From contig JAHBSP010000002.1 of the NCBI GenBank assembly GCA_019639055.1, positions 1 to 64,000 on the forward strand: 64,000 nt of DNA. The letters are read 5' to 3'. The notes beneath the pieces are model-generated. The model was not told the origin of the DNA and did not search any database. It saw nothing but the letters and a program-made list of their open reading frames with translations. Below are positions 1 to 64,000 of this stretch, piece after piece. The DNA comes from Microbacteriaceae bacterium (GTDB lineage: Bacteria > Actinomycetota > Actinomycetes > Actinomycetales > Microbacteriaceae). Every line of letters starts with the position of its first letter. The first letter of the stretch is position 1. Both the position numbers and the translations under genes were made by a program.

Positions 1-440
1 GCCGCGACAGCAAGTGCAATAACCAGGTAGTTGATCCTGTCCTGTGTGATTGCTAAAACATCACCGAAGAGGAATCCGGTCAGATCTACAGCAAAACTCT
101 TGGAACTGGAAATAATGATCACACCAATGGAGAGCATCGCGACAAAAAGCAGTCCGATGCTGGTGTCGCTCGATACTCTGCGAGCTTTTCTAAGCTGGCC
201 AACACCGTAGGCCATCACCAGACCACTAATTCCAGCACCGAGGATGAGGTTTCCGCCGAGTAGGGAAGCGATAGCGATACCGGGGAGCATTCCATGAGAC
301 ATTGCCTCACCTAGAAATGACATTCCACGCATGACTACCCAAACGCCAACTAGGGCGCTCATTACCGCCACAATCACACCGCCGATTAGTGCGCGTTGCA
401 TAAAGCCGATCGTGAATGGATCTAACAGGAATTGAATCAC
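1..440 (-). CDS. znuB: Zinc/manganese-type ABC transporter permease (partial)
   Basis: N-terminal part of an ABC-3 family membrane permease; the gene runs off the left edge of the window. The translation shows hydrophobic helices and the family's early loop with the sequence RGMSFLGEAMSHGMLPG, which is typical of ZnuB/MntB-type permeases that move Zn or Mn with a cytoplasmic ATPase. I place the start at GTG 440 because a TATACT box (452 to 447 on this strand) lies 6 nt upstream, fitting a leaderless transcript; TTG 443 is in frame but would overlap the initiation region. It is divergent from the ATPase gene at 520 and shares its control region, so the two should form one transporter. The substrate-binding protein is not in the window. 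Zinc rather than manganese is inferred from the Zur-like box. Confidence 0.85.
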   Translation of the reverse strand, partial: MIQFLLDPFTIGFMQRALIGGVIVAVMSALVGVWVVMRGMSFLGEAMSHGMLPGIAIASLLGGNLILGAGISGLVMAYGVGQLRKARRVSSDTSIGLLFVAMLSIGVIIISSSKSFAVDLTGFLFGDVLAITQDRINYLVIALAVA

Positions 441-460
441 CAAATCAGTATAATGGTAAT

Positions 461-475
461 TAGTAATCATTATCA
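461..475. promoter_or_regulatory. Candidate Zur box between znuB and znuC
   Basis: The 15-mer TAGTAATCATTATCA has a perfect right arm (ATTATCA) and a left arm matching 5 of 7 positions of the TGATAATnATTATCA-type palindrome described for actinobacterial Zur. It covers the position of the minus-strand -35 region (17 bp upstream of the TATACT box) and lies upstream of the plus-strand TAAGCT box at 507-512. Bound repressor would block znuB directly and could also affect znuC. The assignment to Zur rather than another Fur-family protein is inference. Confidence 0.55.
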
Positions 476-519
476 ATAAGAGAGTGTTTCTCGTTAAAAA
501 CTTAGATAAGCTAAACAAA

Positions 520-1161
520 ATGACAGACGCGATGTTAACCGCCAAAGATATCCATTTCAGTTATGGAGAGTTCACCGTATTAGACGGTGTAAATTTTGAA
601 ATTCACGCTGGAGAGCATGTCGCGCTCACCGGAGCAAACGGTTCCGGTAAATCAACGCTACTAGCCATAATTGCAGGAGTTTTGGAGCCAGACTCAGGAG
701 AAGTGCTCAACAATTTTGAAAAAGAGCCCGCTTTTGTGATTCAGCAGCCACGATTCTCAGAGCAGATTCCGCTCACAGTTGAGCAGGCGGTGCGAATGGG
801 TCGTTGGGCAGACAGGGGATCTTTGGGTAGGTTTAAAGCCGCCGACAAAGAAATCGTCGAAGAAGCAATGACGCAAACAGGCATACAGAGCCTACGGAAC
901 AGACAAATTGCTGAGCTTTCTGGTGGTCAGAAGCAACGAGTTCTGCTTGCCCAGGGAATTGCCCAGCGCTCACCACTACTACTTCTTGATGAGCCTGCTG
1001 CCGGTCTGGATGCCGAGTCGGAGATGCACATGACCGCGATGATTACCGAACTTGCAGAAAGCGGTGTGGCAATCATCCAAGCAACACACGATCATGATGT
1101 TGCTGAAAGCGCAGGACGTATTTTGCACTTAAAGGATGGCAGGTTAGAGAGCAACCAATAA
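520..1161 (+). CDS. znuC: Zinc-type ABC transporter ATP-binding protein
   Basis: A 213-residue ABC ATPase that would drive the permease encoded divergently at 440. Walker A GANGSGKST lies at residues 38-46, followed by a Q-loop (FVIQQPRF), the signature LSGGQKQR, Walker B LLLLDEP and the switch histidine in QATHD, so it should be active. The start is uncertain: GTG 484, ATG 520 and ATG 532 are all in frame. I prefer 520 because TAAGCT at 507-512 sits exactly 7 nt upstream, as in other leaderless genes here, and there is no Shine-Dalgarno motif. The pairing with an ABC-3 permease points to Zn or Mn uptake; without the binding protein the metal cannot be settled from sequence. Confidence 0.85.
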   Translation: MTDAMLTAKDIHFSYGEFTVLDGVNFEIHAGEHVALTGANGSGKSTLLAIIAGVLEPDSGEVLNNFEKEPAFVIQQPRFSEQIPLTVEQAVRMGRWADRGSLGRFKAADKEIVEEAMTQTGIQSLRNRQIAELSGGQKQRVLLAQGIAQRSPLLLLDEPAAGLDAESEMHMTAMITELAESGVAIIQATHDHDVAESAGRILHLKDGRLESNQ

Positions 1162-1253
1162 ACTAGCCACATGAAGGATTCTGCAACACCATTTCACGCT
1201 ACAAGTTCGAGAATTGTATAGACAGTTCTTGTAATACGCACTAGAAAAAGAAT

Positions 1254-1330
1254 TGGTTGCGGGTGCAGGATTTGAACCTGCGACCTCCGGGTTATGAGCC
1301 CGGCGAGCTACCGAACTGCTCCAACCCGCG
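1254..1330 (-). tRNA. Initiator tRNA-Met (CAT)
   Basis: A 77-nt cloverleaf on the minus strand with anticodon CAT and an encoded CCA end (1256-1254). The acceptor stem begins with C1 facing A72, unpaired, and the anticodon stem ends in three consecutive G:C pairs (GGGCTCATAACCC). Both are hallmarks of the initiator tRNA, so this is tRNA-fMet rather than an elongator. Confidence 0.95.
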
Positions 1331-1483
1331 TCGCGAATATCTACTTTAGCAAAGTTGGGGCTTTACCGCTAGTTGAGAGTGAATAAAAACTACCTCTATT
1401 TGGCCGGTTTGCGCTTTAGCGGTTAGAGAAGAAAATGGAATGCTTACTCAAGTAGAATTACCGCCATAGGGAGGATTTCTCAA

Positions 1484-2071
1484 TTGCGAATTTTGATTGT
1501 TTTTACTCATCCATCTCCAGATAGTTACGCTGCGGCGATCAAAGACGAGGCGCTTAAAGCGGTTACTCGCGCTGAGAATGAGGTGCGACTTGTTGACTTA
1601 TATAAGGAAGGGTTCAATCCTTTACTGAGCAAGGAAGAGCTCGCCAGCAGGGGAGACAACAATGCACTGCCGGATGAACTGAGCGGGCACCTAGAGTCGC
1701 TCCAGTGGGCTGAGGCGCTCATTTTCATTCACCCAACGTGGTGGGCTGGCCCTCCTGCAATGTTGAAGGGTTGGCTTGATCGAGTTTGGCGACCTGGAGT
1801 GGTATTTACATCCAACAGCATTCTGAACCTTGAACCGGGGTTGCCAAATATTAAACGCGCTGGCGTAATCACCACCATGGGGTCACCTCGCCCAATTTGG
1901 TGGGTGCTCGGTCAACCTGGCCGTCGGATGCTCCTTCGCGGTTTACGCGAATGCTACGGACTAACCGCACGCAGCTTCTGGATGGCTTTACACTCAGTGG
2001 AGCGTTCCAGTGAGAAGCAACGCGCAAAGTACCTTGCGAAGGTGTCTAAGCGACTTTCGAAATTGCGCTAG
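1484..2071 (+). CDS. NAD(P)H oxidoreductase, flavodoxin-like fold
   Basis: A 195-residue protein of the Flavodoxin_2 family (NQO1, MdaB and KefF relatives), which carry FMN or FAD and reduce quinones or similar electrophiles with NAD(P)H. The N-terminus MRILIVFTHPSPDSYAAA forms the first strand and phosphate-binding loop, and the segment FIHPTWWAGPPAMLKGWLDRV (about residues 83-103) is the family's flavin-contact motif. The TTG start is supported by the strong ribosome-binding site GGGAGGA at 1469-1475. A TAGAAT box at 1453-1458 could be the -10. It stands alone after the tRNA and faces the small membrane gene at 2296. The substrate cannot be told. Confidence 0.85.
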   Translation: MRILIVFTHPSPDSYAAAIKDEALKAVTRAENEVRLVDLYKEGFNPLLSKEELASRGDNNALPDELSGHLESLQWAEALIFIHPTWWAGPPAMLKGWLDRVWRPGVVFTSNSILNLEPGLPNIKRAGVITTMGSPRPIWWVLGQPGRRMLLRGLRECYGLTARSFWMALHSVERSSEKQRAKYLAKVSKRLSKLR

Positions 2072-2080
2072 CGATTAGTT

Positions 2081-2296
2081 TTATTCTTTACTCTTGCTTT
2101 CGGCTATCTTACGCAGGTCGCGAGATATTCTTCTAAGCAAAACAAGCGCATAAACTACGGCTGTGATTCCAAGGAGCGGCAATATTATGCCAACTAAAAC
2201 AATCAGAAAACCGTTTGGCGCGAATGCTGATATTACATTGAACTCTTCAGCGAGTGTCTGTATTTGAAAAAATGTTAGTGCTGTCATGTTACCCAT
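2081..2296 (-). CDS. Small single-pass membrane protein
   Basis: A 71-residue protein with one strong membrane segment (about residues 29-53, GFLIVLVGIILPLLGITAVV onward) followed by a basic and then mixed-charge tail (RRISRDLRKIAESKSKE). This gives an expected N-out, C-in topology by the positive-inside rule. It converges with the flavodoxin-fold gene, the two stops being 10 nt apart. I do not recognise a family. Two ATG codons (2296 and 2287) could start it; neither has a clear ribosome-binding site. Confidence 0.6.
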   Translation of the reverse strand: MGNMTALTFFQIQTLAEEFNVISAFAPNGFLIVLVGIILPLLGITAVVYALVLLRRISRDLRKIAESKSKE

Positions 2297-2335
2297 ACTA
2301 ACTGAGGGGGCAAATTAGCAAAATTAGACAAAAAA

Positions 2336-2377
2336 TAGACATTTGCGTTCAAACTTGTATACAATGAGGGATACAAG
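2336..2377 (+). promoter_or_regulatory. Promoter with compound GntR operator upstream of the FAD oxidase operon
   Basis: A -35 TAGACA (2336-2341), 16-bp spacer and -10 TATACA (2358-2363) can be read here. The -10 lies inside a 24-bp element (2354-2377) made of a palindrome CTTGTATACAA followed by a half site GGATACAAG. TTGTATACAA-like sequences are typical sites of FadR/VanR-type GntR regulators, and one is encoded in this operon at 7070. The same 24-bp design recurs at 7787. Binding over the -10 implies repression. Confidence 0.75.
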
Positions 2378-2419
2378 AGCAAAGCAGCACTTGAACCCTA
2401 GGTATCGAAAGGGAAGTCG

Positions 2420-3904
2420 TTGAGTAATACTTCATCGGGCGCAGAAATTAGTGGAGATTCTTTCCTCCGTGGCGCGATACGCAGAGAGCTAGAAGCGGCG
2501 GTTGGGATCGAGAACGTCATCGTAGATCCTGCAGTATTGCAGCAACAAGCTTACGACTGGTCTTGGATGTCGAAATTCCTTGAATACAGAAATCTTCCCC
2601 TTCCGGCAGCAGACTTCGCGGTGAAGCCAGGGAGCACGGAAGAAGTGGTAGAAGTTATGCGCATTGCTTCTACCTACAAAATTCCTGTTGTGCCTCGCGG
2701 AGGTGGGTCAGGTACACAGGGTGGCACTCTCGCACTTTACGGGGGTATCAGCCTTGACCTCACCCGCATGAACAAGATCATAAATATAGATAAGAAATCA
2801 TTTGTTGTAGAAGTTGAAGCCGGAATTGACGGGCCAACTCTTGAGGCAGAACTTAATAAGCACGGACTAACACTCTCGCACTATCCAGGTTCCTACAATC
2901 TCGGCGCTACCATCGGAGGGTTTTTGGCTGCTCGCGGTAGTGGAGTGGTTTCAACAAAGTATGGAAAAGCAGAGAACCAGGTGCTTCAGATTGAAGTAGT
3001 TATTCCTCCAGGGAAAGCGATTGAGACTCTTCGGGTGCCTTCTCATGCCGGTGGGCCAGACATCCTTCAGACATTCGTTGGTTCTGAAGGAACGCTTGGA
3101 GTAATAACCAAGGCAACTATGCGAATTGATCCTATTCCAGAATCTCGTAGCTTCCTTAGCTTTCTATTCCCAGATATTTACGCTGGTCTTGAAGCCGGGC
3201 GTCTAATAATGACCAATAGGTTACGCCCTGCAACAATTCGTCTTTACGATGAAGAAGACAGCAAGAAACTTGCTGAATGGGTCGGCACACCGGTCACCGG
3301 CAACCTCATGGTTGTAATGGTTGATGGGGATCAGGAACTGGTCGACTACGAAGTAAAACGAATTACCGAACTTTCCACTCAGGCTGGCGGTTCAGCGCTA
3401 GATCCTGAAATCGGCCGCATTTGGTGGGATGGAAAATATGAGCCATATGCAAAAGGCAAGCTCCCAGCACTACCGCTAGTTTTCGGCACCATGGATACCG
3501 TCGCAAGATTCGAAGATATGCCAAAAATTTACAAGGCACGTAAAGAAGCTATCGAGTCGGAATTCTCTGAATATAAAGTACGTTACACAGCGCACTTCTC
3601 GCACTGGTACGACTGGGGCACCATGATTTACGACCGCTTCTACATCGATCAGGTTCCAGAGGATGAGGTTGAAGCGCTCAGACTTCATGAACGTCTTTGG
3701 AATGTGGGAACAAAGGTTTCCCTTGAAAACGGCGGAGTGCTAAACGACCATCACGGTGTTGGACAGAAACTCGGCAGGTTTATGCACAAGCAATTCGGAA
3801 GCGCATGGCCGCTAATTCAGGCACTAAAAGAAGCTTGGGATCCAGACGGAATTCTCAACCCAGGGAAGCTCGGTTTTGGACCACCAAAAAACTCACGCTG
3901 GTGA
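2420..3904 (+). CDS. FAD-linked oxidase, AGPS/D-2-hydroxyacid oxidase-like (VAO fold)
   Basis: A 494-residue flavoprotein of the FAD_binding_4 plus FAD-oxidase_C architecture. The FAD loop VPRGGGSGTQGG is at residues 91-102, a second FAD segment GSYNLGATIGGFLAARGSGV follows, and the C-terminal half carries the histidine pair HHGVG (444-448). That motif places it nearer to alkyldihydroxyacetonephosphate synthase-like oxidases than to ordinary GlcD. Such enzymes oxidise 2-hydroxy acids or related alcohols, passing electrons to quinone or oxygen. It opens the GntR-controlled operon. The TTG start follows AAAGGGAAG at 2406-2414. The likely job is the first oxidation of the imported compound; the substrate is unknown. 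Confidence 0.85.
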   Translation: MSNTSSGAEISGDSFLRGAIRRELEAAVGIENVIVDPAVLQQQAYDWSWMSKFLEYRNLPLPAADFAVKPGSTEEVVEVMRIASTYKIPVVPRGGGSGTQGGTLALYGGISLDLTRMNKIINIDKKSFVVEVEAGIDGPTLEAELNKHGLTLSHYPGSYNLGATIGGFLAARGSGVVSTKYGKAENQVLQIEVVIPPGKAIETLRVPSHAGGPDILQTFVGSEGTLGVITKATMRIDPIPESRSFLSFLFPDIYAGLEAGRLIMTNRLRPATIRLYDEEDSKKLAEWVGTPVTGNLMVVMVDGDQELVDYEVKRITELSTQAGGSALDPEIGRIWWDGKYEPYAKGKLPALPLVFGTMDTVARFEDMPKIYKARKEAIESEFSEYKVRYTAHFSHWYDWGTMIYDRFYIDQVPEDEVEALRLHERLWNVGTKVSLENGGVLNDHHGVGQKLGRFMHKQFGSAWPLIQALKEAWDPDGILNPGKLGFGPPKNSRW

Positions 3905-3971
3905 GACTAACAATTAAATAATCGAAAACGACAGCAATCGACGCGCTAGCGTCAAACTCAAAGGAGAGATT

Positions 3972-4874
3972 ATGCATCTGTCAATGCATAACTGGATGCG
4001 CCAGGAGCCAATTGAAACAACAATTGCGCGTTTGGCAAAGTACGGTTACAAGAGCATCGAGATCAGTGGTGAACCCGAGAAGTACGATGCAAAACACGTT
4101 CGTGGACTACTTGACCACTATGGTCTTGAGTGCTGGGGTTCTGTGACTCTAATGGTAGACAAGCGCAATATGCAAAGCGCCGATGAGGCAAAGCGTGCTT
4201 CAAGCGTGCAGTATGTAAAAGATTGCATCCAGCTTGTTCACGACCTAGACGGTCAGATCCTCACCCTAGTTCCTGGTACTGTCGGCAAGATTGTGCCAGA
4301 CTCAACCCCTGAAAACGAGTGGAAATGGCTCGTTGAGGGTGTGAAAGAAATTTATGAAGTGGCAGAGGCTAAGGGCGTGCGAGTCGGTATCGAACCGCTA
4401 AACCGCTTTGAGTCATACTTGATCACTCGCGCAGAACAGGCTCTTGCACTTTGCAAGGAAGTTGGGCCAAACCTCGGTGTTGTATTGGATGCTTTCCACA
4501 TCAATATCGAAGAAGCAAACATTTACGACGCAATTCGTCTAGTCGGCGACAAGCTGGTCGATGTTCACGTGGCAGAAAACAACCGTATGCCTGCTGGTTA
4601 CGGTGACTACAACTGGGCTGAATTTGTTGGTGTCCTAAATGAGATTGGTTACAAGGGTGCACTTACTGCAGAGTTCGTGGCTCCTGTGGATCGCACTCCG
4701 GCCAACAAGTACCCTAACGCTCTCGAGACCAACTTCGACAACCTAGAGATTGATGAAGAGCAGCTGAAGTTCATCATCGATCACGGTTCCTCAATCCTCA
4801 CCGAGGAATACTATGACTGGTTAGTGGGAGAGAACGCTAAGACACTCCTTCCATTGATTGACGACGTTTACTAA
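3972..4874 (+). CDS. TIM-barrel sugar epimerase/isomerase, D-tagatose 3-epimerase type
   Basis: A 300-residue member of the AP-endonuclease-2-like TIM barrel family. The four metal ligands of D-tagatose/D-psicose 3-epimerases are all present in the right contexts: E141 in EPLNRFE, D173 in LDAFHINIEE, H199 in DVHVAENNR and E234 in LTAEF. These enzymes shift stereochemistry or carbonyl position on ketoses through a Mn-bound enediolate. AAAGGAGAG at 3959-3967 is a good ribosome-binding site. It is the second gene of the operon, so its substrate is probably the ketone or keto acid made by the FAD oxidase before it, though true sugar specificity cannot be read from sequence. Confidence 0.85.
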   Translation: MHLSMHNWMRQEPIETTIARLAKYGYKSIEISGEPEKYDAKHVRGLLDHYGLECWGSVTLMVDKRNMQSADEAKRASSVQYVKDCIQLVHDLDGQILTLVPGTVGKIVPDSTPENEWKWLVEGVKEIYEVAEAKGVRVGIEPLNRFESYLITRAEQALALCKEVGPNLGVVLDAFHINIEEANIYDAIRLVGDKLVDVHVAENNRMPAGYGDYNWAEFVGVLNEIGYKGALTAEFVAPVDRTPANKYPNALETNFDNLEIDEEQLKFIIDHGSSILTEEYYDWLVGENAKTLLPLIDDVY

Positions 4875-4892
4875 AGAGCATTTACTTAGAAC

Positions 4893-6128
4893 ATGACTGG
4901 CAAAGTAGCAATAATTGCGACTCTCGATACCAAGGGTGTTGAAGTAGCGTATTTGCGTGATCGGCTAAATCAGCTAGGTGTAGAGACTGTGGTGATGGAT
5001 ACCGGAATCCTTGGGGAACCGGTGGGAATTATTCCCGACATCTCACATGCAGACCTAGCTGAACACGGCGGAATCACGCTGCACGAACTTCAAAATTCTG
5101 GTTCCCGTGGCAAAGCGGTAGAGCGCATGCGAAAATTTGTCTCCTCAAAGCTTTGGCAGTTGTGGTCTGCAGGTGAAATCTCTGGCGGCATCACCGTCGG
5201 TGGCGTCGGGTCGGTTATGGGTGCGGCGGCTATCGCACAGTTACCTTTCGGGGTGCCTAAGATAGTCGTCGCACCGACGGCCTCAGGCAGGCACGAATTT
5301 GGCCCCTATGTGCTTCGCGCAGACATGATGGTGGTGCATTCTGTGGTTGACATTCTTGGTCTCAACGAAATCGCTACGACCATGTTCGGCAATGTTGCGG
5401 CAGCAATGAAAGGGATGCTCGAACACGGGAGTGTTCTTGGCAGTCCAGACTCATCCAAAAAACGGGTCGGCGTGACTATGCTCGGAAACACCACCAAAGC
5501 GGTGGAGGCACTAAAAGCACGGCTGGAAGAACACGGTTTCGAGCCTGTCGTTTTTCATTCCAGTGGTATCGGCGGTCTAGCAATGGAGGATCTAGCCGAG
5601 GCGGGGCAACTCGTAGGAGTTATCGACTACACCACAAACGAAATAGGCGATCATCTCACCGGTGGTATTCATGATGCAGGACCAGAAAGACTCACTCGCG
5701 TGGGGAAGCTCGGTTTACCACAAGTAGTGCTCCCAGGATGCGTCGATTTTTCAGTATTTGCCGCTGGTAGCATCCCAGAAAAATTCTCGGATCGGCCGGT
5801 GTATGACCACAATCCTGAATACACACTCATGCGTGCCAGCCGTGAAGACATGCTCCAAATCGCTAAAGACTTTGCCAACCGCTTGAATCAAGGAACCGGT
5901 CCGGTGGAGGTTTTGCTACCCACAGCGGGCCTATCAATTCCAAACATACCAGAGGGTGTGTTTTGGGATCCTGAAGCGGATGCACAGTTCCGCAAAGCTG
6001 TACAAGAGAACCTCAAAGCAGGAATCGCTGTTGAGGAAATAGAACTTCATATAAATGATCCAGAACTAGGAAAAATCGCTGCAGATAAATTTGCGGCGCT
6101 ATATAAAGCCAAGGAGGCACAATCATGA
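4893..6128 (+). CDS. UPF0261 / Tm-1-like ATP-binding domain protein
   Basis: A 411-residue UPF0261 protein. Recognisable family blocks are the N-terminal KVAIIATLDTKGVEVAYLR, the GGITVGGVGSVMGAAA loop (about residues 88-104), LPFGVPKIVVAPTASG, and DILGLNEIATTMFGNVAAA. The C-terminal half has its own Rossmann-like start (RVGVTMLGNTTKAVEAL) and the conserved PGCVDF stretch. The family shares a fold with the ATP-binding half of the tomato virus-resistance protein Tm-1; to my knowledge no bacterial member has an agreed reaction. The gene overlaps the creatininase-like gene by 4 bp (ATGA), so the two are translationally coupled and probably act in sequence or as a complex. Confidence 0.85.
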   Translation: MTGKVAIIATLDTKGVEVAYLRDRLNQLGVETVVMDTGILGEPVGIIPDISHADLAEHGGITLHELQNSGSRGKAVERMRKFVSSKLWQLWSAGEISGGITVGGVGSVMGAAAIAQLPFGVPKIVVAPTASGRHEFGPYVLRADMMVVHSVVDILGLNEIATTMFGNVAAAMKGMLEHGSVLGSPDSSKKRVGVTMLGNTTKAVEALKARLEEHGFEPVVFHSSGIGGLAMEDLAEAGQLVGVIDYTTNEIGDHLTGGIHDAGPERLTRVGKLGLPQVVLPGCVDFSVFAAGSIPEKFSDRPVYDHNPEYTLMRASREDMLQIAKDFANRLNQGTGPVEVLLPTAGLSIPNIPEGVFWDPEADAQFRKAVQENLKAGIAVEEIELHINDPELGKIAADKFAALYKAKEAQS

Positions 6129-7036
6129 CCGGCAAAAAGAACATTGCACGTCTGACTACAGGTGACGAAGATTTTCGTAGCAAGTTTCGCAGTTGGAACC
6201 TAGCTAACCTGAGCTACGTCGATATTGAGGAATACCTTAAGACTAAAGACACAGTGCTGGTGCCTATGGCTAGTACCGAACAGCACGGACCGCATCTTCC
6301 TCTGTATACAGATACCATCACCGCTATCGAGATTTCCGAGCGAATCAGTGAGCATATCGGAGTGCTACACACTCCACCGCTCTGGGCAGGTTACTCACCT
6401 CAGCACATGTACGGTGTAGGCCAAGGGCGCGGAACAATTACCCTCAGGGCATCCACGCTCTTGAACCTGATGAACGATGTTGCTAGGAGTTTGATTCACC
6501 ACGGATTTAGCCGCATCATCTTCATCAACGGTCACGGCTCTAACACTAAGGTTGTAGATCCTGTGCTTCGCAAGCTACGTTACGAAACCGGTGCCCTTAT
6601 TTCGTTCGTGAAACCTTTCATGGAACGTTATGAGGGTGTCCTGAAAGGACTCATGGAGAATCCACCTGAGGAAACCCCGGGCTGGCACTCAAGTGAGTTA
6701 GAAACATCGCAAGACATGGCATGGAACCCTGACTTTGTGCGTATGGAACGTGCTGTGGATACTAGAGCACACACCCCAGCATTCCTGCCGGATGCATTCA
6801 AGAAGAATGACGGCATGCCAGACACTGAGTTTGAAGGATACCAATACTTCACCTTCCCTATGGATCATCACGAGTTCACCGAGAATGGAATTATCGGTAA
6901 CCCAATGCGCGCCACTGCGGAGAAGGGTGAAGAAGCGTTCCGCAGGTATTCAGAGCATGTTGCTAGAGGCATCCTGGAACTTGAAAAGGTGCCAGTGGAT
7001 GTGCATACACGCGAATTCATTGACCGCACGATGTAA
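6125..7036 (+). CDS. Creatininase-family amidohydrolase
   Basis: A 303-residue member of the creatininase fold, metal-dependent hydrolases acting on cyclic or linear amides. Metal-binding positions visible are E52 and H54 in STEQHG, D63 in YTDT, and H137 in INGHGSN. E191 sits in HSSELETS, the counterpart of the HAGExETS motif of the wider family, and S139 replaces the glutamate that follows the histidine in true creatininase. It is therefore not predicted to hydrolyse creatinine. A strong AAGGAGG at 6110-6116 and the ATGA overlap with the UPF0261 gene indicate coupled translation. A ring-opening or deformylase-like step on the pathway intermediate is plausible but unproven. Confidence 0.85.
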   Translation: MTGKKNIARLTTGDEDFRSKFRSWNLANLSYVDIEEYLKTKDTVLVPMASTEQHGPHLPLYTDTITAIEISERISEHIGVLHTPPLWAGYSPQHMYGVGQGRGTITLRASTLLNLMNDVARSLIHHGFSRIIFINGHGSNTKVVDPVLRKLRYETGALISFVKPFMERYEGVLKGLMENPPEETPGWHSSELETSQDMAWNPDFVRMERAVDTRAHTPAFLPDAFKKNDGMPDTEFEGYQYFTFPMDHHEFTENGIIGNPMRATAEKGEEAFRRYSEHVARGILELEKVPVDVHTREFIDRTM

Positions 7037-7069
7037 TATCTGAACTAGCGAAATCTTCGGAGGATTAAA

Positions 7070-7747
7070 ATGGCCCAGCCCACACAGACAGATGAGTCCA
7101 GAGTCGACACCGCCTACAGTTGGTTATTAGGTGAGATTACTGGATTCCGTCTGCGGGCTGGTGCGCCACTGAGTGAGAACTCCCTAGCTAAGCATCTAGG
7201 CATCAGCCGGACACCGGTCCGTGAGGCCCTACAAAGACTTGAAAAAGAGGGGCTTGTAAGGCGCACCGAAAACTCGCGTTTCACTGTTTCTCAGATAAAT
7301 GCTAGAGAAGTAAACGAAGCTTGCGATCTTCTCGAAGTCTTGGATTCATTCATCATGCGCAGAGCCAGTTCAAAACTAGATGAGGAATCTAAAGCTGAAC
7401 TACTTAGGATCGTTGATTTGCAACAGGAAGCAGCGGCTCATGGTGATCGGGATGCCTGGGCTGAGGCAGATACTAAATTCCACCGGTTATTGAACACCGT
7501 TGCAGACAATAAACTCGTTGCCGAAGTAGTTAAAGAAACTCGTAGAAGAACTCAACGTTTTTGGTTACGCGCAGCAGGCAAAGAAAACCGCTTGGTTGGT
7601 TGTTCAGCAGAGCATCGTGTTATTGCTGAAGCCATAATTGCTAAAGACTACGACACTATAAATTCGGCAGTGAGTGAGCACATTCAACACATGCGGCAGG
7701 GGATGCTCGATCTCGTGAACGCCGTTGCTCTGGTACTAGGAGAATAA
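7070..7747 (+). CDS. GntR-family transcriptional regulator (FadR/FCD subfamily)
   Basis: A 225-residue regulator: winged helix at about residues 15-75 with recognition region SLAKHLGISRTPVREALQRL, then an all-helical FCD domain. The FCD metal site is intact (D134, H138, H182, H204), so the effector is probably a small carboxylate bound through Zn or another divalent ion. GGAGG at 7059-7063 sets the ATG start. It is last in the enzyme operon and directly precedes the transporter operon. Both operons begin with the same TTGTATACAA-containing element, so it most likely represses itself, the enzymes and the importer until the substrate appears. Confidence 0.9.
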   Translation: MAQPTQTDESRVDTAYSWLLGEITGFRLRAGAPLSENSLAKHLGISRTPVREALQRLEKEGLVRRTENSRFTVSQINAREVNEACDLLEVLDSFIMRRASSKLDEESKAELLRIVDLQQEAAAHGDRDAWAEADTKFHRLLNTVADNKLVAEVVKETRRRTQRFWLRAAGKENRLVGCSAEHRVIAEAIIAKDYDTINSAVSEHIQHMRQGMLDLVNAVALVLGE

Positions 7748-7786
7748 AACAAATGCTCCAAAGATCTAGAACTATTGCTAGTATTG

Positions 7787-7835
7787 CTTGTATACAAGAT
7801 GGGATACAAATAAATATCCCTATTTGTATTACAAA
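7787..7835 (+). promoter_or_regulatory. Promoter region with compound GntR operator upstream of the LIV-type importer
   Basis: Positions 7787-7810 repeat the layout seen at 2354: a perfect 12-bp palindrome CTTGTATACAAG plus a half site GGGATACAAA. A third element TTTGTATTACAAA follows at 7823-7835 and fits the looser TNGTNNNACNA pattern of FCD-type regulators. TATACA (7791-7796) inside the palindrome could be the -10, with TAGAAC (7767-7772) 18 bp upstream. Two close sites would allow cooperative binding at this promoter. Confidence 0.75.
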
Positions 7836-7871
7836 GCACGAATACTATTCACGACGAGGTGATGGAAGAGC

Positions 7872-8741
7872 ATGACTTCTGAACAACTATTCCAAATATT
7901 TCTGAACGGGATCACACTCGCTTCGGTATATTTCTTGGTTGCCAGCGGACTCACCCTAATATTCGGGCTAATGCGTGTCATCACTATGGCGCATGGCACC
8001 AGTTACTTACTAGGCGGCTACTTCGGTTTTAGTGTTGCTTCCGCCACAGGAAATTGGTATTTGGCCGCACTCGTCGCAGCTGCAATAGTTGGGATCTTGG
8101 GCCTAATCATCCACCAAGTTCTTATCCACAAGTTCCAGAACGATGATCTACGCGTCGCATTGATTACTCTCGGAGTCGCATTCATCGGTACAGACCTAAT
8201 GGCAGCCACATACGGGGGAGACGCCTACCAGGTTCCTGCTCCTAGTAACTGGTTGGGAACTGTGGTGCTCCCGTTTGCCGGCAGCTATTCTTTGCAACGC
8301 CTAATCATCATCCTGATTTCAATAATTATTGGAGTAGCGCTATGGCTACTGATTAGCAAAACTCGGTACGGTGCAATTGTGCGTGCTGGAGTGGACGACA
8401 GCCAGATGACTGCAGCAACGGGCGTAAATACTAGGGTCATATTTGCCTCAATATTTCTACTCGGATCGGCACTAGCCGGTTTTGCAGGGGTTGCTAATGG
8501 GACACTTTTCACACTGCTTCCTGGGCAAGACGGAACCTTTTTACTTTATTCATTAGTTGTTGTGATTGTGGGAGGAATGGGATCGATCCCAGGTGCCGCA
8601 TTGGGGGCGCTTTTGGTCGGGCTTGTTTCACAGTTCGGGCTTTATTTTGCACCAACCTACGCAACAGTATTCACATTCGCATTGATGGTTATAGTGCTTG
8701 CCGTTAGACCTCAGGGAATCATGGGGAAGGTGCGGCTATGA
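7872..8741 (+). CDS. livH: Branched-chain amino acid-type ABC transporter permease
   Basis: A 289-residue LivH-type inner-membrane permease with about eight hydrophobic segments and the family signature region RAGVDDSQMTAATGVNTRVIF before the conserved GSALAGFAGVANG loop. These importers carry branched-chain amino acids but also urea, short amides and many carboxylates, so the name does not fix the substrate. GAGGTGATGGAAGAGC at 7856-7871 supplies the ribosome-binding site. It starts the second operator-controlled unit and overlaps livM by 4 bp. The link to the catabolic enzymes through shared operators suggests it imports their substrate. Confidence 0.88.
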   Translation: MTSEQLFQIFLNGITLASVYFLVASGLTLIFGLMRVITMAHGTSYLLGGYFGFSVASATGNWYLAALVAAAIVGILGLIIHQVLIHKFQNDDLRVALITLGVAFIGTDLMAATYGGDAYQVPAPSNWLGTVVLPFAGSYSLQRLIIILISIIIGVALWLLISKTRYGAIVRAGVDDSQMTAATGVNTRVIFASIFLLGSALAGFAGVANGTLFTLLPGQDGTFLLYSLVVVIVGGMGSIPGAALGALLVGLVSQFGLYFAPTYATVFTFALMVIVLAVRPQGIMGKVRL

Positions 8742-9790
8742 AATCAGTAATCACTTGGTTCAGGAATAACCGCGTTCTGGTTTCGTGGCTAATCCCTGTG
8801 ATTGTCCTTGTTGTAGCAATCGCATTCCCTTATTTCATAATGAAGCCTAAGTTCTGGGTACCAAATATAGGTATCAAAACCATTTGGTTGGGCATCAGCG
8901 CAATGAGCCTGACATTCTTGAACAGATATCTGGGGCTACTTTCACTGGCTCAGGTTGCTGTTTCTGCTATGTCGGCATATGGAATAGCTTCTGCCATGGT
9001 GACCTTCGGTCTCGATTGGTATATCGCTATACCTATCGGTTTAGCGGTAGGTACTTTGCTTGCAGCAATTATCGCCATTATCTCCATCAGGACTGTAGCA
9101 ATTTACTTCTTGATGATTACTTTGGCGATATCCCAAGTCATCTACTCCTGGGTAAGTCAGGAAGTATTTGTCAATGGTCGGCGTGGACTGGCCCCAGTAA
9201 GGCGTCCTGAGTTTCTCCTAGAGATGAACAATTTTTACTTCTTCGCACTCGCCATCGCTGTTTTTGCCTATCTAGCTTGCCGGTATGTTGCCTCAACCCC
9301 ATTCGGGCTTTCGCTTGAGGGTATTAAAGATTCACCAGATCGGATGCGCGCACTCGGATATTCAGTATCTAAGTACCGTTTCTGGGCAATCACCTTCGCA
9401 GGTTTCATTGCCAGCCTTGCTGGAATAATTATGGTCTTTGACAGGGCGCAGGCCGACCCAGACATCGTGAGTCTCAATTCGACGCTGGATGTGCTGATTG
9501 TAGCCGTTCTTGGTGGTGTGACTTCAATCGGGGGAGTGTTCCTCGGAGGTCTAGTATTCACTCTTCTCGATAATTTTGCGTCAGATTTCACTGACCGATC
9601 TATGACCCTAACCGGTGTCATATTCGTTCTAATCTTGCTGTTCGCTCCTAAAGGGCTTACCGGTGTTTGGGAACAGCTAAAAGGGGTATTCAAAAAACCT
9701 AGTAGCAGTGGTGCTGCCAAGGATTTGAAAACCATTGCGAAAGAGGCGGTTGATACTTCCTCTGCAAAAACGAAAGGAAAAAACCAATGA
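8738..9790 (+). CDS. livM: Branched-chain amino acid-type ABC transporter permease
   Basis: A 350-residue LivM-type permease, partner of the preceding LivH. About ten hydrophobic segments are visible, with the cytoplasmic loop STPFGLSLEGIKDSPDRMRALGYSVSKYR that contacts the ATPases. A basic, Lys/Ala-rich C-terminal tail (about residues 315-350) extends past the last membrane helix. The start ATG overlaps the livH stop (ATGA), and its own stop overlaps the start of the binding-protein gene in the same way, so these genes are translationally coupled. Confidence 0.88.
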   Translation: MKSVITWFRNNRVLVSWLIPVIVLVVAIAFPYFIMKPKFWVPNIGIKTIWLGISAMSLTFLNRYLGLLSLAQVAVSAMSAYGIASAMVTFGLDWYIAIPIGLAVGTLLAAIIAIISIRTVAIYFLMITLAISQVIYSWVSQEVFVNGRRGLAPVRRPEFLLEMNNFYFFALAIAVFAYLACRYVASTPFGLSLEGIKDSPDRMRALGYSVSKYRFWAITFAGFIASLAGIIMVFDRAQADPDIVSLNSTLDVLIVAVLGGVTSIGGVFLGGLVFTLLDNFASDFTDRSMTLTGVIFVLILLFAPKGLTGVWEQLKGVFKKPSSSGAAKDLKTIAKEAVDTSSAKTKGKNQ

Positions 9791-11004
9791 GTATGAGCAA
9801 AAAGTCTCGCCTCTTGCCAGTGATGGCAATCGGCGCAACTTTCAGCCTTCTCCTAGCAGGATGTGCCGGCGGAGGTGACGAAGCTAGCAGTGACGAAATC
9901 AAGATCGGTGTGCTGGCTCCAGACACTGGCAACCTATCTTTTGCAATGGGAGAAGCTAAGAAAGCAGTAGATCAGGTCTCCAAAGAACTCGGACTAGAGT
10001 TCGGTGGTAAGACAATTACTATTGTTTATCAGGGCACAGACGGAACAACTTCATCGGCACAGAGTGCAGTTCGCAAGCTAGTTGAAAATGATGAAGTTGA
10101 TATCGTGCTTGGACCAGGTTCCGGTGATGAAGGGCTTACCGTAGTTGAATACGCCCTCACCCAGCCTGATGTTACATTCGTAAACGGTGCTGCTAGCCCA
10201 GTTGACCAGACCCTCAAGGGCGCTGACAACTTCTTCCGCTTCATGGGTGACTCCGTGATGTGGATGGGTGGTCTAGGTAAGTATGCTTACGAGACCAAGG
10301 GCTACAAGAATATTTACCTACTTGCTGAGGACTATTCATTCCCATACGACAACGCTGGCGGGTTCTTCAGTGAATTCTGTGCAGCCGGCGGAAACATGAC
10401 CGGCGCTTCATGGGTGCCTGTAGGTACCACTGACTACGCAACCGTGCTCAGCTCAATCCCAGCAGGGACTGATGCTGTGTATGTGGGGCTGGGTGGATCT
10501 GACGCTGCTAACTTCCTAAGCCAGGCAGTTCAGGCAAAAACTCCATACCCACTAATCGGTGGATCAATTGCTATTGACCCAAGTGCGCTTGGAGCCAGTG
10601 CGGATATTGCTGATGCAGCGGTAGGAATGTTCTCTGGTGGTCCAGTACCGGGTGCTGGTTACACCAACACTCTGTGGGACAAGTTCAATTCAGAAGTTGA
10701 GGGTGTAAACATCTTTACCCTCCTCTACTACAACGCAGCCTATGCCCTATTCTCAGGAATTAAGGCAGTGGACGGCGACCTCGGTGATGGACAGGCAGAC
10801 CTACGGGATGCTCTGAAAGCTACCGACTTCACCGGCCCTGGCGGTCACATTGTTCTGGACTCAAACAACCAGGCAATCGTAGATAACTTCATTACTGAAG
10901 TTGTGCAGAATGCTGATGGCTCTCTTGGAACAGTCCAAGTTGCCGAGGCACACAATGTAAAGCAGGGAACAATCTCATACCAGAGATTTGATTCCTGCCC
11001 CTAA
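9787..11004 (+). CDS. ABC transporter substrate-binding lipoprotein (LivK/periplasmic-binding type I)
   Basis: A 405-residue Leu/Ile/Val-binding-protein-like receptor. A signal peptide ends in the lipobox LLAG-C with Cys26, so it is membrane-anchored outside the cell. The mature part starts with the class signature IKIGVLAPDTGNLSFAMG and continues with VDIVLGPGSGDEGLTVVEYA and TFVNGAASPVD, the ligand-cleft segments of type I periplasmic receptors. AAAGGAAAAAACC just before the ATG serves as ribosome-binding site. Two strong hairpins follow the gene, probably raising its mRNA level over that of the downstream ATPase genes. The ligand is unknown and should be the substrate of the linked enzymes. 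Confidence 0.88.
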   Translation: MSMSKKSRLLPVMAIGATFSLLLAGCAGGGDEASSDEIKIGVLAPDTGNLSFAMGEAKKAVDQVSKELGLEFGGKTITIVYQGTDGTTSSAQSAVRKLVENDEVDIVLGPGSGDEGLTVVEYALTQPDVTFVNGAASPVDQTLKGADNFFRFMGDSVMWMGGLGKYAYETKGYKNIYLLAEDYSFPYDNAGGFFSEFCAAGGNMTGASWVPVGTTDYATVLSSIPAGTDAVYVGLGGSDAANFLSQAVQAKTPYPLIGGSIAIDPSALGASADIADAAVGMFSGGPVPGAGYTNTLWDKFNSEVEGVNIFTLLYYNAAYALFSGIKAVDGDLGDGQADLRDALKATDFTGPGGHIVLDSNNQAIVDNFITEVVQNADGSLGTVQVAEAHNVKQGTISYQRFDSCP

Positions 11005-11017
11005 CTAAATAGGTGGG

Positions 11018-11092
11018 TGTGGGAGCCGTGTTATTCATTGGCTCCCACATCTAACCTCGGTTGCTCCCGCTTAGCCGCACTCGGGAGCAACC
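11018..11092 (+). other. Two tandem hairpins between livK and livG
   Basis: Hairpin 1: perfect 10-bp stem TGTGGGAGCC (11018-11027) with GGCTCCCACA (11040-11049). Hairpin 2: perfect 11-bp stem GGTTGCTCCCG (11059-11069) with CGGGAGCAACC (11082-11092). Neither is followed by a clear T run, so they are more likely 3'-end stabilisers or processing/attenuation structures for the binding-protein message than full terminators. All four arms share GGGAGC or GCTCCC, so alternative pairings between the hairpins are possible. Confidence 0.75.
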
Positions 11093-11123
11093 AAAAATGC
11101 CCCACATTTCATAAGGAGGACCA

Positions 11124-11888
11124 ATGGCGATCTCAACCACACCGGCTCTTGAAATTAGCGAAATTTCAAGACGATTTGGTGGTCTGCGTGCAATTAAAAG
11201 CGCTAATGCGAGCATTGCACAGGGAGAGAGAGTAAGTATTATCGGCACAAATGGTGCAGGTAAATCGACCCTCTTCAATGTAATTGCTGGCCTATTTCCT
11301 CCGCATTCGGGTTACATAAAACTTTTTGGCGAAGAAATCACTCACCTACCGCCCTCAAAACGGGCTCGCAAAGGCTTGGCACGAACTTTTCAAATCTCAA
11401 AACTCTTTTCCAGTTTGAGCGTTATTGAAAATGTTTATATCGCACTAAAACAGACCAAATATGCTGGTGCTTCGCTTATGCTCAGAAAAACTAAGGGTAA
11501 TCGTTGGGATAGGGCTCGTGAGCTTGTAGAGCAGGTTGGCCTTGCCTCAAAAATGGACACAATCGTTGACGAACTTTCTCACGGAGAACAAAGACAACTA
11601 GAGCTGGCTATGGCTATGGCTTTGGAACCAAAATTGCTTATGCTCGATGAACCAGCAGCTGGGCTCTCTAAAGCAGAACGTGAATCGTTGACCAAGATGC
11701 TATTGGAGTTGGACCCTGAAATCACGCTACTTCTAATAGAACACGATATGGAGATTGCTTTAAGAGTTGCCAGCCGTGTAATCGTTATGCACGACGGTGA
11801 GCAAGTGTTTGAGGGCACACCATCGGAAATTAAAGCATCGCAGCTAGTCCGCGATATTTACCTGGGAGGTTCGATAGACGATGACTGA
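11124..11888 (+). CDS. livG: Branched-chain amino acid-type ABC transporter ATPase
   Basis: A 254-residue LivG-type ATPase with Walker A GTNGAGKST, signature LSHGEQRQLE, Walker B LLMLDEPAAGLS and the switch histidine in LIEHDMEIAL. The LivG-specific stretch GLARTFQISKLFSSLSVIENV follows the Q-loop. AAGGAGG at 11112-11118 gives a strong start at ATG 11124. It lies behind the double hairpin, 120 bp after the receptor gene, and overlaps livF by 8 bp. Confidence 0.88.
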   Translation: MAISTTPALEISEISRRFGGLRAIKSANASIAQGERVSIIGTNGAGKSTLFNVIAGLFPPHSGYIKLFGEEITHLPPSKRARKGLARTFQISKLFSSLSVIENVYIALKQTKYAGASLMLRKTKGNRWDRARELVEQVGLASKMDTIVDELSHGEQRQLELAMAMALEPKLLMLDEPAAGLSKAERESLTKMLLELDPEITLLLIEHDMEIALRVASRVIVMHDGEQVFEGTPSEIKASQLVRDIYLGGSIDDD

Positions 11889-12594
11889 AAATCAGACCCC
11901 ACTACTTCAAGTAAAAGATTTGGTAGCCGGATATGGTGGCTCGCGTGTGTTGCAGGGTGTTAGTTTCGATGTTTATCGAGAACCACTCGGCATGATTGGC
12001 CGCAATGGCATGGGAAAATCAACTCTCGCCGCAGTCTTAGCTGGCATGCTTCCTACAGAATCCGGACAAATCTTGATGGATGGTAAAGAGATCACTGGAT
12101 ATGCCCCGAATCGAGTCGTTAAATCCGGCATAGCCTATGTGCCACAAGGTAGGAGAATATTTCCTTCCCTTACAGTGCATGAGCACCTAACCATGGTCGG
12201 TGCTAAATCTAGTGATCGCTGGAATCCAAATACCGTATACGATTTATTCCCCAGGCTTGCTGAACGAAAAAAGAACGGTGGTGGGGAACTATCAGGCGGT
12301 GAGCAGCAGATGCTTGCGATTGGTCGTGCGTTGTTGACTAACCCTAAGCTCCTGCTTATGGATGAACCGAGTGAGGGATTAGCTCCAGCAATTATTGAGC
12401 ATCTTGCGGATGTCTTTAGGCAGTTGGTTTCCGAGGGATTAGCAGTATTACTTATTGAGCAAAATATTCACTTTGCTTTGGAGCTTTGCGACCGCATCCT
12501 GATTATGGTGAATGGTTATATTGCTACTGAAGTGACTTCCGAGGAACTCTCAAAGAACACAGAATTGCAGGAGCGGTTCCTCAGCGTGGTGTAA
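11881..12594 (+). CDS. livF: Branched-chain amino acid-type ABC transporter ATPase
   Basis: A 237-residue LivF-type ATPase: Walker A GRNGMGKST, LivF-typical VKSGIAYVPQGRRIFPSLTVHEHL, signature LSGGEQQML, Walker B LLLMDEPSEGLAP and LIEQNIHFAL. The beta strand before Walker A (FDVYREPLGMIGRNG) seems one residue shorter than in usual LivF proteins, with proline where a glycine-glutamate pair is common. All catalytic elements remain. It is the last gene of the importer operon, and its stop codon lies inside the stem of the terminator that follows. Confidence 0.87.
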   Translation: MTENQTPLLQVKDLVAGYGGSRVLQGVSFDVYREPLGMIGRNGMGKSTLAAVLAGMLPTESGQILMDGKEITGYAPNRVVKSGIAYVPQGRRIFPSLTVHEHLTMVGAKSSDRWNPNTVYDLFPRLAERKKNGGGELSGGEQQMLAIGRALLTNPKLLLMDEPSEGLAPAIIEHLADVFRQLVSEGLAVLLIEQNIHFALELCDRILIMVNGYIATEVTSEELSKNTELQERFLSVV

Positions 12595-12640
12595 TGCCCT
12601 TCATTTCTTTGGGGTGTTACAACACGCTGAGGAAACTTTT
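12579..12640 (+). terminator. Rho-independent terminator of the importer operon
   Basis: A 16-bp stem with one mismatch: CCTCAGCGTGGTGTAA (12579-12594) with TTACAACACGCTGAGG (12617-12632), then AAACTTTTGATTT. The 5' arm contains the livF stop codon. Confidence 0.75.
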
Positions 12641-12686
12641 GATTTGGACTCGAGTCTTAAAGAGTCTTTCGGATTGCATGCGAACT

Positions 12687-12944
12687 ATGAAGAAAATAGT
12701 TACTGGCATCGCAGCCCTTATCCTGTTACTTACTGGTTGTGCTCAGAGTGCTGAGTCTCTTTATGAGGATGTAATCAATCTGTGTGTTGAAATAGATAAA
12801 ATTAATGAACCTGATATTGACATTAATGTTGAGTTAAGTCGTGAGTTTTGTCATCTCAATTGGGAGGAATTCAAGGATGATGCTGAGACATTAAGCGCGA
12901 TTAAGGCGGATATGCAAGAGTATGTTCGCGCAAATAAGAGGTAA
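12687..12944 (+). CDS. Small lipoprotein, copy 1 of a tandem pair
   Basis: An 85-residue protein with a short signal peptide and lipobox LLLTG-C (Cys18), followed by AQSAESLYEDVINLCVEIDKI and an acidic tail containing two further cysteines. No domain is recognised. ATG 12678 is an alternative start 9 nt upstream. Its first 35 residues match those of the next gene closely at both protein and DNA level, so the pair is a tandem duplication whose C-terminal halves have diverged. They follow the importer terminator but are not obviously part of that system. A/T-rich codon use differs from the neighbours. Confidence 0.65.
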   Translation: MKKIVTGIAALILLLTGCAQSAESLYEDVINLCVEIDKINEPDIDINVELSREFCHLNWEEFKDDAETLSAIKADMQEYVRANKR

Positions 12945-12959
12945 CTATATATAGCGCTT

Positions 12960-13223
12960 ATGAGGAAGATAATTTCGGGCATCGTGGCCCTTACCCTGCT
13001 ATTTACCGGTTGTGCCCAAAGTACTGAATCACTTTATGAAGAAGTAATTAACCTATGTGTCGAGGTTTTTGTTACTTCTTACAGTGGCGATGATAAAGAG
13101 TATTATTCCAACAATGTGCGGGAGATATGTTTGGATGCGTATAGTGAAGACAAGGACGATAGAGAAAAACTATTGAAATCTAAAAATTGGTTACTTACAG
13201 TTCTTTCTAGTACACGGAATTGA
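12960..13223 (+). CDS. Small lipoprotein, copy 2 of a tandem pair
   Basis: An 87-residue paralogue of the preceding gene: MRKIISGIVALTLLFTG-C (Cys18), then AQSTESLYEEVINLCVEV before the two sequences part. The mature C-terminal part is short, polar and rich in Asp, Glu and Lys, with one further cysteine. No family is recognised. The gap to copy 1 is 15 nt, so both are probably cotranscribed. A role in the cell envelope follows only from the lipid anchor. Confidence 0.65.
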   Translation: MRKIISGIVALTLLFTGCAQSTESLYEEVINLCVEVFVTSYSGDDKEYYSNNVREICLDAYSEDKDDREKLLKSKNWLLTVLSSTRN

Positions 13224-13372
13224 TTCATTTTTAATGAAAAGCAATCTCTTTTAGCACCATTCCGCGTTTGGGTGTAGTTCACCACCATCTTTAATGGTAG
13301 TGACTATGGTGACATTAAGAAATTGAGTGTTTTGGTTTATATTGGAATTGTCGCCGACACGAAGGAGAAATT

Positions 13373-13549
13373 ATGGCAGGCAAATGGGAACTATACACCG
13401 ACAAGGGTGGCGAATACAGGTTCCGTCTTAAGGCATCAAACGGCCAGGTTATCGCGCTTGCGAGCGAAGGTTACACCACCAAGGCTGCTGCTCTGAACGG
13501 CATTGAGTCAATCCGTAAGAATGCTGGATCAGACATCGAAGAACTGTAA
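13373..13549 (+). CDS. DUF1508 (YegP-like) small protein
   Basis: A 58-residue protein starting MAGKWELYTDKGGEYRFRLK, then ASNGQVIALASEGYTTKAAA and NGIESIRKNAG. This is a single DUF1508 repeat; proteins such as E. coli YegP have two. The fold is a small alpha/beta unit of unclear function, often seen in stress or oxidative contexts. AAGGAGA at 13362-13368 gives a clear ATG start, a TATATT box lies at 13338-13343, and a strong terminator follows. It is therefore a monocistronic, probably well-expressed gene. Confidence 0.85.
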   Translation: MAGKWELYTDKGGEYRFRLKASNGQVIALASEGYTTKAAALNGIESIRKNAGSDIEEL

Positions 13550-13573
13550 TCGTCAGGTCGATTTATAACATTT

Positions 13574-13616
13574 ATTTGGGAGATGCGCGTAGCGCGCATC
13601 CCCCAAATTTTGTTTA
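13574..13616 (+). terminator. Rho-independent terminator after the DUF1508 gene
   Basis: The arm TTTGGGAGATGCGCG (13575-13589) pairs with CGCGCATCCCCCAAA (13593-13607) around a TAG loop with one A:C mismatch, followed by TTTTGTTT. The best-formed intrinsic terminator in the window. Confidence 0.9.
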
Positions 13617-13688
13617 CTGTGTGATCCAGTAGGCAAAACGCAAAGGCAGTTCAGGGTTTTTATAGTCTGCTGTTCTAGAGTTTTTAAT

Positions 13689-16600
13689 GTGAGTGGTGTC
13701 GATGCAGCGTTTTTACGCGAAGAAATTGCGGCAATTGGTGGCGCCAACCCTCTGGAAAGATTTGTAGACTCTCCAACTGCACGAATCGACTTATCTAGTG
13801 CACATCCGAGCGGTCTTGCCTCGCTCATGAGCGGTCGCCTTACTCGTCTTTCAGCGCTGGTGCGTGACGATCTTGCTTCGAGGCTGGCAGTGCGGGCGGC
13901 AGAGAACATCACTGCCAGAGCCAATACTCTAAAAAGAACTCGAGGAATTTTTGCTTCAGCTCTAGCCATCGGTACCATTGGTTGGCAGTTTGAGGGCAAG
14001 GACTATCTGCTACCAATCATTATTAGACCGCTGACTATAAAACAGGTAGGTAAGGACTTCGATCTAAGACTTGTTGATAGAGCAAAACTTAATCCTGCGC
14101 TGGTTCGTCTGCTCGCCAGTCAATACCAAGTACATATTGACGGCAGCAAACTTATTTCTATCGCTTTTGAAGACGGTGTATTTCGCCCACAAACTGTCAT
14201 TGAGCGCATTAAAGGACTCACTGCGCATATCGGTGGTGTGAATATCCAAAGCCGAATTTTGGTGTCGGTTTTTACGGAAGTTGCTCCGGGGATGCTCACA
14301 GCCAGTGAAAATCTCAGCCATCCACTTTTAGAGGCTCTCGAGAATTCAGACGCTCATTCAAATCAGGAAGATGAGGGCCTAGTTGCTGGGCTAGCACATG
14401 CTAAAGGAAGGTATATTCTCGATGCGGATGAGCAACAGCAGCGGGTAATTAGGGCAGTTTCTGCAGGAAAATCTTTGTTGGTGCATACGCCTGCCGGCAG
14501 CGGTATTACCCAAACAGTAGTGAATTCTCTCGCAGAATTGGTTGCACAAAATAAAAGAGTTCTGGTGGTCGCTCCAGCCGCTGCAACACTAGATGCCGTT
14601 ACTGCTCGTTTTGAAAGTGTTGGCCTACACGGAATTACGGTCACCAATAATAATCTGGTTCGAAGCGCAATCAAATCAATTCTCAGATTTGAGAAAGCTA
14701 AGCCGGCTGCCACTGAAGAAGTTGATGAAGCACTCTCAAAACTTGAAACAGTGCTAGGTAGTTATCGTGACGCACTGACCGAAGTGGATCCGATTACTGG
14801 GAAGAACATTCTCGAAGTCCTAAACAAAATTGCTGAACTTAGTATGCAGCAAACTGCCCCACAAACGGAGGTGCGGTTTTCGCAGGAGACGGTAGAAAAT
14901 CTATCGAATTCGCTCACAGAAGCCGCTGCAATGATTGAAAAGATCGCTACTCTGGGACAGTTCAGTGAGAAATTTTCAGACACTCCCTGGTATGGCGCAA
15001 AGCTAACAAGCGTGGAACAGTCGCAGGAACTATTGCAAAATGCCACCAAACTTAAAGAAACCTACCTACCTAGACTTTTAGCCAACGCTGACACAGTTTT
15101 TTCTGGAACGCCGCTACCGCAGTATCAGAATTTGCGCCAGATAGGTGAGAGGCTAAATCTGCTTCTTGGTATACGAAATAGTCTTGACAGCTTCAAACCG
15201 GTAGTTTTTCAGCGGCCAATAAAAGATTTGGTGAAAGCTACATCTCCGGAAAGAAAACTTGCGGATATGTCGAAGGCAGACCGCAGACGACTCAAGGCAC
15301 TTGCAAAAGAGTATGTGCGCCCTGGTGCTAATGTGCCAGAACTTCATTCGGCGCTTAGCGAGGTTGAGGAGCAGTTTTACCGCTGGCACACGCTAGTTGA
15401 AAGCGGAATTGATCCACAAGTTCCTGCCGGCCTAGACGGGCTACTTGTCACTTGGCAGTCAACCAGTGAGATGATACAGTCACTCGATAACGTCCTAGAG
15501 CCAACGCACGCTGGTTCATTGTTCATGATGGACACGGGTGAACTTACGAAGCTACTAGATAGGCTTTGTGAGCCAAGCCTATACCTTGAAAATTTGAAAG
15601 ACCGAGCCGAGCTACTTGAAGCAATTTCTGGTCTCGGATTGAACGAGTTCATTGCAGACCTAACTGAAAGGCACGTTCCAACCGAGAGTGTGAAGTTAGA
15701 ATTGGAGCTCGCCTGGTGGCAGAGTGCCCTTGAAAACATCCTGCTTAATAATCGTGCATTACTGGGAGCAAATACCGATGTGCTGGCGCGCTTAGAAGCG
15801 GATTTCAAACTTGTGGACGAAACCAACCAGAGTCACAACGCGATGCTTTTAAACTGGCAACAAGCAAACAAGTGGAATCTAGGCATTAGCGAATTTAATG
15901 CGGAAGCTGTTGCGCTCAAACAGTCTCTTAAAGATCAAAACCTCAGTAGTCGCACACTTGCGCTTATCGCTCCAAATCTTTCAAAAGTGGTTGCCCCAAT
16001 CTGGTTGAGTTCCCCTTACCTTGTTCCGGAAATCGACTCCTCAATAAAATTTGACGCTGTTTTCCTCCTAGACGCGGCATCAACAACTCTCGCTGAAAAT
16101 ATCCCAGCAATTCTCCGTGCCAAGCAGGTAGTTGCTTTTGCTGATGAGCAGACACAGATCCCCACTAGCTTCGATATTGGGATCATTGACGGTAAAGAAG
16201 TCGCGACAATCAGGGAGCCTTCTGCTTTTCAACAACTCGCTGCTGTGCTACCCGTCTACTCACTCAGCAGAAGATATCGACCAACAGGCATTGACCTTGC
16301 CAAAGTTGTTGATACTAATGTTTATGCTGAGAAGCTTGAAGGCTACCCTTGGTCTGGCTCTTTCCTAGGCAATAAATCTGTGCAATACAAGACTGTTGAG
16401 AAAATTCAATCAGGCGAGGATGCTCTAATCACCACCGAAGTGCAACAGCCAGAAATTGCTGCCGTAGTAGAGGAAGTAATTCGCCATGCCATAGCAAGCC
16501 CTGGTAGGAGCCTGATGGTGCTAACTGCTAACCAGAAGCAGGTTCCAGCGCTGGTGTCTGCTATTTCGCAAAGTTTTGCTGATCGGCCCGCATTAGCTAA

Positions 16601-17210
16601 TTTCCTTATTGATAAGGCTGAGAGTTTCCAAGTATCTACACTTATGGATGCAGCGAACACTTCAAGGGATCGAATAATTTTCACCCCAGGTTACGAACAA
16701 TTGGGAGGTGCTAAAGTTCCCGGGCATCTTCTAGGAGAAATTAGTATCCCATCCGGCAGAGTACTGCTTTCAGCAATGATTGCTAGAGCGCGTGAAGAGC
16801 TGACAATCATCTCTTCACTCAAGCCAGAACAAATTGAACCTGGTAAAAATACTGGGGCTTTCGCCTTCCAGCAACTGCTTGAACAAATTCGCGATTTGGA
16901 TCGCTCTCCAGAATCTGGAGAAATTGGTGACTTTATGTTGCTGGATCTTGCTGCGCGATTACAAGAATTAAGTGTGAATACCGTCCTCGGCTTCTCAAAG
17001 AACTTTAGATTGATTGCTTACACGGAGGATGCTGTTGTAGGCATTCAGACGGATGAGGACCTTCTAGGAGCCACGCTTCGGGAAACACTGCGGGTGGTTC
17101 CTAAGCATCTCGAAGTGCTTTCCTGGAAGTATTTGCGCATCCTCAGTTTTGACTTATTTGCAGACCCAGGTGCTCAGGCAGAAAAAATCAAGGCGGCGCT
17201 CGATGCCTAG
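13689..17210 (+). CDS. DUF4011 / SF1 helicase-like protein with degenerate ATPase motifs
   Basis: A 1173-residue protein. The N-terminal part (about 1-235) has DUF4011 features: GGANPLERFVD, the helical ARANTLKRTRGIFASALAIG segment, and LLPIIIRPLTI with LNPALVRLL. A superfamily-1 helicase-like region follows, but key residues are changed. Walker A reads PAGSGITQT near residue 269 with no lysine, the DEAS box near 795 reads DAAS, and GDxxQLPPTSF reads ADEQTQIPTSF. The late motif region SAMIARAREELTIISSL is well kept. The middle (about 350-780) is an inserted helical, coiled-coil-rich block. So it looks like a conserved pseudo-helicase, perhaps binding nucleic acid without ATP-driven movement. 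A 60-residue gene overlaps its end. Confidence 0.75.
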   Translation: MSGVDAAFLREEIAAIGGANPLERFVDSPTARIDLSSAHPSGLASLMSGRLTRLSALVRDDLASRLAVRAAENITARANTLKRTRGIFASALAIGTIGWQFEGKDYLLPIIIRPLTIKQVGKDFDLRLVDRAKLNPALVRLLASQYQVHIDGSKLISIAFEDGVFRPQTVIERIKGLTAHIGGVNIQSRILVSVFTEVAPGMLTASENLSHPLLEALENSDAHSNQEDEGLVAGLAHAKGRYILDADEQQQRVIRAVSAGKSLLVHTPAGSGITQTVVNSLAELVAQNKRVLVVAPAAATLDAVTARFESVGLHGITVTNNNLVRSAIKSILRFEKAKPAATEEVDEALSKLETVLGSYRDALTEVDPITGKNILEVLNKIAELSMQQTAPQTEVRFSQETVENLSNSLTEAAAMIEKIATLGQFSEKFSDTPWYGAKLTSVEQSQELLQNATKLKETYLPRLLANADTVFSGTPLPQYQNLRQIGERLNLLLGIRNSLDSFKPVVFQRPIKDLVKATSPERKLADMSKADRRRLKALAKEYVRPGANVPELHSALSEVEEQFYRWHTLVESGIDPQVPAGLDGLLVTWQSTSEMIQSLDNVLEPTHAGSLFMMDTGELTKLLDRLCEPSLYLENLKDRAELLEAISGLGLNEFIADLTERHVPTESVKLELELAWWQSALENILLNNRALLGANTDVLARLEADFKLVDETNQSHNAMLLNWQQANKWNLGISEFNAEAVALKQSLKDQNLSSRTLALIAPNLSKVVAPIWLSSPYLVPEIDSSIKFDAVFLLDAASTTLAENIPAILRAKQVVAFADEQTQIPTSFDIGIIDGKEVATIREPSAFQQLAAVLPVYSLSRRYRPTGIDLAKVVDTNVYAEKLEGYPWSGSFLGNKSVQYKTVEKIQSGEDALITTEVQQPEIAAVVEEVIRHAIASPGRSLMVLTANQKQVPALVSAISQSFADRPALANFLIDKAESFQVSTLMDAANTSRDRIIFTPGYEQLGGAKVPGHLLGEISIPSGRVLLSAMIARAREELTIISSLKPEQIEPGKNTGAFAFQQLLEQIRDLDRSPESGEIGDFMLLDLAARLQELSVNTVLGFSKNFRLIAYTEDAVVGIQTDEDLLGATLRETLRVVPKHLEVLSWKYLRILSFDLFADPGAQAEKIKAALDA

Positions 17211-17385
17211 AAGGGGCAGAAGAGTCCGTACCAAACCCGCACCGGGTAGCGATCCAACGCCAGGTAAAAGCGCGGTTCTCGGGAACAAAGAGACTGAGGC
17301 ACTAGATGCGGGGGAGGCAGAGCTTAATAAGCAGAGTGACCGACTAGAAGAGTTGAAGAGACAAAAGCCTCCGCATTATTCCTAA
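17203..17385 (+). CDS. Small basic/charged protein coupled to the DUF4011 gene
   Basis: A 60-residue protein beginning MPRRGRRVRTKPAPGSDPTP and ending in a Glu/Leu/Lys-rich helix (AGEAELNKQSDRLEELKRQK). The ATG overlaps the end of the DUF4011 gene by 8 bp in another frame, so translation is probably coupled and the two products may interact. The arginine-rich start would suit nucleic-acid binding, but that is inference; no family is recognised. Confidence 0.65.
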   Translation: MPRRGRRVRTKPAPGSDPTPGKSAVLGNKETEALDAGEAELNKQSDRLEELKRQKPPHYS

Positions 17386-17420
17386 TGCTTCTCCGTATTC
17401 GGTATTCCGCCTTGCGGTCT

Positions 17421-17834
17421 CTACTTCTTTTGAAGCAGGTCTCTGATCTCTTTAAGGAGTGCGACCTGCTCGACATCTAGCGGGACAGTTGTGGCAGCAG
17501 TGGCCTCTTCCTCTTTCTTCTGCATATGTTCAGCAAGACTCCGAAGCTTATTGATTGGAACAATCAGCACGAAGTAGACAGCAAGTGCAACTAGTAGGAA
17601 ATTAATTGTTGCGGTGAGGATGGGGCCAATCAGGAATTTAGCGCCATTGATGTCGAAGTTGCCGATGTTATCAAGATTGGGTTCACCAAATATTGCTGCA
17701 ACTAGTGGAGTAATTAGACCGTTGACCAGTGCGGTGACTATGGCAGTAAATGCTGCACCGATAACTACACCAACTGCTAAATCAATTGCGGAGCCTTTGG
17801 TGATGAAATCTTTGAAGCCTTTAATCATTGACAT
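17421..17834 (-). CDS. mscL: Large-conductance mechanosensitive channel
   Basis: A 137-residue MscL. The pore-lining first helix carries DLAVGVVIGAAFTAIVTALVNGLITP, the second membrane helix is at about residues 74-97, and the C-terminal bundle follows (LRSLAEHMQKKEEEA). Homopentamers open under membrane tension and save cells from hypo-osmotic shock. The gene lies 6 nt behind the 5-FTHF cyclo-ligase stop and is cotranscribed with it. Confidence 0.95.
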   Translation of the reverse strand: MSMIKGFKDFITKGSAIDLAVGVVIGAAFTAIVTALVNGLITPLVAAIFGEPNLDNIGNFDINGAKFLIGPILTATINFLLVALAVYFVLIVPINKLRSLAEHMQKKEEEATAATTVPLDVEQVALLKEIRDLLQKK

Positions 17835-17840
17835 GTTGGT

Positions 17841-18425
17841 TTACCTTTCAAATCGGTGAATTTTCGATTCTGTAACAGCGCCGGAAATTGGTTCATCATA
17901 TTGATTCGATGGCACTGAATCGAAAACTTCATTCTCAAAAACTACCGCATAGATCGGGGGTTTATTAGCCATTGAGCCAATTGTTTTATCAAAATATCCC
18001 TTACCCCAACCCATGCGCATTCCATCTTTACCTACACTGGCTGCTGGGATAATCATCAGGTCTGCGTCGTTGACCGCAATCGGTCCTAAAAGATTTCCAA
18101 TAGCCTCAGGCATTCCGAAAAGCCCGATAGTTTCGCCCTCGTTGTTGGCTACAACCCAATCCAGAAGCCCGTCCTCACGAGAGATTGGTAGCAATACAGT
18201 TATTTCTTGAGCTATCGCCCAATTTAGAAATTCTCTTGTGTTTGGTTCTGTAGCCGAGGAAAGATAGCAAGAAATGGTTTTAACTCCAAGTGAATTACAT
18301 AGCTCTTTTAGGTTCTCAGTAAAGCCGAGACTTGCTGCATCGTACTGCTGAGCAGTGAGAGCCTTTCGGCCCTGTCGAATATTTGCTCTCAGCGCCTGTT
18401 TTTCTTCTCTTACAGTTGATTCCAT
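17841..18425 (-). CDS. 5-formyltetrahydrofolate cyclo-ligase
   Basis: A 194-residue member of the 5-FTHF cyclo-ligase family, which converts 5-formyl-THF to 5,10-methenyl-THF using ATP. The family motifs KQALRANIRQGRKAL (N-terminal basic helix), DLMIIPAASVGKDGMRMGWGKGYFDK (substrate and ATP site) and the final PISGAVTE stretch are visible. The ATG start lies 6 nt behind a TAGCAT box on the minus strand, consistent with leaderless expression. It is divergent from galU with only 38 bp between the starts, and upstream of mscL in one unit. Confidence 0.92.
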   Translation of the reverse strand: MESTVREEKQALRANIRQGRKALTAQQYDAASLGFTENLKELCNSLGVKTISCYLSSATEPNTREFLNWAIAQEITVLLPISREDGLLDWVVANNEGETIGLFGMPEAIGNLLGPIAVNDADLMIIPAASVGKDGMRMGWGKGYFDKTIGSMANKPPIYAVVFENEVFDSVPSNQYDEPISGAVTESKIHRFER

Positions 18426-18463
18426 GTAGTAATGCTAGCCCGAAAGCCGCTAAGGTTAACTGC

Positions 18464-19345
18464 GTGAGTATCACTAAAGCTGTTGTTCCAGCCGCTGGAT
18501 TAGGCACTAGATTCCTTCCGGCAACGAAGGCGCTACCCAAAGAGATGCTGCCGGTTGTCGATAAGCCAGCTATCCAATATGTTCTTGAAGAAGCGGTAGC
18601 TGCAGGCCTCGATGATGTGCTTATGGTCATTGGCAGGAATAAATTCTCTATTCAAGATCATTTCGATGCTGTACCAGAGCTCGAAGCAAATTTACAGAAA
18701 AAGGGTGACCAAAAACGCCTTGATGAGGTTGTTGAATCAAGCGACCTAGCAGATATTTTTTATGTACGTCAGGGAGAACCTCGTGGACTCGGGCATGCCG
18801 TTTCTAAAGCGAAGTCACATGTAGAAGGGGAAGCCTTTGCAGTCCTGCTCGGGGATGACCTAATTGATGAATCGAACTATGTGCTTCCAGACATGATTAA
18901 AGCTCATGAAAAGCACGGGGCAACGATTTTGGCACTTATGGAAGTTCCAATCGATCACATTCACCTTTACGGCGCAGCTGCAGTGGAGAAAACTGATGAT
19001 CCAAATATCGTAAAAGTTACTGGGCTTATTGAAAAACCTGCGGCAAAAGACGCTCCGTCTAATTTGGCAGTAATCGGTCGTTATATTCTGCAACCGAATG
19101 TTTTTAGTGTTTTGGAAGAGACCCCTCCGGGTAAAGGGGGAGAGATTCAACTTACTGATGCCCTCCAGAAAATGGCGGTAGAGAATATCGCTGGCGGAGT
19201 TTACGGGGTAATTTTCCGTGGGCGTAGATATGACACTGGTGACAAGCTCGACTACATCAAAGCGATTCTTCAGATTGCAGTAGATCGTCCCGATTTAGGG
19301 CCAGATCTTACGCCATGGTTGAAGAAGTTTACAGCGGAGTTATAA
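18464..19345 (+). CDS. galU: UTP-glucose-1-phosphate uridylyltransferase
   Basis: A 293-residue nucleotidyltransferase making UDP-glucose. The N-terminal signature AVVPAAGLGTRFLPATKALP, then KEMLPVVDKPAIQYVLEEA, the RQGEPRGLGHAV segment and GDDLIDES (metal-binding Asp) identify GalU. The start is GTG 18464: TAAGGT (18451-18456) lies 7 nt upstream, so the message is probably leaderless. A longer reading from upstream would run into the divergent promoter. The product feeds glycan and trehalose synthesis. Confidence 0.94.
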   Translation: MSITKAVVPAAGLGTRFLPATKALPKEMLPVVDKPAIQYVLEEAVAAGLDDVLMVIGRNKFSIQDHFDAVPELEANLQKKGDQKRLDEVVESSDLADIFYVRQGEPRGLGHAVSKAKSHVEGEAFAVLLGDDLIDESNYVLPDMIKAHEKHGATILALMEVPIDHIHLYGAAAVEKTDDPNIVKVTGLIEKPAAKDAPSNLAVIGRYILQPNVFSVLEETPPGKGGEIQLTDALQKMAVENIAGGVYGVIFRGRRYDTGDKLDYIKAILQIAVDRPDLGPDLTPWLKKFTAEL

Positions 19346-19382
19346 GAGTACATAACTAAAAGTAAGGTTTAGGGAGTTCAGT

Positions 19383-19967
19383 GTGGAAATCAACCTACCG
19401 GTGCTAAATTCCGGCGATATTGTTGTGCGCAAACTTCATAAACGTGATGCGCGTATCTTGAATGAAGAATTGGCAATCGGCGCAAACTGGCTTATTCCTT
19501 GGGAAGCGACTAACCCATACGGTCGCACTTCAAGAATTATTAGCACCAAACTGATGCTCAAAACCGCTCGCAAGGGCACACTAATTCCCAGTGTGGTCAC
19601 CTACCAGGGACAGATTGTGGGGCAGTTGAATGTTTCACAGATTTCATGGGGGTCGCTTTCGAGCTGCTCAATCGGGTATTGGATTGCTGAAAGATTTGCG
19701 GGTAAAGGAATAATGACCACAGCCGTCGCCCTGATGATTGATTACCTACTTCTTGATTTGGGTCTTCACAGAGCCGAGATTTGCATCCGTCCGGAGAATA
19801 AAAAGAGTCTCAGAATTGTCGAAAAACTTGGGCTCCGCTTCGAGGGTGTGCGGGAGAGATATATTCACATAAACGGGGAATGGACAAATCATAACTGTTT
19901 TGCTGTGACAAAAGAAGAAATACCAAACGGTTTATTGAGTAAAGTACGCGCGCCTATACAAAATTAG
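19383..19967 (+). CDS. GNAT acetyltransferase, RimJ/RimL type
   Basis: A 194-residue GNAT protein of the ribosomal-protein N-acetyltransferase group. The acetyl-CoA loop appears as IAERFAGKGIMTTAVALMID (about residues 99-118) and the family end motif as ENKKSLRIVEKLGLRFEGVRERY. GGGAG at 19372-19376 precedes the GTG start. It sits between galU and sepX; the same order galU-rimJ-glpR/sepX is, as I recall, found in mycobacteria. The true protein substrate is unknown. Confidence 0.85.
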   Translation: MEINLPVLNSGDIVVRKLHKRDARILNEELAIGANWLIPWEATNPYGRTSRIISTKLMLKTARKGTLIPSVVTYQGQIVGQLNVSQISWGSLSSCSIGYWIAERFAGKGIMTTAVALMIDYLLLDLGLHRAEICIRPENKKSLRIVEKLGLRFEGVRERYIHINGEWTNHNCFAVTKEEIPNGLLSKVRAPIQN

Positions 19968-19993
19968 GCATCTCTCGCTTTAATCTTGAAGTC

Positions 19994-20854
19994 ATGAACC
20001 CTGAAGCGCTGACTGGTGGATTAGTAATTGCAGCATCTGCAGCGCTCTGGATTATTTACCTGCTACCTGGGTGGATCAAAAAGCGCGAATACAATACAAC
20101 CGAGCGTAATGCGGTTCGTCTTAGCCAGACGCTAAGAATTATGGCGGAAACTTCGGAAGTTCCCGAGGCGGTAAAAGCCGAGATTAGCGCACGATCCGCA
20201 AAACTACTTGCTGCTGAACATGCAGCAAAAGAACGCTATGCCGCCGCGGAAGTACAAATGCAAGTTCAGAGGGACTCCGTAAGAGGATATGTCAGAGTCG
20301 GCAAGCTGATTTCTGCAACCGCACTTTTACTAGGGATCGCCTTTATAATTTTTGGTTTCTCCACTCAAGCATGGTCAGTGGTTTACGCAGCAGGGATCGT
20401 CACAATTCTCGGGGCATACTCGTTGAGGGCCTTGAATAAGCGCCCTGTAGCTTCCACACAAACGATTTCAAGGCAGTCGCTGCGCGAATACGCAGTTGCA
20501 GAAAGCGTTGAAGAAGTTCCAGCACCAGTTGTCAGGCGGGTTCAAAACACTGTGCCCAAGCCTCTCTACCTAAGTCGCGAAACAGTTGTGAATAAGCGTG
20601 CGGATGAAGAAATACTGAAACTTGCCCGCGCGGCACTCGCAGACGCCGGCAGGGAATCTGAACAAAAGTTGCGCGAGACTCAGGCTGCTGTTCCGGTTGC
20701 TGCTCCGCGCATCCCTCAGCCACCACGGCAGGTTTCCGCAAAGATATCTGGCGGTATAGCCAGCTCGCTAGAGATTATTGAGTCGGCTGCAGAATCAGAT
20801 AAGGCAGTGCTTAACCGGCTTGACCAGATCTTGAAGAACCGAAAAGTATCTTAG
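19994..20854 (+). CDS. SepX/GlpR-like divisome membrane protein
   Basis: A 286-residue membrane protein. An N-terminal membrane segment (ALTGGLVIAASAALWIIYLL) is followed by PGWIKKREYNTTERNAVRLSQTLRIM, which resembles the conserved cytoplasmic start of SepX/GlpR proteins. Then come a coiled-coil-like stretch (about 60-95), two adjacent membrane helices (about 103-145) and a long Ala/Arg/Glu-rich tail. In Streptomyces and mycobacteria SepX/GlpR stabilises FtsZ rings. The position after galU and a GNAT supports this call. Its last 44 bp overlap the end of the convergent P-type ATPase gene. Confidence 0.7.
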   Translation: MNPEALTGGLVIAASAALWIIYLLPGWIKKREYNTTERNAVRLSQTLRIMAETSEVPEAVKAEISARSAKLLAAEHAAKERYAAAEVQMQVQRDSVRGYVRVGKLISATALLLGIAFIIFGFSTQAWSVVYAAGIVTILGAYSLRALNKRPVASTQTISRQSLREYAVAESVEEVPAPVVRRVQNTVPKPLYLSRETVVNKRADEEILKLARAALADAGRESEQKLRETQAAVPVAAPRIPQPPRQVSAKISGGIASSLEIIESAAESDKAVLNRLDQILKNRKVS

Positions 20855-23201
20855 TAGCGATCAGGAAAACAGCTGCTCCGATAGCGCCAGCAATACCTGA
20901 GACTATAAGCACTGTCTCGTGCCAGGGGTCGAGCAGGAATAGCTGGTTCAGCGGTGTGAAAGTAACCAGCACTGTACCGAGAATCATTGCCCCAACTAAG
21001 AGCACCTTCAGCGGTGAGTAAGGACTTGCTACTTTTAGTAAAACCGCGAAAGCAATAATGTTTACGGTTAGGAATGCCGTTGTGGAGTTCATTACCTGGA
21101 ACTCGATTCCACCACCGTTTACATGTCTAGCAATCAGATAGGCAACATATGTAGTGATGCCGATCACCAGACCACCTGGCACAGCGAGTAGTAGTATGCG
21201 TTTCACGAAGCCGTCCTTGGCGCGTTCATTATTTGGCCAGAGCGCTAAAAAGAATGCTGGAATCCCGATAGTGAACCAAGCGATAACAGTTATATGCCTA
21301 GGAAGGAATGGGAAAGGCACAGCAGTCAAGCCAACAAGCAGCGCAAGAATCACTGAATAGAGTGTTTTGGTAAGGAATAAGTTCGCTACACGTTCAATGT
21401 TCCCGATAACTCTCCGGCCTTCACCAACTGCATGAGGGAGAGTGGCAAATGAGTTATCAAGGAGCACGATTCTGGCAACTGCACGGCTTGCCGGAGAACC
21501 ACTCCCCATTGCAACCCCGACATCCGCATCTTTCAATGCAAGCACATCGTTTACGCCGTCGCCGGTCATTGCCACAGTTTTGCCCCGAGCCTGAAGCGCA
21601 TGCACCATGGCTCGTTTCTGAGCAGGGGCCACCCTTCCGAAAATAGAGTGCTGGCCAACAATCTCTGCCAGTTCTTCTGGGCTATCGGGAAGTGTTCGAG
21701 CATCTACCGGCTCATTCGCGCCGGGGATATTGAGATCGCTAACGACAGCAGCAACAGATTTAGGATTATCGCCGGAGATAACTTTTAGCTCCACATCCTG
21801 TTTAGTGAAGAAGTCAAGTGTGGGGCCGGCTTCTGGACGAATTTTTTGCTCAAGAACAACTATTGCGGCCGGCTCCAGATCTGTGGGAAGTTTCGAATTC
21901 GCGCTGAGAGCATCCTTTGACCTAGCCAATGCAATGACTCGCAATCCTTGCTCGCCAATCCTGTCAGCGGCAGTTAGAGCATCTTTATTGGCAAAAAAGA
22001 GCACATCTGGGGCGCCAAAGATCCAGTGACCGTTGTTATTGAAGGATGCTGAAGACCATTTTCTAAAAGAGGAGAAAGGAACTCTTGACTGTGGTTCCCA
22101 ACGATCGGCAGGGATGTCTTCAAGACCTTCCAAAATCGCTAACGTGCTGGCATTTGGTTTTTCTTCAATAAGCGAAATCGAGAGCACAGCGCTAGCAATA
22201 ATGTTGGAGATCATGGAGTCGCTTTTTTGGTCTTTGGTAGCGAACTGACCGAGTGGAATGATTTCGGCTAGGCGCATCCCATCCTCTGTTAACGTTCCGG
22301 TTTTGTCCGCGCAAACAACATTCACTCTAGCCAACTGTTCAATCGCGGGGAGATCCTGCACCAGAGCATTGAACTTACCGAGTCGAATAACGCCAACAGC
22401 CATTGCAACGCTGGTCATAAGCACTAGCCCCTCAGGTACCATTGGCACAAGTGCCGCCACCATGCCGCGTAAAGCATCGGGGAATGCAGTTTCGCCCTGT
22501 ACGAACCAGAGCTGATTCACAATAGTGAGGATACCTACCGGAATTAGTAGCCAGGTAATGTATTTGAGAATCTGATCAATGCCGCTACGAAGCTGGGAAG
22601 TTGGAGCCCGGAATGCACTCGCTTCGGCAGCTAATTTCACTGCATAAGCATCTTTACCAACCGCAGTAGCTTCCATATAACCTGCACCAGAAACAACGAA
22701 ACTACCAGACAGCAGCTTCTCCGACTCTGCTTTTAGAACGGGATCTGCCTCACCTGTGAGCATTGATTCGTCTACTTCAAGAGCGTGAGAGGAAACAGTG
22801 GTGCCGTCGACTAGTACTTGGTCACCAACGCTTAGTTTGATTAAGTCACCGAGCACAATATCTTCGGCTTCAATTTCTTGCTCGGCACCTTCGCGGACAA
22901 CAGTAGGCTTTGCCTTACCAATAATCGCGAGTCGGTCAAGAGTGTGTTTAGCGCGCACTTCCTGAATCATCCCGACGACACTGTTTACGATAATCAGCAA
23001 GCCAAAAAGGCCGTCAAAGAAATAGCCTGTGCTCATTACCACTAGGAAAAGCACTAAATAAATACCATTGATACGCGTAAAAACGTTGGTACGGAAGATT
23101 TCCGGATAGCTACGGCTAGTTTTTGACTCTACTAAGTTTGTTTGGCCACTGGCGACCCTCTCGCTGATCTCAGCGTTACTAAGCCCCTGCAGGTTAGGCA
23201 T
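20811..23201 (-). CDS. P-type cation-transporting ATPase, CtpE-like
   Basis: A 796-residue P-type ATPase. The phosphorylation site is DKTGTLTE (D299), with the actuator loop LTGEAD, the KMPEGL-type VPEGLVLM membrane motif and MTGDGVNDVLALKDADVGVAMGSGSPASRAVA at the hinge. The length and short N-terminus fit mycobacterial CtpE (about 797 residues), reported as a calcium importer; no heavy-metal-binding domain is present. Calcium as substrate is inference. It starts 8 bp inside the end of dapD, so the two genes are coupled. Confidence 0.82.
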   Translation of the reverse strand: MPNLQGLSNAEISERVASGQTNLVESKTSRSYPEIFRTNVFTRINGIYLVLFLVVMSTGYFFDGLFGLLIIVNSVVGMIQEVRAKHTLDRLAIIGKAKPTVVREGAEQEIEAEDIVLGDLIKLSVGDQVLVDGTTVSSHALEVDESMLTGEADPVLKAESEKLLSGSFVVSGAGYMEATAVGKDAYAVKLAAEASAFRAPTSQLRSGIDQILKYITWLLIPVGILTIVNQLWFVQGETAFPDALRGMVAALVPMVPEGLVLMTSVAMAVGVIRLGKFNALVQDLPAIEQLARVNVVCADKTGTLTEDGMRLAEIIPLGQFATKDQKSDSMISNIIASAVLSISLIEEKPNASTLAILEGLEDIPADRWEPQSRVPFSSFRKWSSASFNNNGHWIFGAPDVLFFANKDALTAADRIGEQGLRVIALARSKDALSANSKLPTDLEPAAIVVLEQKIRPEAGPTLDFFTKQDVELKVISGDNPKSVAAVVSDLNIPGANEPVDARTLPDSPEELAEIVGQHSIFGRVAPAQKRAMVHALQARGKTVAMTGDGVNDVLALKDADVGVAMGSGSPASRAVARIVLLDNSFATLPHAVGEGRRVIGNIERVANLFLTKTLYSVILALLVGLTAVPFPFLPRHITVIAWFTIGIPAFFLALWPNNERAKDGFVKRILLLAVPGGLVIGITTYVAYLIARHVNGGGIEFQVMNSTTAFLTVNIIAFAVLLKVASPYSPLKVLLVGAMILGTVLVTFTPLNQLFLLDPWHETVLIVSGIAGAIGAAVFLIATKILFGSSRSGQAG

Positions 23202-24147
23202 GTAGTACCGGGTTCAACTCGATGCCTTTTCCTGACCTAGCAATAACCTCCACGGCGCCTGTTAGTGAGTTTCTTCTAAAGAGAAGTCCGTTCTGTCCGG
23301 ATAATTCCTTTGCTTTCACTTCTATGGAGTTCTTAGGACCCAAAACCTGCACCTTAGTACCAGCAGTCACATAAAGACCTGCCTCAACCACGCAGTCGTC
23401 ACCTAGAGAAATACCGATACCGGAGTTTGCTCCCAAAAGACTTCTTTCACCAACAGAAACCTTATGAGTGCCACCTCCCGATAGGGTGCCCATGATACTG
23501 GCTCCACCACCGATATCACTCCCGTCACCTATAACAACACCCTGGCTGATTCTGCCCTCAACGATTGAGGTGCCGAGAGTGCCAGCATTGAAGTTTACGA
23601 AACCTTCGTGCATGACTGTTGTCCCGGGGGAAAGGTATGCACCAAGACGCACTCTCTGCACGTCTGCGATACGGACGCGGTCAGGAATCACGTAGTCAAT
23701 AAGTCTAGGAAACTTGTCGTAACTTACCGCAGTGACCCCTTTGCGTTGAAGCCGGACCCGATTTTTTGCAAAGTAGCTGGGCTCTACTGGGCCGTTTGCT
23801 GTCCATACCACATTTGGGAGCACCCCAAAAATGCCGTCAAGATTTATGGAATTTGGTTTTACTAGCCTGAGTGACAATAAGTGAAGTCTTAGATAGGCAT
23901 CCTGAGTATCTGTCACTGGCCCTTGCAGATTTTTAGTCTCGATGAGTGCTGTATCGACGATTACTCCGCGATCATCATCCTGATATTCCTGCGCTGTAAG
24001 TTCTGTCGGCATCAGCCAGCGGTCTTGTTTTTCTGGAAATTCTCCCAGTGTTAGTTCTGGGAACCAGACATCCAACACCTTTGAATCTAATGTTTTGGTA
24101 ACTAATCCAAATCCCCAGGCACTTATTGGTCTCTCTGCTGCACTCAC
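23194..24147 (-). CDS. dapD: Tetrahydrodipicolinate N-succinyltransferase
   Basis: A 317-residue enzyme of the actinobacterial DapD group. It carries the left-handed beta-helix hexapeptide repeats (from about residue 170: GAYLSPGTTVMHEGFVNFNA, then GDGSDIGGGASIMGTLSGGG) and the long N-terminal domain usual in this group. It transfers succinyl from succinyl-CoA to tetrahydrodipicolinate in the lysine/meso-diaminopimelate pathway, the step pairing with DapE. The GTG start at 24147 lies 7 nt behind TAATCT, so the mRNA should be leaderless. Divergent dapE uses the same base pairs as its own -10. Confidence 0.95.
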   Translation of the reverse strand: MSAAERPISAWGFGLVTKTLDSKVLDVWFPELTLGEFPEKQDRWLMPTELTAQEYQDDDRGVIVDTALIETKNLQGPVTDTQDAYLRLHLLSLRLVKPNSINLDGIFGVLPNVVWTANGPVEPSYFAKNRVRLQRKGVTAVSYDKFPRLIDYVIPDRVRIADVQRVRLGAYLSPGTTVMHEGFVNFNAGTLGTSIVEGRISQGVVIGDGSDIGGGASIMGTLSGGGTHKVSVGERSLLGANSGIGISLGDDCVVEAGLYVTAGTKVQVLGPKNSIEVKAKELSGQNGLLFRRNSLTGAVEVIARSGKGIELNPVLHA

Positions 24148-24166
24148 ACAAACTAGATTAGTTTAA
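24148..24166. promoter_or_regulatory. Overlapping divergent -10 boxes of dapD and dapE
   Basis: Only 19 bp separate the two GTG starts. On the plus strand TAGATT (24154-24159) is 7 nt before GTG 24167; on the minus strand TAATCT (24160-24155) is 7 nt before GTG 24147. The two hexamers share five base pairs and sit in the palindrome AAACTAGATTAGTTT (24150-24164). Confidence 0.7.
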
Positions 24167-25231
24167 GTGAGCTTAGATTTTTCTATCAATAGTGTGCAGA
24201 TAGCCAAGATCCTGTGTGATATTCCATCGGTATCGGGGAATGAGCAAGAAGTTGCGGATCTAATTCAAGAGTCGCTTAGTGAGTTTTCGCATCTGAGTGT
24301 TGAGAGAATCAGCAATAACATCATCGCTAAAACCAATCTTGGGCGAGACAAGCGTGTGGTTATTGCCGGGCATATTGACACCGTGCCAATCAAAGACAAT
24401 GTTCCAGCCAAATTCATCGAGGATGACACAATTTTGTGGGGTAGAGGCACTGTGGATATGAAAAGCGGTGCAGCAGTCATGGTGAAGCTGGCGGCGGAGC
24501 TTGCGGAACCGCTATGGGACATCACCTGGATTTGGTATGAAAATGAGGAAGTTGCGGAAACCCTCAACGGACTCAAGCAATTAGCTGATTCCAGACCGGA
24601 AGAATTGGCGGGGGATTTTGCAATCCTATGTGAGCCAAGTAATGCCGAAATAGAAGGTGGTTGTAACGGAAACATTCGTGTGCGGGTCTACGCGGAAGGC
24701 ACACGTGCTCACTCTGCTCGTGCCTGGTTGGGCGATAACGCCATCCATAAACTAGGCAGTGTTCTGCAAGCACTCGCTAATTATCAAGCGGCGACCGTGA
24801 ATGTTGATGGCCTTGATTATCGCGAAAGCCTCAGCGCAGTCGGAATTGAAGGTGGTGTTGCTGGGAATGTGATTCCAGATGCTGCAAACATTCACGTGAA
24901 CTACCGTTTCGCCCCGAACAAGACCATCGAGGATGCTTACCAATTCCTGACAGGTTTCTTCGCCCCTCTCAGAGTGGAGATTGTGGATGCTGCAAACGGC
25001 GCAAGACCAGGACTCGACTCCGAATTTGCAGCGGTATTTATTAGCGCTGTTGGCGCAGAAACTAGACCGAAGTATGGCTGGACCGATGTCGCCAGATTCG
25101 CTCGTTTAGGCATCCCTGCCGTAAATTACGGCCCGGGTGATCCGAACCTAGCTCACACCGATAATGAGCAGGTGCCTGTTGCACAAATTATCAGGGTTGA
25201 AGAGGGACTGCGCGCTTGGCTGCAAGGCTAA
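24167..25231 (+). CDS. dapE: Succinyl-diaminopimelate desuccinylase
   Basis: A 354-residue M20-family dizinc hydrolase. Metal-site segments are GHIDTVP (H69, D71), RGTVDMKSG (D97) and YENEEVAE (E126/E127), with the C-terminal ligand in NLAHTDNE. It removes succinate from N-succinyl-LL-diaminopimelate, the product of the DapD branch. The dapD gene is its divergent neighbour, which favours DapE over other M20 peptidases. GTG 24167 follows TAGATT by 7 nt. The end overlaps the next gene by 16 bp. Confidence 0.92.
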   Translation: MSLDFSINSVQIAKILCDIPSVSGNEQEVADLIQESLSEFSHLSVERISNNIIAKTNLGRDKRVVIAGHIDTVPIKDNVPAKFIEDDTILWGRGTVDMKSGAAVMVKLAAELAEPLWDITWIWYENEEVAETLNGLKQLADSRPEELAGDFAILCEPSNAEIEGGCNGNIRVRVYAEGTRAHSARAWLGDNAIHKLGSVLQALANYQAATVNVDGLDYRESLSAVGIEGGVAGNVIPDAANIHVNYRFAPNKTIEDAYQFLTGFFAPLRVEIVDAANGARPGLDSEFAAVFISAVGAETRPKYGWTDVARFARLGIPAVNYGPGDPNLAHTDNEQVPVAQIIRVEEGLRAWLQG

Positions 25232-26442
25232 AGATTGAAACGCAATCTCGCGCACAGACATTTCGAGCTCGGCTGCGCATCCTTCCGTGGTGGCTAAAAG
25301 TAGCGGTAATTTACTTACTCTCGCGCATCGTAACCACAATCATTTTTATTTTGCACGCCGCCACCGAGCCAGGTGTGAACGGCGCTACTGGAAATATGGG
25401 CTATCTGGAGTATGCGAATGTTTGGGATGCGAAATGGTTTTTCTGGATTGCCTACTACGGGTATCCCACGCACTTGCCACTGGACGCTGCCGGGGATGTA
25501 ACGCAAAATGCCTGGGCTTTTATGCCCGTCTATCCGTTTGTTACTAGGGCATTTGCCGCTGCTTCAGGTACACACTGGTACTTCTGGTCGATTTTTGTTT
25601 CTGTCCTTGCAGGGCTCATTTCAGCGCTTCTAATCGATCGACTATTTGTAAAGAAACTTGGCTCGCTCGGTGCAATATTCGCTGTAACCGTTTTTTGTTT
25701 TATGCCCTTGTCGCCACTTTTTCAGGTGGGCTACGCAGAATCTCTTGGTCTAATGCTTCTGCTTATTGTCATGTACCTTCTGATAAATCGCTATAAAGCT
25801 CTAAATTATTGGATGCTCTATCCGGCTATCTTGCTTGCGAGCCTCACAAGACCACTCGGGGTAGCCATCGCACTGATGCTCTTTATAATTTGGTGCAGCT
25901 TGCTCTGGAAGCATCGGATGAGAAGCCTCACCCAGCAAGACTTTCGCCGGATTACCGCGGTCGGATTATTTGCCGCTCTTAGTGGCGTGCTTTGGGCAGT
26001 TATTGCTGGAGTGGTTACTGGGCGTATTGATGCTTACACTCAGACTGAAATAAGTTGGCGAAAAGCGTATGTTAACGCCGACGGTTTTGTGCCTTTTGAA
26101 GGCTGGTGGCAGGGACTTGACTGGTGGTTTGATACGCCACTTGCAGTCTTACTTTACATATTGATGCTGTTAGTTCTTTTGCTATTGGTGATGCTTGTAA
26201 AACGCTTTGGAATAGAGATGACAGCTTGGACAGTCGCCTATCCGCTGTACCTGTTCGCGGTATTTTTCCCGCAAAGCAGCACCTGGCGACTGCTTATTCC
26301 ACTCTTCACTTGGGTTGGTCTACCGGCTCTGATTAGAAGCTGGTTGGGCAGAGTGATGGTGATTTTGCTGTGCATACTCGGGCAGTGGTTCTGGCTGCAT
26401 TACTGCTGGCATATTGGCGCAAACACCTGGGTTGTTCCGTAG
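25216..26442 (+). CDS. PIG-V-like polyprenyl-phosphate-mannose mannosyltransferase
   Basis: A 408-residue membrane protein with about ten hydrophobic segments. After the first helix it carries the luminal/extracytoplasmic motif NVWDAKWFFWIAYYGYP (about residues 71-87), matching the WDxxWYxxIAxxGYP pattern of PIG-V and related GT-C mannosyltransferases. Such proteins add mannose to membrane glycolipids or glycoproteins outside the membrane. The TTG start overlaps dapE by 16 bp and follows GAAGAGGGA; no other common start codon fits. The acceptor is unknown. Confidence 0.75.
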   Translation: MAARLKIETQSRAQTFRARLRILPWWLKVAVIYLLSRIVTTIIFILHAATEPGVNGATGNMGYLEYANVWDAKWFFWIAYYGYPTHLPLDAAGDVTQNAWAFMPVYPFVTRAFAAASGTHWYFWSIFVSVLAGLISALLIDRLFVKKLGSLGAIFAVTVFCFMPLSPLFQVGYAESLGLMLLLIVMYLLINRYKALNYWMLYPAILLASLTRPLGVAIALMLFIIWCSLLWKHRMRSLTQQDFRRITAVGLFAALSGVLWAVIAGVVTGRIDAYTQTEISWRKAYVNADGFVPFEGWWQGLDWWFDTPLAVLLYILMLLVLLLLVMLVKRFGIEMTAWTVAYPLYLFAVFFPQSSTWRLLIPLFTWVGLPALIRSWLGRVMVILLCILGQWFWLHYCWHIGANTWVVP

Positions 26443-26550
26443 TTTCTGGTGGCCACTAATTCAGATTTTTTCGAGTCGATTTTCTGGCATTTTGCAGGCT
26501 CCGAGATTGCAGTTTGATTTCGCGACTTAGAGAATAGCCTCAAAAACGGG

Positions 26551-26556
26551 TAAACT
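26551..26556 (+). promoter_or_regulatory. -10 box of the DUF3117 gene
   Basis: TAAACT lies 28 bp before ATG 26585, with AAGGGG (26573-26578) as ribosome-binding site between them, giving a normal 5' leader of about 20 nt. Confidence 0.5.
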
Positions 26557-26584
26557 TAGGATGTAAACACATAAGGGGTGCTAA

Positions 26585-26749
26585 ATGGCAGCTATGAAGC
26601 CACGTACTGGTGACGGTCCAATGGAGGCCGTCCGCGAGAGACTAATCATTGTAAAGATTCCTCTTGAAGGTGGTGGCCGGCTTGTAGTTTCTCTAAACGA
26701 TGCGGAAGCAGCAGAGCTTAGAGGCGCACTCGATGGAGTTCTTTCCTAA
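26585..26749 (+). CDS. DUF3117 small protein
   Basis: A 54-residue protein, MAAMKPRTGDGPMEAVRERL then VKIPLEGGGRLVVSLNDAEA. This is the DUF3117 family, found almost only in Actinobacteria and nearly always 50 to 60 residues long (Rv1211 in M. tuberculosis, as I recall). The function is unknown. The strong conservation of the first twelve residues fixes the start at 26585. Confidence 0.9.
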   Translation: MAAMKPRTGDGPMEAVRERLIIVKIPLEGGGRLVVSLNDAEAAELRGALDGVLS

Positions 26750-26797
26750 GCGGCTATCGTAAAGCTTTAGACACTTAGCGCTACTAGTTTTTCTAGG

Positions 26798-27421
26798 TTA
26801 TTCGCTTTTTACGTGTATCTGGAGTAGGCCGTCTCCACTAGCGATCAGAGAAGCTATAACACTCTGACTTTCAGCAGTTTCTTCAAGTATGCTGCGGAGC
26901 TGTTTAGTCATATCGTCACGCTTTGCTGGGTTAGCTACTGCAGAGTCGTTTAGTGCATTCGCAATCAGCACCACTCCGCCCTGTCGCACTAGCGTGAGCG
27001 CATATTCAAAGTCTGTGGCAATTGATTTTCTGGCGTGTAATAAAACAAGGTCATAAGCGGCCTCGTTCAGTCTTGGAAGCACTTCGGAGAAGCGACCTAG
27101 AATCATCCGCACCTTCTGATTTGGTAGCTTTTCCAGAACTTCTCGAGTAAGTGCGTGGTACTCGGCTTCGTCATCGACAGTGGTGACGGATGCTCCGGGT
27201 GCGCCTTTCAAAAGCCAGAGCGTTCCAAGTCCGCAACCAGTACCAATTTCAACAATTGACTTAGCCGAGATTGCAGAAGTTATGAAAGCAATTTGGGAAC
27301 CAACGGAAGGTGAAATAGGTGCTAGCCCAACCTCAAGAGAGTTGACGCGGGCAGTTTCAAGTTCGTGATCCTCGGTCACTGACTCTTCAACGAATTTCCA
27401 GTTCAAGCTTTTGTCACTCAT
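26798..27421 (-). CDS. SAM-dependent O-methyltransferase
   Basis: A 207-residue class I methyltransferase of the O-methyltransferase family 3 type. The SAM-binding glycine motif is VEIGTGCGLGTLWLL (about residues 57-71), followed by SVTTVDDEAEYHAL and DLVLLHA at the metal/catalytic position. AAGGAGAGG precedes the ATG. It faces away from tatB with 30 bp between starts. In M. tuberculosis the corresponding methyltransferase gene (Rv1220c) lies next to sigE-rseA-htrA-tatB; here tatB follows directly. The substrate is unknown. Confidence 0.85.
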   Translation of the reverse strand: MSDKSLNWKFVEESVTEDHELETARVNSLEVGLAPISPSVGSQIAFITSAISAKSIVEIGTGCGLGTLWLLKGAPGASVTTVDDEAEYHALTREVLEKLPNQKVRMILGRFSEVLPRLNEAAYDLVLLHARKSIATDFEYALTLVRQGGVVLIANALNDSAVANPAKRDDMTKQLRSILEETAESQSVIASLIASGDGLLQIHVKSE

Positions 27422-27451
27422 AGATTCCTCTCCTTCTTATAGTCTAGGAGA

Positions 27452-27784
27452 GTGTTCGGTTTGACCTTTGAGAAACTGCTGCTAATTGGATTAGTGGCGC
27501 TTTTTTTGATTGGTCCTGATCGTCTTCCTCAAGCAGCGCAAAGTTTTGCCAAATTGATTAAGAAACTCAAAGGGTTTGCTGATACTGCTAAGGAACGGAT
27601 GCAGGAAGAACTTGGTGACGAATTTGAGGAAGTTAAATGGGAGCAGCTTGATCCCAGAAAATACGATCCTAGAAGAATTATTCGGGATGCGCTCCTGAGC
27701 GATCCAGAAACACCAGCTTCCCCAACACCGCTTGTGAAACGCGACCCGAACGCGGCGGTGCCATTCGATCAGGAAGCTACTTAG
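27452..27784 (+). CDS. tatB: Sec-independent protein translocase subunit TatB
   Basis: A 110-residue TatB: N-terminal membrane helix EKLLLIGLVALFLIGPDRLP with the hallmark glycine-proline hinge, an amphipathic helix (QSFAKLIKKLKGFADTAKER) and an acidic then Pro-rich tail. It forms the TatBC receptor for folded, twin-arginine signal proteins. GTG 27452 is 8 nt after TATAGT (27438-27443), suggesting a leaderless message. tatA and tatC are not in the window. Confidence 0.92.
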   Translation: MFGLTFEKLLLIGLVALFLIGPDRLPQAAQSFAKLIKKLKGFADTAKERMQEELGDEFEEVKWEQLDPRKYDPRRIIRDALLSDPETPASPTPLVKRDPNAAVPFDQEAT

Positions 27785-27825
27785 CGAGCAATCATAGAAC
27801 TCGATTAGTGCCTACTGCGGTGAAG

Positions 27826-28944
27826 CTACTTAGATAGGTTTAGCGCTCCGCGCATACTAATCCCGAGATTTTCAGCAATCTCTCTAAACGCTAAAGCAGC
27901 GGGGGCTCTTCTGTTCTGCACAACCAATGGCTTTCCAATATCACCACTTTCGCGCAACTCCTCAGAAATGGGGATATGCCCAAGCACCGGTACTGCGTAT
28001 TTGAGTGATTCAGTGAGAATTTTTGAGGTCTTTTCTGCGCCACCTGAGCCGAAGATCGCGACAGTGTTTCCGGTAGCGTCGGTAGTGGGAGAGAGGGTTT
28101 CAATAACGCCAACCACTTTCTGGCCACTCTGTGCAGAGAGTAGTCCACTACGCACAGCCACATCTGCCGCCACGGTCTGCGGTGTGGTGACAACGACCAC
28201 TTCAGCATTGGGGAGCATCTGGGCAAGTGATATTGCGACATCTCCGGTCCCTGGTGGCATATCAATTAGCAGTAATTCAAGGTCACCGAAGTAGACGTCG
28301 CTGAGGAACTGGTTGAGTGTCTTGTGGAGCATGGGACCACGCCAAGCGATAATTTGCTCGCCCTCCGGGAGGAACATTCCGATAGAGATTACCGCTACAC
28401 CGTGACTGATGGGCGGCAGAATCATCTGGTCTAGGCGAGTAGGGCGCATAACTGTGCCATCAGGATTTATTGAGCCCAGTAACTGTGGTTGCGAGAATCC
28501 GTAAACATCAGCATCAATCACACCAACTTTCACTCCAGCTGCTGCTAAGTATGCTGCCAGGTTCGCCACAACAGTGGATTTACCGACTCCACCTTTACCG
28601 CTGGAGATTGCGATAACTCTTGTCTTCGAGCCTTCGCTAAAAGGGTTGCCTTTTGGCCTGCCTGCCCGAAGTCTTGCTGTAAGTTCGGCACGTTCGTTCT
28701 CATTCATCACCGAGACATTGACATTTGCTTTATCGATTCCGGTAACTGAAAGTGCCGCCGAGCGCACATCATTTTCTATGCGGTCCGCGGCTGGGCAAGA
28801 AACAACGGTGAGCTTCAGGTCGATGTCAGCGAAACTGCCCTGGAGATCGACTCGGGGGATCATCCCAAGTTCCATAATCGGACGGCGCAGTTCTGGATCA
28901 ATTACCCTACCGAGCGCCTCATTTAGAGTCTGCTCAGTTGTCAT
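27826..28944 (-). CDS. mrp: Mrp/ApbC-type iron-sulfur cluster carrier ATPase
   Basis: A 372-residue P-loop NTPase. An N-terminal DUF59/MIP18-like domain (about 1-85, ALGRVIDPELRRPIMELGMI) precedes the deviant Walker A GKGGVGKST (residues 116-124) of the MinD/Mrp family. The usual CxxC cluster-binding motif near the C-terminus of bacterial Mrp is not seen, which is common in actinobacterial members. It overlaps the upstream DUF1003 gene by 11 bp. Confidence 0.9.
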   Translation of the reverse strand: MTTEQTLNEALGRVIDPELRRPIMELGMIPRVDLQGSFADIDLKLTVVSCPAADRIENDVRSAALSVTGIDKANVNVSVMNENERAELTARLRAGRPKGNPFSEGSKTRVIAISSGKGGVGKSTVVANLAAYLAAAGVKVGVIDADVYGFSQPQLLGSINPDGTVMRPTRLDQMILPPISHGVAVISIGMFLPEGEQIIAWRGPMLHKTLNQFLSDVYFGDLELLLIDMPPGTGDVAISLAQMLPNAEVVVVTTPQTVAADVAVRSGLLSAQSGQKVVGVIETLSPTTDATGNTVAIFGSGGAEKTSKILTESLKYAVPVLGHIPISEELRESGDIGKPLVVQNRRAPAALAFREIAENLGISMRGALNLSK

Positions 28945-29428
28945 TTTGATCGTTTTGTGAATTCTTCAGTTCGGTGACAAGTTGTCCGAGTTCCTGGCGG
29001 ATAAATTCTTTACTGGCCATTTTTTCTAGCTCTAGGCGAAGCGCCACGACCTCGCGGGTCAGGTATTCGACATCCGCCAGTGTGCGCTCATCACGTTCAC
29101 GCTCTTGAGCGATCTGTACGCGGTCGCGGTCATCCTGTCGGTTCTGGGCAAGCAGAATTAGCGGTGCTGCGTAGGATGCCTGCAATGAGAGCATCAGAGT
29201 AAGTGCGGTGAAACCGAATACGGCGGAATCAAACCGCAGATGCTCTGGAGCAAAAACATTCCAACCCAACCAAAGCACACAAAACAGCGTCAGGATGATT
29301 AGAAAGGTCGCGGTTCCCATGGCGCGAGCAATCCATTCCGCAGATTTGCCAAAACGATCAGAACTATCGCTTTTCTGTTTTGTTACCGGTTTACCTAGAG
29401 GAGAAGTAAAGTCAAGATTGTTGGTCAT
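28934..29428 (-). CDS. DUF1003 membrane protein
   Basis: A 164-residue protein with two membrane helices: one at about residues 34-56 (ARAMGTATFLIILTLFCVLW), then the DUF1003 signature NVFAPEHLRFDSAVFGF, then a second at about 68-96. A soluble C-terminal helix is rich in Arg/Glu (QDDRDRVQIAQERERDERTL). The function of the family is unknown. It is the middle gene of the MgtE-like, DUF1003 and mrp unit, an order I recall from mycobacteria (Rv1232c-Rv1231c to Rv1229c). Confidence 0.85.
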   Translation of the reverse strand: MTNNLDFTSPLGKPVTKQKSDSSDRFGKSAEWIARAMGTATFLIILTLFCVLWLGWNVFAPEHLRFDSAVFGFTALTLMLSLQASYAAPLILLAQNRQDDRDRVQIAQERERDERTLADVEYLTREVVALRLELEKMASKEFIRQELGQLVTELKNSQNDQNDN

Positions 29429-29429
29429 T

Positions 29430-30683
29430 TCATCCCTCCTCTATTTTTGGTATGGTCAGTTCTCTTGCTTGTGTGCGCCAGTCTTCCGGTAGCAGTAAAT
29501 CAAGAACGTCATCAATTGTGACAATACCCACGAGTCTGTGCACCTGATCCACAACCGGAACAGAAATTAGGTTGTAGGTTGCTAAGTGAACTGCGACCTC
29601 GGATGCCGGTGTGCTTACCAAAACCGGTGAGACGGTTTCGTCAATCAAAGCCCCCAGCCTCGTGCTCGGTGGATACCTGAGCATTGTTTGGAAGTGCACA
29701 ACCCCGATAAAACGCCCGGTTGGGGTTTCGTATGGTGGGAAAGTTATGTAGATTGTTGCGGCAATTGTCGGGTCAGTTTCATACTTACTGATGATTGCTA
29801 GGCCTTCAGCAACTGTGGAGTCTGAAGAAAGCACAATAGCATCTGTGGTCATCAAGCCTCCTGCGGAGTCAGCATCCCAGTTGAGCAGGTTGCGCACATC
29901 CGCCGCCTCTTCAGGATCCATCAGATCCAGTAGCTGGGTGCTGGTATTCTCCGGCAGAGAGGCGATTAGGTCGGCTGCGTCATCAGGATCCATATGGTCG
30001 AGGACGTCGGCTGCACGGGCTGGTTCTAGCCCGCTAATGAGGTCAATCTGTTCGATTTCAGGAAGCTCTTCCATAACATCTGCGAGTCGTTCATCAGATA
30101 GTTCATTGGCCACTTCCTTTCTGCGAGTTTCCGGAAGTTCAAGCAGGGTGTTTGCAAGGTCTGCTGCGCGAAGTTCCGAATAGCTGGCAATAAGTGCTTC
30201 AGCAGATTGTGGATGTGGAGAATCTTCAATAACGGCAGCATTCCAAGAAACCAAGGAAGTAGTTCCTTTACTGAACGCTTTAGTTTTTGGTGCTCTTAGG
30301 TAAAGCTGTCCAATGACCCATTCGCCGGATGGTGTCAAGGTAATTGAAACATCCTCGATTGTTTTTACTTCTGAATCAGCAACACGTACCCGCTTACCTA
30401 GTAGTTCTCCGATTACTCTCATCTCACTGGAACGCTGTTGAAAGCGGCGAGTGTTGATTACCCCGGTTGCAACAATGTGTGAGCTTTCAATACTGGTGAT
30501 GCGGCCAATTCCTAAGAAAATATGACGCAGGCCAGGAACATCGACAATAAACCCGACAACTCTAGGGGCGCCATTTTTTCGGTAGACGACTAGAACATCC
30601 CGAACCTTGCCAATTCGATCTCCGGCTGTGTTGAAAATATTTGCCCCGGATAATCTGGCTACATAGACATTCGTTACGCTCAC
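29430..30683 (-). CDS. MgtE N-domain and CBS-pair protein without membrane channel
   Basis: A 417-residue soluble protein. PRC-barrel-like modules lie at about 10-60 (GDRIGKVRDVLVV) and 80-140, an MgtE intracellular N domain at about 190-265 (DVLDHMDPDDAADLIASLPE repeats), and a CBS pair fills the rest. The MgtE transmembrane channel is absent, so this would be a Mg or nucleotide sensor acting on another protein, not a transporter. I use GTG 30683 because TAGTTT (30697-30692) lies 8 nt upstream; earlier in-frame codons would overlap the divergent gene. Confidence 0.8.
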   Translation of the reverse strand: MSVTNVYVARLSGANIFNTAGDRIGKVRDVLVVYRKNGAPRVVGFIVDVPGLRHIFLGIGRITSIESSHIVATGVINTRRFQQRSSEMRVIGELLGKRVRVADSEVKTIEDVSITLTPSGEWVIGQLYLRAPKTKAFSKGTTSLVSWNAAVIEDSPHPQSAEALIASYSELRAADLANTLLELPETRRKEVANELSDERLADVMEELPEIEQIDLISGLEPARAADVLDHMDPDDAADLIASLPENTSTQLLDLMDPEEAADVRNLLNWDADSAGGLMTTDAIVLSSDSTVAEGLAIISKYETDPTIAATIYITFPPYETPTGRFIGVVHFQTMLRYPPSTRLGALIDETVSPVLVSTPASEVAVHLATYNLISVPVVDQVHRLVGIVTIDDVLDLLLPEDWRTQARELTIPKIEEG

Positions 30684-30736
30684 AGCTATTAAACTACGCC
30701 AGATACCTCCTAAGGTGCCATCATTAAAGCTGTGAG
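30679..30736. promoter_or_regulatory. Divergent promoter region with mirrored start contexts
   Basis: CTCACAGCT (30679-30687) and AGCTGTGAG (30728-30736) form a 9-bp inverted repeat containing the GTG start of each divergent gene, with 40 bp between the arms. The minus-strand -10 TAGTTT is clear; the plus strand has only a weak TAAGGT (30711-30716). Confidence 0.45.
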
Positions 30737-31241
30737 TGATGGATTTAATCGAAGTTCTCGAAAAAGATTTCAAGAAATACCCCGCGGTGAAGAAGTTAGA
30801 CAGTTCACCAACTATGACGAAGCGCGTGCAGCAGTAGATAAATTGGCGCGAATGGGTTTCCCGATAAAAGATTTGGTAATAATCGGCAATGACCTAAAAA
30901 GTGTCGAATCCGTTACCGGCAAGTTAAGTTATGGGCGTATTGCTTTGCAGGGACTTGCCAGCGGTGCCTGGGCTGGTTTATTCATCGGATTGATTTTTGC
31001 ACTTATGGGTGGCGCTGAAGCCACCACGCAAACCTATGCGATGCCAGTGGTTATAGGTGCTGGCTTCGGAATGCTTTTCAACGTGGTTGTTTATGCCTAT
31101 TCCAGAAGACGCAGAGAGTTCACTTCCAGCACTTCCGTTATGGCTAGTAACTATTCAGTGATTTCGCTAAGTGGGCAGGCTCAAAGGGCGAATGCGGTGC
31201 TAGCAGCCCCAGAGAGTTCGGAAGGAACTGCTAAGGAGTAG
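30732..31241 (+). CDS. General stress protein 17M-like membrane protein
   Basis: A 169-residue protein of the YflT/GSP17M type: a small alpha/beta N-terminal domain (VRQFTNYDEARAAVDKLARM, then FPIKDLVIIGNDL) followed by two Gly/Ala-rich membrane segments (about residues 76-98 and 105-127). Homologues are stress-induced in Bacillus. The mature role is unknown. It is divergent from the MgtE-like gene and converges with the lipoprotein gene, overlapping its end by 11 bp. Confidence 0.8.
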   Translation: MSDGFNRSSRKRFQEIPRGEEVRQFTNYDEARAAVDKLARMGFPIKDLVIIGNDLKSVESVTGKLSYGRIALQGLASGAWAGLFIGLIFALMGGAEATTQTYAMPVVIGAGFGMLFNVVVYAYSRRRREFTSSTSVMASNYSVISLSGQAQRANAVLAAPESSEGTAKE

Positions 31242-31764
31242 GAGTTTCGCTTTCAGGACCTTCAGTTTCATCATCCAAACCTGGTGTTGGGGTAGGGGTT
31301 TGGTAGTCGAAGTTCTGCTGCACAGGGAACACTACATTTGATACACCCTCGTTATTGGTGATTTCTACTGTGTAACATCCCATCTGCTCCACATTGATTC
31401 CGAATGAGTACTCGGTTCCTTCAGGAACAAGAATCTTACGAATGTGTGTAATCGGTCCCCAAGTTAGGTCCAGTTCTTCCCCGGCTTGGTTCAGTAGTTT
31501 GAAAGTCGCGGCAGAGCCGGGAACAGCTACAAGCACCTGAGTGGTTTCGTGGTCACGGAACGGTCCAGTTACCTGGTCACCTGTTACTTGTCCGTAGACG
31601 GTTAGCTCTTCAGAAAGTGTTGCTTTTATGTCTAACCCTGTTAGGGACTGGCCGTCGCAGCTGAGCGGAACCCATGGTTCCTCTTCGGGGGCGCATCCAG
31701 CAAAAACAAGAATAGATGCTAGTGAGAGTGCAGCTATCTGTGCGGCATTTTTTTTAGAATTCAA
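31231..31764 (-). CDS. Putative lipoprotein of unknown function
   Basis: A 177-residue protein with signal peptide and lipobox VFAG-C (Cys23). The mature domain looks beta-rich (immunoglobulin-like strands such as QVLVAVPGSAATFKLLNQAG, then YSFGINVEQMGCYTVEITN), with a Cys pair that could form a disulfide, and ends in a Thr/Pro/Glu repeat tail. No family is recognised. It follows the aminopeptidase gene by 7 nt on the same strand. Confidence 0.7.
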   Translation of the reverse strand: MNSKKNAAQIAALSLASILVFAGCAPEEEPWVPLSCDGQSLTGLDIKATLSEELTVYGQVTGDQVTGPFRDHETTQVLVAVPGSAATFKLLNQAGEELDLTWGPITHIRKILVPEGTEYSFGINVEQMGCYTVEITNNEGVSNVVFPVQQNFDYQTPTPTPGLDDETEGPESETPTP

Positions 31765-31771
31765 GATGTTC

Positions 31772-33152
31772 CTAACTAGCTAACCATTTTTCAACTTCAG
31801 CTACTGTGCGGGGAATCCCTGCAGAGAGATTTTCTGCCCCATTTGCAGTAACCAGAATATCGTCTTCAATGCGCACACCGATGCCTCTAAGGTTTTCTGG
31901 CACTGTCGTGTCATCCGGCTGGAAGTACAGTCCGGGTTCGATGGTAAACACCATTCCTTCCTTTACTTCACCGTCATGATAGAACTCTCGTCTTGCCTGG
32001 GCGCAGTCATGCACATCAAGACCTAGGTGGTGACTGGTTCCGTGCACCATATAGCGGCGGTGGTATTGCAAGCCGGAAAGAGATTCTTCAGCAGATACTG
32101 GGATCAGTCCCCACTCGGCAACCTTGGCTGCAATAACCTCCATTGCGGCTGCGTGAACCTCGTTGAAAGTAATGCCTGGGCGAACAATTTTGAAAGCTGC
32201 ATCAGCTGCTTCAAGGACAGCTTCGTAGACCATTTTCTGTTCTTCAGTGAATTTGCCACTGACAGGAAGCGTCCTAGTGATGTCTGCCGTATAGTAGCTT
32301 TCGCGCTCAATACCGGCATCCAGAAGCAGTAATTCGCCTGGTCGAACAGCGCCGTCGTTTTTAGTCCAGTGCAGTATGCAGGCGTGAGAACCGGCCGCGG
32401 CGATTGTGTCGTAGCCAACAGTGTTGTCTTCTAGTCTGGCTCTGGCAGCAAATGCGCCCTCGATTACTCGTTCCCCGCGCCTACTTTTAATTGCGGCGGG
32501 GAAGGAAGCAATCACATCGTCAAATCCGAGTTTGGTACTGGCGATTGCTGCGCGAAGTTCCATAATTTCGTATTCATCTTTTACAAGACGTAGTTCTGAA
32601 ACTGACTCGGAGTACTTCCGGCTTTATTTCTTCACCGGATGCCCATTCGGGGAGTTCTTCTAGGTCGTAGGTGGAGATGCCTAGTTCACTGGCAATGTGC
32701 GCAAGCGTCGGTCTAGGGCCAGTCCAAAATTCACCTATTGCTGGATTTGCATAAAATTCGCGGGATGTGCGGGGTGCTGCCGGGCGGAAATAAAGTTTCG
32801 CTTCGTTCGGCTTATCAGCTTCGAAAACAAGCACAGATTCTGGGACTGTTTCATGAGCCCATCCGGTAAGCCAGGTGAATGCGCTGTGTGCCCTGTAAGG
32901 ATAGTCAGTGTCGTTTGCCCGCACTTTCGGCGCACCTGCCGGTATTACAAAGGTTTCACCTGGGAGTCTTGCAGCCAGTTGTTCTCTACGCCGAGCAGCA
33001 GCTCTAGCGACTTCAGACAGTGGTGGTAGTGGAAGTTCAGGCAAATCCCAGCCACTGGTCATGTATTCAGTGAATTCACTATCGGCAGGAAGTGTTGAAC
33101 GGTTTGAGGTGGATTTTGGTGCTCCGTTTGCAAGTTTGTTAGCTTCAGCCAT
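31772..33152 (-). pseudogene. pepP: Xaa-Pro aminopeptidase, split by a frameshift
   Basis: Two adjacent reading frames together make one aminopeptidase P of about 455 residues. The 5' part (33152-32574, 192 residues) holds the AMP_N domain (RREQLAARLPGETFVIPAGA, then YPYRAHSAFTWLTGW). The 3' part continues in another frame and holds the complete pita-bread catalytic domain, with metal ligands in LLLDAGIE, YTADITRT, HGTSHHLGL, TIEPGLYF and RIEDDIL. Joining SVSELRLVKDEYEI with MELRAAIAS requires skipping one base between 32608 and 32623; an in-frame stop limits the upstream side. This could be a real inactivating mutation, a sequencing error, or a programmed +1 shift near CTCCGAG. Confidence 0.85.
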
Positions 33153-33156
33153 GCAA

Positions 33157-34164
33157 CTATTCTCCCACTATTACTAGAGTCGCTGTAATAGGACGGTGGT
33201 CAGAACCTGCACTGTCAAAATCTGTGATTACTTGGTATTCACTCAACTCGAATCCGCTGCCATAAAGGATGTGGTCAATAGAGGATCCCAAAAATGTTGG
33301 CACACTTGTCGGCCAAGTTCCGATACCTACCGAGTGCGATTCGTATCCGGCATCTTTACAATTACCAAAAGTTGATTCCTTGCCGTGTGGGCGTAAATGG
33401 TCGTAAACAGCGTTTAGATCGCCAGCCATAATTGCGTAGGGAGAGTTACAAGCAGTGGCGAGCATCTCTAAATCGTTCTGCCATTCGTCCATCAGATTGG
33501 GCATAGGTGCGATTGCGTGTACCGCATAGAAGGTGAAATCACCACTGCCGGTTGTGGCATAGCTGGAAAGTCGGTTTGTGATGTTTGGTCCGCTTGGAGA
33601 GTAATCAGCAAAGGCGGTTCCGAGCAGAATGGAGGTGTGTTTAGCCACAGAGGTTAGCTCGGTGGTGCGTGTGTGTGCTCTAAGAGTGATGCCTTCCTGA
33701 GCACTTAGCGAAGAGATCTGATTAGCGAGCTGATCTGTGGTTTCTGGCAGTATCACCACATCAGGTTTGGTTTCTGCGATAAGCGAGGCGACCTCGCTTG
33801 CCGGCACACCATCCGCGTGAAGATTCCACGACAGTATTTTGATAGTTTTCTTGCCCGCTACTTCAGAGGTTCCACCGCCACCGAGGATGCCCTGATCGAA
33901 AACCACGTATGCGCTTACCAGCCCGAAAATAAGCATCGGAAGTACCAGGACATTAACGATCTTTCGCACTGGAACTAGTGGCAGTGATAGTAGCACCAGA
34001 ACTAGAGAGACAACGATAAGAATGAAAGCCACTGCTGGTCGAAGTGCGGTCCAGTGTGCAACGCCGATAAAACCTACAAGGTTGAAAGGATTTGGCCAGT
34101 AAGCAATGTAGAACTGAACCAAAATAAGGACCATAGTGGTCATCCATAGAAGTCTGCGAAACAC
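33157..34164 (-). CDS. Endonuclease/exonuclease/phosphatase-family membrane protein
   Basis: A 335-residue protein with three N-terminal membrane helices (about residues 5-27, 38-60 and 68-95) and an extracytoplasmic EEP domain. Catalytic motifs are KILSWNLHADG, ILPETTDQ, AGDLNAVYDH and the final GSDHRPI. Homologues in Actinobacteria are common and of unknown substrate; the site suits a Mg-dependent phosphodiesterase acting on DNA, phospholipid or a phosphate ester outside the cell. It lies 4 nt before the aminopeptidase gene on the same strand. Confidence 0.82.
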   Translation of the reverse strand: MFRRLLWMTTMVLILVQFYIAYWPNPFNLVGFIGVAHWTALRPAVAFILIVVSLVLVLLSLPLVPVRKIVNVLVLPMLIFGLVSAYVVFDQGILGGGGTSEVAGKKTIKILSWNLHADGVPASEVASLIAETKPDVVILPETTDQLANQISSLSAQEGITLRAHTRTTELTSVAKHTSILLGTAFADYSPSGPNITNRLSSYATTGSGDFTFYAVHAIAPMPNLMDEWQNDLEMLATACNSPYAIMAGDLNAVYDHLRPHGKESTFGNCKDAGYESHSVGIGTWPTSVPTFLGSSIDHILYGSGFELSEYQVITDFDSAGSDHRPITATLVIVGE

Positions 34165-34226
34165 AACTACATAACTTACTTGGACAAGCTGAGAGTTAGA
34201 TTACACAGGTTGGGTATTCTGGAACT

Positions 34227-35060
34227 ATGTCTGGGATTGATTTACACGCGCACACGCTTCACTCAGACGGCACTGAAACCGCTACCGAGTTGGTGCGTCA
34301 AGCAAAAGAGGCTGGACTTGAGGCGGTTGCTATCACCGACCACGACAACACTGATGGTTGGCAGGAGGCACTTGCCGCCGGTGTGGAACTGGGTGTTGAT
34401 GTCATTCCCGGCATTGAGATTTCTACCAGGCTAGAAGGCGGGCCATCAATTCATCTTTTGGCTTATCTTCCTGACCCAAACTATGAACCCTTAGTGAATG
34501 TGTTGCGAGAAATTCGTGAAAGTCGTGGCAAAAGGGTTGAAAAGATTGTTGAAAATCTTGCCACCGTTTATGACATAACCATGGAAGATGTTTCTAAGTT
34601 TTCTAAAGGGGATGCCATGGGTCGCCCCCACATAGCCGACGCACTTATCGAAAAAGGCATTGTGAAATCGCGAGAGGAGGCTTTCGCGGGGATCCTGCAT
34701 CCTCGTGGAGGCTTCACGATTCCACAGCACAGTCCTTCCACTACCGAGATGGTGCGGATGGTTCGTGACGCAGGTGGAGTGCCGGTTTTTGCGCATCCTG
34801 CAACCGATAGAAAGTTTCGCCCCTTTGTGGAGGCAGATATCGAATTACTCGTTTCTGCTGGCCTCGGAGGTATCGAGGTGGGACACCGAGAAAACACTCC
34901 CGAAGGCAAGATTTGGCTGGCTGAAATGGCCAAGAAATACGGTGTTTTTGGGACCGGATCTAGTGACTGGCACGGTAAAGGTAAACCGAACAAACTCGGT
35001 GAGAATACTACCGCTCAGGAAGTGCTAGCTGAGATCAAGCACCAGGGTCGTAGCCTTTAA
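34227..35060 (+). CDS. PHP-domain phosphoesterase (RNase AM/TrpH-like)
   Basis: A 277-residue PHP-family metal hydrolase. Metal-binding motifs are DLHAHTLHSDG (H7, H9), TDHDNTDG, EIS at about residue 65, GRPHI, FAHPAT and the C-terminal GSSDWHGKG. Members such as E. coli YciV/RnmB act on 3',5'-nucleoside bisphosphates and 5' RNA ends. ATG 34227 lies 6 nt behind TATTCT (34215-34220), again pointing to a leaderless message. Confidence 0.88.
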   Translation: MSGIDLHAHTLHSDGTETATELVRQAKEAGLEAVAITDHDNTDGWQEALAAGVELGVDVIPGIEISTRLEGGPSIHLLAYLPDPNYEPLVNVLREIRESRGKRVEKIVENLATVYDITMEDVSKFSKGDAMGRPHIADALIEKGIVKSREEAFAGILHPRGGFTIPQHSPSTTEMVRMVRDAGGVPVFAHPATDRKFRPFVEADIELLVSAGLGGIEVGHRENTPEGKIWLAEMAKKYGVFGTGSSDWHGKGKPNKLGENTTAQEVLAEIKHQGRSL

Positions 35061-35066
35061 ACCTGA

Positions 35067-35270
35067 TTAGGAAATTTCGGTTTCTTCCGGATCCTCAGCG
35101 GTGGATGCTGCCCAAGCTGAAACAATTGCGCTCGCGAGCCCAAGACCCCAGGCAGCCCAAACAAGCGCTTTAGTGCTTTTGCTGGCAGTCGCTTTTGCGC
35201 TCTTTGCTGTTCCGAGCATCCCAAATAGCGATGCGATCACGCCACTGGCCAAAAGTGTCTTTAGCTTCAT
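35067..35270 (-). CDS. Small membrane protein of unknown function
   Basis: A 67-residue protein with two short hydrophobic stretches (about residues 4-20 and 36-55), a Lys/Ala-rich linker ([15 protein letters not shown]) and an acidic end (EDPEETEIS). AAGGAGATAACAACC just before the ATG gives a good ribosome-binding site on the minus strand. Not recognised. It is transcribed toward the end of the PHP gene, 6 nt away. Confidence 0.65.
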
Positions 35271-35336
35271 GGTTGTTATCTCCTTGTGCTCGTTTTCCGC
35301 TCATACAGTTTACCAAAAGGGTTTAGCCTAGAGAGT

Positions 35337-37031
35337 ATGTCAGAGATTGATATAAAACCAAGATCACGGGTAGTAACCGACGGTATTGAAGCCACCACCT
35401 CTAGGGGAATGCTTCGCGCAGTGGGCATGGGAGATGCCGACTGGGACAAGCCGCAAATCGGTATTGCGAGTTCATGGAACGAAATTACCCCGTGTAACCT
35501 CAGTCTCGACCGACTAGCTCGTGCCGCTAAAGAGGGTGTGCACGCAGGCGGAGGTTTTCCACTGCAATTTGGCACAATTTCCGTATCCGACGGAATCTCC
35601 ATGGGGCACGAAGGCATGCACTTCTCACTCGTGAGTCGCGAAATAATTGCCGACTCCGTTGAGACCGTGATGATGGCTGAAAGGCTTGACGGAACCATCC
35701 TGCTCGCTGGTTGCGACAAGAGCCTCCCGGGCATGCTTATGGCAGCAGCCCGTCTCGATCTCGCAGCAGTTTTCGTATACGCAGGTTCTATTGCCCCTGG
35801 TTGGGTAAAGCTTTCTGACGGCACTGAAAAGGATGTCACAATTATCGACTCCTTTGAAGCTGTCGGTTCGGTGAAGGCCGGGAAGATGAGCCTAGAGGAT
35901 GCCCACAGAATCGAGTGCGCATTCGCACCGGGTGAAGGCGCCTGTGGCGGTATGTACACCGCCAACACTATGGCATCGGTTGCTGAGGCACTAGGCATGA
36001 GTCTGCCAGGAAGTGCAGCCCCACCAAGTGCCGATGCACGCCGTGACTACTATGCACGCCAGTCTGGTGAGGCAGTAGTGAACATGCTTCGCAAGGGGAT
36101 GACTGCCCGCACAATTCTCACCAAGAAGGCTTTTGAAAATGCGATCGCTGTCGCAATGGCATTTGGTGGCTCCACAAACGTGGTGCTTCACCTGCTTGCT
36201 ATCGCCAACGAGGCTGGGGTTGACCTTACTCTCGATGACTTCACCAGAATCGGTCAAAAGGTTCCGCACATTGGTGATCTAAAGCCTTTCGGTAAATACG
36301 TCATGAACGATGTTGACCGCCACGGTGGCGTTCCAGTAGTAATGAAGGCTCTTCTTGACGCTGGTCTAATTCACGGTGATGCCATGACAGTTACCGGAAA
36401 GACCGTTGCCGAAAACCTCGCGGAACTTAACCCAAGACCACTTGATGGTGAAGTTGTGCGCACACTCGATAACCCACTACACCCAACCGGTGGACTCACT
36501 ATCCTCACCGGAACTCTGGCCCCAGAGGGTGCAGTAGTTAAGACCGCTGGTTTTGACGCTACCGTCTTTGAAGGCCCCGCTAGAGTCTTTGAACGCGAGC
36601 GAGCAGCCATGGATGCTCTCACCGAAGGCACAATTAAGCACGGCGATGTCGTTGTGATTCGATACGAGGGTCCTAAGGGTGGCCCAGGTATGCGCGAAAT
36701 GCTGGCAATTACCGCTGCAATCAAGGGTGCAGGGCTCGGTAAGGATGTATTATTATTGACAGATGGCCGCTTCTCAGGAGGCACAACCGGACTGTGTATC
36801 GGCCACATAGCACCAGAGGCGGTGGACGCAGGTCCAGTAGCTTTTGTTCGCGACGGTGACCTGATACGGGTTGATATCGCCGCTCGTACGATTGATCTTC
36901 TAGTCGATCCTGAAGAACTGGAAGCCCGCAAATCTGGATGGGCTCCACTTCCCCCTCGATACACACGAGGCGTACTGGCTAAATACTCGAAACTGGTTCA
37001 CAGTGCATCTGTTGGCGCTGTAACCGGATAG
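35337..37031 (+). CDS. ilvD: Dihydroxy-acid dehydratase
   Basis: A 564-residue enzyme dehydrating dihydroxyvalerate and its isoleucine analogue. Iron-sulfur ligand cysteines are seen in [10 protein letters not shown] (C53), [10 protein letters not shown] (C126) and [13 protein letters not shown] (C203), a pattern fitting the [2Fe-2S] type. ATG 35337 is preceded by TAGCCT (35324-35329) at 7 nt, marking the leaderless start of the ilvD-B-N-C block. A longer reading from 35286 would overlap the promoter. Confidence 0.96.
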
Positions 37032-37043
37032 AAAGGCTTCAAC

Positions 37044-38822
37044 ATGGCTGACGCAGGTCAGAAAACCAAAGCAGGCGCCGAAATCCTTACCGGTTCTGGC
37101 GCAGTTTTGCGTTCCCTAGAAAAACTGGGGATTAAGGAAGTTTTTGGACTTCCTGGCGGTGCAATCATGCCGTTTTATGACGAGCTGATGGCATCCACAA
37201 CTATTCGTCACATTCTGGTGCGTCATGAACAGGGTGGCGGTCACGCGGCTGAAGGATACGCATCCACCACTGATAAGCCTGGTGTGGTTATTGCTACCAG
37301 CGGTCCTGGAGCTACCAACCTGGTAACCGCTATCGCCGACGCCTACATGGACTCGGTCCCTTTGATCGCAATCACCGGACAGGTGTTCAGCACACTCATG
37401 GGTACCGACGCGTTCCAAGAGGTTGACATTATCGGCATCACAATGCCGATCACTAAGCACTCAATTTTGGTTACTAAGCCGGAGGATGTTCCTAACGCGC
37501 TAGCAACCGCATACCTTATTGCCACCACCGGTCGCCCAGGACCTGTGCTTATAGACATTACTAAGGATGCGCAGCAGCTTTCCGCACCGTTCGTTTGGCC
37601 AGGAGAGGTGGAACCGCTCGGTTACAAGCCTGTGCTCAAAGCTCACGGAAAGCAGATTCAGGCTGCAGCGAAACTGATGTTGCAGGCAAAACGACCTGTA
37701 CTCTACGTGGGTGGTGGTGCTGTTCGTGCTGGCGCAGCTAAAGAGGTTGCCCAACTTGCTGAACTTACTGGTGCACCGGTAGTTACTACTTTGATGGCTC
37801 GTGGAATTTTCCCCGACTCCCACAAACTCAACCTTGGAATGCCGGGGATGCACGGAACAGTTCCGGCAGTGCTCGCGCTTCAGGGAAGTGACTTGCTGGT
37901 TGCAATCGGATCCCGATTTGATGACCGCGTTACCGGTAAAGCAAGCGAATTTGCGACAAAGGCTAAAGTCATCCACATTGACATTGACCCAGCTGAGATT
38001 GGCAAGATTCGTCAGGCAGAAGTACCAATCGTTGGCGATGCCAAGGTGGTGCTAAAAGATCTAATAGCCGTGCTTAAAGACGATGTAAAACCTGGCGTGC
38101 CTGATTACAAAGAATGGTGGGAAACCCTCGACAAGCTTCGCGCCGACTTCCCGCTCGGTTATACAAAACCTAAAGATGGGCTTCTTTCTCCGCAAGCTGT
38201 TATTAAGAAGATTGGTGAAATGTCTCCGGCAGATACCATCTATGCAGCAGGTGTTGGACAGCACCAGATGTGGACCGCTCAGTTCATCGGTTTTGAAAAA
38301 CCAAACACCTTTATCAATTCCGGCGGTGCAGGCACCATGGGCTATGCAGTACCGGCCGCTATGGGTGCCAAACTTGGCAATCCAAAGAAAGTTGTTTGGG
38401 CGATTGACGGTGACGGATGCTTCCAGATGACCAATCAGGAACTGGCCACCTGCACAATCAACAACATACCTATCAAGGTTGCAATCATCAACAACTCTTC
38501 GCTTGGAATGGTTCGCCAGTGGCAGTCGCTCTTCTACAACGGTAGACACTCATTTACCGACCTGAACACCGGTGCAGACACGGTAATGATTCCCGACTTT
38601 GTGAAGTTGGGTGAAGCATACGGCGCGCTCTCTATTCGCGTGACAAAAGAGAGCGAAATTGAGCCTGCAATCAAACTGGCTTTAGAAACTAATGACCGTC
38701 CGGTGGTGATTGACTTTATCGTCAGCCCAGACGCGATGGTTTGGCCAATGGTTCCACAGGGAGTGAGCAACTCAAAGGTGCAATACGCCAGAGATCACGC
38801 CCCAGTTTGGGAGGAGGAGTAA
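37044..38822 (+). CDS. ilvB: Acetolactate synthase large subunit
   Basis: A 592-residue thiamine-diphosphate enzyme. The catalytic glutamate lies in [15 protein letters not shown], the TPP/Mg motif in [17 protein letters not shown], and the AHAS-typical MLGMHGT-like loop appears as [12 protein letters not shown]. It joins two pyruvates, or pyruvate with 2-oxobutanoate, as the first common step to Val, Leu and Ile. It lies 12 bp after ilvD and 2 bp before ilvN. Confidence 0.96.
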
Positions 38823-38824
38823 AA

Positions 38825-39331
38825 ATGACTTCACACGTTTTGGCTTTATTAGTTGAAGACAAACCAGGTCTATTGACCCGTGTAGCCGGGCTTTTTTCAA
38901 GGCGAGGTTTCAACATCAACTCACTCGCGGTTGGCCCTTCCGATACTCCCGGGCTCTCACGAATCACCGTGGTAGTGGATGTCGATCAGTTGCCACTCGA
39001 GCAGGTCACTAAACAGCTAAACAAGTTGGTTAATGTAATCAAAATTGTTGAGCTGGAACCAAACCAGGCAGTGCTTAGAGAGCACATGCTTATAAAAGTA
39101 AAAGCTGACCAGAGCAGCCGTAGCCAAATCTTAGAAATGGTAGACCTGTTCCGTGCAAAAATTGTGGATGTAACCACAGAAGTTTTGGTTATTGAAGCAA
39201 CCGGAAACACACAAAAAGTTGAAGCATTTTTGAAAGTGCTTGAACCTTACGGAGTGAAAGAGATTGTCCAGTCTGGGATGGTCGCTATCGGACGCGGTTC
39301 CAAATCACTCACAGACAGAATTAAAGTTTAG
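38825..39331 (+). CDS. ilvN: Acetolactate synthase regulatory subunit
   Basis: A 168-residue small subunit. The N-terminal ACT domain reads SHVLALLVEDKPGLLTRVAG then LFSRRGFNINSLAVGPS, which binds valine for feedback inhibition; the second ACT-like half follows (KVKADQSSRSQILEMVDLFRAKIVD). I use ATG 38825, immediately after the ilvB stop, with GGAGGAG overlapping the ilvB end as ribosome-binding site. Confidence 0.95.
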   Translation: MTSHVLALLVEDKPGLLTRVAGLFSRRGFNINSLAVGPSDTPGLSRITVVVDVDQLPLEQVTKQLNKLVNVIKIVELEPNQAVLREHMLIKVKADQSSRSQILEMVDLFRAKIVDVTTEVLVIEATGNTQKVEAFLKVLEPYGVKEIVQSGMVAIGRGSKSLTDRIKV

Positions 39332-39352
39332 AAAAATAGAATTAGAAAATAA

Positions 39353-40393
<1,041 letters not shown>

Positions 40394-40403
40394 GAGGTTG
40401 CCA

Positions 40404-40919
40404 GTGACCGCAAGACGGACACTAGCAGTAATTAGTGCTTTAGCTCTGCTGGGCGGGCTTGCAGCCTGCTCCGCAGAGGAAGCTCTGCCCACCAATCCGG
40501 TAGAAACCGATGCTCCAATAGGGGAACCAGGTTTCCATATTCGTGAAAGCGCCGATGGTATCTCTGTACTGATGGCCCCAGCAAATGCCGGCGCAGGTTG
40601 GGACGAGCATGTTGGAGTTGTGCAACTAGCAGGAACCTGCCTGGGCTTTCAGAATGCCGCCGGGAAGATTTACACAGTCGTTTGGCCAAATGAATCACTA
40701 GTGCTTAAGAACAAAGTCGGTGTGGAGATTCCGGGAAGTCAGATAGCTGTACAGGCTAGATTCCTTGTTGGGGATACAGTCACCTTCCAAGGTGGATATT
40801 ATTCGGAGACTTCCTGGATCGGTAGCGTGCCTGAAGGATGCACTATGAATCCTGAGGGCGTCTTTGTGGTTACCACTGCCCAGCACCCACCGGCAGCAGA
40901 ACCAGAAACGGAAGATTAG
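40404..40919 (+). CDS. Putative lipoprotein in the ilv block
   Basis: A 171-residue protein starting MTARRTLAVISALALLGGLAA with lipobox GLAA-C (Cys22). The mature domain is beta-rich and has two cysteines (CLGFQNAAGKIYTVVWP and GCTMNPEGV) that may pair; the end is acidic and Pro-rich. AGGAGG at 40392-40397 sets the GTG start. No family is recognised. It sits between ilvC and serA with two small membrane proteins. Confidence 0.75.
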   Translation: MTARRTLAVISALALLGGLAACSAEEALPTNPVETDAPIGEPGFHIRESADGISVLMAPANAGAGWDEHVGVVQLAGTCLGFQNAAGKIYTVVWPNESLVLKNKVGVEIPGSQIAVQARFLVGDTVTFQGGYYSETSWIGSVPEGCTMNPEGVFVVTTAQHPPAAEPETED

Positions 40920-40926
40920 CGCAACT

Positions 40927-41250
40927 GTGACTGCGCCAGAGACTGAGGATGAGCAGCAGACTCCCGCAAGTGTGCTGGTGCTTTACGGTGTCACAGCCGG
41001 CATATATCTTCTCTATGCAATCGCTTGGGCAATAGTAGGTTTTCGTATAGGTTCCCTCGCTGGTGCCGGAATGTTCCTAGATATCAGCACAATAGCTTCT
41101 AGAGTGCTGGCAGTATTGGCTCCGATTCTATGGTTCGTTATTGCTCTTAGAGTCGGAAAACGCGACACATTCTTTAGAAAAGCAATCCTACTTCTTGCCG
41201 GTATCGCATTCCTAGTTCCTTGGCCATTCTTCTGGGGGACTGGGCTATGA
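40927..41250 (+). CDS. Small membrane protein, three predicted helices
   Basis: A 107-residue protein: acidic N-terminus (TAPETEDEQQTP), then membrane segments at about residues 16-38, 50-72 and 84-103. The GTG start is 7 nt after the lipoprotein stop; its end overlaps the next membrane protein gene by 4 bp (ATGA). DUF-type actinobacterial membrane proteins of this size occur before serA, but I do not recognise a named family. Confidence 0.7.
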   Translation: MTAPETEDEQQTPASVLVLYGVTAGIYLLYAIAWAIVGFRIGSLAGAGMFLDISTIASRVLAVLAPILWFVIALRVGKRDTFFRKAILLLAGIAFLVPWPFFWGTGL

Positions 41251-41570
41251 AAACTAAATTGCAGACCTGGTTAATCCCAGCGCTGTTCTTTATCGGCTAT
41301 GGCTGGTATTTGTGGTTAGCACTGGCAAACCTTTTTGGGGTTTTAGCGCTCGCCGCATGGAGCGGAGGATCACTTAACCTCTACGCCTGGGTGGTTCTAA
41401 TTAGCGGCGTGGTTGCGCCGCTTGCAGTGTTCATTTTTGCGACGATAGTTACAAGGAAAAAATCGGCGCTGATGACCGTTCTGGTCTTTACTCTCGGTTT
41501 GAGTATCCTCGCAGTATTGTGGCTAGATATGGTGGCAATTGCCAACCTCGGTGCCACCACAACCGCATAA
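41247..41570 (+). CDS. Small membrane protein, three predicted helices
   Basis: A 107-residue, very hydrophobic protein with segments at about residues 8-34, 44-68 and 75-98, and a short polar loop (VTRKKS) between the last two. It has the same length and helix number as the preceding gene, with which it overlaps by 4 bp; the two probably form one membrane complex. Not recognised as a named family. Confidence 0.7.
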   Translation: MKTKLQTWLIPALFFIGYGWYLWLALANLFGVLALAAWSGGSLNLYAWVVLISGVVAPLAVFIFATIVTRKKSALMTVLVFTLGLSILAVLWLDMVAIANLGATTTA

Positions 41571-41612
41571 AAATATGTTGAAGAAAAAGTTTTAGAAAAA
41601 GTAAGAAGGTAG

Positions 41613-43211
41613 ATGATTGTGGCTAAGCCAAAAGTTGTAATAGCTGAGGAACTTTCGCCTGCGACAGTTGATGCGCTCGGGAGTGACTTTAACGTGGTTC
41701 ACATTGATGGAACTGATCGTGCGGTCCTACTGAAAGAAGTAGCGGATGCTTCCGCGATTCTGGTTCGTAGTGCAACACAGGTGGATGCTGAGGTTTTCTC
41801 CGCTGCAACAGATTTGAAAGTTGTTGCTCGTGCCGGGGTTGGCCTCGATAACGTGGATGTGGCATCCGCGACTAATGCCGGTGTCATGGTGGTAAACGCG
41901 CCAACATCCAACGTTGTGTCTGCGGCAGAGCTGGCAATTGGGCATCTTTTGGCACTCGCTCGGCACATCCCTGATGCTAACCAGTCCTTGAAGAGCGGGC
42001 TGTGGCAGCGCTCAAAATTTACTGGCGCTGAGCTTTTTGGCAAGACCATTGGAATTATCGGGCTCGGCCGTATTGGAGCTCTGGTTGCAACTCGCTTGGC
42101 AGCATTTGATGTTGATCTTGTTGGCTATGACCCTTACGTGTCGCCTGCTCGAGCAGCGCAGTTGGGTGTGCAGCTTCACACACTTGAAGAAGTGATGCAG
42201 CTTTCTGACTTCATAACCATTCATATTCCGCGCACTCCGGAGACGCTCGGACTCGTCGGGGCGAAAGAATTCGCAGTAGCAAAGCCTAATCTCCGTATTG
42301 TCAATGCCAGCCGCGGAGGAATCATCGATGAAGACGCGCTCTATGATGCACTCAAGAGCGGAAAGATTGCCGGTGCCGGACTCGACGTTTTCGTGACTGA
42401 GCCGCCCACAGCATCCCCGCTTCTCGGTCTTGAGAATCTGATTGTGACACCACACCTTGGTGCATCAACCGATGAAGCTCAGGAGAAGGCCGGAATTTCG
42501 GTCGCAAAGTCGGTGCGGCTTGCACTCCAAGGGGAATTGGTACCGGATGCTGTCAACGTCGCTGGTGGCGTAATTGATCCGCTGGTTCGCCCTGGTATTG
42601 CGATGGTTGAGAAACTCGGTCAGGTATTCTCCGGTCTTGCGGATGCGCCAGTCGTCTCAGTCGATATTGAGGTGCGCGGTGAGATTTCCAGCCTCGACGT
42701 CGGTGTGTACAAGCTGGCTGCTTTGAAGGGTCTTTTCGCAAAAGTCACGGATGAGCGGGTCTCGTTTGTAAATGCGCCAGTATTTGCCAAGCAACGCGGC
42801 ATCCAAGTGCGGTTGTTGCAGGAGGCAGAGAGCGACGAATACCGGAACCTTGTTACAGTTCGCGGTGGTCTTAGCAACGGCAGGCAGATTTCTGTTTCAG
42901 GAACACTCACGGGGCAGCGACAGATTGAAAAACTCGTTGAAATCAATGGCTACGGTGTGGAGGTGCTGTTCGATAAGCACTTTGTGGTTTTTGAGTATGA
43001 GGACCGTCCAGGGGTGGTTGCCAGCTACGGCAAGCTTCTAGGAGAAGCCGGAATCAATATTGCCGGTATGCAGATTGCCCGCACTCAGGTTGGTGGAAAG
43101 GCGCTGTCTATCCTCACTGTTGATTCGCAAATCCCCGAGGAAATGCGCAACGAGATCAAAGAACTGATTGACGCCGACTGGCTTCACGAGATTGACCTAT
43201 TGGAGAGCTAA
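41613..43211 (+). CDS. serA: D-3-phosphoglycerate dehydrogenase
   Basis: A 532-residue enzyme of the long (type I) SerA form: substrate domain, NAD domain with GLGRIGALVATRLAAF, catalytic Arg/Glu/His context (NASRGGIIDEDAL, TPHLGAST), then an allosteric substrate-binding domain and a C-terminal ACT domain (FEYEDRPGVVASYGKLLGEAGINIAG split over that stretch). ATG 41613 and GTG 41619 are both possible; AAGG at 41606 is closer to ideal spacing for the second. It makes 3-phosphohydroxypyruvate for serine. Confidence 0.95.
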   Translation: MIVAKPKVVIAEELSPATVDALGSDFNVVHIDGTDRAVLLKEVADASAILVRSATQVDAEVFSAATDLKVVARAGVGLDNVDVASATNAGVMVVNAPTSNVVSAAELAIGHLLALARHIPDANQSLKSGLWQRSKFTGAELFGKTIGIIGLGRIGALVATRLAAFDVDLVGYDPYVSPARAAQLGVQLHTLEEVMQLSDFITIHIPRTPETLGLVGAKEFAVAKPNLRIVNASRGGIIDEDALYDALKSGKIAGAGLDVFVTEPPTASPLLGLENLIVTPHLGASTDEAQEKAGISVAKSVRLALQGELVPDAVNVAGGVIDPLVRPGIAMVEKLGQVFSGLADAPVVSVDIEVRGEISSLDVGVYKLAALKGLFAKVTDERVSFVNAPVFAKQRGIQVRLLQEAESDEYRNLVTVRGGLSNGRQISVSGTLTGQRQIEKLVEINGYGVEVLFDKHFVVFEYEDRPGVVASYGKLLGEAGINIAGMQIARTQVGGKALSILTVDSQIPEEMRNEIKELIDADWLHEIDLLES

Positions 43212-43214
43212 TAA

Positions 43215-44249
43215 GTGGCAAAAATAGCGGTAGTTCCCGGAGATGGAATTGGTAAGGAAGTCACTGCCGAGGCGGTGAAAGTAATTGATGCTGTTACAGA
43301 CAGTATTGATAAGACCTATTTTGAACTGGGTGCTGAGCATTTTATTGAAACTGGTGAAACCCTTAACGAAGAGACCTTGGAGGCTATTAAAGCCTTTGAT
43401 GCAATCCTTTTTGGTGCAGTCGGGGGAGTTCCGGGTGACAAGCGACTCGCATCGGCAAATATTGAGCGAGGGCTATTGCTGAAGCTCAGGTTTGAACTGG
43501 ACCACTATGTGAACTATCGCCCAGCTAAGCTCTGGAGTGGCGTGAGCTCTGTGCTGGCCGGGGATCCAGATATCGACTTCGTGGTGGTTCGTGAAGGCAC
43601 TGAAGGGCCATACTCCGGTGTCGGCGGTGCGCTTCGAGTCGGAACCGCTGCGGAAGTTGCGACCGAGAGCAGTATCAACACTTATTACGGTGTCGAGCGG
43701 GTAGTACGGTTCGCTTTTGAACTGGCTGCTAAACGCTCGCAAAAACTCACCTGGGTACATAAAACCAATGTGCTCACTAATTCAGGGAAACTTTGGCAGC
43801 GAGTTGTTGAAGAAATCGGTGCAGAGTATCCGACTGTCGCCGTAAATTATCTACACGTGGATGCTGCCACCATTTTCATGGTGCAAAAGCCGGGCGATTT
43901 TGACGTGATTGTTACTGATAATCTTTTTGGCGACATCCTTACCGATCTAGCTGCTGCAGTGACCGGTGGTATTGGGCTCGCGGCATCCGGAAACGTGAAC
44001 CCGAGTAAGAAGTTCCCAAGCATGTTTGAACCCGTGCACGGATCAGCTCCTGACATTGCCGGACAACAGAAGGCAGACCCAACCGCGGCAATTTTGAGTG
44101 CAGCGATGATGCTCGAACATTTAGGCTTAGAGTCAGAAGCTAAGCGAATCGAAAAGGCGGTTGCCACAGATTTGGCAAACCGAGGCAATACTCCAAGGAG
44201 CACCGGTGAAATCGGGGATGCGATCGTGACAGAAATTTTGAAGGCTTAA
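43215..44249 (+). CDS. leuB: 3-isopropylmalate dehydrogenase
   Basis: A 344-residue beta-decarboxylating dehydrogenase. It shows [16 protein letters not shown] at the start, the substrate segment [14 protein letters not shown], metal-binding aspartates in [17 protein letters not shown] and the NAD region [13 protein letters not shown]. It acts in leucine synthesis; leuA and leuCD are not in the window. GTG start 3 nt after serA. Confidence 0.94.
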
Positions 44250-44313
44250 TTCCAGGGCGATACTAAAAAATCAAGAAACCAAGTGACCACAGGCAAAACT
44301 AACAGAGGCAAAA

Positions 44314-45408
44314 ATGACAGAGCAAATTACTTTTGAAGTAACGAAGAACCTTACCCCGTTGGCAGATGCCCAGCGCGAAGAAATTTTGAAGGATCCCGGT
44401 TTCGGTGTGGTCTTTACCGACCATATGGTTGATCTTTGCTGGAGTGAGAAGGGTGGATGGCACAGGCCCAGGGTTCGCCCATACGGCCCAATCCCTATGG
44501 ATCCAGCTTCGGCAGTTCTGCATTACGGTCAGGAAATATTTGAGGGTCTTAAGGCGTACCGGCACGCGGACGGCTCGATTTGGACATTCCGCCCGGAAGC
44601 AAACGCTAAGAGACTTCAGCGTTCTGCCAAGCGCATGGCGCTTCCTGAACTACCTGTGGAGCACTTCATTCAGAGCATCAAGGAACTTATTGCGGTAGAT
44701 GGTGCTTGGGTGCCATCCGCTCCCGACACTAGCCTTTATCTCAGGCCGTTCATGTTCGCATCTGAGGCTTTCTTGGGTGTTCGCGCTGCTAAAAAAGTTG
44801 CCTACTACCTGATTGCTTCTCCTGCCGGGCAGTATTTCAAGGGCGGTATCAAGCCGGTTAAGATTTGGCTGAGTGAAAACTATTCTCGTGCCGCTAGGGG
44901 AGGCACCGGCGCCGCTAAGACCGGTGGAAACTACGCTGCTTCGCTGGTTGCGCAAGAAGAGGCTTACAAAAATGGTTGTGACCAGGTACTTTTCCTAGAC
45001 TCAGAAACCCACACAAACCTTGAAGAACTGGGTGGGATGAACCTATTCCTCGTTTACGGCAACGAGGGCAAACTCTTGACTCCGAAGCTTTCGGGTTCAA
45101 TTCTTGAGGGTATTACTCGTGAATCAATCATCCAGCTTGCGAAAGACCGCGGTTTAGAGGTTGTCGAGCAGGACATCCCTATTGCTAAGTGGCGTGAGGA
45201 TGCAGCCAGCGGCAAAATCACTGAGGCATTTGCCTGTGGAACTGCTGCGGTTATTACCCCGATCGGTCAGGTCGTGGCAAAAGAGTTTACGATTGGTGAT
45301 CCGGATGCTCCAGCTGGTGAAATTACTATGGCAATTCGCGAGGAACTCACTGGAATTCAAACTGGCAAGGTCGCAGACCGTTACGGATGGATGACTAAGC
45401 TTAGTTAG
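44314..45408 (+). CDS. ilvE: Branched-chain amino acid aminotransferase
   Basis: A 364-residue class IV PLP aminotransferase of the longer BCAT group. The PLP lysine lies in GGTGAAKTGGNYAASL, with EIFEGLKAYRHADGSIWTFRPEANAKR upstream and GTAAVITPIGQV near the end. It performs the last step to Val, Leu and Ile. It follows leuB by 64 bp, which contains no clear promoter. Confidence 0.94.
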   Translation: MTEQITFEVTKNLTPLADAQREEILKDPGFGVVFTDHMVDLCWSEKGGWHRPRVRPYGPIPMDPASAVLHYGQEIFEGLKAYRHADGSIWTFRPEANAKRLQRSAKRMALPELPVEHFIQSIKELIAVDGAWVPSAPDTSLYLRPFMFASEAFLGVRAAKKVAYYLIASPAGQYFKGGIKPVKIWLSENYSRAARGGTGAAKTGGNYAASLVAQEEAYKNGCDQVLFLDSETHTNLEELGGMNLFLVYGNEGKLLTPKLSGSILEGITRESIIQLAKDRGLEVVEQDIPIAKWREDAASGKITEAFACGTAAVITPIGQVVAKEFTIGDPDAPAGEITMAIREELTGIQTGKVADRYGWMTKLS

Positions 45409-45440
45409 AGAAACAAACTCCTGTACGAAAGCAACACAAA

Positions 45441-46214
45441 ATGAAAATTGCCAGGTTTAGCGACGAAGCTAACGGGCCAAGATACGGCTTAGTTGACGAT
45501 GACGAGTTGGTTGTCTTAGCCGGTGACCCGCTCTATGGTGGTGTCGAAACCACAGGCGAGCGTGTGCCGCTGGCGAGTGTAAAGTTGCTTGCTCCGGTGA
45601 TCCCAAGATCGAAAGTGGTTTGTGTCGGACTCAACTATCTTGCACATCGTGACGATATGAAGGGTGTGGAAGCTCCGACTAATCCGCTGATTTTCCTAAA
45701 ACCGAATACTTCGGTGATTGGCCCTGGTGAGCCAATCAAGATTCCACCGATTGAAGGTCGCTGTGTGCATGAGGGCGAACTTGCTGTAGTGATCGGCAAA
45801 ATCGCATATCAGGTAAAAGCGGAGGATGCTTTTGATTACGTTTTCGGCTACACGATAGCCAATGACGTTTCTATGCGTGATGAAATGTTCAAAGACGGTC
45901 AGTGGGCGAGGGCAAAAGGCTTCGATACTTTCTGCCCGCTAGGTCCATGGATTGAAACAGAACTTGATCCTGCCAACCAGGAGATTCAAACCTATGTAGA
46001 TGGGGAGCCTCGTCGGCAGGGAAACACTAAAGACATGATTCACGATGTCGCTAAAGTGATTGCCTATGCTTCGGATGTTTGGACGCTACTTCCCGGGGAT
46101 GTAATCCTCATGGGAACCCCTGCAGGTACTGGCGGTTTTGTGGATGGTCAAGAGGTGCGGATAGATATTTCCGGCATCGGCACTCTCGTCAATCCGGCAA
46201 TATATCGCCCATAG
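45441..46214 (+). CDS. Fumarylacetoacetate hydrolase-family protein
   Basis: A 257-residue FAH-domain protein with the short N-terminal domain (KIARFSDEANGPRYGLVDDD) usual in Actinobacteria. Metal ligands appear in CVHEGELAVVIGK and TIANDVSMRDEM; GDVILMGTPAGTGGF closes the active site. Family members are acylpyruvases, oxaloacetate decarboxylases or hydrolases of related keto acids. In many actinobacteria this gene directly precedes gltX, as here; the physiological substrate is uncertain. Confidence 0.88.
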   Translation: MKIARFSDEANGPRYGLVDDDELVVLAGDPLYGGVETTGERVPLASVKLLAPVIPRSKVVCVGLNYLAHRDDMKGVEAPTNPLIFLKPNTSVIGPGEPIKIPPIEGRCVHEGELAVVIGKIAYQVKAEDAFDYVFGYTIANDVSMRDEMFKDGQWARAKGFDTFCPLGPWIETELDPANQEIQTYVDGEPRRQGNTKDMIHDVAKVIAYASDVWTLLPGDVILMGTPAGTGGFVDGQEVRIDISGIGTLVNPAIYRP

Positions 46215-46237
46215 CACTCGGCTAGGATTAAAGCGTT

Positions 46238-47755
46238 ATGAGCGCTTCAATTTCTGCTTCCGCTATTCCTTTTTCACAGGCGCAAGGCGCCGATATCAGG
46301 GTGCGGTTTTGCCCATCCCCGACAGGCATCCCTCACGTGGGTATGGCCCGCACCGCTTTATTCAACTGGGCTTATGCGAGACACACGGGCGGCACATTCA
46401 TTTTTCGTATCGAAGACACCGACTCAGCTCGTGACTCTGAGGAAAGCTACCAACAGCTAGTTGAAGCACTTGAATGGCTAGGGCTGAACTGGGATGAAGG
46501 CGTTGAGAAAGGCGGCCCTCACGAACCTTACCGTCAGAGTCAGCGCACCGAAATTTATAAAGATATCATTGCCCGACTGGTTGAGGGCGGCTATGTTTAC
46601 GAGTCATATTCCACTCCGGAAGAAATTGAAGCAAGGAACGTTGCTGCCGGACGCGCAGTGCAGCTCGGCTACGATAACTACGACCGCGACCTGAGTGAAG
46701 AACAAATTGCCGCATTCAAGGCAGAAGGACGCTCTCCGGCGCTTAGACTTCGCGTTCCGGACGTTGATTACAGCTTCACAGACCTAGTGCGTGGCGAAAT
46801 TACTTTCCCGGCAGGGTCACTAGTGGACTTTGTGCTGGTGCGCCCAAACGGTGAACCGCTCTACACTTTCGTAAACCCAGTCGATGATGCGCTTATGGGG
46901 ATAACCCATGTTTTGCGTGGTGAGGATCTGCTTTCTTCAACCCCTCGGCAGATTGCTCTCTACCTGGCGCTAATTGAAATTGGTGTGGCAAGTTTTGTTC
47001 CCCAGTTCGGGCATCTGCCTTATGTAATGGGCGAGGGCAACAAGAAGCTTTCAAAGCGCGACCCAGAATCTAACCTTTTCCTTCACAGGGAACGCGGATT
47101 TATTCCAGAGGGCCTAGTTAACTATCTTGCGCTTCTTGGCTGGTCTATCAGTGCCGATCGTGACATCTTCACTGCTGCAGAGATGGCTGAAGCATTCGAT
47201 GTGAAGAATGTGAACCCTAACCCAGCCAGATTTGATTTGAAAAAAGCCGAGGCTATAAATGCGCATCACCTGCGCGCACTCAGCGAGGAAGATTTTGCGG
47301 AAAGAGTTACCCCTTACCTGATTAATGCAGGGCTGGTTGGGGAGGAGCCTAGGGAACGCGAGCTGGAAATCATCCGTGCAGGGGTGCCACTAATTCAACC
47401 GCGCAGTAATCTGCTTGGGGAGGCAGTACCACTCTATTCATCGCTACTAAGTGAAGAAGCTGCTCCAGAAATTGCTGAGGATGCTTGGACCTCGCTTCCA
47501 GAGAATGCTGGGGAAGTGATTGTGGCCTCGATTGAGGCACTGAGCGCATTGGATGACTTCAACACAGAAGCGATCAAGGTCGCTCTAGAGCAGAAGCTGA
47601 TTGAGGAACTTGGGCTAAAGCCACGAATTGCTTTCGGTCCGGTTCGTGTGGCGCTAAGCGGTCAACGAATTTCGCCTCCGCTCTTTGAATCTATGGAAAT
47701 CATCGGTAAGGATCTGAGCCTTGCTAGATTACAGGCGCTGAAGGAACGACTATGA
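46238..47755 (+). CDS. gltX: Glutamyl-tRNA synthetase
   Basis: A 505-residue class I synthetase. The HIGH motif region reads [20 protein letters not shown] (about residues 26-45) and the KMSKS motif reads KKLSKRD. The anticodon-binding helical domain occupies the C-terminal third. In actinobacteria it usually also charges tRNA-Gln with Glu for later amidation. A TAGGAT box (46223-46228) lies 9 nt before the ATG, so it may have its own promoter. The end overlaps the next gene by 4 bp. Confidence 0.95.
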
Positions 47756-48831
47756 ATGCAGCCGCCAGTTCGCTCCCAGACCCAGAAGTAATCTACGACG
47801 TAGCGATTATCGGAGCTGGCCCTGCTGGACTTAGCGCAGGACTTAATTTGGTGCGGGCGAAGCGGGGAGTGGTGGTTATCGACTCTAACCGCCCTCGGCA
47901 CGCCGCTACCATGCTTTCACACGGTTTTCTGACTCGCGACGCGACACCCCCCGGCGAACTTCGCAAACTCGCCCGCGAGGAATATCTTTCCTATCCGGAA
48001 GCAAATTATCTACTTGGGGAAGTGCTTTCTGTGGAGGAATTGGAAGAAGCGCCGGTTGTGGAGCAGTCTGTTCCCGGTCACAGTTTCGGAACCGTGGGGC
48101 TTTACAAAGTCAACACTCGTGGCATTAATGGCAACCCCGATACCGAGATACGGGCGCGTGCAGTGCTGGTGTGTACGGGGCTGAAAGAAACGCTGCCAAA
48201 TCTTCCGAGCATCCGCTCCTTCTATGGAATGGGACTATTCTCTTGCGTGCAGTGCGACGGCTACGAATACGCCGATAAACCAATTGCGCTAATCGGCGAC
48301 ACTGACGATCTGGCCTGGAGGGCGATGCTGATTGCGCAGTGGAGCTCGCAACTGGTCGTGTTCACTAACGGAGCAGACGTGATTAGCCAAGGGCAGGAGA
48401 CACTCCTTGCCGAGCGCGGTGTTCGTATTGAACGCAGAAAGATTGTGGATGTCGAAGGTGGGAGAGAAGGCCCAACAGGTATCCGCGTGCTCGCTGGAGC
48501 TGGCGCCGAGGCTGCTAGCAAGGACGCCAAATCAGCCAGTGAAGGCACAGAGGCAGCCAGCGAAGTCGTGCCAATAACCGGCGGTTTCGTTCGCCCTCAC
48601 TGGAGTGCGCAGGCAGCATTCCTCGATGGGTTCGATTTAGAGCGAGACGGCTGGGGACTTTTGAAAGTTGATAGTGCTGGGCGCACATCCCACGCCGGAA
48701 TATACGCGGCAGGAGATGTGACTAGTCCCGGCCCACAGCAACTGATTGTAGCGGCAGGTGCAGGCGCCAAGGCCGCGGCCACTATCAACCGCGACCTTAT
48801 TGGCGTGCCCACTGCATCAACTAGGCACTAG
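47752..48831 (+). CDS. Thioredoxin-reductase-like flavoprotein
   Basis: A 359-residue FAD/NAD(P)H disulfide oxidoreductase. The FAD loop is GAGPAG (21-26), the redox pair is CVQC (165-168) and the C-terminal FAD motif is GIYAAGDVT. The NAD(P) loop GDTDDLAWR lacks the usual second glycine pair. An Ala/Ser/Glu-rich insert (about residues 248-272) sits between strands and is not expected in TrxB. It is translationally coupled to gltX. No thioredoxin gene is adjacent, so the partner is unknown. Confidence 0.8.
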
Positions 48832-48832
48832 T

Positions 48833-48874
48833 CAGGGCAGGAAGGTGCAAACCCTCCTACCCTGAGCTGCCCTG
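48833..48874. terminator. Hairpin between convergent genes
   Basis: CAGGGCAG (48833-48840) pairs with CTGCCCTG (48867-48874). Alternatively CAGGGCAGGAAGG pairs with CCTCCTACCCTG inside it. No T run is obvious, but the position between convergent ends favours a termination role in both directions. Confidence 0.5.
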
Positions 48875-50866
48875 TTACACAGTCGGGATTGAAATAGTCT
48901 CTGTGGGAGTCTCATCCTCAATCGGCGCTTCAAACTGAGCGTTGTACAGGTTGAAGTATGCCCCTTTATTGCCCAGCAGTTCCTCGTGATTGCCCTGCTC
49001 GACTATGGAGCCCGACTCCATCACCACGATAGTGTCAGCATCGCGAATAGTGGAAAGTCGGTGCGCGATCACAAAGGAGGTACGATCCTCACGCAAGCGA
49101 ACCATGGCTCGCTGAATAAGGAGTTCGGTACGGGTATCGACCGAGCTGGTTGCCTCATCCAGAATAAGGATGCGCGGATCAGCTAAGAAAGCACGAGCAA
49201 TTGTCACCAACTGCCTTTCACCTGCACTCAGGTTGGTTGCTTCATCATCAAGCATGGTGTCGTATCCATCGGGAAGTGCATGCACGAAGCGGTCAACATA
49301 TGCTGCTGTCGCTGCGGCCACAATTTCTTCCTCAGTGGCATCTGGTCGACCGTAGGCGATGTTCTCGCGAATAGTGCCAGCAAATAACCAAGTGTCTTGT
49401 AGCACCATTCCAGTGCGTGATCGAAGGTCGTCGCGACTCATCTCACGAATATCAGTGCCGTCGAGGGTAATCTTTCCGGAAGTGACGTCGTAGAAGCGCA
49501 TTACTAGGTTCACCAGTGTGGTCTTGCCAGCGCCGGTTGGTCCCACAATCGCTACCGTGCTACCAGGATTTACTTCCAGATTCAGAGACTCGATAAGCGG
49601 TTTGTCTGCTTCGTAACGGAAGGAAACATCCTCAAATGCTAGTTTGCTGGCGTTCTCTGAAACCTTGGCTGGATTGTCTGGGTCGGATGATTCATCCGGC
49701 TCGTCGAGGAGTTCAAAGACTCGCTCGGCGCTCGCTACACCAGACTGCAATAGGTTAGCCATGGAGCCTAGCTGCGAGAGGGGCTGAGTGAACTGGCGAG
49801 AGTATTGGATAAATGCTTGCACATCACCAATAGACATCAGTCCACCAGCTACCTGGATTCCGCCAACAACTGCGATTGCAACGTAGACCAGATTCCCGAC
49901 AAACATCATGGCGGGCATAATGATTCCGGAAAGGAACTGGGCACCGAAGCTGGCGCGGTAGACTTCCTCATTTTCGGTTTCAAAGTTGGCTTCAACTTCT
50001 TTCTGGTGGCCGAAAACTTTCACGATTGAATGCCCGGAGAAGGTTTCTTCCACCCGCGCGTTTAGAACACCTGTGGCTTTCCACTGGGCTGCAAACAACT
50101 TCTGGGAACGCTTCGCAATGATCACAGTAATAACCAGTGTGAGTGGAATCGTAACCAGCGCAATAACGGCGAGTAGCGGAGAAATCCAGAACATCATTCC
50201 CAGCACACCAATAACAGTCAGTAGCGATGCCAACACCTGCGACATCGATTGCTGCATTGTCTGGCCGATATTATCGACGTCATTTGTTACTCGGCTGAGT
50301 AACTCACCGCGCTGCACCTTATCAAAGTAGGAGAGCGGTAGGCGATGAATCTTGTCCTCGACCTCGAGACGCATCTGGTGCATCGACCGCTGAATAACCA
50401 CGTTCAGGATGCGGGCCTGTAACCATCCGGCAAGTGCTGATACTAGGTAGATAGTGAGCACTGTGAGGATGACTATACCCAGCCTCTGGAAATCTATTCC
50501 TTCACCAGGGACGAAGTCCATTGCTTTTAGCATCTCGGCCTGGTCGAGGTTTCCCTGGGCGATAAGCATGTCGATAACGTCTTGCTTTGTCATGCCCGGT
50601 GGAACCTGGTTAGACATGAATCCGGCGAAGATTATGTTTGTGCCTTCACCAAGGATTTTTGGACCCGTTACGCTGAGCGCAACACTGACAATTCCGAGGA
50701 TAAGCACAGTAATCAGGCTCTTGACCTCATTACGGAAATTCTTCAAAAGTCGTTTAACGCTCGGTAAGAAGTTCTGTGCCTTCTCTGCAGGTCCCTGCAT
50801 CATTGCGCCAGGGCCGCGGTGGCCGCGCTGTGGGGGATTAGGCTGATTAGACTTTGACTCGCTCAT
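48875..50866 (-). CDS. ABC exporter half-transporter, fused membrane and ATPase domains (catalytic partner)
   Basis: A 663-residue type IV exporter subunit. It has a Pro/Gly-rich N-tail, six membrane helices with a large external loop after the first (about residues 70-135), and an ATPase domain with GPTGAGKTTLVNLV, LSAGERQLVTIARAFL, ILILDEATSSVD and AHRLSTI. The Walker B glutamate is intact. It overlaps the partner gene by 4 bp and should form a heterodimer with it, exporting drugs or lipids. Confidence 0.9.
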   Translation of the reverse strand: MSESKSNQPNPPQRGHRGPGAMMQGPAEKAQNFLPSVKRLLKNFRNEVKSLITVLILGIVSVALSVTGPKILGEGTNIIFAGFMSNQVPPGMTKQDVIDMLIAQGNLDQAEMLKAMDFVPGEGIDFQRLGIVILTVLTIYLVSALAGWLQARILNVVIQRSMHQMRLEVEDKIHRLPLSYFDKVQRGELLSRVTNDVDNIGQTMQQSMSQVLASLLTVIGVLGMMFWISPLLAVIALVTIPLTLVITVIIAKRSQKLFAAQWKATGVLNARVEETFSGHSIVKVFGHQKEVEANFETENEEVYRASFGAQFLSGIIMPAMMFVGNLVYVAIAVVGGIQVAGGLMSIGDVQAFIQYSRQFTQPLSQLGSMANLLQSGVASAERVFELLDEPDESSDPDNPAKVSENASKLAFEDVSFRYEADKPLIESLNLEVNPGSTVAIVGPTGAGKTTLVNLVMRFYDVTSGKITLDGTDIREMSRDDLRSRTGMVLQDTWLFAGTIRENIAYGRPDATEEEIVAAATAAYVDRFVHALPDGYDTMLDDEATNLSAGERQLVTIARAFLADPRILILDEATSSVDTRTELLIQRAMVRLREDRTSFVIAHRLSTIRDADTIVVMESGSIVEQGNHEELLGNKGAYFNLYNAQFEAPIEDETPTETISIPTV

Positions 50867-52599
50867 GCTGCCTCCTCCGCTGATAGCTGAGATTCGACAA
50901 TTTCGCGATAGGTCTCATTGGTTTCTAGTAGATCCTCATGTTTACCAACGCCGACGATTCTGCCATGCTCAAGCACGATAATTTGGTCTGCGTTCTGGAT
51001 AGTGGATACACGCTGTGCGACCACTAAACGGGTTGTGTGTGGCAGCTTCTTATTGATTGCTGCCCGAAGAGCCGCGTCTGTGCGCAAGTCCAGAGCCGAG
51101 AAGGAGTCATCAAAGATTAGAATCTCTGGATCCTTCACGAGCGCTCTTGCGATTGAGAGTCTTTGTCGCTGACCTCCGGAAACGTTGGTGCCTCCCTGGG
51201 ATATTTCAGCATCCAATTCTCCGGGCATTTGTTTCACGAAATCTTCGGCTTGAGCTATTTTGAGCGCTCTCCAAAGATCCTCGTCGGTAGCGTTCTCGCC
51301 ACCGTAGCGGAGGTTGGATGCGACAGTCCCTGAGAACAAGAATGCTCGTTGCGGGATTAGTCCGATTCGTTGCCAGAGATCATTCGGGTCATAGTCACGT
51401 GCGTCCACACCGTCGATTAGAACCCTGCCCTCTGTGGCGTCGAATAGCCTTGGAACTAGCCCGATTAGTGTAGTTTTCCCGGAGCCTGTCGAACCGATAA
51501 TTGCGGTAGTCTCGCCGGGGTTTACTGTGAATGTGAGATTGTGGAGCACAGCATCCTCAGCACCGGGGTAGGTGAAGCTGACGTTTTCAAATTCGATCTT
51601 CCCAGAAGTTGTTGCTGGAAGCGCGACTGGCTTAGCAGGAGACGTTACCGAAGGCTCGGTCTCGAGTGCCTCACCGATACGCTTCGCGCTCACTGCTGCG
51701 CGTGGGATCATGATGAACATGAATGTTGCCATCATCACCGACATCAGAATCTGCATCATGTAGCTAAGGAATGCGAAAAGCGTTCCGATTTGGGCATCGC
51801 CAGAATCAACCTGGAAGCCACCAAACCAGATGATTGCCACAGTTGATACGTTCATCACCAGCATCACTACTGGGAACATGAGTGCCATCAGGTTTCCGGT
51901 GACTACACCCATCTCCATTACGTCTCCGCTGGCTTTGAAGAAGCGGGTTTTTTCTTCGCGTTCGCGCACGAAAGCACGAACCACACGAATACCGGAAAGC
52001 TGTTCACGAAGCACCTGATTTACTCGGTCGATTCGTTTCTGCATCTTGGTGAATGAAGGCACCAGTCTGATAGCGATTGCGGCCACAACTATTAGGAGAA
52101 GCGGCATTGCCACAGCCATCAGCCAGGAGAGCCCGACATCCTGACGGATAGCCATGATTACACCACCGGTAGCCATAATTGGCGCGGAGATCATCATGGT
52201 TGCGGTCATCTGCACCAGCATCTGCACCTGCTGCACATCGTTGGTGTTGCGGGTGATTAGTGAAGGTGCGCCGAATTGGCCGATTTCCTGCTGTGAGTAG
52301 GAGACCACTTTATTGAATAGGGATGCGCGTAAGTCGCGACCAAATCCCATCGCGAGTCTTGCGCCGAAGTAGACGGCAATAACAGAGCAGATAACTTGAG
52401 CGAGGCTGATCAGGAGCATGATGCCACCGGTTGACCAGATGTAGGCGATATCGCCTACAACGACACCATCGTCGATAATGTCTGCGTTTAGGGTTGGCAG
52501 CCAGAGTGCTGCAATTGATTGACCGGTTTGGAAAACAATTATGGCGATTATTAGCGCCCATTTTGATTTCAAAAATCGGACAAGGAGCTTACCTAGCAA
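50863..52599 (-). CDS. ABC exporter half-transporter, fused membrane and ATPase domains (degenerate partner)
   Basis: A 578-residue exporter subunit with six membrane helices and an ATPase domain: GSTGSGKTTLIGLV, VSGGQRQRLSIARAL and AQRVSTI. Walker B ends LIFDDSFSALD, with Asp in place of the catalytic Glu and Gln in place of His in the H-loop. This is the usual degenerate-site subunit of heterodimers such as LmrCD or TM287/288. It overlaps the regulator gene by 11 bp upstream and the 663-residue partner downstream. Confidence 0.9.
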   Translation of the reverse strand: MLGKLLVRFLKSKWALIIAIIVFQTGQSIAALWLPTLNADIIDDGVVVGDIAYIWSTGGIMLLISLAQVICSVIAVYFGARLAMGFGRDLRASLFNKVVSYSQQEIGQFGAPSLITRNTNDVQQVQMLVQMTATMMISAPIMATGGVIMAIRQDVGLSWLMAVAMPLLLIVVAAIAIRLVPSFTKMQKRIDRVNQVLREQLSGIRVVRAFVREREEKTRFFKASGDVMEMGVVTGNLMALMFPVVMLVMNVSTVAIIWFGGFQVDSGDAQIGTLFAFLSYMMQILMSVMMATFMFIMIPRAAVSAKRIGEALETEPSVTSPAKPVALPATTSGKIEFENVSFTYPGAEDAVLHNLTFTVNPGETTAIIGSTGSGKTTLIGLVPRLFDATEGRVLIDGVDARDYDPNDLWQRIGLIPQRAFLFSGTVASNLRYGGENATDEDLWRALKIAQAEDFVKQMPGELDAEISQGGTNVSGGQRQRLSIARALVKDPEILIFDDSFSALDLRTDAALRAAINKKLPHTTRLVVAQRVSTIQNADQIIVLEHGRIVGVGKHEDLLETNETYREIVESQLSAEEAA

Positions 52600-53254
52600 G
52601 GTTGTTCCTTTCTGCAGGATGTCCTGCGATTCCGTAGAGAATGAAATTTACGAGTTCATCGTGAGAGATTGTGGCATTTGCATCGAAGTGGGATGCATGC
52701 CCTGCTATTGCTGCAATCTGCAGGAGCGATGCGAGGTGATCTAGGGGAATGGTTAGTTCATCCTCATTATTTTTGAATGCTTCAACAACTGCTTTCCGAA
52801 ACTGTTCACCTTTGGGGCGTTTCCGGTACTTGGCTGCTTCCTCGGGAGAGAGGAAAGAGAACATTTTGAATACGTCGCGGACGCGTTCCTGAGCCCCAGT
52901 GACTAATTTCGCAACTTTTTCTTCGAGGGGGAGTGCAGGGTCGACTATTCCTTCGGAGAGTTCGCGTGGCCCTCGTTCGAAGAATTCTTTCACGACTGCT
53001 TGCACAAGCGATTCTTTGTCACCGAATGCGCGGAAGATTGTGCCTTCTGCGAGATCGAGATGCTCTGAGAGCTTCTTTGAAGTGAATGACGGACCGTGTT
53101 CTAGGAAGAAGGGGATAGTCGCGGAGATAATCATCTCGCGCCTTTCCTCAGGTGTCATTCCAGGTGCTCGGGTGCGTTCAGAATCTGCAACTGAGCTACC
53201 GGAGTCTGCGGGATGCGTAAACTGGGCTTGCTTCTTATAGCTACAAATATTCAC
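52589..53254 (-). CDS. TetR-family repressor of the ABC exporter
   Basis: A 221-residue TetR regulator. The helix-turn-helix lies in REMIISATIPFFLEHGPSFT, then SKKLSEHLDLAEGTIFRAFG; the C-terminal half is the ligand and dimer domain. An in-frame GTG exists at 53278 but lies inside the operator. I choose GTG 53254 because TACACT (53263-53258, minus strand) sits just upstream at leaderless spacing. ATG 53158 would still leave a complete helix-turn-helix. It is the first gene of the exporter operon, so autorepression relieved by an exported compound is likely. Confidence 0.85.
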   Translation of the reverse strand: MNICSYKKQAQFTHPADSGSSVADSERTRAPGMTPEERREMIISATIPFFLEHGPSFTSKKLSEHLDLAEGTIFRAFGDKESLVQAVVKEFFERGPRELSEGIVDPALPLEEKVAKLVTGAQERVRDVFKMFSFLSPEEAAKYRKRPKGEQFRKAVVEAFKNNEDELTIPLDHLASLLQIAAIAGHASHFDANATISHDELVNFILYGIAGHPAERNNLAR

Positions 53255-53265
53255 GGTAACAGTGT

Positions 53266-53283
53266 AGTGAGTGAGCACTCACT
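53266..53283. promoter_or_regulatory. TetR operator palindrome
   Basis: AGTGAGTG-AG-CACTCACT: perfect 8-bp arms around a 2-bp centre, placed directly upstream of the minus-strand -10 of the TetR-ABC operon. Binding here would block RNA polymerase. Confidence 0.8.
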
Positions 53284-53365
53284 CCGCAATTTAGGTAATG
53301 CTAACTTGGTTTGTGGCAAGGGGCTGCTTAGGGTAAAGTAGAACCTTGTCTACGACAGACTGCAC

Positions 53366-53440
53366 TGGGGTATGGTGTAATTGGCAACACGAAGGTTTCT
53401 GGTACCTTTGTTCTTGGTTCGAGTCCAGGTACCCCAGCCA
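53366..53440 (+). tRNA. tRNA-Gln (CTG)
   Basis: A 75-nt cloverleaf with acceptor stem TGGGGTA/TACCCCA, anticodon loop TTCTGGT (anticodon CTG), T arm GGTTCGAGTCC and encoded CCA (53438-53440). Confidence 0.95.
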
Positions 53441-53446
53441 ACTAGG

Positions 53447-53632
53447 TTATAAAGTTCCGTCTTCTTTGAGATAAAAGTCGATCTGCCTATCACACCACCA
53501 AGAGAGAAATTCTTCCGCAGTTTCTCCATTATGATCTGGGGCAAATGCTGAATTCCAGGATGCCACCTGCAACATCAGAGTGAGTGGTAATAGCGCGATC
53601 GGGCTTAGTTTATTTATTTGGCGAAGAATCAA
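53447..53632 (-). CDS. Doubtful small ORF behind the HicB-like gene
   Basis: A 61-residue reading frame that overlaps the end of the HicB-like gene by 23 bp. A hydrophobic start (SPIALLPLTLMLQVASW) and polar end (HNGETAEEFLSWWCDRQIDF) do not resemble any family I know. It could be a short third gene of the toxin-antitoxin unit, a remnant, or noncoding. It ends 6 nt from the tRNA. The rest of the 53441-53609 interval shows no other gene. Confidence 0.25.
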   Translation of the reverse strand: MILRQINKLSPIALLPLTLMLQVASWNSAFAPDHNGETAEEFLSWWCDRQIDFYLKEDGTL

Positions 53633-53993
53633 CCAACTGTGATGCCCTCTGGTAACTGATATTCATTACTTCACCAATCTCGCGGAGAGTGAGCCCCGTT
53701 CTAGCTAATTCTGTTGCTGCCTTTTTGCGAGTAGTTGCAGCTTCACTCCGAAGAGCAAGTTCTTTTGTTTGTAATTCTTGTGCTTGATTAAGAAGATCCT
53801 GCACGCCTTCTGGAAGAACAATTTCTACTTCGAAATTGGCATTTCTTTCGTTTGTGTGAATGAATATGAATTCTTCAACCATTGCGGGTATTTGTTTAGA
53901 ATTCAATGCTTGTGTCCAACCGAGACCAATAACGTCAAGGGCCCAGAACTTTCCTGATTTAGTTGCCCTTACTTTGTAATTAGTTTTTGTCAT
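53610..53993 (-). CDS. HicB-like antitoxin with C-terminal helix-turn-helix
   Basis: A 127-residue protein with a HicB-like N-terminal fold (KVRATKSGKFWALDVIGLG, then WTQALNSKQIPAMVEEFI), a helical linker, and a C-terminal DNA-binding segment GLTLREIGEVMNISYQRASQLV. The linker-plus-HTH design fits antitoxins that also repress their own operon. It overlaps the toxin gene by 14 bp and lies downstream of it, the usual hicA-hicB order. Confidence 0.75.
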   Translation of the reverse strand: MTKTNYKVRATKSGKFWALDVIGLGWTQALNSKQIPAMVEEFIFIHTNERNANFEVEIVLPEGVQDLLNQAQELQTKELALRSEAATTRKKAATELARTGLTLREIGEVMNISYQRASQLVDSSPNK

Positions 53994-54204
53994 CTTTGTC
54001 GCCTTTTGCTTCTGATAGTCGCGTGCATTCTTTGAGAATCCCTAAAGCTGTAATCTCGTTTATTTTCACGTGCCTAGGAATAGCAATTTTTACTTCATTG
54101 AATGTCCAGATGCTGTGATTGCTACCCTCTCTCAAAAATCTCCACTCAGAGTTTGTGTCCTTTGCTAGCTTGCTAATCCTATTAAGGAGTTCATTGCGCT
54201 TCAT
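53980..54204 (-). CDS. HicA-like mRNA interferase toxin
   Basis: A 74-residue protein from ATG 54204. It has MKRNELLNRISKLAKDTN, the catalytic histidine H30 in REGSNHSIW (the GSxH motif of HicA), a beta hairpin, and IPRHVKINEITALGILKEC, the family's closing helix. HicA cleaves mRNA unless bound by HicB. GAGG at 54215-54212 serves as ribosome-binding site. A 14-bp palindrome just upstream is a likely operator. Confidence 0.75.
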   Translation of the reverse strand: MKRNELLNRISKLAKDTNSEWRFLREGSNHSIWTFNEVKIAIPRHVKINEITALGILKECTRLSEAKGDKDDKN

Positions 54205-54213
54205 AATACGCCT

Positions 54214-54227
54214 CAATATCGATATTG
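54214..54227. promoter_or_regulatory. Palindromic operator candidate of the HicAB-like operon
   Basis: CAATATCGATATTG is a perfect 14-bp palindrome 9 bp upstream of the hicA-like start, overlapping the ribosome-binding site. The HicB-like protein has a helix-turn-helix and would be the natural binder. The remaining 54228-54373 interval is A/T-rich and shows no gene. Confidence 0.6.
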
Positions 54228-54373
54228 ACAATAAAGTAAAGACCGCTATTGATTTTCAGCATTAATAATGCAACCGCTCGCCAAAGCGTAGGTGTAGAAG
54301 TTAAGGTTTTGTGCATCCTTTGAGCATATTATTTATCGTGATAAAGCCAATAAAGTTATCCACAAAGGCGAAA

Positions 54374-55042
54374 CTAATTCCTAATAAACTTCTTGCTCAA
54401 CCAGTTACCAAAGAACTGTAGCGCCTGCACGATTATCACGATTATCAACACTGCAGTCCAGGTCACCCATGGGTTGTAGACGCGGTAGCCGTACTGGATC
54501 GCGAAGTCGCCGAGGCCGCCTGCGGCGATATATCCGGCGACAGCCGACATATCCACAAGTGCCACAACTGCGAAGGTGTAACCGAGAATCAGCGGTCCAA
54601 GTGCTTCTGGGAGTAGCACAGTCAGAATAATCCTGAAACGGGATGCACCTAGCGAGAGCGCGGCTTCCAGCACGCCACCAGGAACACTCACTAGGTTCTG
54701 TTCAACCAGTCGGCTGATGCCAAAAACAGCAGCAAGGCTGAGAGCGAATGTCGCTGCCGGTACTCCATAACCGGTTCCTACCACCGCGCGGGAGAGTGGC
54801 TGGACTGCTGCGATAAAGATGATGAACGGTATTGGCCTAAAAAAGTTCACCAACACATTCAGGAAGAAATACACTAGGCGGTTAGGTGTGAGTCCGCCTG
54901 TTTTCGTTGTGTAAAGCAAGACACCAACAATGAGTCCGCCAAGACCACCCCAGAGGAGAGCCATGAGTACCATTTGCAGGGTTTCAACAGTCGCTGGGCC
55001 TAGCAGGTGCAGCAGATTTAGTAGTTTCTCAAAATTATCCAT
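54374..55042 (-). CDS. metI: Methionine ABC transporter permease
   Basis: A 222-residue permease with five hydrophobic segments and the ATPase-contact loop EAALSLGASRFRIILTVLLPEALGPLI. The start ATG shares one base with the metN stop (TAATG). The NlpA-type binding protein and the NIL-domain ATPase upstream identify a MetNIQ D/L-methionine importer. Confidence 0.9.
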   Translation of the reverse strand: MDNFEKLLNLLHLLGPATVETLQMVLMALLWGGLGGLIVGVLLYTTKTGGLTPNRLVYFFLNVLVNFFRPIPFIIFIAAVQPLSRAVVGTGYGVPAATFALSLAAVFGISRLVEQNLVSVPGGVLEAALSLGASRFRIILTVLLPEALGPLILGYTFAVVALVDMSAVAGYIAAGGLGDFAIQYGYRVYNPWVTWTAVLIIVIIVQALQFFGNWLSKKFIRN

Positions 55043-56076
55043 TACCGACCCACCTCGATAGTGGTGACGATCTGTTTTAGTGAGGCGATTAGTGCATCCA
55101 CGTCGGTACTCAACCCTTGGAAGTTGAAAGTAAAGACAGCAATGTCTTCATCTTGAAGGTGCACAACCCCACCGTGCACAAGTTCCCAAGAAACCTTGCC
55201 TGCTCCGAGAGTCGTGAATACTCGTTCTTGCAGGCGTTCCTCAGTTTGCGGAATCTTCACGGTCACGAGACGTCCGGGGTGCCGCTCACGAAGCCTCGCC
55301 AAATCCTCACCGTGCGGTTCGCCGTCGATAACGGTGGCAACAAAGTTCTTTGCAGCGCGGCTCTTAGGCGCAAGGAAAAGCGATGCTGTGTCAGCAAGTT
55401 CCACAATCTCGCCCTTCTCCATGACCGCCGCTCTGTGAGCAATCGAGCGCACCACATCCATCTCGTGAGTAATCAGCACAATAGTGGTGCCAAGTTCGCG
55501 ATTGATTCGCGAAAGTAATGAGGCCACTTCGCCGGTAGTTTCAGGGTCTAGCGCGCTGGTTGCTTCATCGGCGAGCAAAATCTTGGGGCGAGTAGCGAGT
55601 GCTCGGGCAATACCCACGCGCTGTTTCTGACCACCAGAGAGCTGATTAGGGTAAGCCCATGCCTTCTCAAGCAACCCAACGAAATCCAGCACTTCTGCAA
55701 TTCGCTGCTTACGGGCATCCTTCTCCCATCCGGCAGTGGCGAGTGCATAGTCTATATTTCCGGCGACAGTCTTCGATGTGAATAGGTTGAATTGTTGAAA
55801 AATCATCCCTACACTCTGGCGAAGTTTTCGGAGCTGTTTTTCCTTCAAATCAGGGATGCTCTGCCCGTCAACAAAAATCTGACCGGAATCGATTCGCTCA
55901 AGACCGTTAATGAGTCTGGCAAGGGTGCTTTTACCAGCCCCGGAGTATCCGATGATTGCAAAAATTTCGCCCTCGTTAATGGAAAGCGATACTCCGTTTA
56001 CTGCCTGGATTCTTGCCGCGCCTCGGCTCGCGGGAGGGTAGCTTTTAGCAACTTGGGTGATTTCAACTATGCTCAT
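55042..56076 (-). CDS. metN: Methionine ABC transporter ATPase with NIL domain
   Basis: A 344-residue ATPase from ATG 56076: Walker A GYSGAGKST, signature LSGGQKQRVGIARAL, Walker B ILLADEATSALDP, switch His in LITHEMDVV. The C-terminal NIL domain (about residues 265-344) senses methionine and inhibits transport. An in-frame GTG at 56094 lies inside the hairpin between metQ and metN, which argues for 56076. Confidence 0.9.
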   Translation of the reverse strand: MSIVEITQVAKSYPPASRGAARIQAVNGVSLSINEGEIFAIIGYSGAGKSTLARLINGLERIDSGQIFVDGQSIPDLKEKQLRKLRQSVGMIFQQFNLFTSKTVAGNIDYALATAGWEKDARKQRIAEVLDFVGLLEKAWAYPNQLSGGQKQRVGIARALATRPKILLADEATSALDPETTGEVASLLSRINRELGTTIVLITHEMDVVRSIAHRAAVMEKGEIVELADTASLFLAPKSRAAKNFVATVIDGEPHGEDLARLRERHPGRLVTVKIPQTEERLQERVFTTLGAGKVSWELVHGGVVHLQDEDIAVFTFNFQGLSTDVDALIASLKQIVTTIEVGR

Positions 56077-56086
56077 GATTTCATAA

Positions 56087-56135
56087 CTTGACACGCCCGC
56101 AGTCGAGGAGGCTCAAGAGCTGCGAGCGCGTCAAG
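56087..56135 (-). other. Hairpin between metQ and metN
   Basis: On the minus strand CTTGACGCGCTCGCAG pairs with CTGCGGGCGTGTCAAG over 16 positions (14 Watson-Crick pairs and two G:U), with a 17-nt loop and no T run after it. It probably protects the metQ message end, giving more binding protein than ATPase and permease. Confidence 0.7.
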
Positions 56136-56143
56136 TTTGCTTT

Positions 56144-57160
56144 CTACTGGTTGTTCTTTAGGTCGTTCTCTTGCTTGACAAGTGCTGCCTGCAATTCAGA
56201 AACTGGAGTCTTCAGTATCACCGCAGTGTTGCCTGATGCTTCAACCACACCATCGGTAACTGCCTTGGTGTTCTGGTAGATTTCAACCAACTTTTGGAAG
56301 CGCTGGTATAGAGCCTTTCCTTCTTCGGTCTGGTATTCGGCACCTGCTGCTGCGCGAGCGGCGAAGATGTTAATGTATGGCTGCGCTGCTGGGTCGCTTG
56401 GGTCATCCTGAGCGATAGCGTCTTTTCCTTCCAGACCGGCATTAGCGATGAAGTTGTTGTTGATTATAGCTACAGCAAATTCTTCAAGCGAAGGAGCGGT
56501 GAGGGATGCTTCAACGGCAATAACCTTGAGCTTCGATTCGTCTACAAGCACGTCGTCAAGAGTGGAGAAAGTGGTTCCGCCATCTTTGAGTTTGATTAGC
56601 CCAGCGGACTGAAGCACCAGTAGCCCACGAGCCTGGTTGGTGGTGTCGTCTGGAACGACCGCTGTCTCACCGGCAGGAATATCAGCCACCGATGTGTACT
56701 TCTTGGAGTAGAGACCAAGAGGGTAGATAGCGGTAGAACCGATAACTTCAAGGTTGCTGTTATTGCTCACGTTGTAGTTAGCAAGGAAGATGATGTGCTG
56801 GAACTGGTTTAGGTCGATTTCACCAGAATCTAAAGCAGGGTTTGGCTGGGTGTAGTCGGCGAAATTGACGATATCGACATACAAGCCTTCAGCTTCGGTA
56901 GCTGCTTTGTAATCAACCCAGTAAGGGTCAGATGCGCTAACCACGCCGATTCTGATTGGATCGCTGGCGCTGGTGCCTTTGCCGGTTTCGGCTGGTTCTG
57001 GGTTGTCTCCGCCGTTATCAGTGTTTCCGGCAAGGAGTTGAGGGACGAAAATGAATGCAGCAACTGCGACCGCTACCACCGCGACAATCGCAGTGATAAT
57101 GACTCCAGTCTTGCTTTTCTTCTGCTCCGGTAGAGCAGGTGGATTGGTTTCCGATGACAT
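56144..57160 (-). CDS. metQ: Methionine ABC transporter substrate-binding protein (NlpA family), membrane-anchored
   Basis: A 338-residue NlpA-type receptor. The start is ATG 57160 (MSSETNPPALPEQKK). A cytoplasmic Pro/Lys-rich stretch and one membrane helix (GVIITAIVAVVAVAVAAFIF) replace the usual lipoprotein signal; no cysteine follows. The binding domain begins at PIRIGVVSASDPYWVDY and carries IVNFADYTQPNPALDSGEIDLNQFQHI, the family's ligand-site segment. First gene of the met unit. Confidence 0.88.
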   Translation of the reverse strand: MSSETNPPALPEQKKSKTGVIITAIVAVVAVAVAAFIFVPQLLAGNTDNGGDNPEPAETGKGTSASDPIRIGVVSASDPYWVDYKAATEAEGLYVDIVNFADYTQPNPALDSGEIDLNQFQHIIFLANYNVSNNSNLEVIGSTAIYPLGLYSKKYTSVADIPAGETAVVPDDTTNQARGLLVLQSAGLIKLKDGGTTFSTLDDVLVDESKLKVIAVEASLTAPSLEEFAVAIINNNFIANAGLEGKDAIAQDDPSDPAAQPYINIFAARAAAGAEYQTEEGKALYQRFQKLVEIYQNTKAVTDGVVEASGNTAVILKTPVSELQAALVKQENDLKNNQ

Positions 57161-57222
57161 TAGTGATTGGCCTTCCTGACGAATCAACCGCCCAATTTGA
57201 GCGGCATGTCATTCAAGTTACT

Positions 57223-57237
57223 TCCCTAATTACGGGA
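57223..57237. promoter_or_regulatory. Palindrome upstream of metQ
   Basis: TCCCTAATTACGGGA has inverted TCCC/GGGA arms around a TAATTA core, 63 bp upstream of the metQ start. It may be the operator of a methionine- or cysteine-responsive repressor; none is encoded nearby. No SAM riboswitch fold was found. Confidence 0.35.
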
Positions 57238-57256
57238 TACAAATTTCCGGTTAAGC

Positions 57257-57282
57257 AGTGTTTCGAAGTGTTAAGAAATGTT
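57257..57282 (+). repeat. Three 10-bp-phased direct repeats
   Basis: AGTGTT at 57257 and 57267 and AATGTT at 57277 recur at exactly 10 bp, one helical turn. An inverted pair CTTGA/TCAAG (57284-57298) follows. They lie between metQ and the divergent Phd-like gene and could be operator sites for either. Confidence 0.45.
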
Positions 57283-57383
57283 TCTTGAAACTATCAAGTT
57301 TGATTAATTTTTTGCTTTTAAGCGCGCGATTTGCAGGCGGTAGATAATTGATTTCTGAACGTATTCTGAATTATGATTAGAGC

Positions 57384-57845
57384 ATGTCCAGTCTAAAAGA
57401 ACGTAAAACTTTCATGTCTTCAGAACTCTCTCGAAATTCTGCGGAGGTTTTTAAGGCTGCTGAAGAAGAGCCAATTTCCATAACTAGGCGCGACGGAGAT
57501 TCTTTAGTTCTAATGACCGAAGCAGAGAATGAATCTAGAAATTCACTACTTAATTTTGCTGCGCAATTAATCGTCGTCACAGTTGATGAAGATGGTAGAT
57601 CACTAGGAGAAAGATTTACTGACCGTTTTGAATGGATGCTCGTACTTTCAAAAGAGGATCGAGAGCAGTGCGCAAAAGATTTAATCAAGGCTGCAAGAGC
57701 ATCATTTGCAACTAATACAGCACATCTGGCAATTGCCGAGCTTACTTCTTGGAAAATGACTGCAGAAGCTATAGCTGATGGGTTAGATAAATTGCCTCCT
57801 GTGGAATATCTTGAAGAATTTATTACTGTGGAGAGACCTAGATAA
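57384..57845 (+). CDS. Phd/YefM-like antitoxin
   Basis: A 153-residue protein whose N-terminal half (SSELSRNSAEVFKAAEEEPI, then SITRRDGDSLVLMTEAE) matches the DNA-binding domain of prevent-host-death antitoxins. The longer C-terminal half would wrap the toxin. ATG at 57384; the next gene starts immediately after its stop. With that gene it forms a type II toxin-antitoxin pair of a kind common in actinobacteria. Confidence 0.72.
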   Translation: MSSLKERKTFMSSELSRNSAEVFKAAEEEPISITRRDGDSLVLMTEAENESRNSLLNFAAQLIVVTVDEDGRSLGERFTDRFEWMLVLSKEDREQCAKDLIKAARASFATNTAHLAIAELTSWKMTAEAIADGLDKLPPVEYLEEFITVERPR

Positions 57846-58190
57846 TTGCTATCAGATTCAGAGGATGTTCAACGACCGAGAAAGAACTCGGAATATAGAA
57901 TCTGCTTTGAAAATAATAGAGCGAAAAAGAATTGGAGCAATTTAGTTGCGACACAGAAAAGTTCCTTGGTTGATGCTTGGGATAAACTGACCAAGAGCCC
58001 TAAGCAACCCTCTCCAAAAAATGCAACTTTACGTGCCCATCTTGCAAAAATCAATCGTGAAGATCAAACTTACGATAGATGGCAGTATGAGCTTAATAAC
58101 GGAGCAAGAATTTGGTATTACGTAATTGAAGAGGAAAAAACTGTAGTTCTAGAGCAAGTGCACACAAGGCATCCTAATGAAACGAAGTAA
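57846..58190 (+). CDS. RelE-like toxin
   Basis: A 114-residue basic protein. The core runs YRICFENNRAKKNWSNLV, then TQKSSLVDAWDKLTKSPKQ and RWQYELNNGARIWYYVIEEEKTVVLEQVHTRHP. The two-helix then beta-sheet order with arginines in the sheet and a final His fits the RelE/ParE fold. The TTG start abuts the antitoxin stop. It probably cleaves ribosome-bound mRNA, but the exact target class cannot be told. Confidence 0.68.
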   Translation: MLSDSEDVQRPRKNSEYRICFENNRAKKNWSNLVATQKSSLVDAWDKLTKSPKQPSPKNATLRAHLAKINREDQTYDRWQYELNNGARIWYYVIEEEKTVVLEQVHTRHPNETK

Positions 58191-58218
58191 ATAAGCTCAG
58201 AAATGCTAATCTTTTTTC

Positions 58219-58539
58219 GTGGAGAAGTTCTTGAAAAAGTATCGTATCCCTCTGAGCATCGTCGCTTTTTTGATCGCTTTAGGGATTAGCGTTGTTTACT
58301 ACTTTCTAGCACCCGATGAGGCGGCCAACACTTCCGGGGTTCTCGAGTTCATTCTCCAACACGGCCACAGCATCGTTTGGGTTTGCCTGTCGTTAGCAGC
58401 ACTTTCGATGGTTTCTACAAAAACGCAGAGTATTGCTAAATGGTTTGCATACCTAGCACTACTGGCATACTTAGCGTTCTTCGTAGCGCTACTTATAGCA
58501 ACCGGTGAGTTTCCTCAAATCTCTACCGATTCTCCGTGA
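58219..58539 (+). CDS. Small membrane protein, three helices
   Basis: A 106-residue membrane protein starting at GTG 58219 (MEKFLKKYRIPLS). Helices are at about residues 10-31, 48-65 and 74-95. Its last 25 bp overlap the end of the convergent MBL-fold gene. Not recognised. Confidence 0.65.
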   Translation: MEKFLKKYRIPLSIVAFLIALGISVVYYFLAPDEAANTSGVLEFILQHGHSIVWVCLSLAALSMVSTKTQSIAKWFAYLALLAYLAFFVALLIATGEFPQISTDSP

Positions 58540-59153
58540 CCGAGTGGGTGAAAAACTCCGCCACCGTGTTCGGTAGTTTTCTGGATTCGGCTTAGCATCA
58601 TCCCCATACCAGCCTCGGAGAGGATGATTTCGTGAATATATATAGCGTTCCGAGGTTTCACTTCTAGCACGTAATCCATAACTTCGCCGACTTTCAGCCA
58701 TGGCGCGCTCGCAGGCACGGCAAGCCATTCGGGGTTAGCCACCGGCGGCACTGAGAAAGAATCTCCTGAGTACCAGAATTTTCCGTCGACGCCGACACCG
58801 ACATTCTCAATCTGGGGGATTGATTCGTGGATGATTGCGTGCTTCCCGCCATAAAAATCGAGGTGGAAGGAGCCGGCTTCGCGAGTATCGCCTGGGGACA
58901 CGACATCCCAGTCATATTCGGGAAGGGATGCCGCAACTCCAGACCCAGCGATAAGCTGCACTCCGGGATTTTCGGCAAGAATCCGCTCAAGCTGTTGCGG
59001 GTCAATATGATCCAGATGCTCGTGGGTGACCACAACAGCCACCAGCCCCGGAATCTTCCCAAATGGTCGGGCAAAATTACCCGGATCAATCAGTAAGGCT
59101 TCGCAATCTTTTTCTAGCAGGACTGCTGAATGTTCATACTTGGTCAGCTTCAT
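58515..59153 (-). CDS. MBL-fold metallo-hydrolase, UlaG-like
   Basis: A 212-residue metallo-beta-lactamase-fold protein. The metal motif is VTHEHLDHID (THxHxDH), with further ligands in GGKHAIIHE, YSGDSFSVP and the C-terminal FHPLGHGE. This short UlaG-like form is a common, mostly uncharacterised hydrolase. It is divergent from the lipid-kinase gene, with 77 bp between starts. Confidence 0.85.
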   Translation of the reverse strand: MKLTKYEHSAVLLEKDCEALLIDPGNFARPFGKIPGLVAVVVTHEHLDHIDPQQLERILAENPGVQLIAGSGVAASLPEYDWDVVSPGDTREAGSFHLDFYGGKHAIIHESIPQIENVGVGVDGKFWYSGDSFSVPPVANPEWLAVPASAPWLKVGEVMDYVLEVKPRNAIYIHEIILSEAGMGMMLSRIQKTTEHGGGVFHPLGHGESVEI

Positions 59154-59230
59154 GCTTAAACTCTACGCTTGTAGGCGCATTCGTCTCTAGGTCTTCGAGG
59201 GCACGCGCGTTCCCGTAGTAATCTTTACCC

Positions 59231-60178
59231 ATGGCCAAAGGTGACCAACCGATTTCCTCAGAGCAGCTTGAAAAGACCGCAGACCCTAAACGGATTCTGT
59301 TAGCGATCAACCCGAATGCTGCCTTCGCTAAAAAAGATAAGGCCACCAGGGGGAGCAGGGCTGCCGAAACTCTTCGCAGTATCGGCCACGAGGTTGAAGA
59401 ACTCGTGGAGGCTTCTTATATACGTCTTGAGGAAGCCATTACCCGAAAGCTGCCGGATGCCGAAGTGCTTGTGGTTGCAGGTGGCGACGGGATGATGCAC
59501 CTAGGGGTGAACCGCGCGATAGCAGCCGGTAAACCGCTTGGGCTGATCCCTGCTGGCACAGGGAATGATGCCTCTAGAATTCTGGAGATTTCTCAGGATC
59601 CGGTTGCTGCATCCCTGCAGATTGATAATGCTTTGCGGAACGGCTCACGAATGGTAGATACTTTGCGAATCACTGGTGAGGGATTTGAACGCTATGCTTT
59701 CGGGATGCTCTCAGCCGGTTTCGATGCGTTAGTGAATGAGCGTGCAAATATTATGCACCGACCGAAAGGCCCCTCGCGCTACACTCTGGCGATGCTGGCT
59801 GAAATGGCAAAGTTGCGACCCAGAAAGTATCGATACATTTTGGATGGTGTGGCACACGAAACAGATGCAATTCTGATCGCGGTCTCCAATAATCAATATG
59901 TCGGTGGAGGAATGCGTTTCGTGCCACACGCCGAGGTTGATGACGGTCAGTTAGAGGTTTTTGTGTTGAAACCGCTGAGCAGGACAAGGCTTCTATCAGT
60001 CTTCCCAAGTGTGTTTTCGGGCAAGCATGTGAAGTATACGGAACTGGTTGAATTTCACAGCGGCACTGAGGTGACTGTTGAGGCTGAGGACATTGTCGGG
60101 TATGCCGATGGTGAGAGGCTCGACAGCTTACCGCTCACTGTGAAGGTGATGCCGTCATCCCTCGAAATGTTGGCCTAA
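59231..60178 (+). CDS. Diacylglycerol kinase-family lipid kinase
   Basis: A 315-residue DAGK_cat protein. It has KRILLAINPNAAF at the start, the nucleotide motif VVAGGDGMMHLGVNRAI, then PLGLIPAGTGNDASRIL and the C-terminal VEDIVGYADGERL. It phosphorylates diacylglycerol or another lipid alcohol at the membrane. ATG 59231 follows TAATCT (59219-59224) by 6 nt, again leaderless. Confidence 0.9.
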   Translation: MAKGDQPISSEQLEKTADPKRILLAINPNAAFAKKDKATRGSRAAETLRSIGHEVEELVEASYIRLEEAITRKLPDAEVLVVAGGDGMMHLGVNRAIAAGKPLGLIPAGTGNDASRILEISQDPVAASLQIDNALRNGSRMVDTLRITGEGFERYAFGMLSAGFDALVNERANIMHRPKGPSRYTLAMLAEMAKLRPRKYRYILDGVAHETDAILIAVSNNQYVGGGMRFVPHAEVDDGQLEVFVLKPLSRTRLLSVFPSVFSGKHVKYTELVEFHSGTEVTVEAEDIVGYADGERLDSLPLTVKVMPSSLEMLA

Positions 60179-60240
60179 GAATTTAGCCTCTCAAATCGAC
60201 AACAGCCTATAAGTGTGGAATACTTTATAAGTTGCGATAC

Positions 60241-60313
60241 GGCCCCATCGTATAGCGGCCTAGTACGCCGCCCTCTCACGGCGGTAACGCGGGTTCGAAT
60301 CCCGCTGGGGTCA
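60241..60313 (+). tRNA. tRNA-Glu (CTC)
   Basis: A 73-nt cloverleaf: acceptor GGCCCCA/TGGGGTC, anticodon loop CTCTCAC (anticodon CTC), T arm GGGTTCGAATCCC. CCA is not encoded. It lies 6.8 kb from tRNA-Gln. Confidence 0.95.
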
Positions 60314-60364
60314 CAAAGTTATTTCGAAAGTAATTTCTTTCGATTCGAAGCGTAGTGTTTAGAC

Positions 60365-60760
60365 ATGGAAACAAAAGGCATGTCTATCCGTCTCGAACTC
60401 TTCGCTAAGGATGTTCAGGCATCCGTCGCTTTCTATCGTGACGTTCTCGGTTTCACACCTGGGAAGGGCTGGGGAGAGTATGTTCCCGTTACCAGCGGAA
60501 TCGTAACTCTCGGAATCGGACCAGCATCCGGACTATCAGAACAGCACTATTTCAGGCCGGAAGTGACCGCTCAGCGTGCCGGTTTAGGTGTTGAAATTGT
60601 GTTGGAAGTGGATGACGTCCACGCGCTTTATGAGAAAGTGCAGGCAAGTGGATACCCGATTGAGACCCCACTCAAAGAACGTCCCTGGAAACTGACCGAC
60701 TTTCGTGTTGCAGATCCAGACGGCTATTTCCTGAGGATTACTTCTCGGAAGTCCTCCTAA
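60365..60760 (+). CDS. VOC (glyoxalase-fold) protein
   Basis: A 131-residue VOC-superfamily protein: LELFAKDVQASVAFYRDVLG, then VEIVLEVDDVHALYEKVQASGYP, and FRVADPDGYFLRITS at the end. It forms metal-binding dimers; the first-half metal position (H/Q) is not obvious, and the final Glu of glyoxalase I is absent, so this is likely a dioxygenase-like or resistance-type binding protein. The substrate is unknown. Confidence 0.85.
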   Translation: METKGMSIRLELFAKDVQASVAFYRDVLGFTPGKGWGEYVPVTSGIVTLGIGPASGLSEQHYFRPEVTAQRAGLGVEIVLEVDDVHALYEKVQASGYPIETPLKERPWKLTDFRVADPDGYFLRITSRKSS

Positions 60761-60777
60761 TTTACTTGTAACCGCGG

Positions 60778-60868
60778 ACTCCCTACCCTTTCTGAAGTGT
60801 CCCTACCCATGGCAAAGGTAGGCACGCACCAAAAAAGGTAGGGAGCCGCCAAATAAAGGGTAGGGAGT
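60778..60868. repeat. Inverted and phased CCCTACCC/GGGTAGGG array
   Basis: Outer arms ACTCCCTACCCTTT (60778-60791) and AAAGGGTAGGGAGT (60855-60868) are perfect inverses. Inside lie CCCTACCC (60801-60808), GGTAGG (60817-60822) and GGTAGGGA (60838-60845), so five units in all, two forward and three reverse, mostly about 20 bp apart. It separates the convergent VOC and ABC-2 genes and may terminate both, but there is no T run. Confidence 0.7.
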
Positions 60869-60879
60869 TGACAAGATTC

Positions 60880-61620
60880 CTAGGAACGGCGCCTAAGCGT
60901 CAAACTAGCAAGCCCCAAAGCACCCACAATAAACGCACCAACAACCCAAACATCTCGCCACATCTCAGCCGTAATATCGCTGTTCTGGGTGGCGAGGTTT
61001 AGCGCATCCACAGCGTAGGTAAGAGGCAGGTAGTAGGCGATATGCTCCAACACGTCAGGGAGTTGCGAAAGCGGAACCAAAAGCCCGCAAACAAGAATCT
61101 GAGGAAATATCAGTACCGGCATAAATTGCACAGCCTGAAATTCAGTGGTCGCAAATGCGCTAACCATGAGCCCCAGAGCCACCCCGAGCAGGGTATCGAG
61201 CACAGCAACGAAAATCACGAACCACAGAGATCCTGGCACTTCCAGACCGAGCACGAGAATCGCGTACACGCTGGTGATTACCGACTGCAGAATCCCGAAA
61301 AGCGAGAAGGCAATTGCGTAGCCAAGAATCACATCCAGCTTCCCAATCGGGGTAGCCATCAATCTCTCCAGTGTCCCTCCAGTGCGCTCACGCAGCGTAG
61401 TGATTGATGTGACAAGGAAAAGGATCGTGAAAGGGAATACACCAAGCAAAGCCGGCGCAATCATATTGAATATCTCGTCAAATTCTGAGAATACCCACCA
61501 GAGAATTGTCATCAACATTCCAGGTGCTATCAGCATCAACGCAATAGTGCGGTGATCGTGCGCCAACTGCTGCAGGATGCGCTTAGCCGTCGCGAAAGTG
61601 GTGCGTAGGTGGTAAATCAT
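60880..61620 (-). CDS. ABC-2 type transporter permease
   Basis: A 246-residue exporter permease with six membrane segments and the ABC-2 motif ITTLRERTGGTLERLMATPIG between the second and third helices. It overlaps the ATPase gene by 4 bp. The pair is of the drug or polymer export type; the substrate is unknown. Confidence 0.88.
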   Translation of the reverse strand: MIYHLRTTFATAKRILQQLAHDHRTIALMLIAPGMLMTILWWVFSEFDEIFNMIAPALLGVFPFTILFLVTSITTLRERTGGTLERLMATPIGKLDVILGYAIAFSLFGILQSVITSVYAILVLGLEVPGSLWFVIFVAVLDTLLGVALGLMVSAFATTEFQAVQFMPVLIFPQILVCGLLVPLSQLPDVLEHIAYYLPLTYAVDALNLATQNSDITAEMWRDVWVVGAFIVGALGLASLTLRRRS

Positions 61621-62321
61621 TTTGCACCTCCAATAATCGACACGAATGCTTCGCCAACATTGCTCGTCCCGGTATGCTCCAAAAGACGTGACTTGCTATC
61701 GTGCCAAATCAGCTGCCCTTCGCGCATCAGTAGCAGATCTTTGCAACGTTCTGCCTCATCCATTACGTGGCTGGAAACCAGCAGCGTCTTTCCCTGCTTG
61801 GCGAGGTTCGCAAACATATCCCAAAGGTTATTGCGCAGGATAGGGTCTAGACCGACGGTCGGTTCATCAAGGACCAACAGGTCTGGATCGCCAAGAAGTG
61901 CCACAGCCAGAGATACTCGCGCTCGTTGCCCTCCAGAGAGACTGCCCGTTACCTGATTTTTCTGTGCAACCAAATCTACTGTCTTTATAAGTTCAGCAAT
62001 CTTCGACTTGGATGCGCCAGCAATAGTGCCAAAATATTTCAAATTCTGTGAGACGGTTAGGTCGTTATACACTGCTGGATTTTGGGAAACGTATCCAATT
62101 CTGGAACGCAGTCCGCGAGCACCAGCATCCCCACCGAGCACTTGCAACTGCCCATCATATTTCTGCACGCCAACGATTGCGCGCATCAGCGTGGTTTTTC
62201 CGGCACCACTCGGGCCAATAAGTCCGGTTACTGTGCCGCTACTAATTTGGAAATTGAGACCGTCCAGAATAGTTTTCTTAGACTTGTGCACCGTTAGGTT
62301 GTTTGCTGTTACTGCGTTCAT
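61617..62321 (-). CDS. ABC-2 type transporter ATPase
   Basis: A 234-residue ATPase: GPSGAGKTTLMRAIVG, signature LSGGQRARVSLAVALL, LLVLDEPTVGLDP and SSHVMDEAERC. The DrrA-like SRIGYVSQNPAVYNDLTVSQNL region marks the exporter class. It starts the two-gene unit; the 62322-62472 interval upstream holds no other gene. Confidence 0.9.
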   Translation of the reverse strand: MNAVTANNLTVHKSKKTILDGLNFQISSGTVTGLIGPSGAGKTTLMRAIVGVQKYDGQLQVLGGDAGARGLRSRIGYVSQNPAVYNDLTVSQNLKYFGTIAGASKSKIAELIKTVDLVAQKNQVTGSLSGGQRARVSLAVALLGDPDLLVLDEPTVGLDPILRNNLWDMFANLAKQGKTLLVSSHVMDEAERCKDLLLMREGQLIWHDSKSRLLEHTGTSNVGEAFVSIIGGAK

Positions 62322-62472
62322 CGCACCGGATACTTGCTTCTCTCACCGAAGAAGAGTTAGTTACTAAGCCTCGGAAAATTTCATAATGACTTCAACATAC
62401 GCCTACCATTTACTCTGCACAACTGCAATAAATCTCCAGTAAATGCCTCTAAGCTAAATCTTGGAGGTAGCA

Positions 62473-63513
62473 ATGAAGCTCGGACTAGCACTCGGATATT
62501 GGACCAAAGCACCAGGACCAGAACTTTTAGAAGCGGTTAGGACCGCGGAAGCTCTCGGATTTGATTCCGTCTGGTCGAGTGAGTCATACGGATCGGATGC
62601 CTTTACCCCGCTTGCCTGGTATGCCTCACACACCGAAAAAATCAGGTTCGGCACCGCTATCGCGCAAATCTCTGCGCGCACACCGGCAGCAACTGCGATG
62701 GCAGCAATGACAATGGATGCGCTCACCGGCGGTCGATTTATCCTCGGTCTCGGAGTCTCCGGCCCCCAGGTTGTTGAGGGCTGGTACGGCCAGCCTTTCG
62801 CTAAACCGCTGGCCAGAACCCGTGAATACGTAAAAATCGTGCGGGAAATAATTGCTCGTGAAAACCCGGTAACCAGTAGTGGTGAGCACTATCCGTTACC
62901 ACTCTCAGGTTCTAAAGACGGTAAACCTTTGAAAACTAATCTGCATCCTTACCGAAGTGACCTACCAATCTTTATCGCTGCCGAGGGGCCGAAGAACGTG
63001 GCCCTCTCCGCCGAAATTGCCGACGGTTGGCTACCTTTCCTTTACTCGCCCGACAATGATGCCCACTACCGAGTAGCACTTGAAGAAGGTTTCGCAAAAC
63101 GCGACCCTGCACTTCGCCCGCGTGAAGAGTTCGAAGTTCCCGTTAGTGTGCCGGTAGTTCCCGGCGCCAATTTCACGGAAGCCGCTGACCGCATCCGCCC
63201 CATGTTCGCCCTCTATATCGGAGGTATGGGCAGTAAGGGAACCAATTTCCACAAAGACCAGGTGGTTGCCCTCGGCTATGGCGAAGTCGCTGACAAAATT
63301 CAGGATGCCTACCTCGCAGGTCGCAAAGAAGAGGCGGCAAAGATGGTGCCGGACGATCTAATTGATCAGGTAGCAATTGTGGGAACTCCGGAGCATATGG
63401 CCACAAGACTCCCTAAATGGCAACAGTCCTTAGCGACTACGATTGTGCTTCAGGCGGATGCTAGGGGACTCCAAGCAATAGCGGCAGGACTACAGCCTTT
63501 CCTCAACCGCTAA
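62473..63513 (+). CDS. LLM-class (F420-type) oxidoreductase
   Basis: A 346-residue luciferase-like TIM barrel. It has MKLGLALGYWTKAPGPELLE, then AEALGFDSVWSSESYGSDAF, RFGTAIAQISARTPAATAMAAMTMDALTGGRFILGLG split over that stretch, and VEGWYGQPFAKPLARTREYV. The last matches F420-dependent members rather than FMN ones. I use ATG 62473, placed 7 nt after GGAGG, rather than the TTG 12 nt upstream. The substrate is unknown. Confidence 0.85.
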   Translation: MKLGLALGYWTKAPGPELLEAVRTAEALGFDSVWSSESYGSDAFTPLAWYASHTEKIRFGTAIAQISARTPAATAMAAMTMDALTGGRFILGLGVSGPQVVEGWYGQPFAKPLARTREYVKIVREIIARENPVTSSGEHYPLPLSGSKDGKPLKTNLHPYRSDLPIFIAAEGPKNVALSAEIADGWLPFLYSPDNDAHYRVALEEGFAKRDPALRPREEFEVPVSVPVVPGANFTEAADRIRPMFALYIGGMGSKGTNFHKDQVVALGYGEVADKIQDAYLAGRKEEAAKMVPDDLIDQVAIVGTPEHMATRLPKWQQSLATTIVLQADARGLQAIAAGLQPFLNR

Positions 63514-63584
63514 TAGCAGGTAAGTAGCAGGTCGCCTGCCAAAACCGCAACAGGGCTACCAGCAAAACCTGGCACCCATTTCGG

Positions 63585-63590
63585 TATAAT
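63585..63590 (+). promoter_or_regulatory. -10 box of the TerC-family gene
   Basis: A consensus TATAAT 24 bp before the TTG start, with no clear -35. The short leader leaves no room for a yybP-ykoY riboswitch. The 63514-63584 stretch holds only a small GCAGG/CCTGC hairpin that may end the preceding gene. Confidence 0.55.
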
Positions 63591-63614
63591 TCACTAGAAG
63601 CGGAAGGGCTGTAT

Positions 63615-64000
63615 TTGCAGGATTTACCAGTATGGTTTGAAGTCGGTTCTCTGACCTTGATGGTGATTATCATCATTGCTGATCTGCTTCTGGTGATAAA
63701 ACGCCCTCACGTCCCTAGTAATAAAGAGGCGCTGCTTTGGGTGAGTTTTTACGTATCCCTCGCAATCGCATTCGGCATCTCGCTACTGTTTATGGGGAAC
63801 CCTGACGGCGGGCTAGATTACGAACATTCCGCACAATTCTTCGCCGGATGGCTAACCGAGTATTCTCTCAGCCTAGATAATCTGTTCGTCTTTGTAATCA
63901 TCATGTCTAGGTTCAAGGTGCCTCGAAAACTTCAACAAGAGGTGCTGATGGTGGGGATCATAATTGCACTGATTCTCCGGGCAATCTTTATCATCCTCGG
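63615..64000 (+). CDS. TerC-family membrane protein (partial)
   Basis: The first 128 residues of a TerC/Alx-type protein, cut by the right edge. Starting at TTG 63615, 6 nt after GGAAGGG (63602-63608), it reads LQDLPVWFEVGSLTLMVIII, then a basic loop (VIKRPHVPSNKEALLW) and the signature GWLTEYSLSLDNLFVFVIIMSRF, whose acidic residues probably bind metal. The family is linked to Mn or Ca efflux and tellurite resistance. Confidence 0.85.
   Translation, partial: MQDLPVWFEVGSLTLMVIIIIADLLLVIKRPHVPSNKEALLWVSFYVSLAIAFGISLLFMGNPDGGLDYEHSAQFFAGWLTEYSLSLDNLFVFVIIMSRFKVPRKLQQEVLMVGIIIALILRAIFIIL

Follow-up and report, generated by a model that had tools for sequence, protein, structure and literature searches.

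The divergent genes dapD and dapE very probably share a single promoter. We analyzed a stretch of 64,000 nucleotides (nts), called here the window, in which the segment from 24148 to 24166 is best read as a bidirectional sigma-A promoter, with one TANNNTA −10 element that would serve both strands and produce leaderless or nearly leaderless mRNAs on both sides. Four observations favor this reading: the geometry of the site, the lack of Shine-Dalgarno (SD) triplets, the strict spacing that the −10 boxes keep in relatives, and a shared box that is both conserved and recurrent. Promoters that work in both directions from a shared −10 are already known, as are leaderless genes, a doubly leaderless divergent pair, and adjacent dapD and dapE genes; the new part is one box common to two genes predicted to be leaderless, kept and re-used. 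A search of open-licence papers turned up neither a shared dapD/dapE promoter nor a single box for two leaderless genes of a pathway, and nothing on the conservation, re-use, or splitting of such a box.

Both genes belong to the lysine and cell wall pathway. Their family assignments are secure, both profile scores being above the cutoffs: 468.3 bits versus 441.5 for DapD (DapD_actino) and 479 bits versus 304.2 for DapE (dapE-gram_pos). The first-pass annotation had called the two enzymes two steps of one pathway; they are in the same pathway, but the steps are not consecutive, because DapC acts between DapD and DapE. The genes start head to head at GTG codons, and direct reading of the sequence confirmed the annotated gap of 19 bp, which makes the start-to-start distance 20 bp. 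The start codons appear to be well placed. Upstream of the dapD GTG are five in-frame codons, none of them a start codon, and then a stop; the dapE GTG is directly preceded by a stop codon; and alignments to 27 relatives begin at residues 1 to 11 of DapD and 1 to 3 of DapE. The coordinates of all features are given in Table 1.

Table 1. Features of the dapD/dapE intergenic region and its flanking genes (positions in the window)
Feature	Position	Strand	Basis or remark
dapD, tetrahydrodipicolinate N-succinyltransferase, 317 aa	23194..24147	-	GTG start 24147-24145; TIGR03535
dapE, succinyl-diaminopimelate desuccinylase, 354 aa	24167..25231	+	GTG start 24167-24169; TIGR01900
Putative shared symmetric −10 box TANNNTA (TAGATTA), union of two hexamers	24154..24160	both	sequence; geometry recurs in relatives
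TAGATT, predicted −10 of dapE	24154..24159	+	7 nt 5′ of dapE GTG
TAATCT, predicted −10 of dapD	24155..24160 (read 24160-24155)	-	7 nt 5′ of dapD GTG
Palindrome AAACTAGATTAGTTT	24150..24164	both	perfect 6-bp arms around GAT
Predicted dapE transcription start, leaderless	24167	+	from box spacing; 24166 would give a 1-nt leader
Predicted dapD transcription start, leaderless	24147	-	from box spacing; 24148 would give a 1-nt leader
Alternative candidate dapD promoter: TTGATA (24189-24184), 18 bp, TAAACT (24165-24160)	24160..24189	-	consensus scan

The two hexamers TAGATT and TAATCT had been described as overlapping by five base pairs, each 7 nt from its GTG and both inside a palindrome. Direct reading bears out each of these points: the overlap spans 24155 to 24159, the union of the hexamers is TANNNTA, and both lie within AAACTAGATTAGTTT. 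One mark of bidirectional promoters is a pair of −10 elements, one per strand, that overlap and are nearly symmetric; the window has such a pair. The same class of promoter is defined by divergent transcription start sites (TSSs) 7 to 25 bp apart, typically 18. Predicted from the start codons, the distance between the starts is 20 bp in the window and 18 bp in 25 relatives. According to the available text of PMC12825309, 18 bp is the commonest TSS spacing at bidirectional promoters, with 10 and 23 bp also common; in Salmonella, a spacing of 18 bp makes position −7 of each promoter coincide with position −11 of the other (PMC10268837, available text). If transcription in the window started on both GTGs, the boxes would lie at −8 and −12 instead of −7 and −11, and 18-bp spacing would need 1-nt leaders. 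The site also has the features of a leaderless pair. TANNNT is found 7 nt from each start, and the triplets GGA, GAG, and AGG are absent from the 18 nt 5′ of dapD and from the 18 nt 5′ of dapE, leaving neither gene with an SD triplet.

To place the site among its relatives, we used 296 loci with dapD and/or dapE, collected in batches of 30 (that of the window included), 80, 77, 29, and 80. The batches of 30 and 29 included no further member of the window's genus. The genes were head to head in 269 of these. The 27 loci that were dropped had only dapE (14), only dapD (10), both genes on the same strand (1), genes too far apart (1), or no N-terminal match (1); some of the stretches with a single gene were short or ended at a contig edge. 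Removal of identical intergenic sequences left 255 head-to-head loci. When the start codons were those chosen by alignment, TANNNT was 6, 7, or 8 nt before dapD in 146, 68, and 7 of the 255 loci, and at the same spacings before dapE in 115, 56, and 9; at every other spacing it was present in 0 to 11 loci. When any in-frame start near the N terminus was allowed, TANNNT occurred 5 to 8 nt before a candidate start of dapD in 253 loci, of dapE in 252, and of both genes in 250. As a control, six other sets of spacings gave TANNNT on both genes in 0, 0, 0, 0, 2, and 3 of the 255 loci. Because the 5- to 8-nt spacing is so strict, dapD and dapE look leaderless throughout the sampled Actinobacteria. 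TANNNT-type boxes about 10 bp upstream have been taken as marks of leaderless genes in a computational survey (PMC3160421, available text), and start-site mapping in Mycobacterium tuberculosis showed that 73% of primary TSSs had TANNNT 7 to 12 bp upstream (PMC3898074, available text).

These spacings also bear on a different reading, in which the two genes have overlapping but distinct promoters. In that case dapE would be transcribed from TAGATT without a leader, dapD would use TAAACT with TTGATA as its −35 element, its transcript beginning close to 24153 and carrying a 5′ leader of roughly 6 nt, and TAATCT would be incidental. TTGATA-18-TAAACT was the only match in a sigma-70 consensus scan of positions 24050 to 24270, but one match compared with a mean of 0.5 in shuffled sequences is weak. 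TAAACT would be 12 nt from the dapD start, and TANNNT is present 9 to 12 nt before dapD in 5 of the 255 loci versus 253 for 5 to 8 nt. Furthermore, the available text of PMC3898074 reports that M. tuberculosis promoters showed no conserved −35 motif. We consider two distinct promoters improbable.

One TANNNTA flanked at 6 to 8 nt by in-frame dapD and dapE starts, the layout expected of a shared promoter, was found in 30 of the 269 head-to-head loci, or 28 after removal of two double entries. Fifteen other symmetric dinucleotide boxes served as a control; 14 gave no loci and one, TGNNNCA, gave 2 of the 269. With alignment-based starts alone, one subset contained six loci whose gap was 17 or 19 bp (L045, L113, L118, L120, L122, and the window), and all of them carried TANNNTA. 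In loci with separate boxes, an A followed TANNNT in only 19 of 225 cases for dapD and 9 of 224 for dapE; thus, boxes do not usually take the symmetric form TANNNTA. Two separate boxes are present in most relatives, and a minority keep the shared layout. Among the carriers are Leifsonia aquatica (L045), four Cryobacterium loci (L082, L087, L095, and L107), and Leucobacter weissii (L043). The annotation had proposed a single box used in both directions and leaderless messages for both genes; at the level of sequence, comparison with the relatives supports this strongly.

The distances between starts were unevenly distributed. Of 250 loci, 25 had a start-to-start distance of 18 bp, 1 of 19 bp, 2 of 20 bp, and 2 of 23 bp, with none below 18 bp and none at 21 to 22 bp; these counts do not represent prevalence because the last batch of 80 loci was deliberately drawn from genera known as carriers of the box. 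Above 23 bp the spread was broad, with a cluster at 31 to 33 bp. A draw of relatives yielded 107 loci, of which 92 were head to head and 88 had both boxes; it gave seven distances of 18 bp, one of 20 bp, and two of 23 bp, and the box was shared in 8 of the 92 head-to-head loci. Named genome contigs supplied 80 loci, of which 71 were head to head and 70 had both boxes; here the distance was 18 bp in five loci and 20 bp in one. Among short distances 18 bp stands out, also in these draws that were not aimed at carriers. In the two loci at 23 bp (L030 and L165), the two boxes share only TA. The annotation had suggested conservation of the 19-bp gap as a check. The shared-box geometry is indeed present in other genera, but the gap there is mostly 17 bp; among the 28 shared-box loci, a 19-bp gap was found only in the window and in L. 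weissii, and L239 has an 18-bp gap.

The core of the box in the carriers is mostly CTAGRTTAGT. Three others, TACCCTA (L118), TAGGCTA (L120), and TACAGTA (L043), have the same geometry. A 23-bp motif, CATN5TAGRTTAGTN3RTG, which misses the 7-nt spacing of the window and the carriers with other cores, matched 28 of 398 genomes of the family Microbacteriaceae, compared with 1 genome for the reversed motif. The dapD/dapE intergenic region holds 27 of these matches, in genomes of seven genera (g9, g28, g53, g54, g55, g57, and g108); 21 of the 27 were placed there automatically, and 6, on reversed loci, by reading their coordinates. The 28th is in the region upstream of manA in the genome of the window.

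What is conserved around the box also bears on the palindrome, which might be an operator for a regulator of dapD and dapE, instead of or beside the promoter box. Its arms are perfect over 6 bp, a near copy precedes manA in the same genome, and deletion of crp in M. tuberculosis raised dapD and dapE together, by log2 values of 0.67 and 0.62 (PMC7938724, available text). With up to 2 mismatches allowed, AAACTAGATTAGTTT had a single match in the 64 kb, versus a mean of 0.09 in shuffled sequences, of which 8 of 100 had at least one. The palindrome core CTAGATTAG recurs in relatives. However, the full palindrome is absent from all of the other 27 shared-box carriers, so that the window is the only 1 of 28 with it, and conservation beyond the needs of a promoter was not found. 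Beyond TANNNTA, the flanks on the left and on the right differ; what the relatives keep is the spacing to both starts, not the symmetry of the arms. An operator is thus very unlikely, the least probable of the readings that we considered.

The history of the shared box was traced on quick trees of DapD plus DapE, with SH-aLRT support only and with many weak forks. A tree of 117 rows, which excluded two duplicate loci of carrier genomes, L228 and L212, gave 8 state changes, or 7 without the window; a tree of 53 rows gave 7, at least 4 of which were forced by starred branches. L120 and L043 sit inside groups of noncarriers (SH-aLRT values of 96 and 97), which suggests separate origins or repeated loss of the shared box. 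The row for the window was long-branched in these trees, and a single clade of the window, 12 chosen carriers (Leifsonia, Cryobacterium, and g57), and L292 was not rejected with the 53 rows (p-AU = 0.85). Within a carrier group with a support value of 99, L292 and L313 have a split box, and their sister L291 has the shared box. In both split loci, dapD retains CTCTAGATTAGTAG, and dapE lies 14 bp farther on, preceded by another TAGATT. The split apparently arose by a 14-bp tandem duplication that gave dapE a TAGATT of its own.

In the bidirectional promoter that we favor, RNA polymerase with the housekeeping sigma factor would open the same seven base pairs, TAGATTA, in either orientation. Since TANNNTA is a −10 on both strands, the polymerase could bind either way round; one orientation would start dapE near 24167 and the other would start dapD near 24147, with the ends of the transcripts at, or no more than one base from, the start codons. 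We infer activity in both directions, starts at the start codons, and mutual exclusion at binding. The most likely effect would be cheap coexpression of dapD and dapE from one element, and competition would become relevant only once one direction was strong.

That only one polymerase at a time could open this DNA had been proposed in the annotation, and it agrees with the available text of PMC12825309, which states that steric constraints bar simultaneous binding of polymerases at bidirectional promoters. A stronger version of this idea, compatible with the bidirectional promoter but adding a selected function, is that the box has been kept because exclusion fixes the ratio of DapD to DapE or lowers noise. 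The retention of the shared-box geometry in several genera, and its appearance with other cores, would be in line with such balancing. However, none of the five E. coli bidirectional promoters tested was strong enough at the basal level for competition, which emerged once one direction had been strengthened (PMC12825309, available text); in addition, the boxes are separate in most relatives, and two species inside the carrier group have a split box. Given the basal weakness seen in E. coli, we regard balancing by competition as unlikely and do not take it as the default. A somewhat broader proposal, still a tentative one, is that box sharing by two leaderless genes of one pathway may be a selected, reusable state, which would have arisen more than once with different cores, been held in several genera, and been undone by the 14-bp tandem duplication. 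If it is selected, mutual exclusion would couple the output of DapD and DapE.

A wide description of bidirectional promoters reportedly appeared in a 2021 paper. As far as the available text of PMC12825309 (E. coli) and PMC10268837 (Salmonella) goes, the dapD/dapE site resembles the promoters described there in having a near-symmetric −10 that would be read on both strands. Their 18-bp spacing is exactly what transcription from the start codons would give in relatives whose gap is 17 bp, and the window differs with its 20 bp (18 bp with 1-nt leaders). The site also differs from these promoters in that both of its transcripts are predicted to be leaderless and both genes belong to one pathway. 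Because both transcripts are predicted to be leaderless, the spacing of the box would also fix the two start codons. The likeness to the leaderless genes of Actinobacteria lies in the TANNNT motif, its position, and the lack of an SD sequence (PMC3160421 and PMC3898074, available text). The available text of PMC3898074 calls closely juxtaposed divergent promoters common in M. tuberculosis, and one divergent pair there, prpD (Rv1130) and Rv1129c, has both starts mapped to the start codons and so is leaderless on both sides. The available text of these two papers (PMC3160421 and PMC3898074) contains no description of one box serving both genes, nor the term "bidirectional." A third comparison is with the dapD/dapE loci of most sampled Actinobacteria, which have the same head-to-head pair, with leaderless-type −10 elements on both genes in 250 of 255 loci, but have two boxes instead of one and start-to-start distances from 23 bp to more than 1 kb.

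Bidirectional promoters are mostly known from genome-wide maps of start sites, in which conservation and function are hard to judge. The dapD/dapE loci form a natural series: some have separate boxes, some a box shared at 18, 19, or 20 bp, some a pair of boxes with no more than TA in common at 23 bp, and some a recently split box. With leaderless messages expected on both sides, the start codons mark where the TSSs should lie, so that sharing can be followed from genome sequence alone. The series makes it testable whether promoter sharing couples two enzymes or is mere compaction, and dapD/dapE is thus a good natural test case for two-way promoters.

We rejected motif counting alone as evidence for sharing. 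The pattern of a start, 5 to 7 nt, TANNNTA, 5 to 7 nt, and a start had 13 matches in the 1.42-Mb genome compared with 24 for the reversed control. Since the raw pattern is not enriched, the evidence lies in its placement and in the comparison with relatives, not in the motif alone. Two of 12 distinct pattern sites fall between divergent frames of more than 100 aa. One is dapD/dapE; the other (L201, 1501 to 1525; G000:C11:131872-131896) is a second TANNNTA box in the same genome, between glpX and a divergent frame, with the starts 20 bp apart. The glpX gene presumably encodes a fructose-bisphosphatase of the class II type, and its divergent partner encodes a 209-aa proline-rich, membrane-like protein. 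In a survey in which 45 of 59 genomes matched, 30 glpX loci were examined; 7 had a leaderless-type box before glpX, several others had a GGAG-like SD sequence, and only the locus in the window's own genome (1 of 30) had boxes on both sides. The glpX site was therefore rejected as a second conserved case of a shared box and is, in contrast to dapD/dapE, lineage specific.

Leaderless-type genes are common on contig C10 (159,907 bp), which contains the window, as judged from a peak in box spacing. There, 29 of 154 long reading frames have an ATG or GTG close to their start that follows a TANNNT at 6 to 8 nt (15 at 6 nt, 10 at 7 nt, and 4 at 8 nt), and other spacings have 0 to 6. Five of 16 divergent pairs among these frames have leaderless-type boxes on both sides, with starts 20 (dapD/dapE), 39, 63, 78, and 89 bp apart. 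The near copy of the palindrome, AAACTAGGTTAGTT (L206, 1499 to 1523; G000:C16:25199-25223), coincides with the leaderless-type box of the manA-like gene, and there is no convincing gene start on its opposite side. At 18425 to 18464 in the window is a divergent pair with starts 39 bp apart, which has leaderless-type boxes on both sides that are separate. Another divergent pair, with a 30-bp gap (27422 to 27451), mixes initiation types: the TatB-like gene on the plus strand has TAGTCT 6 nt before its GTG, and the O-methyltransferase-like gene on the minus strand has a GGAGAGG-type SD sequence.
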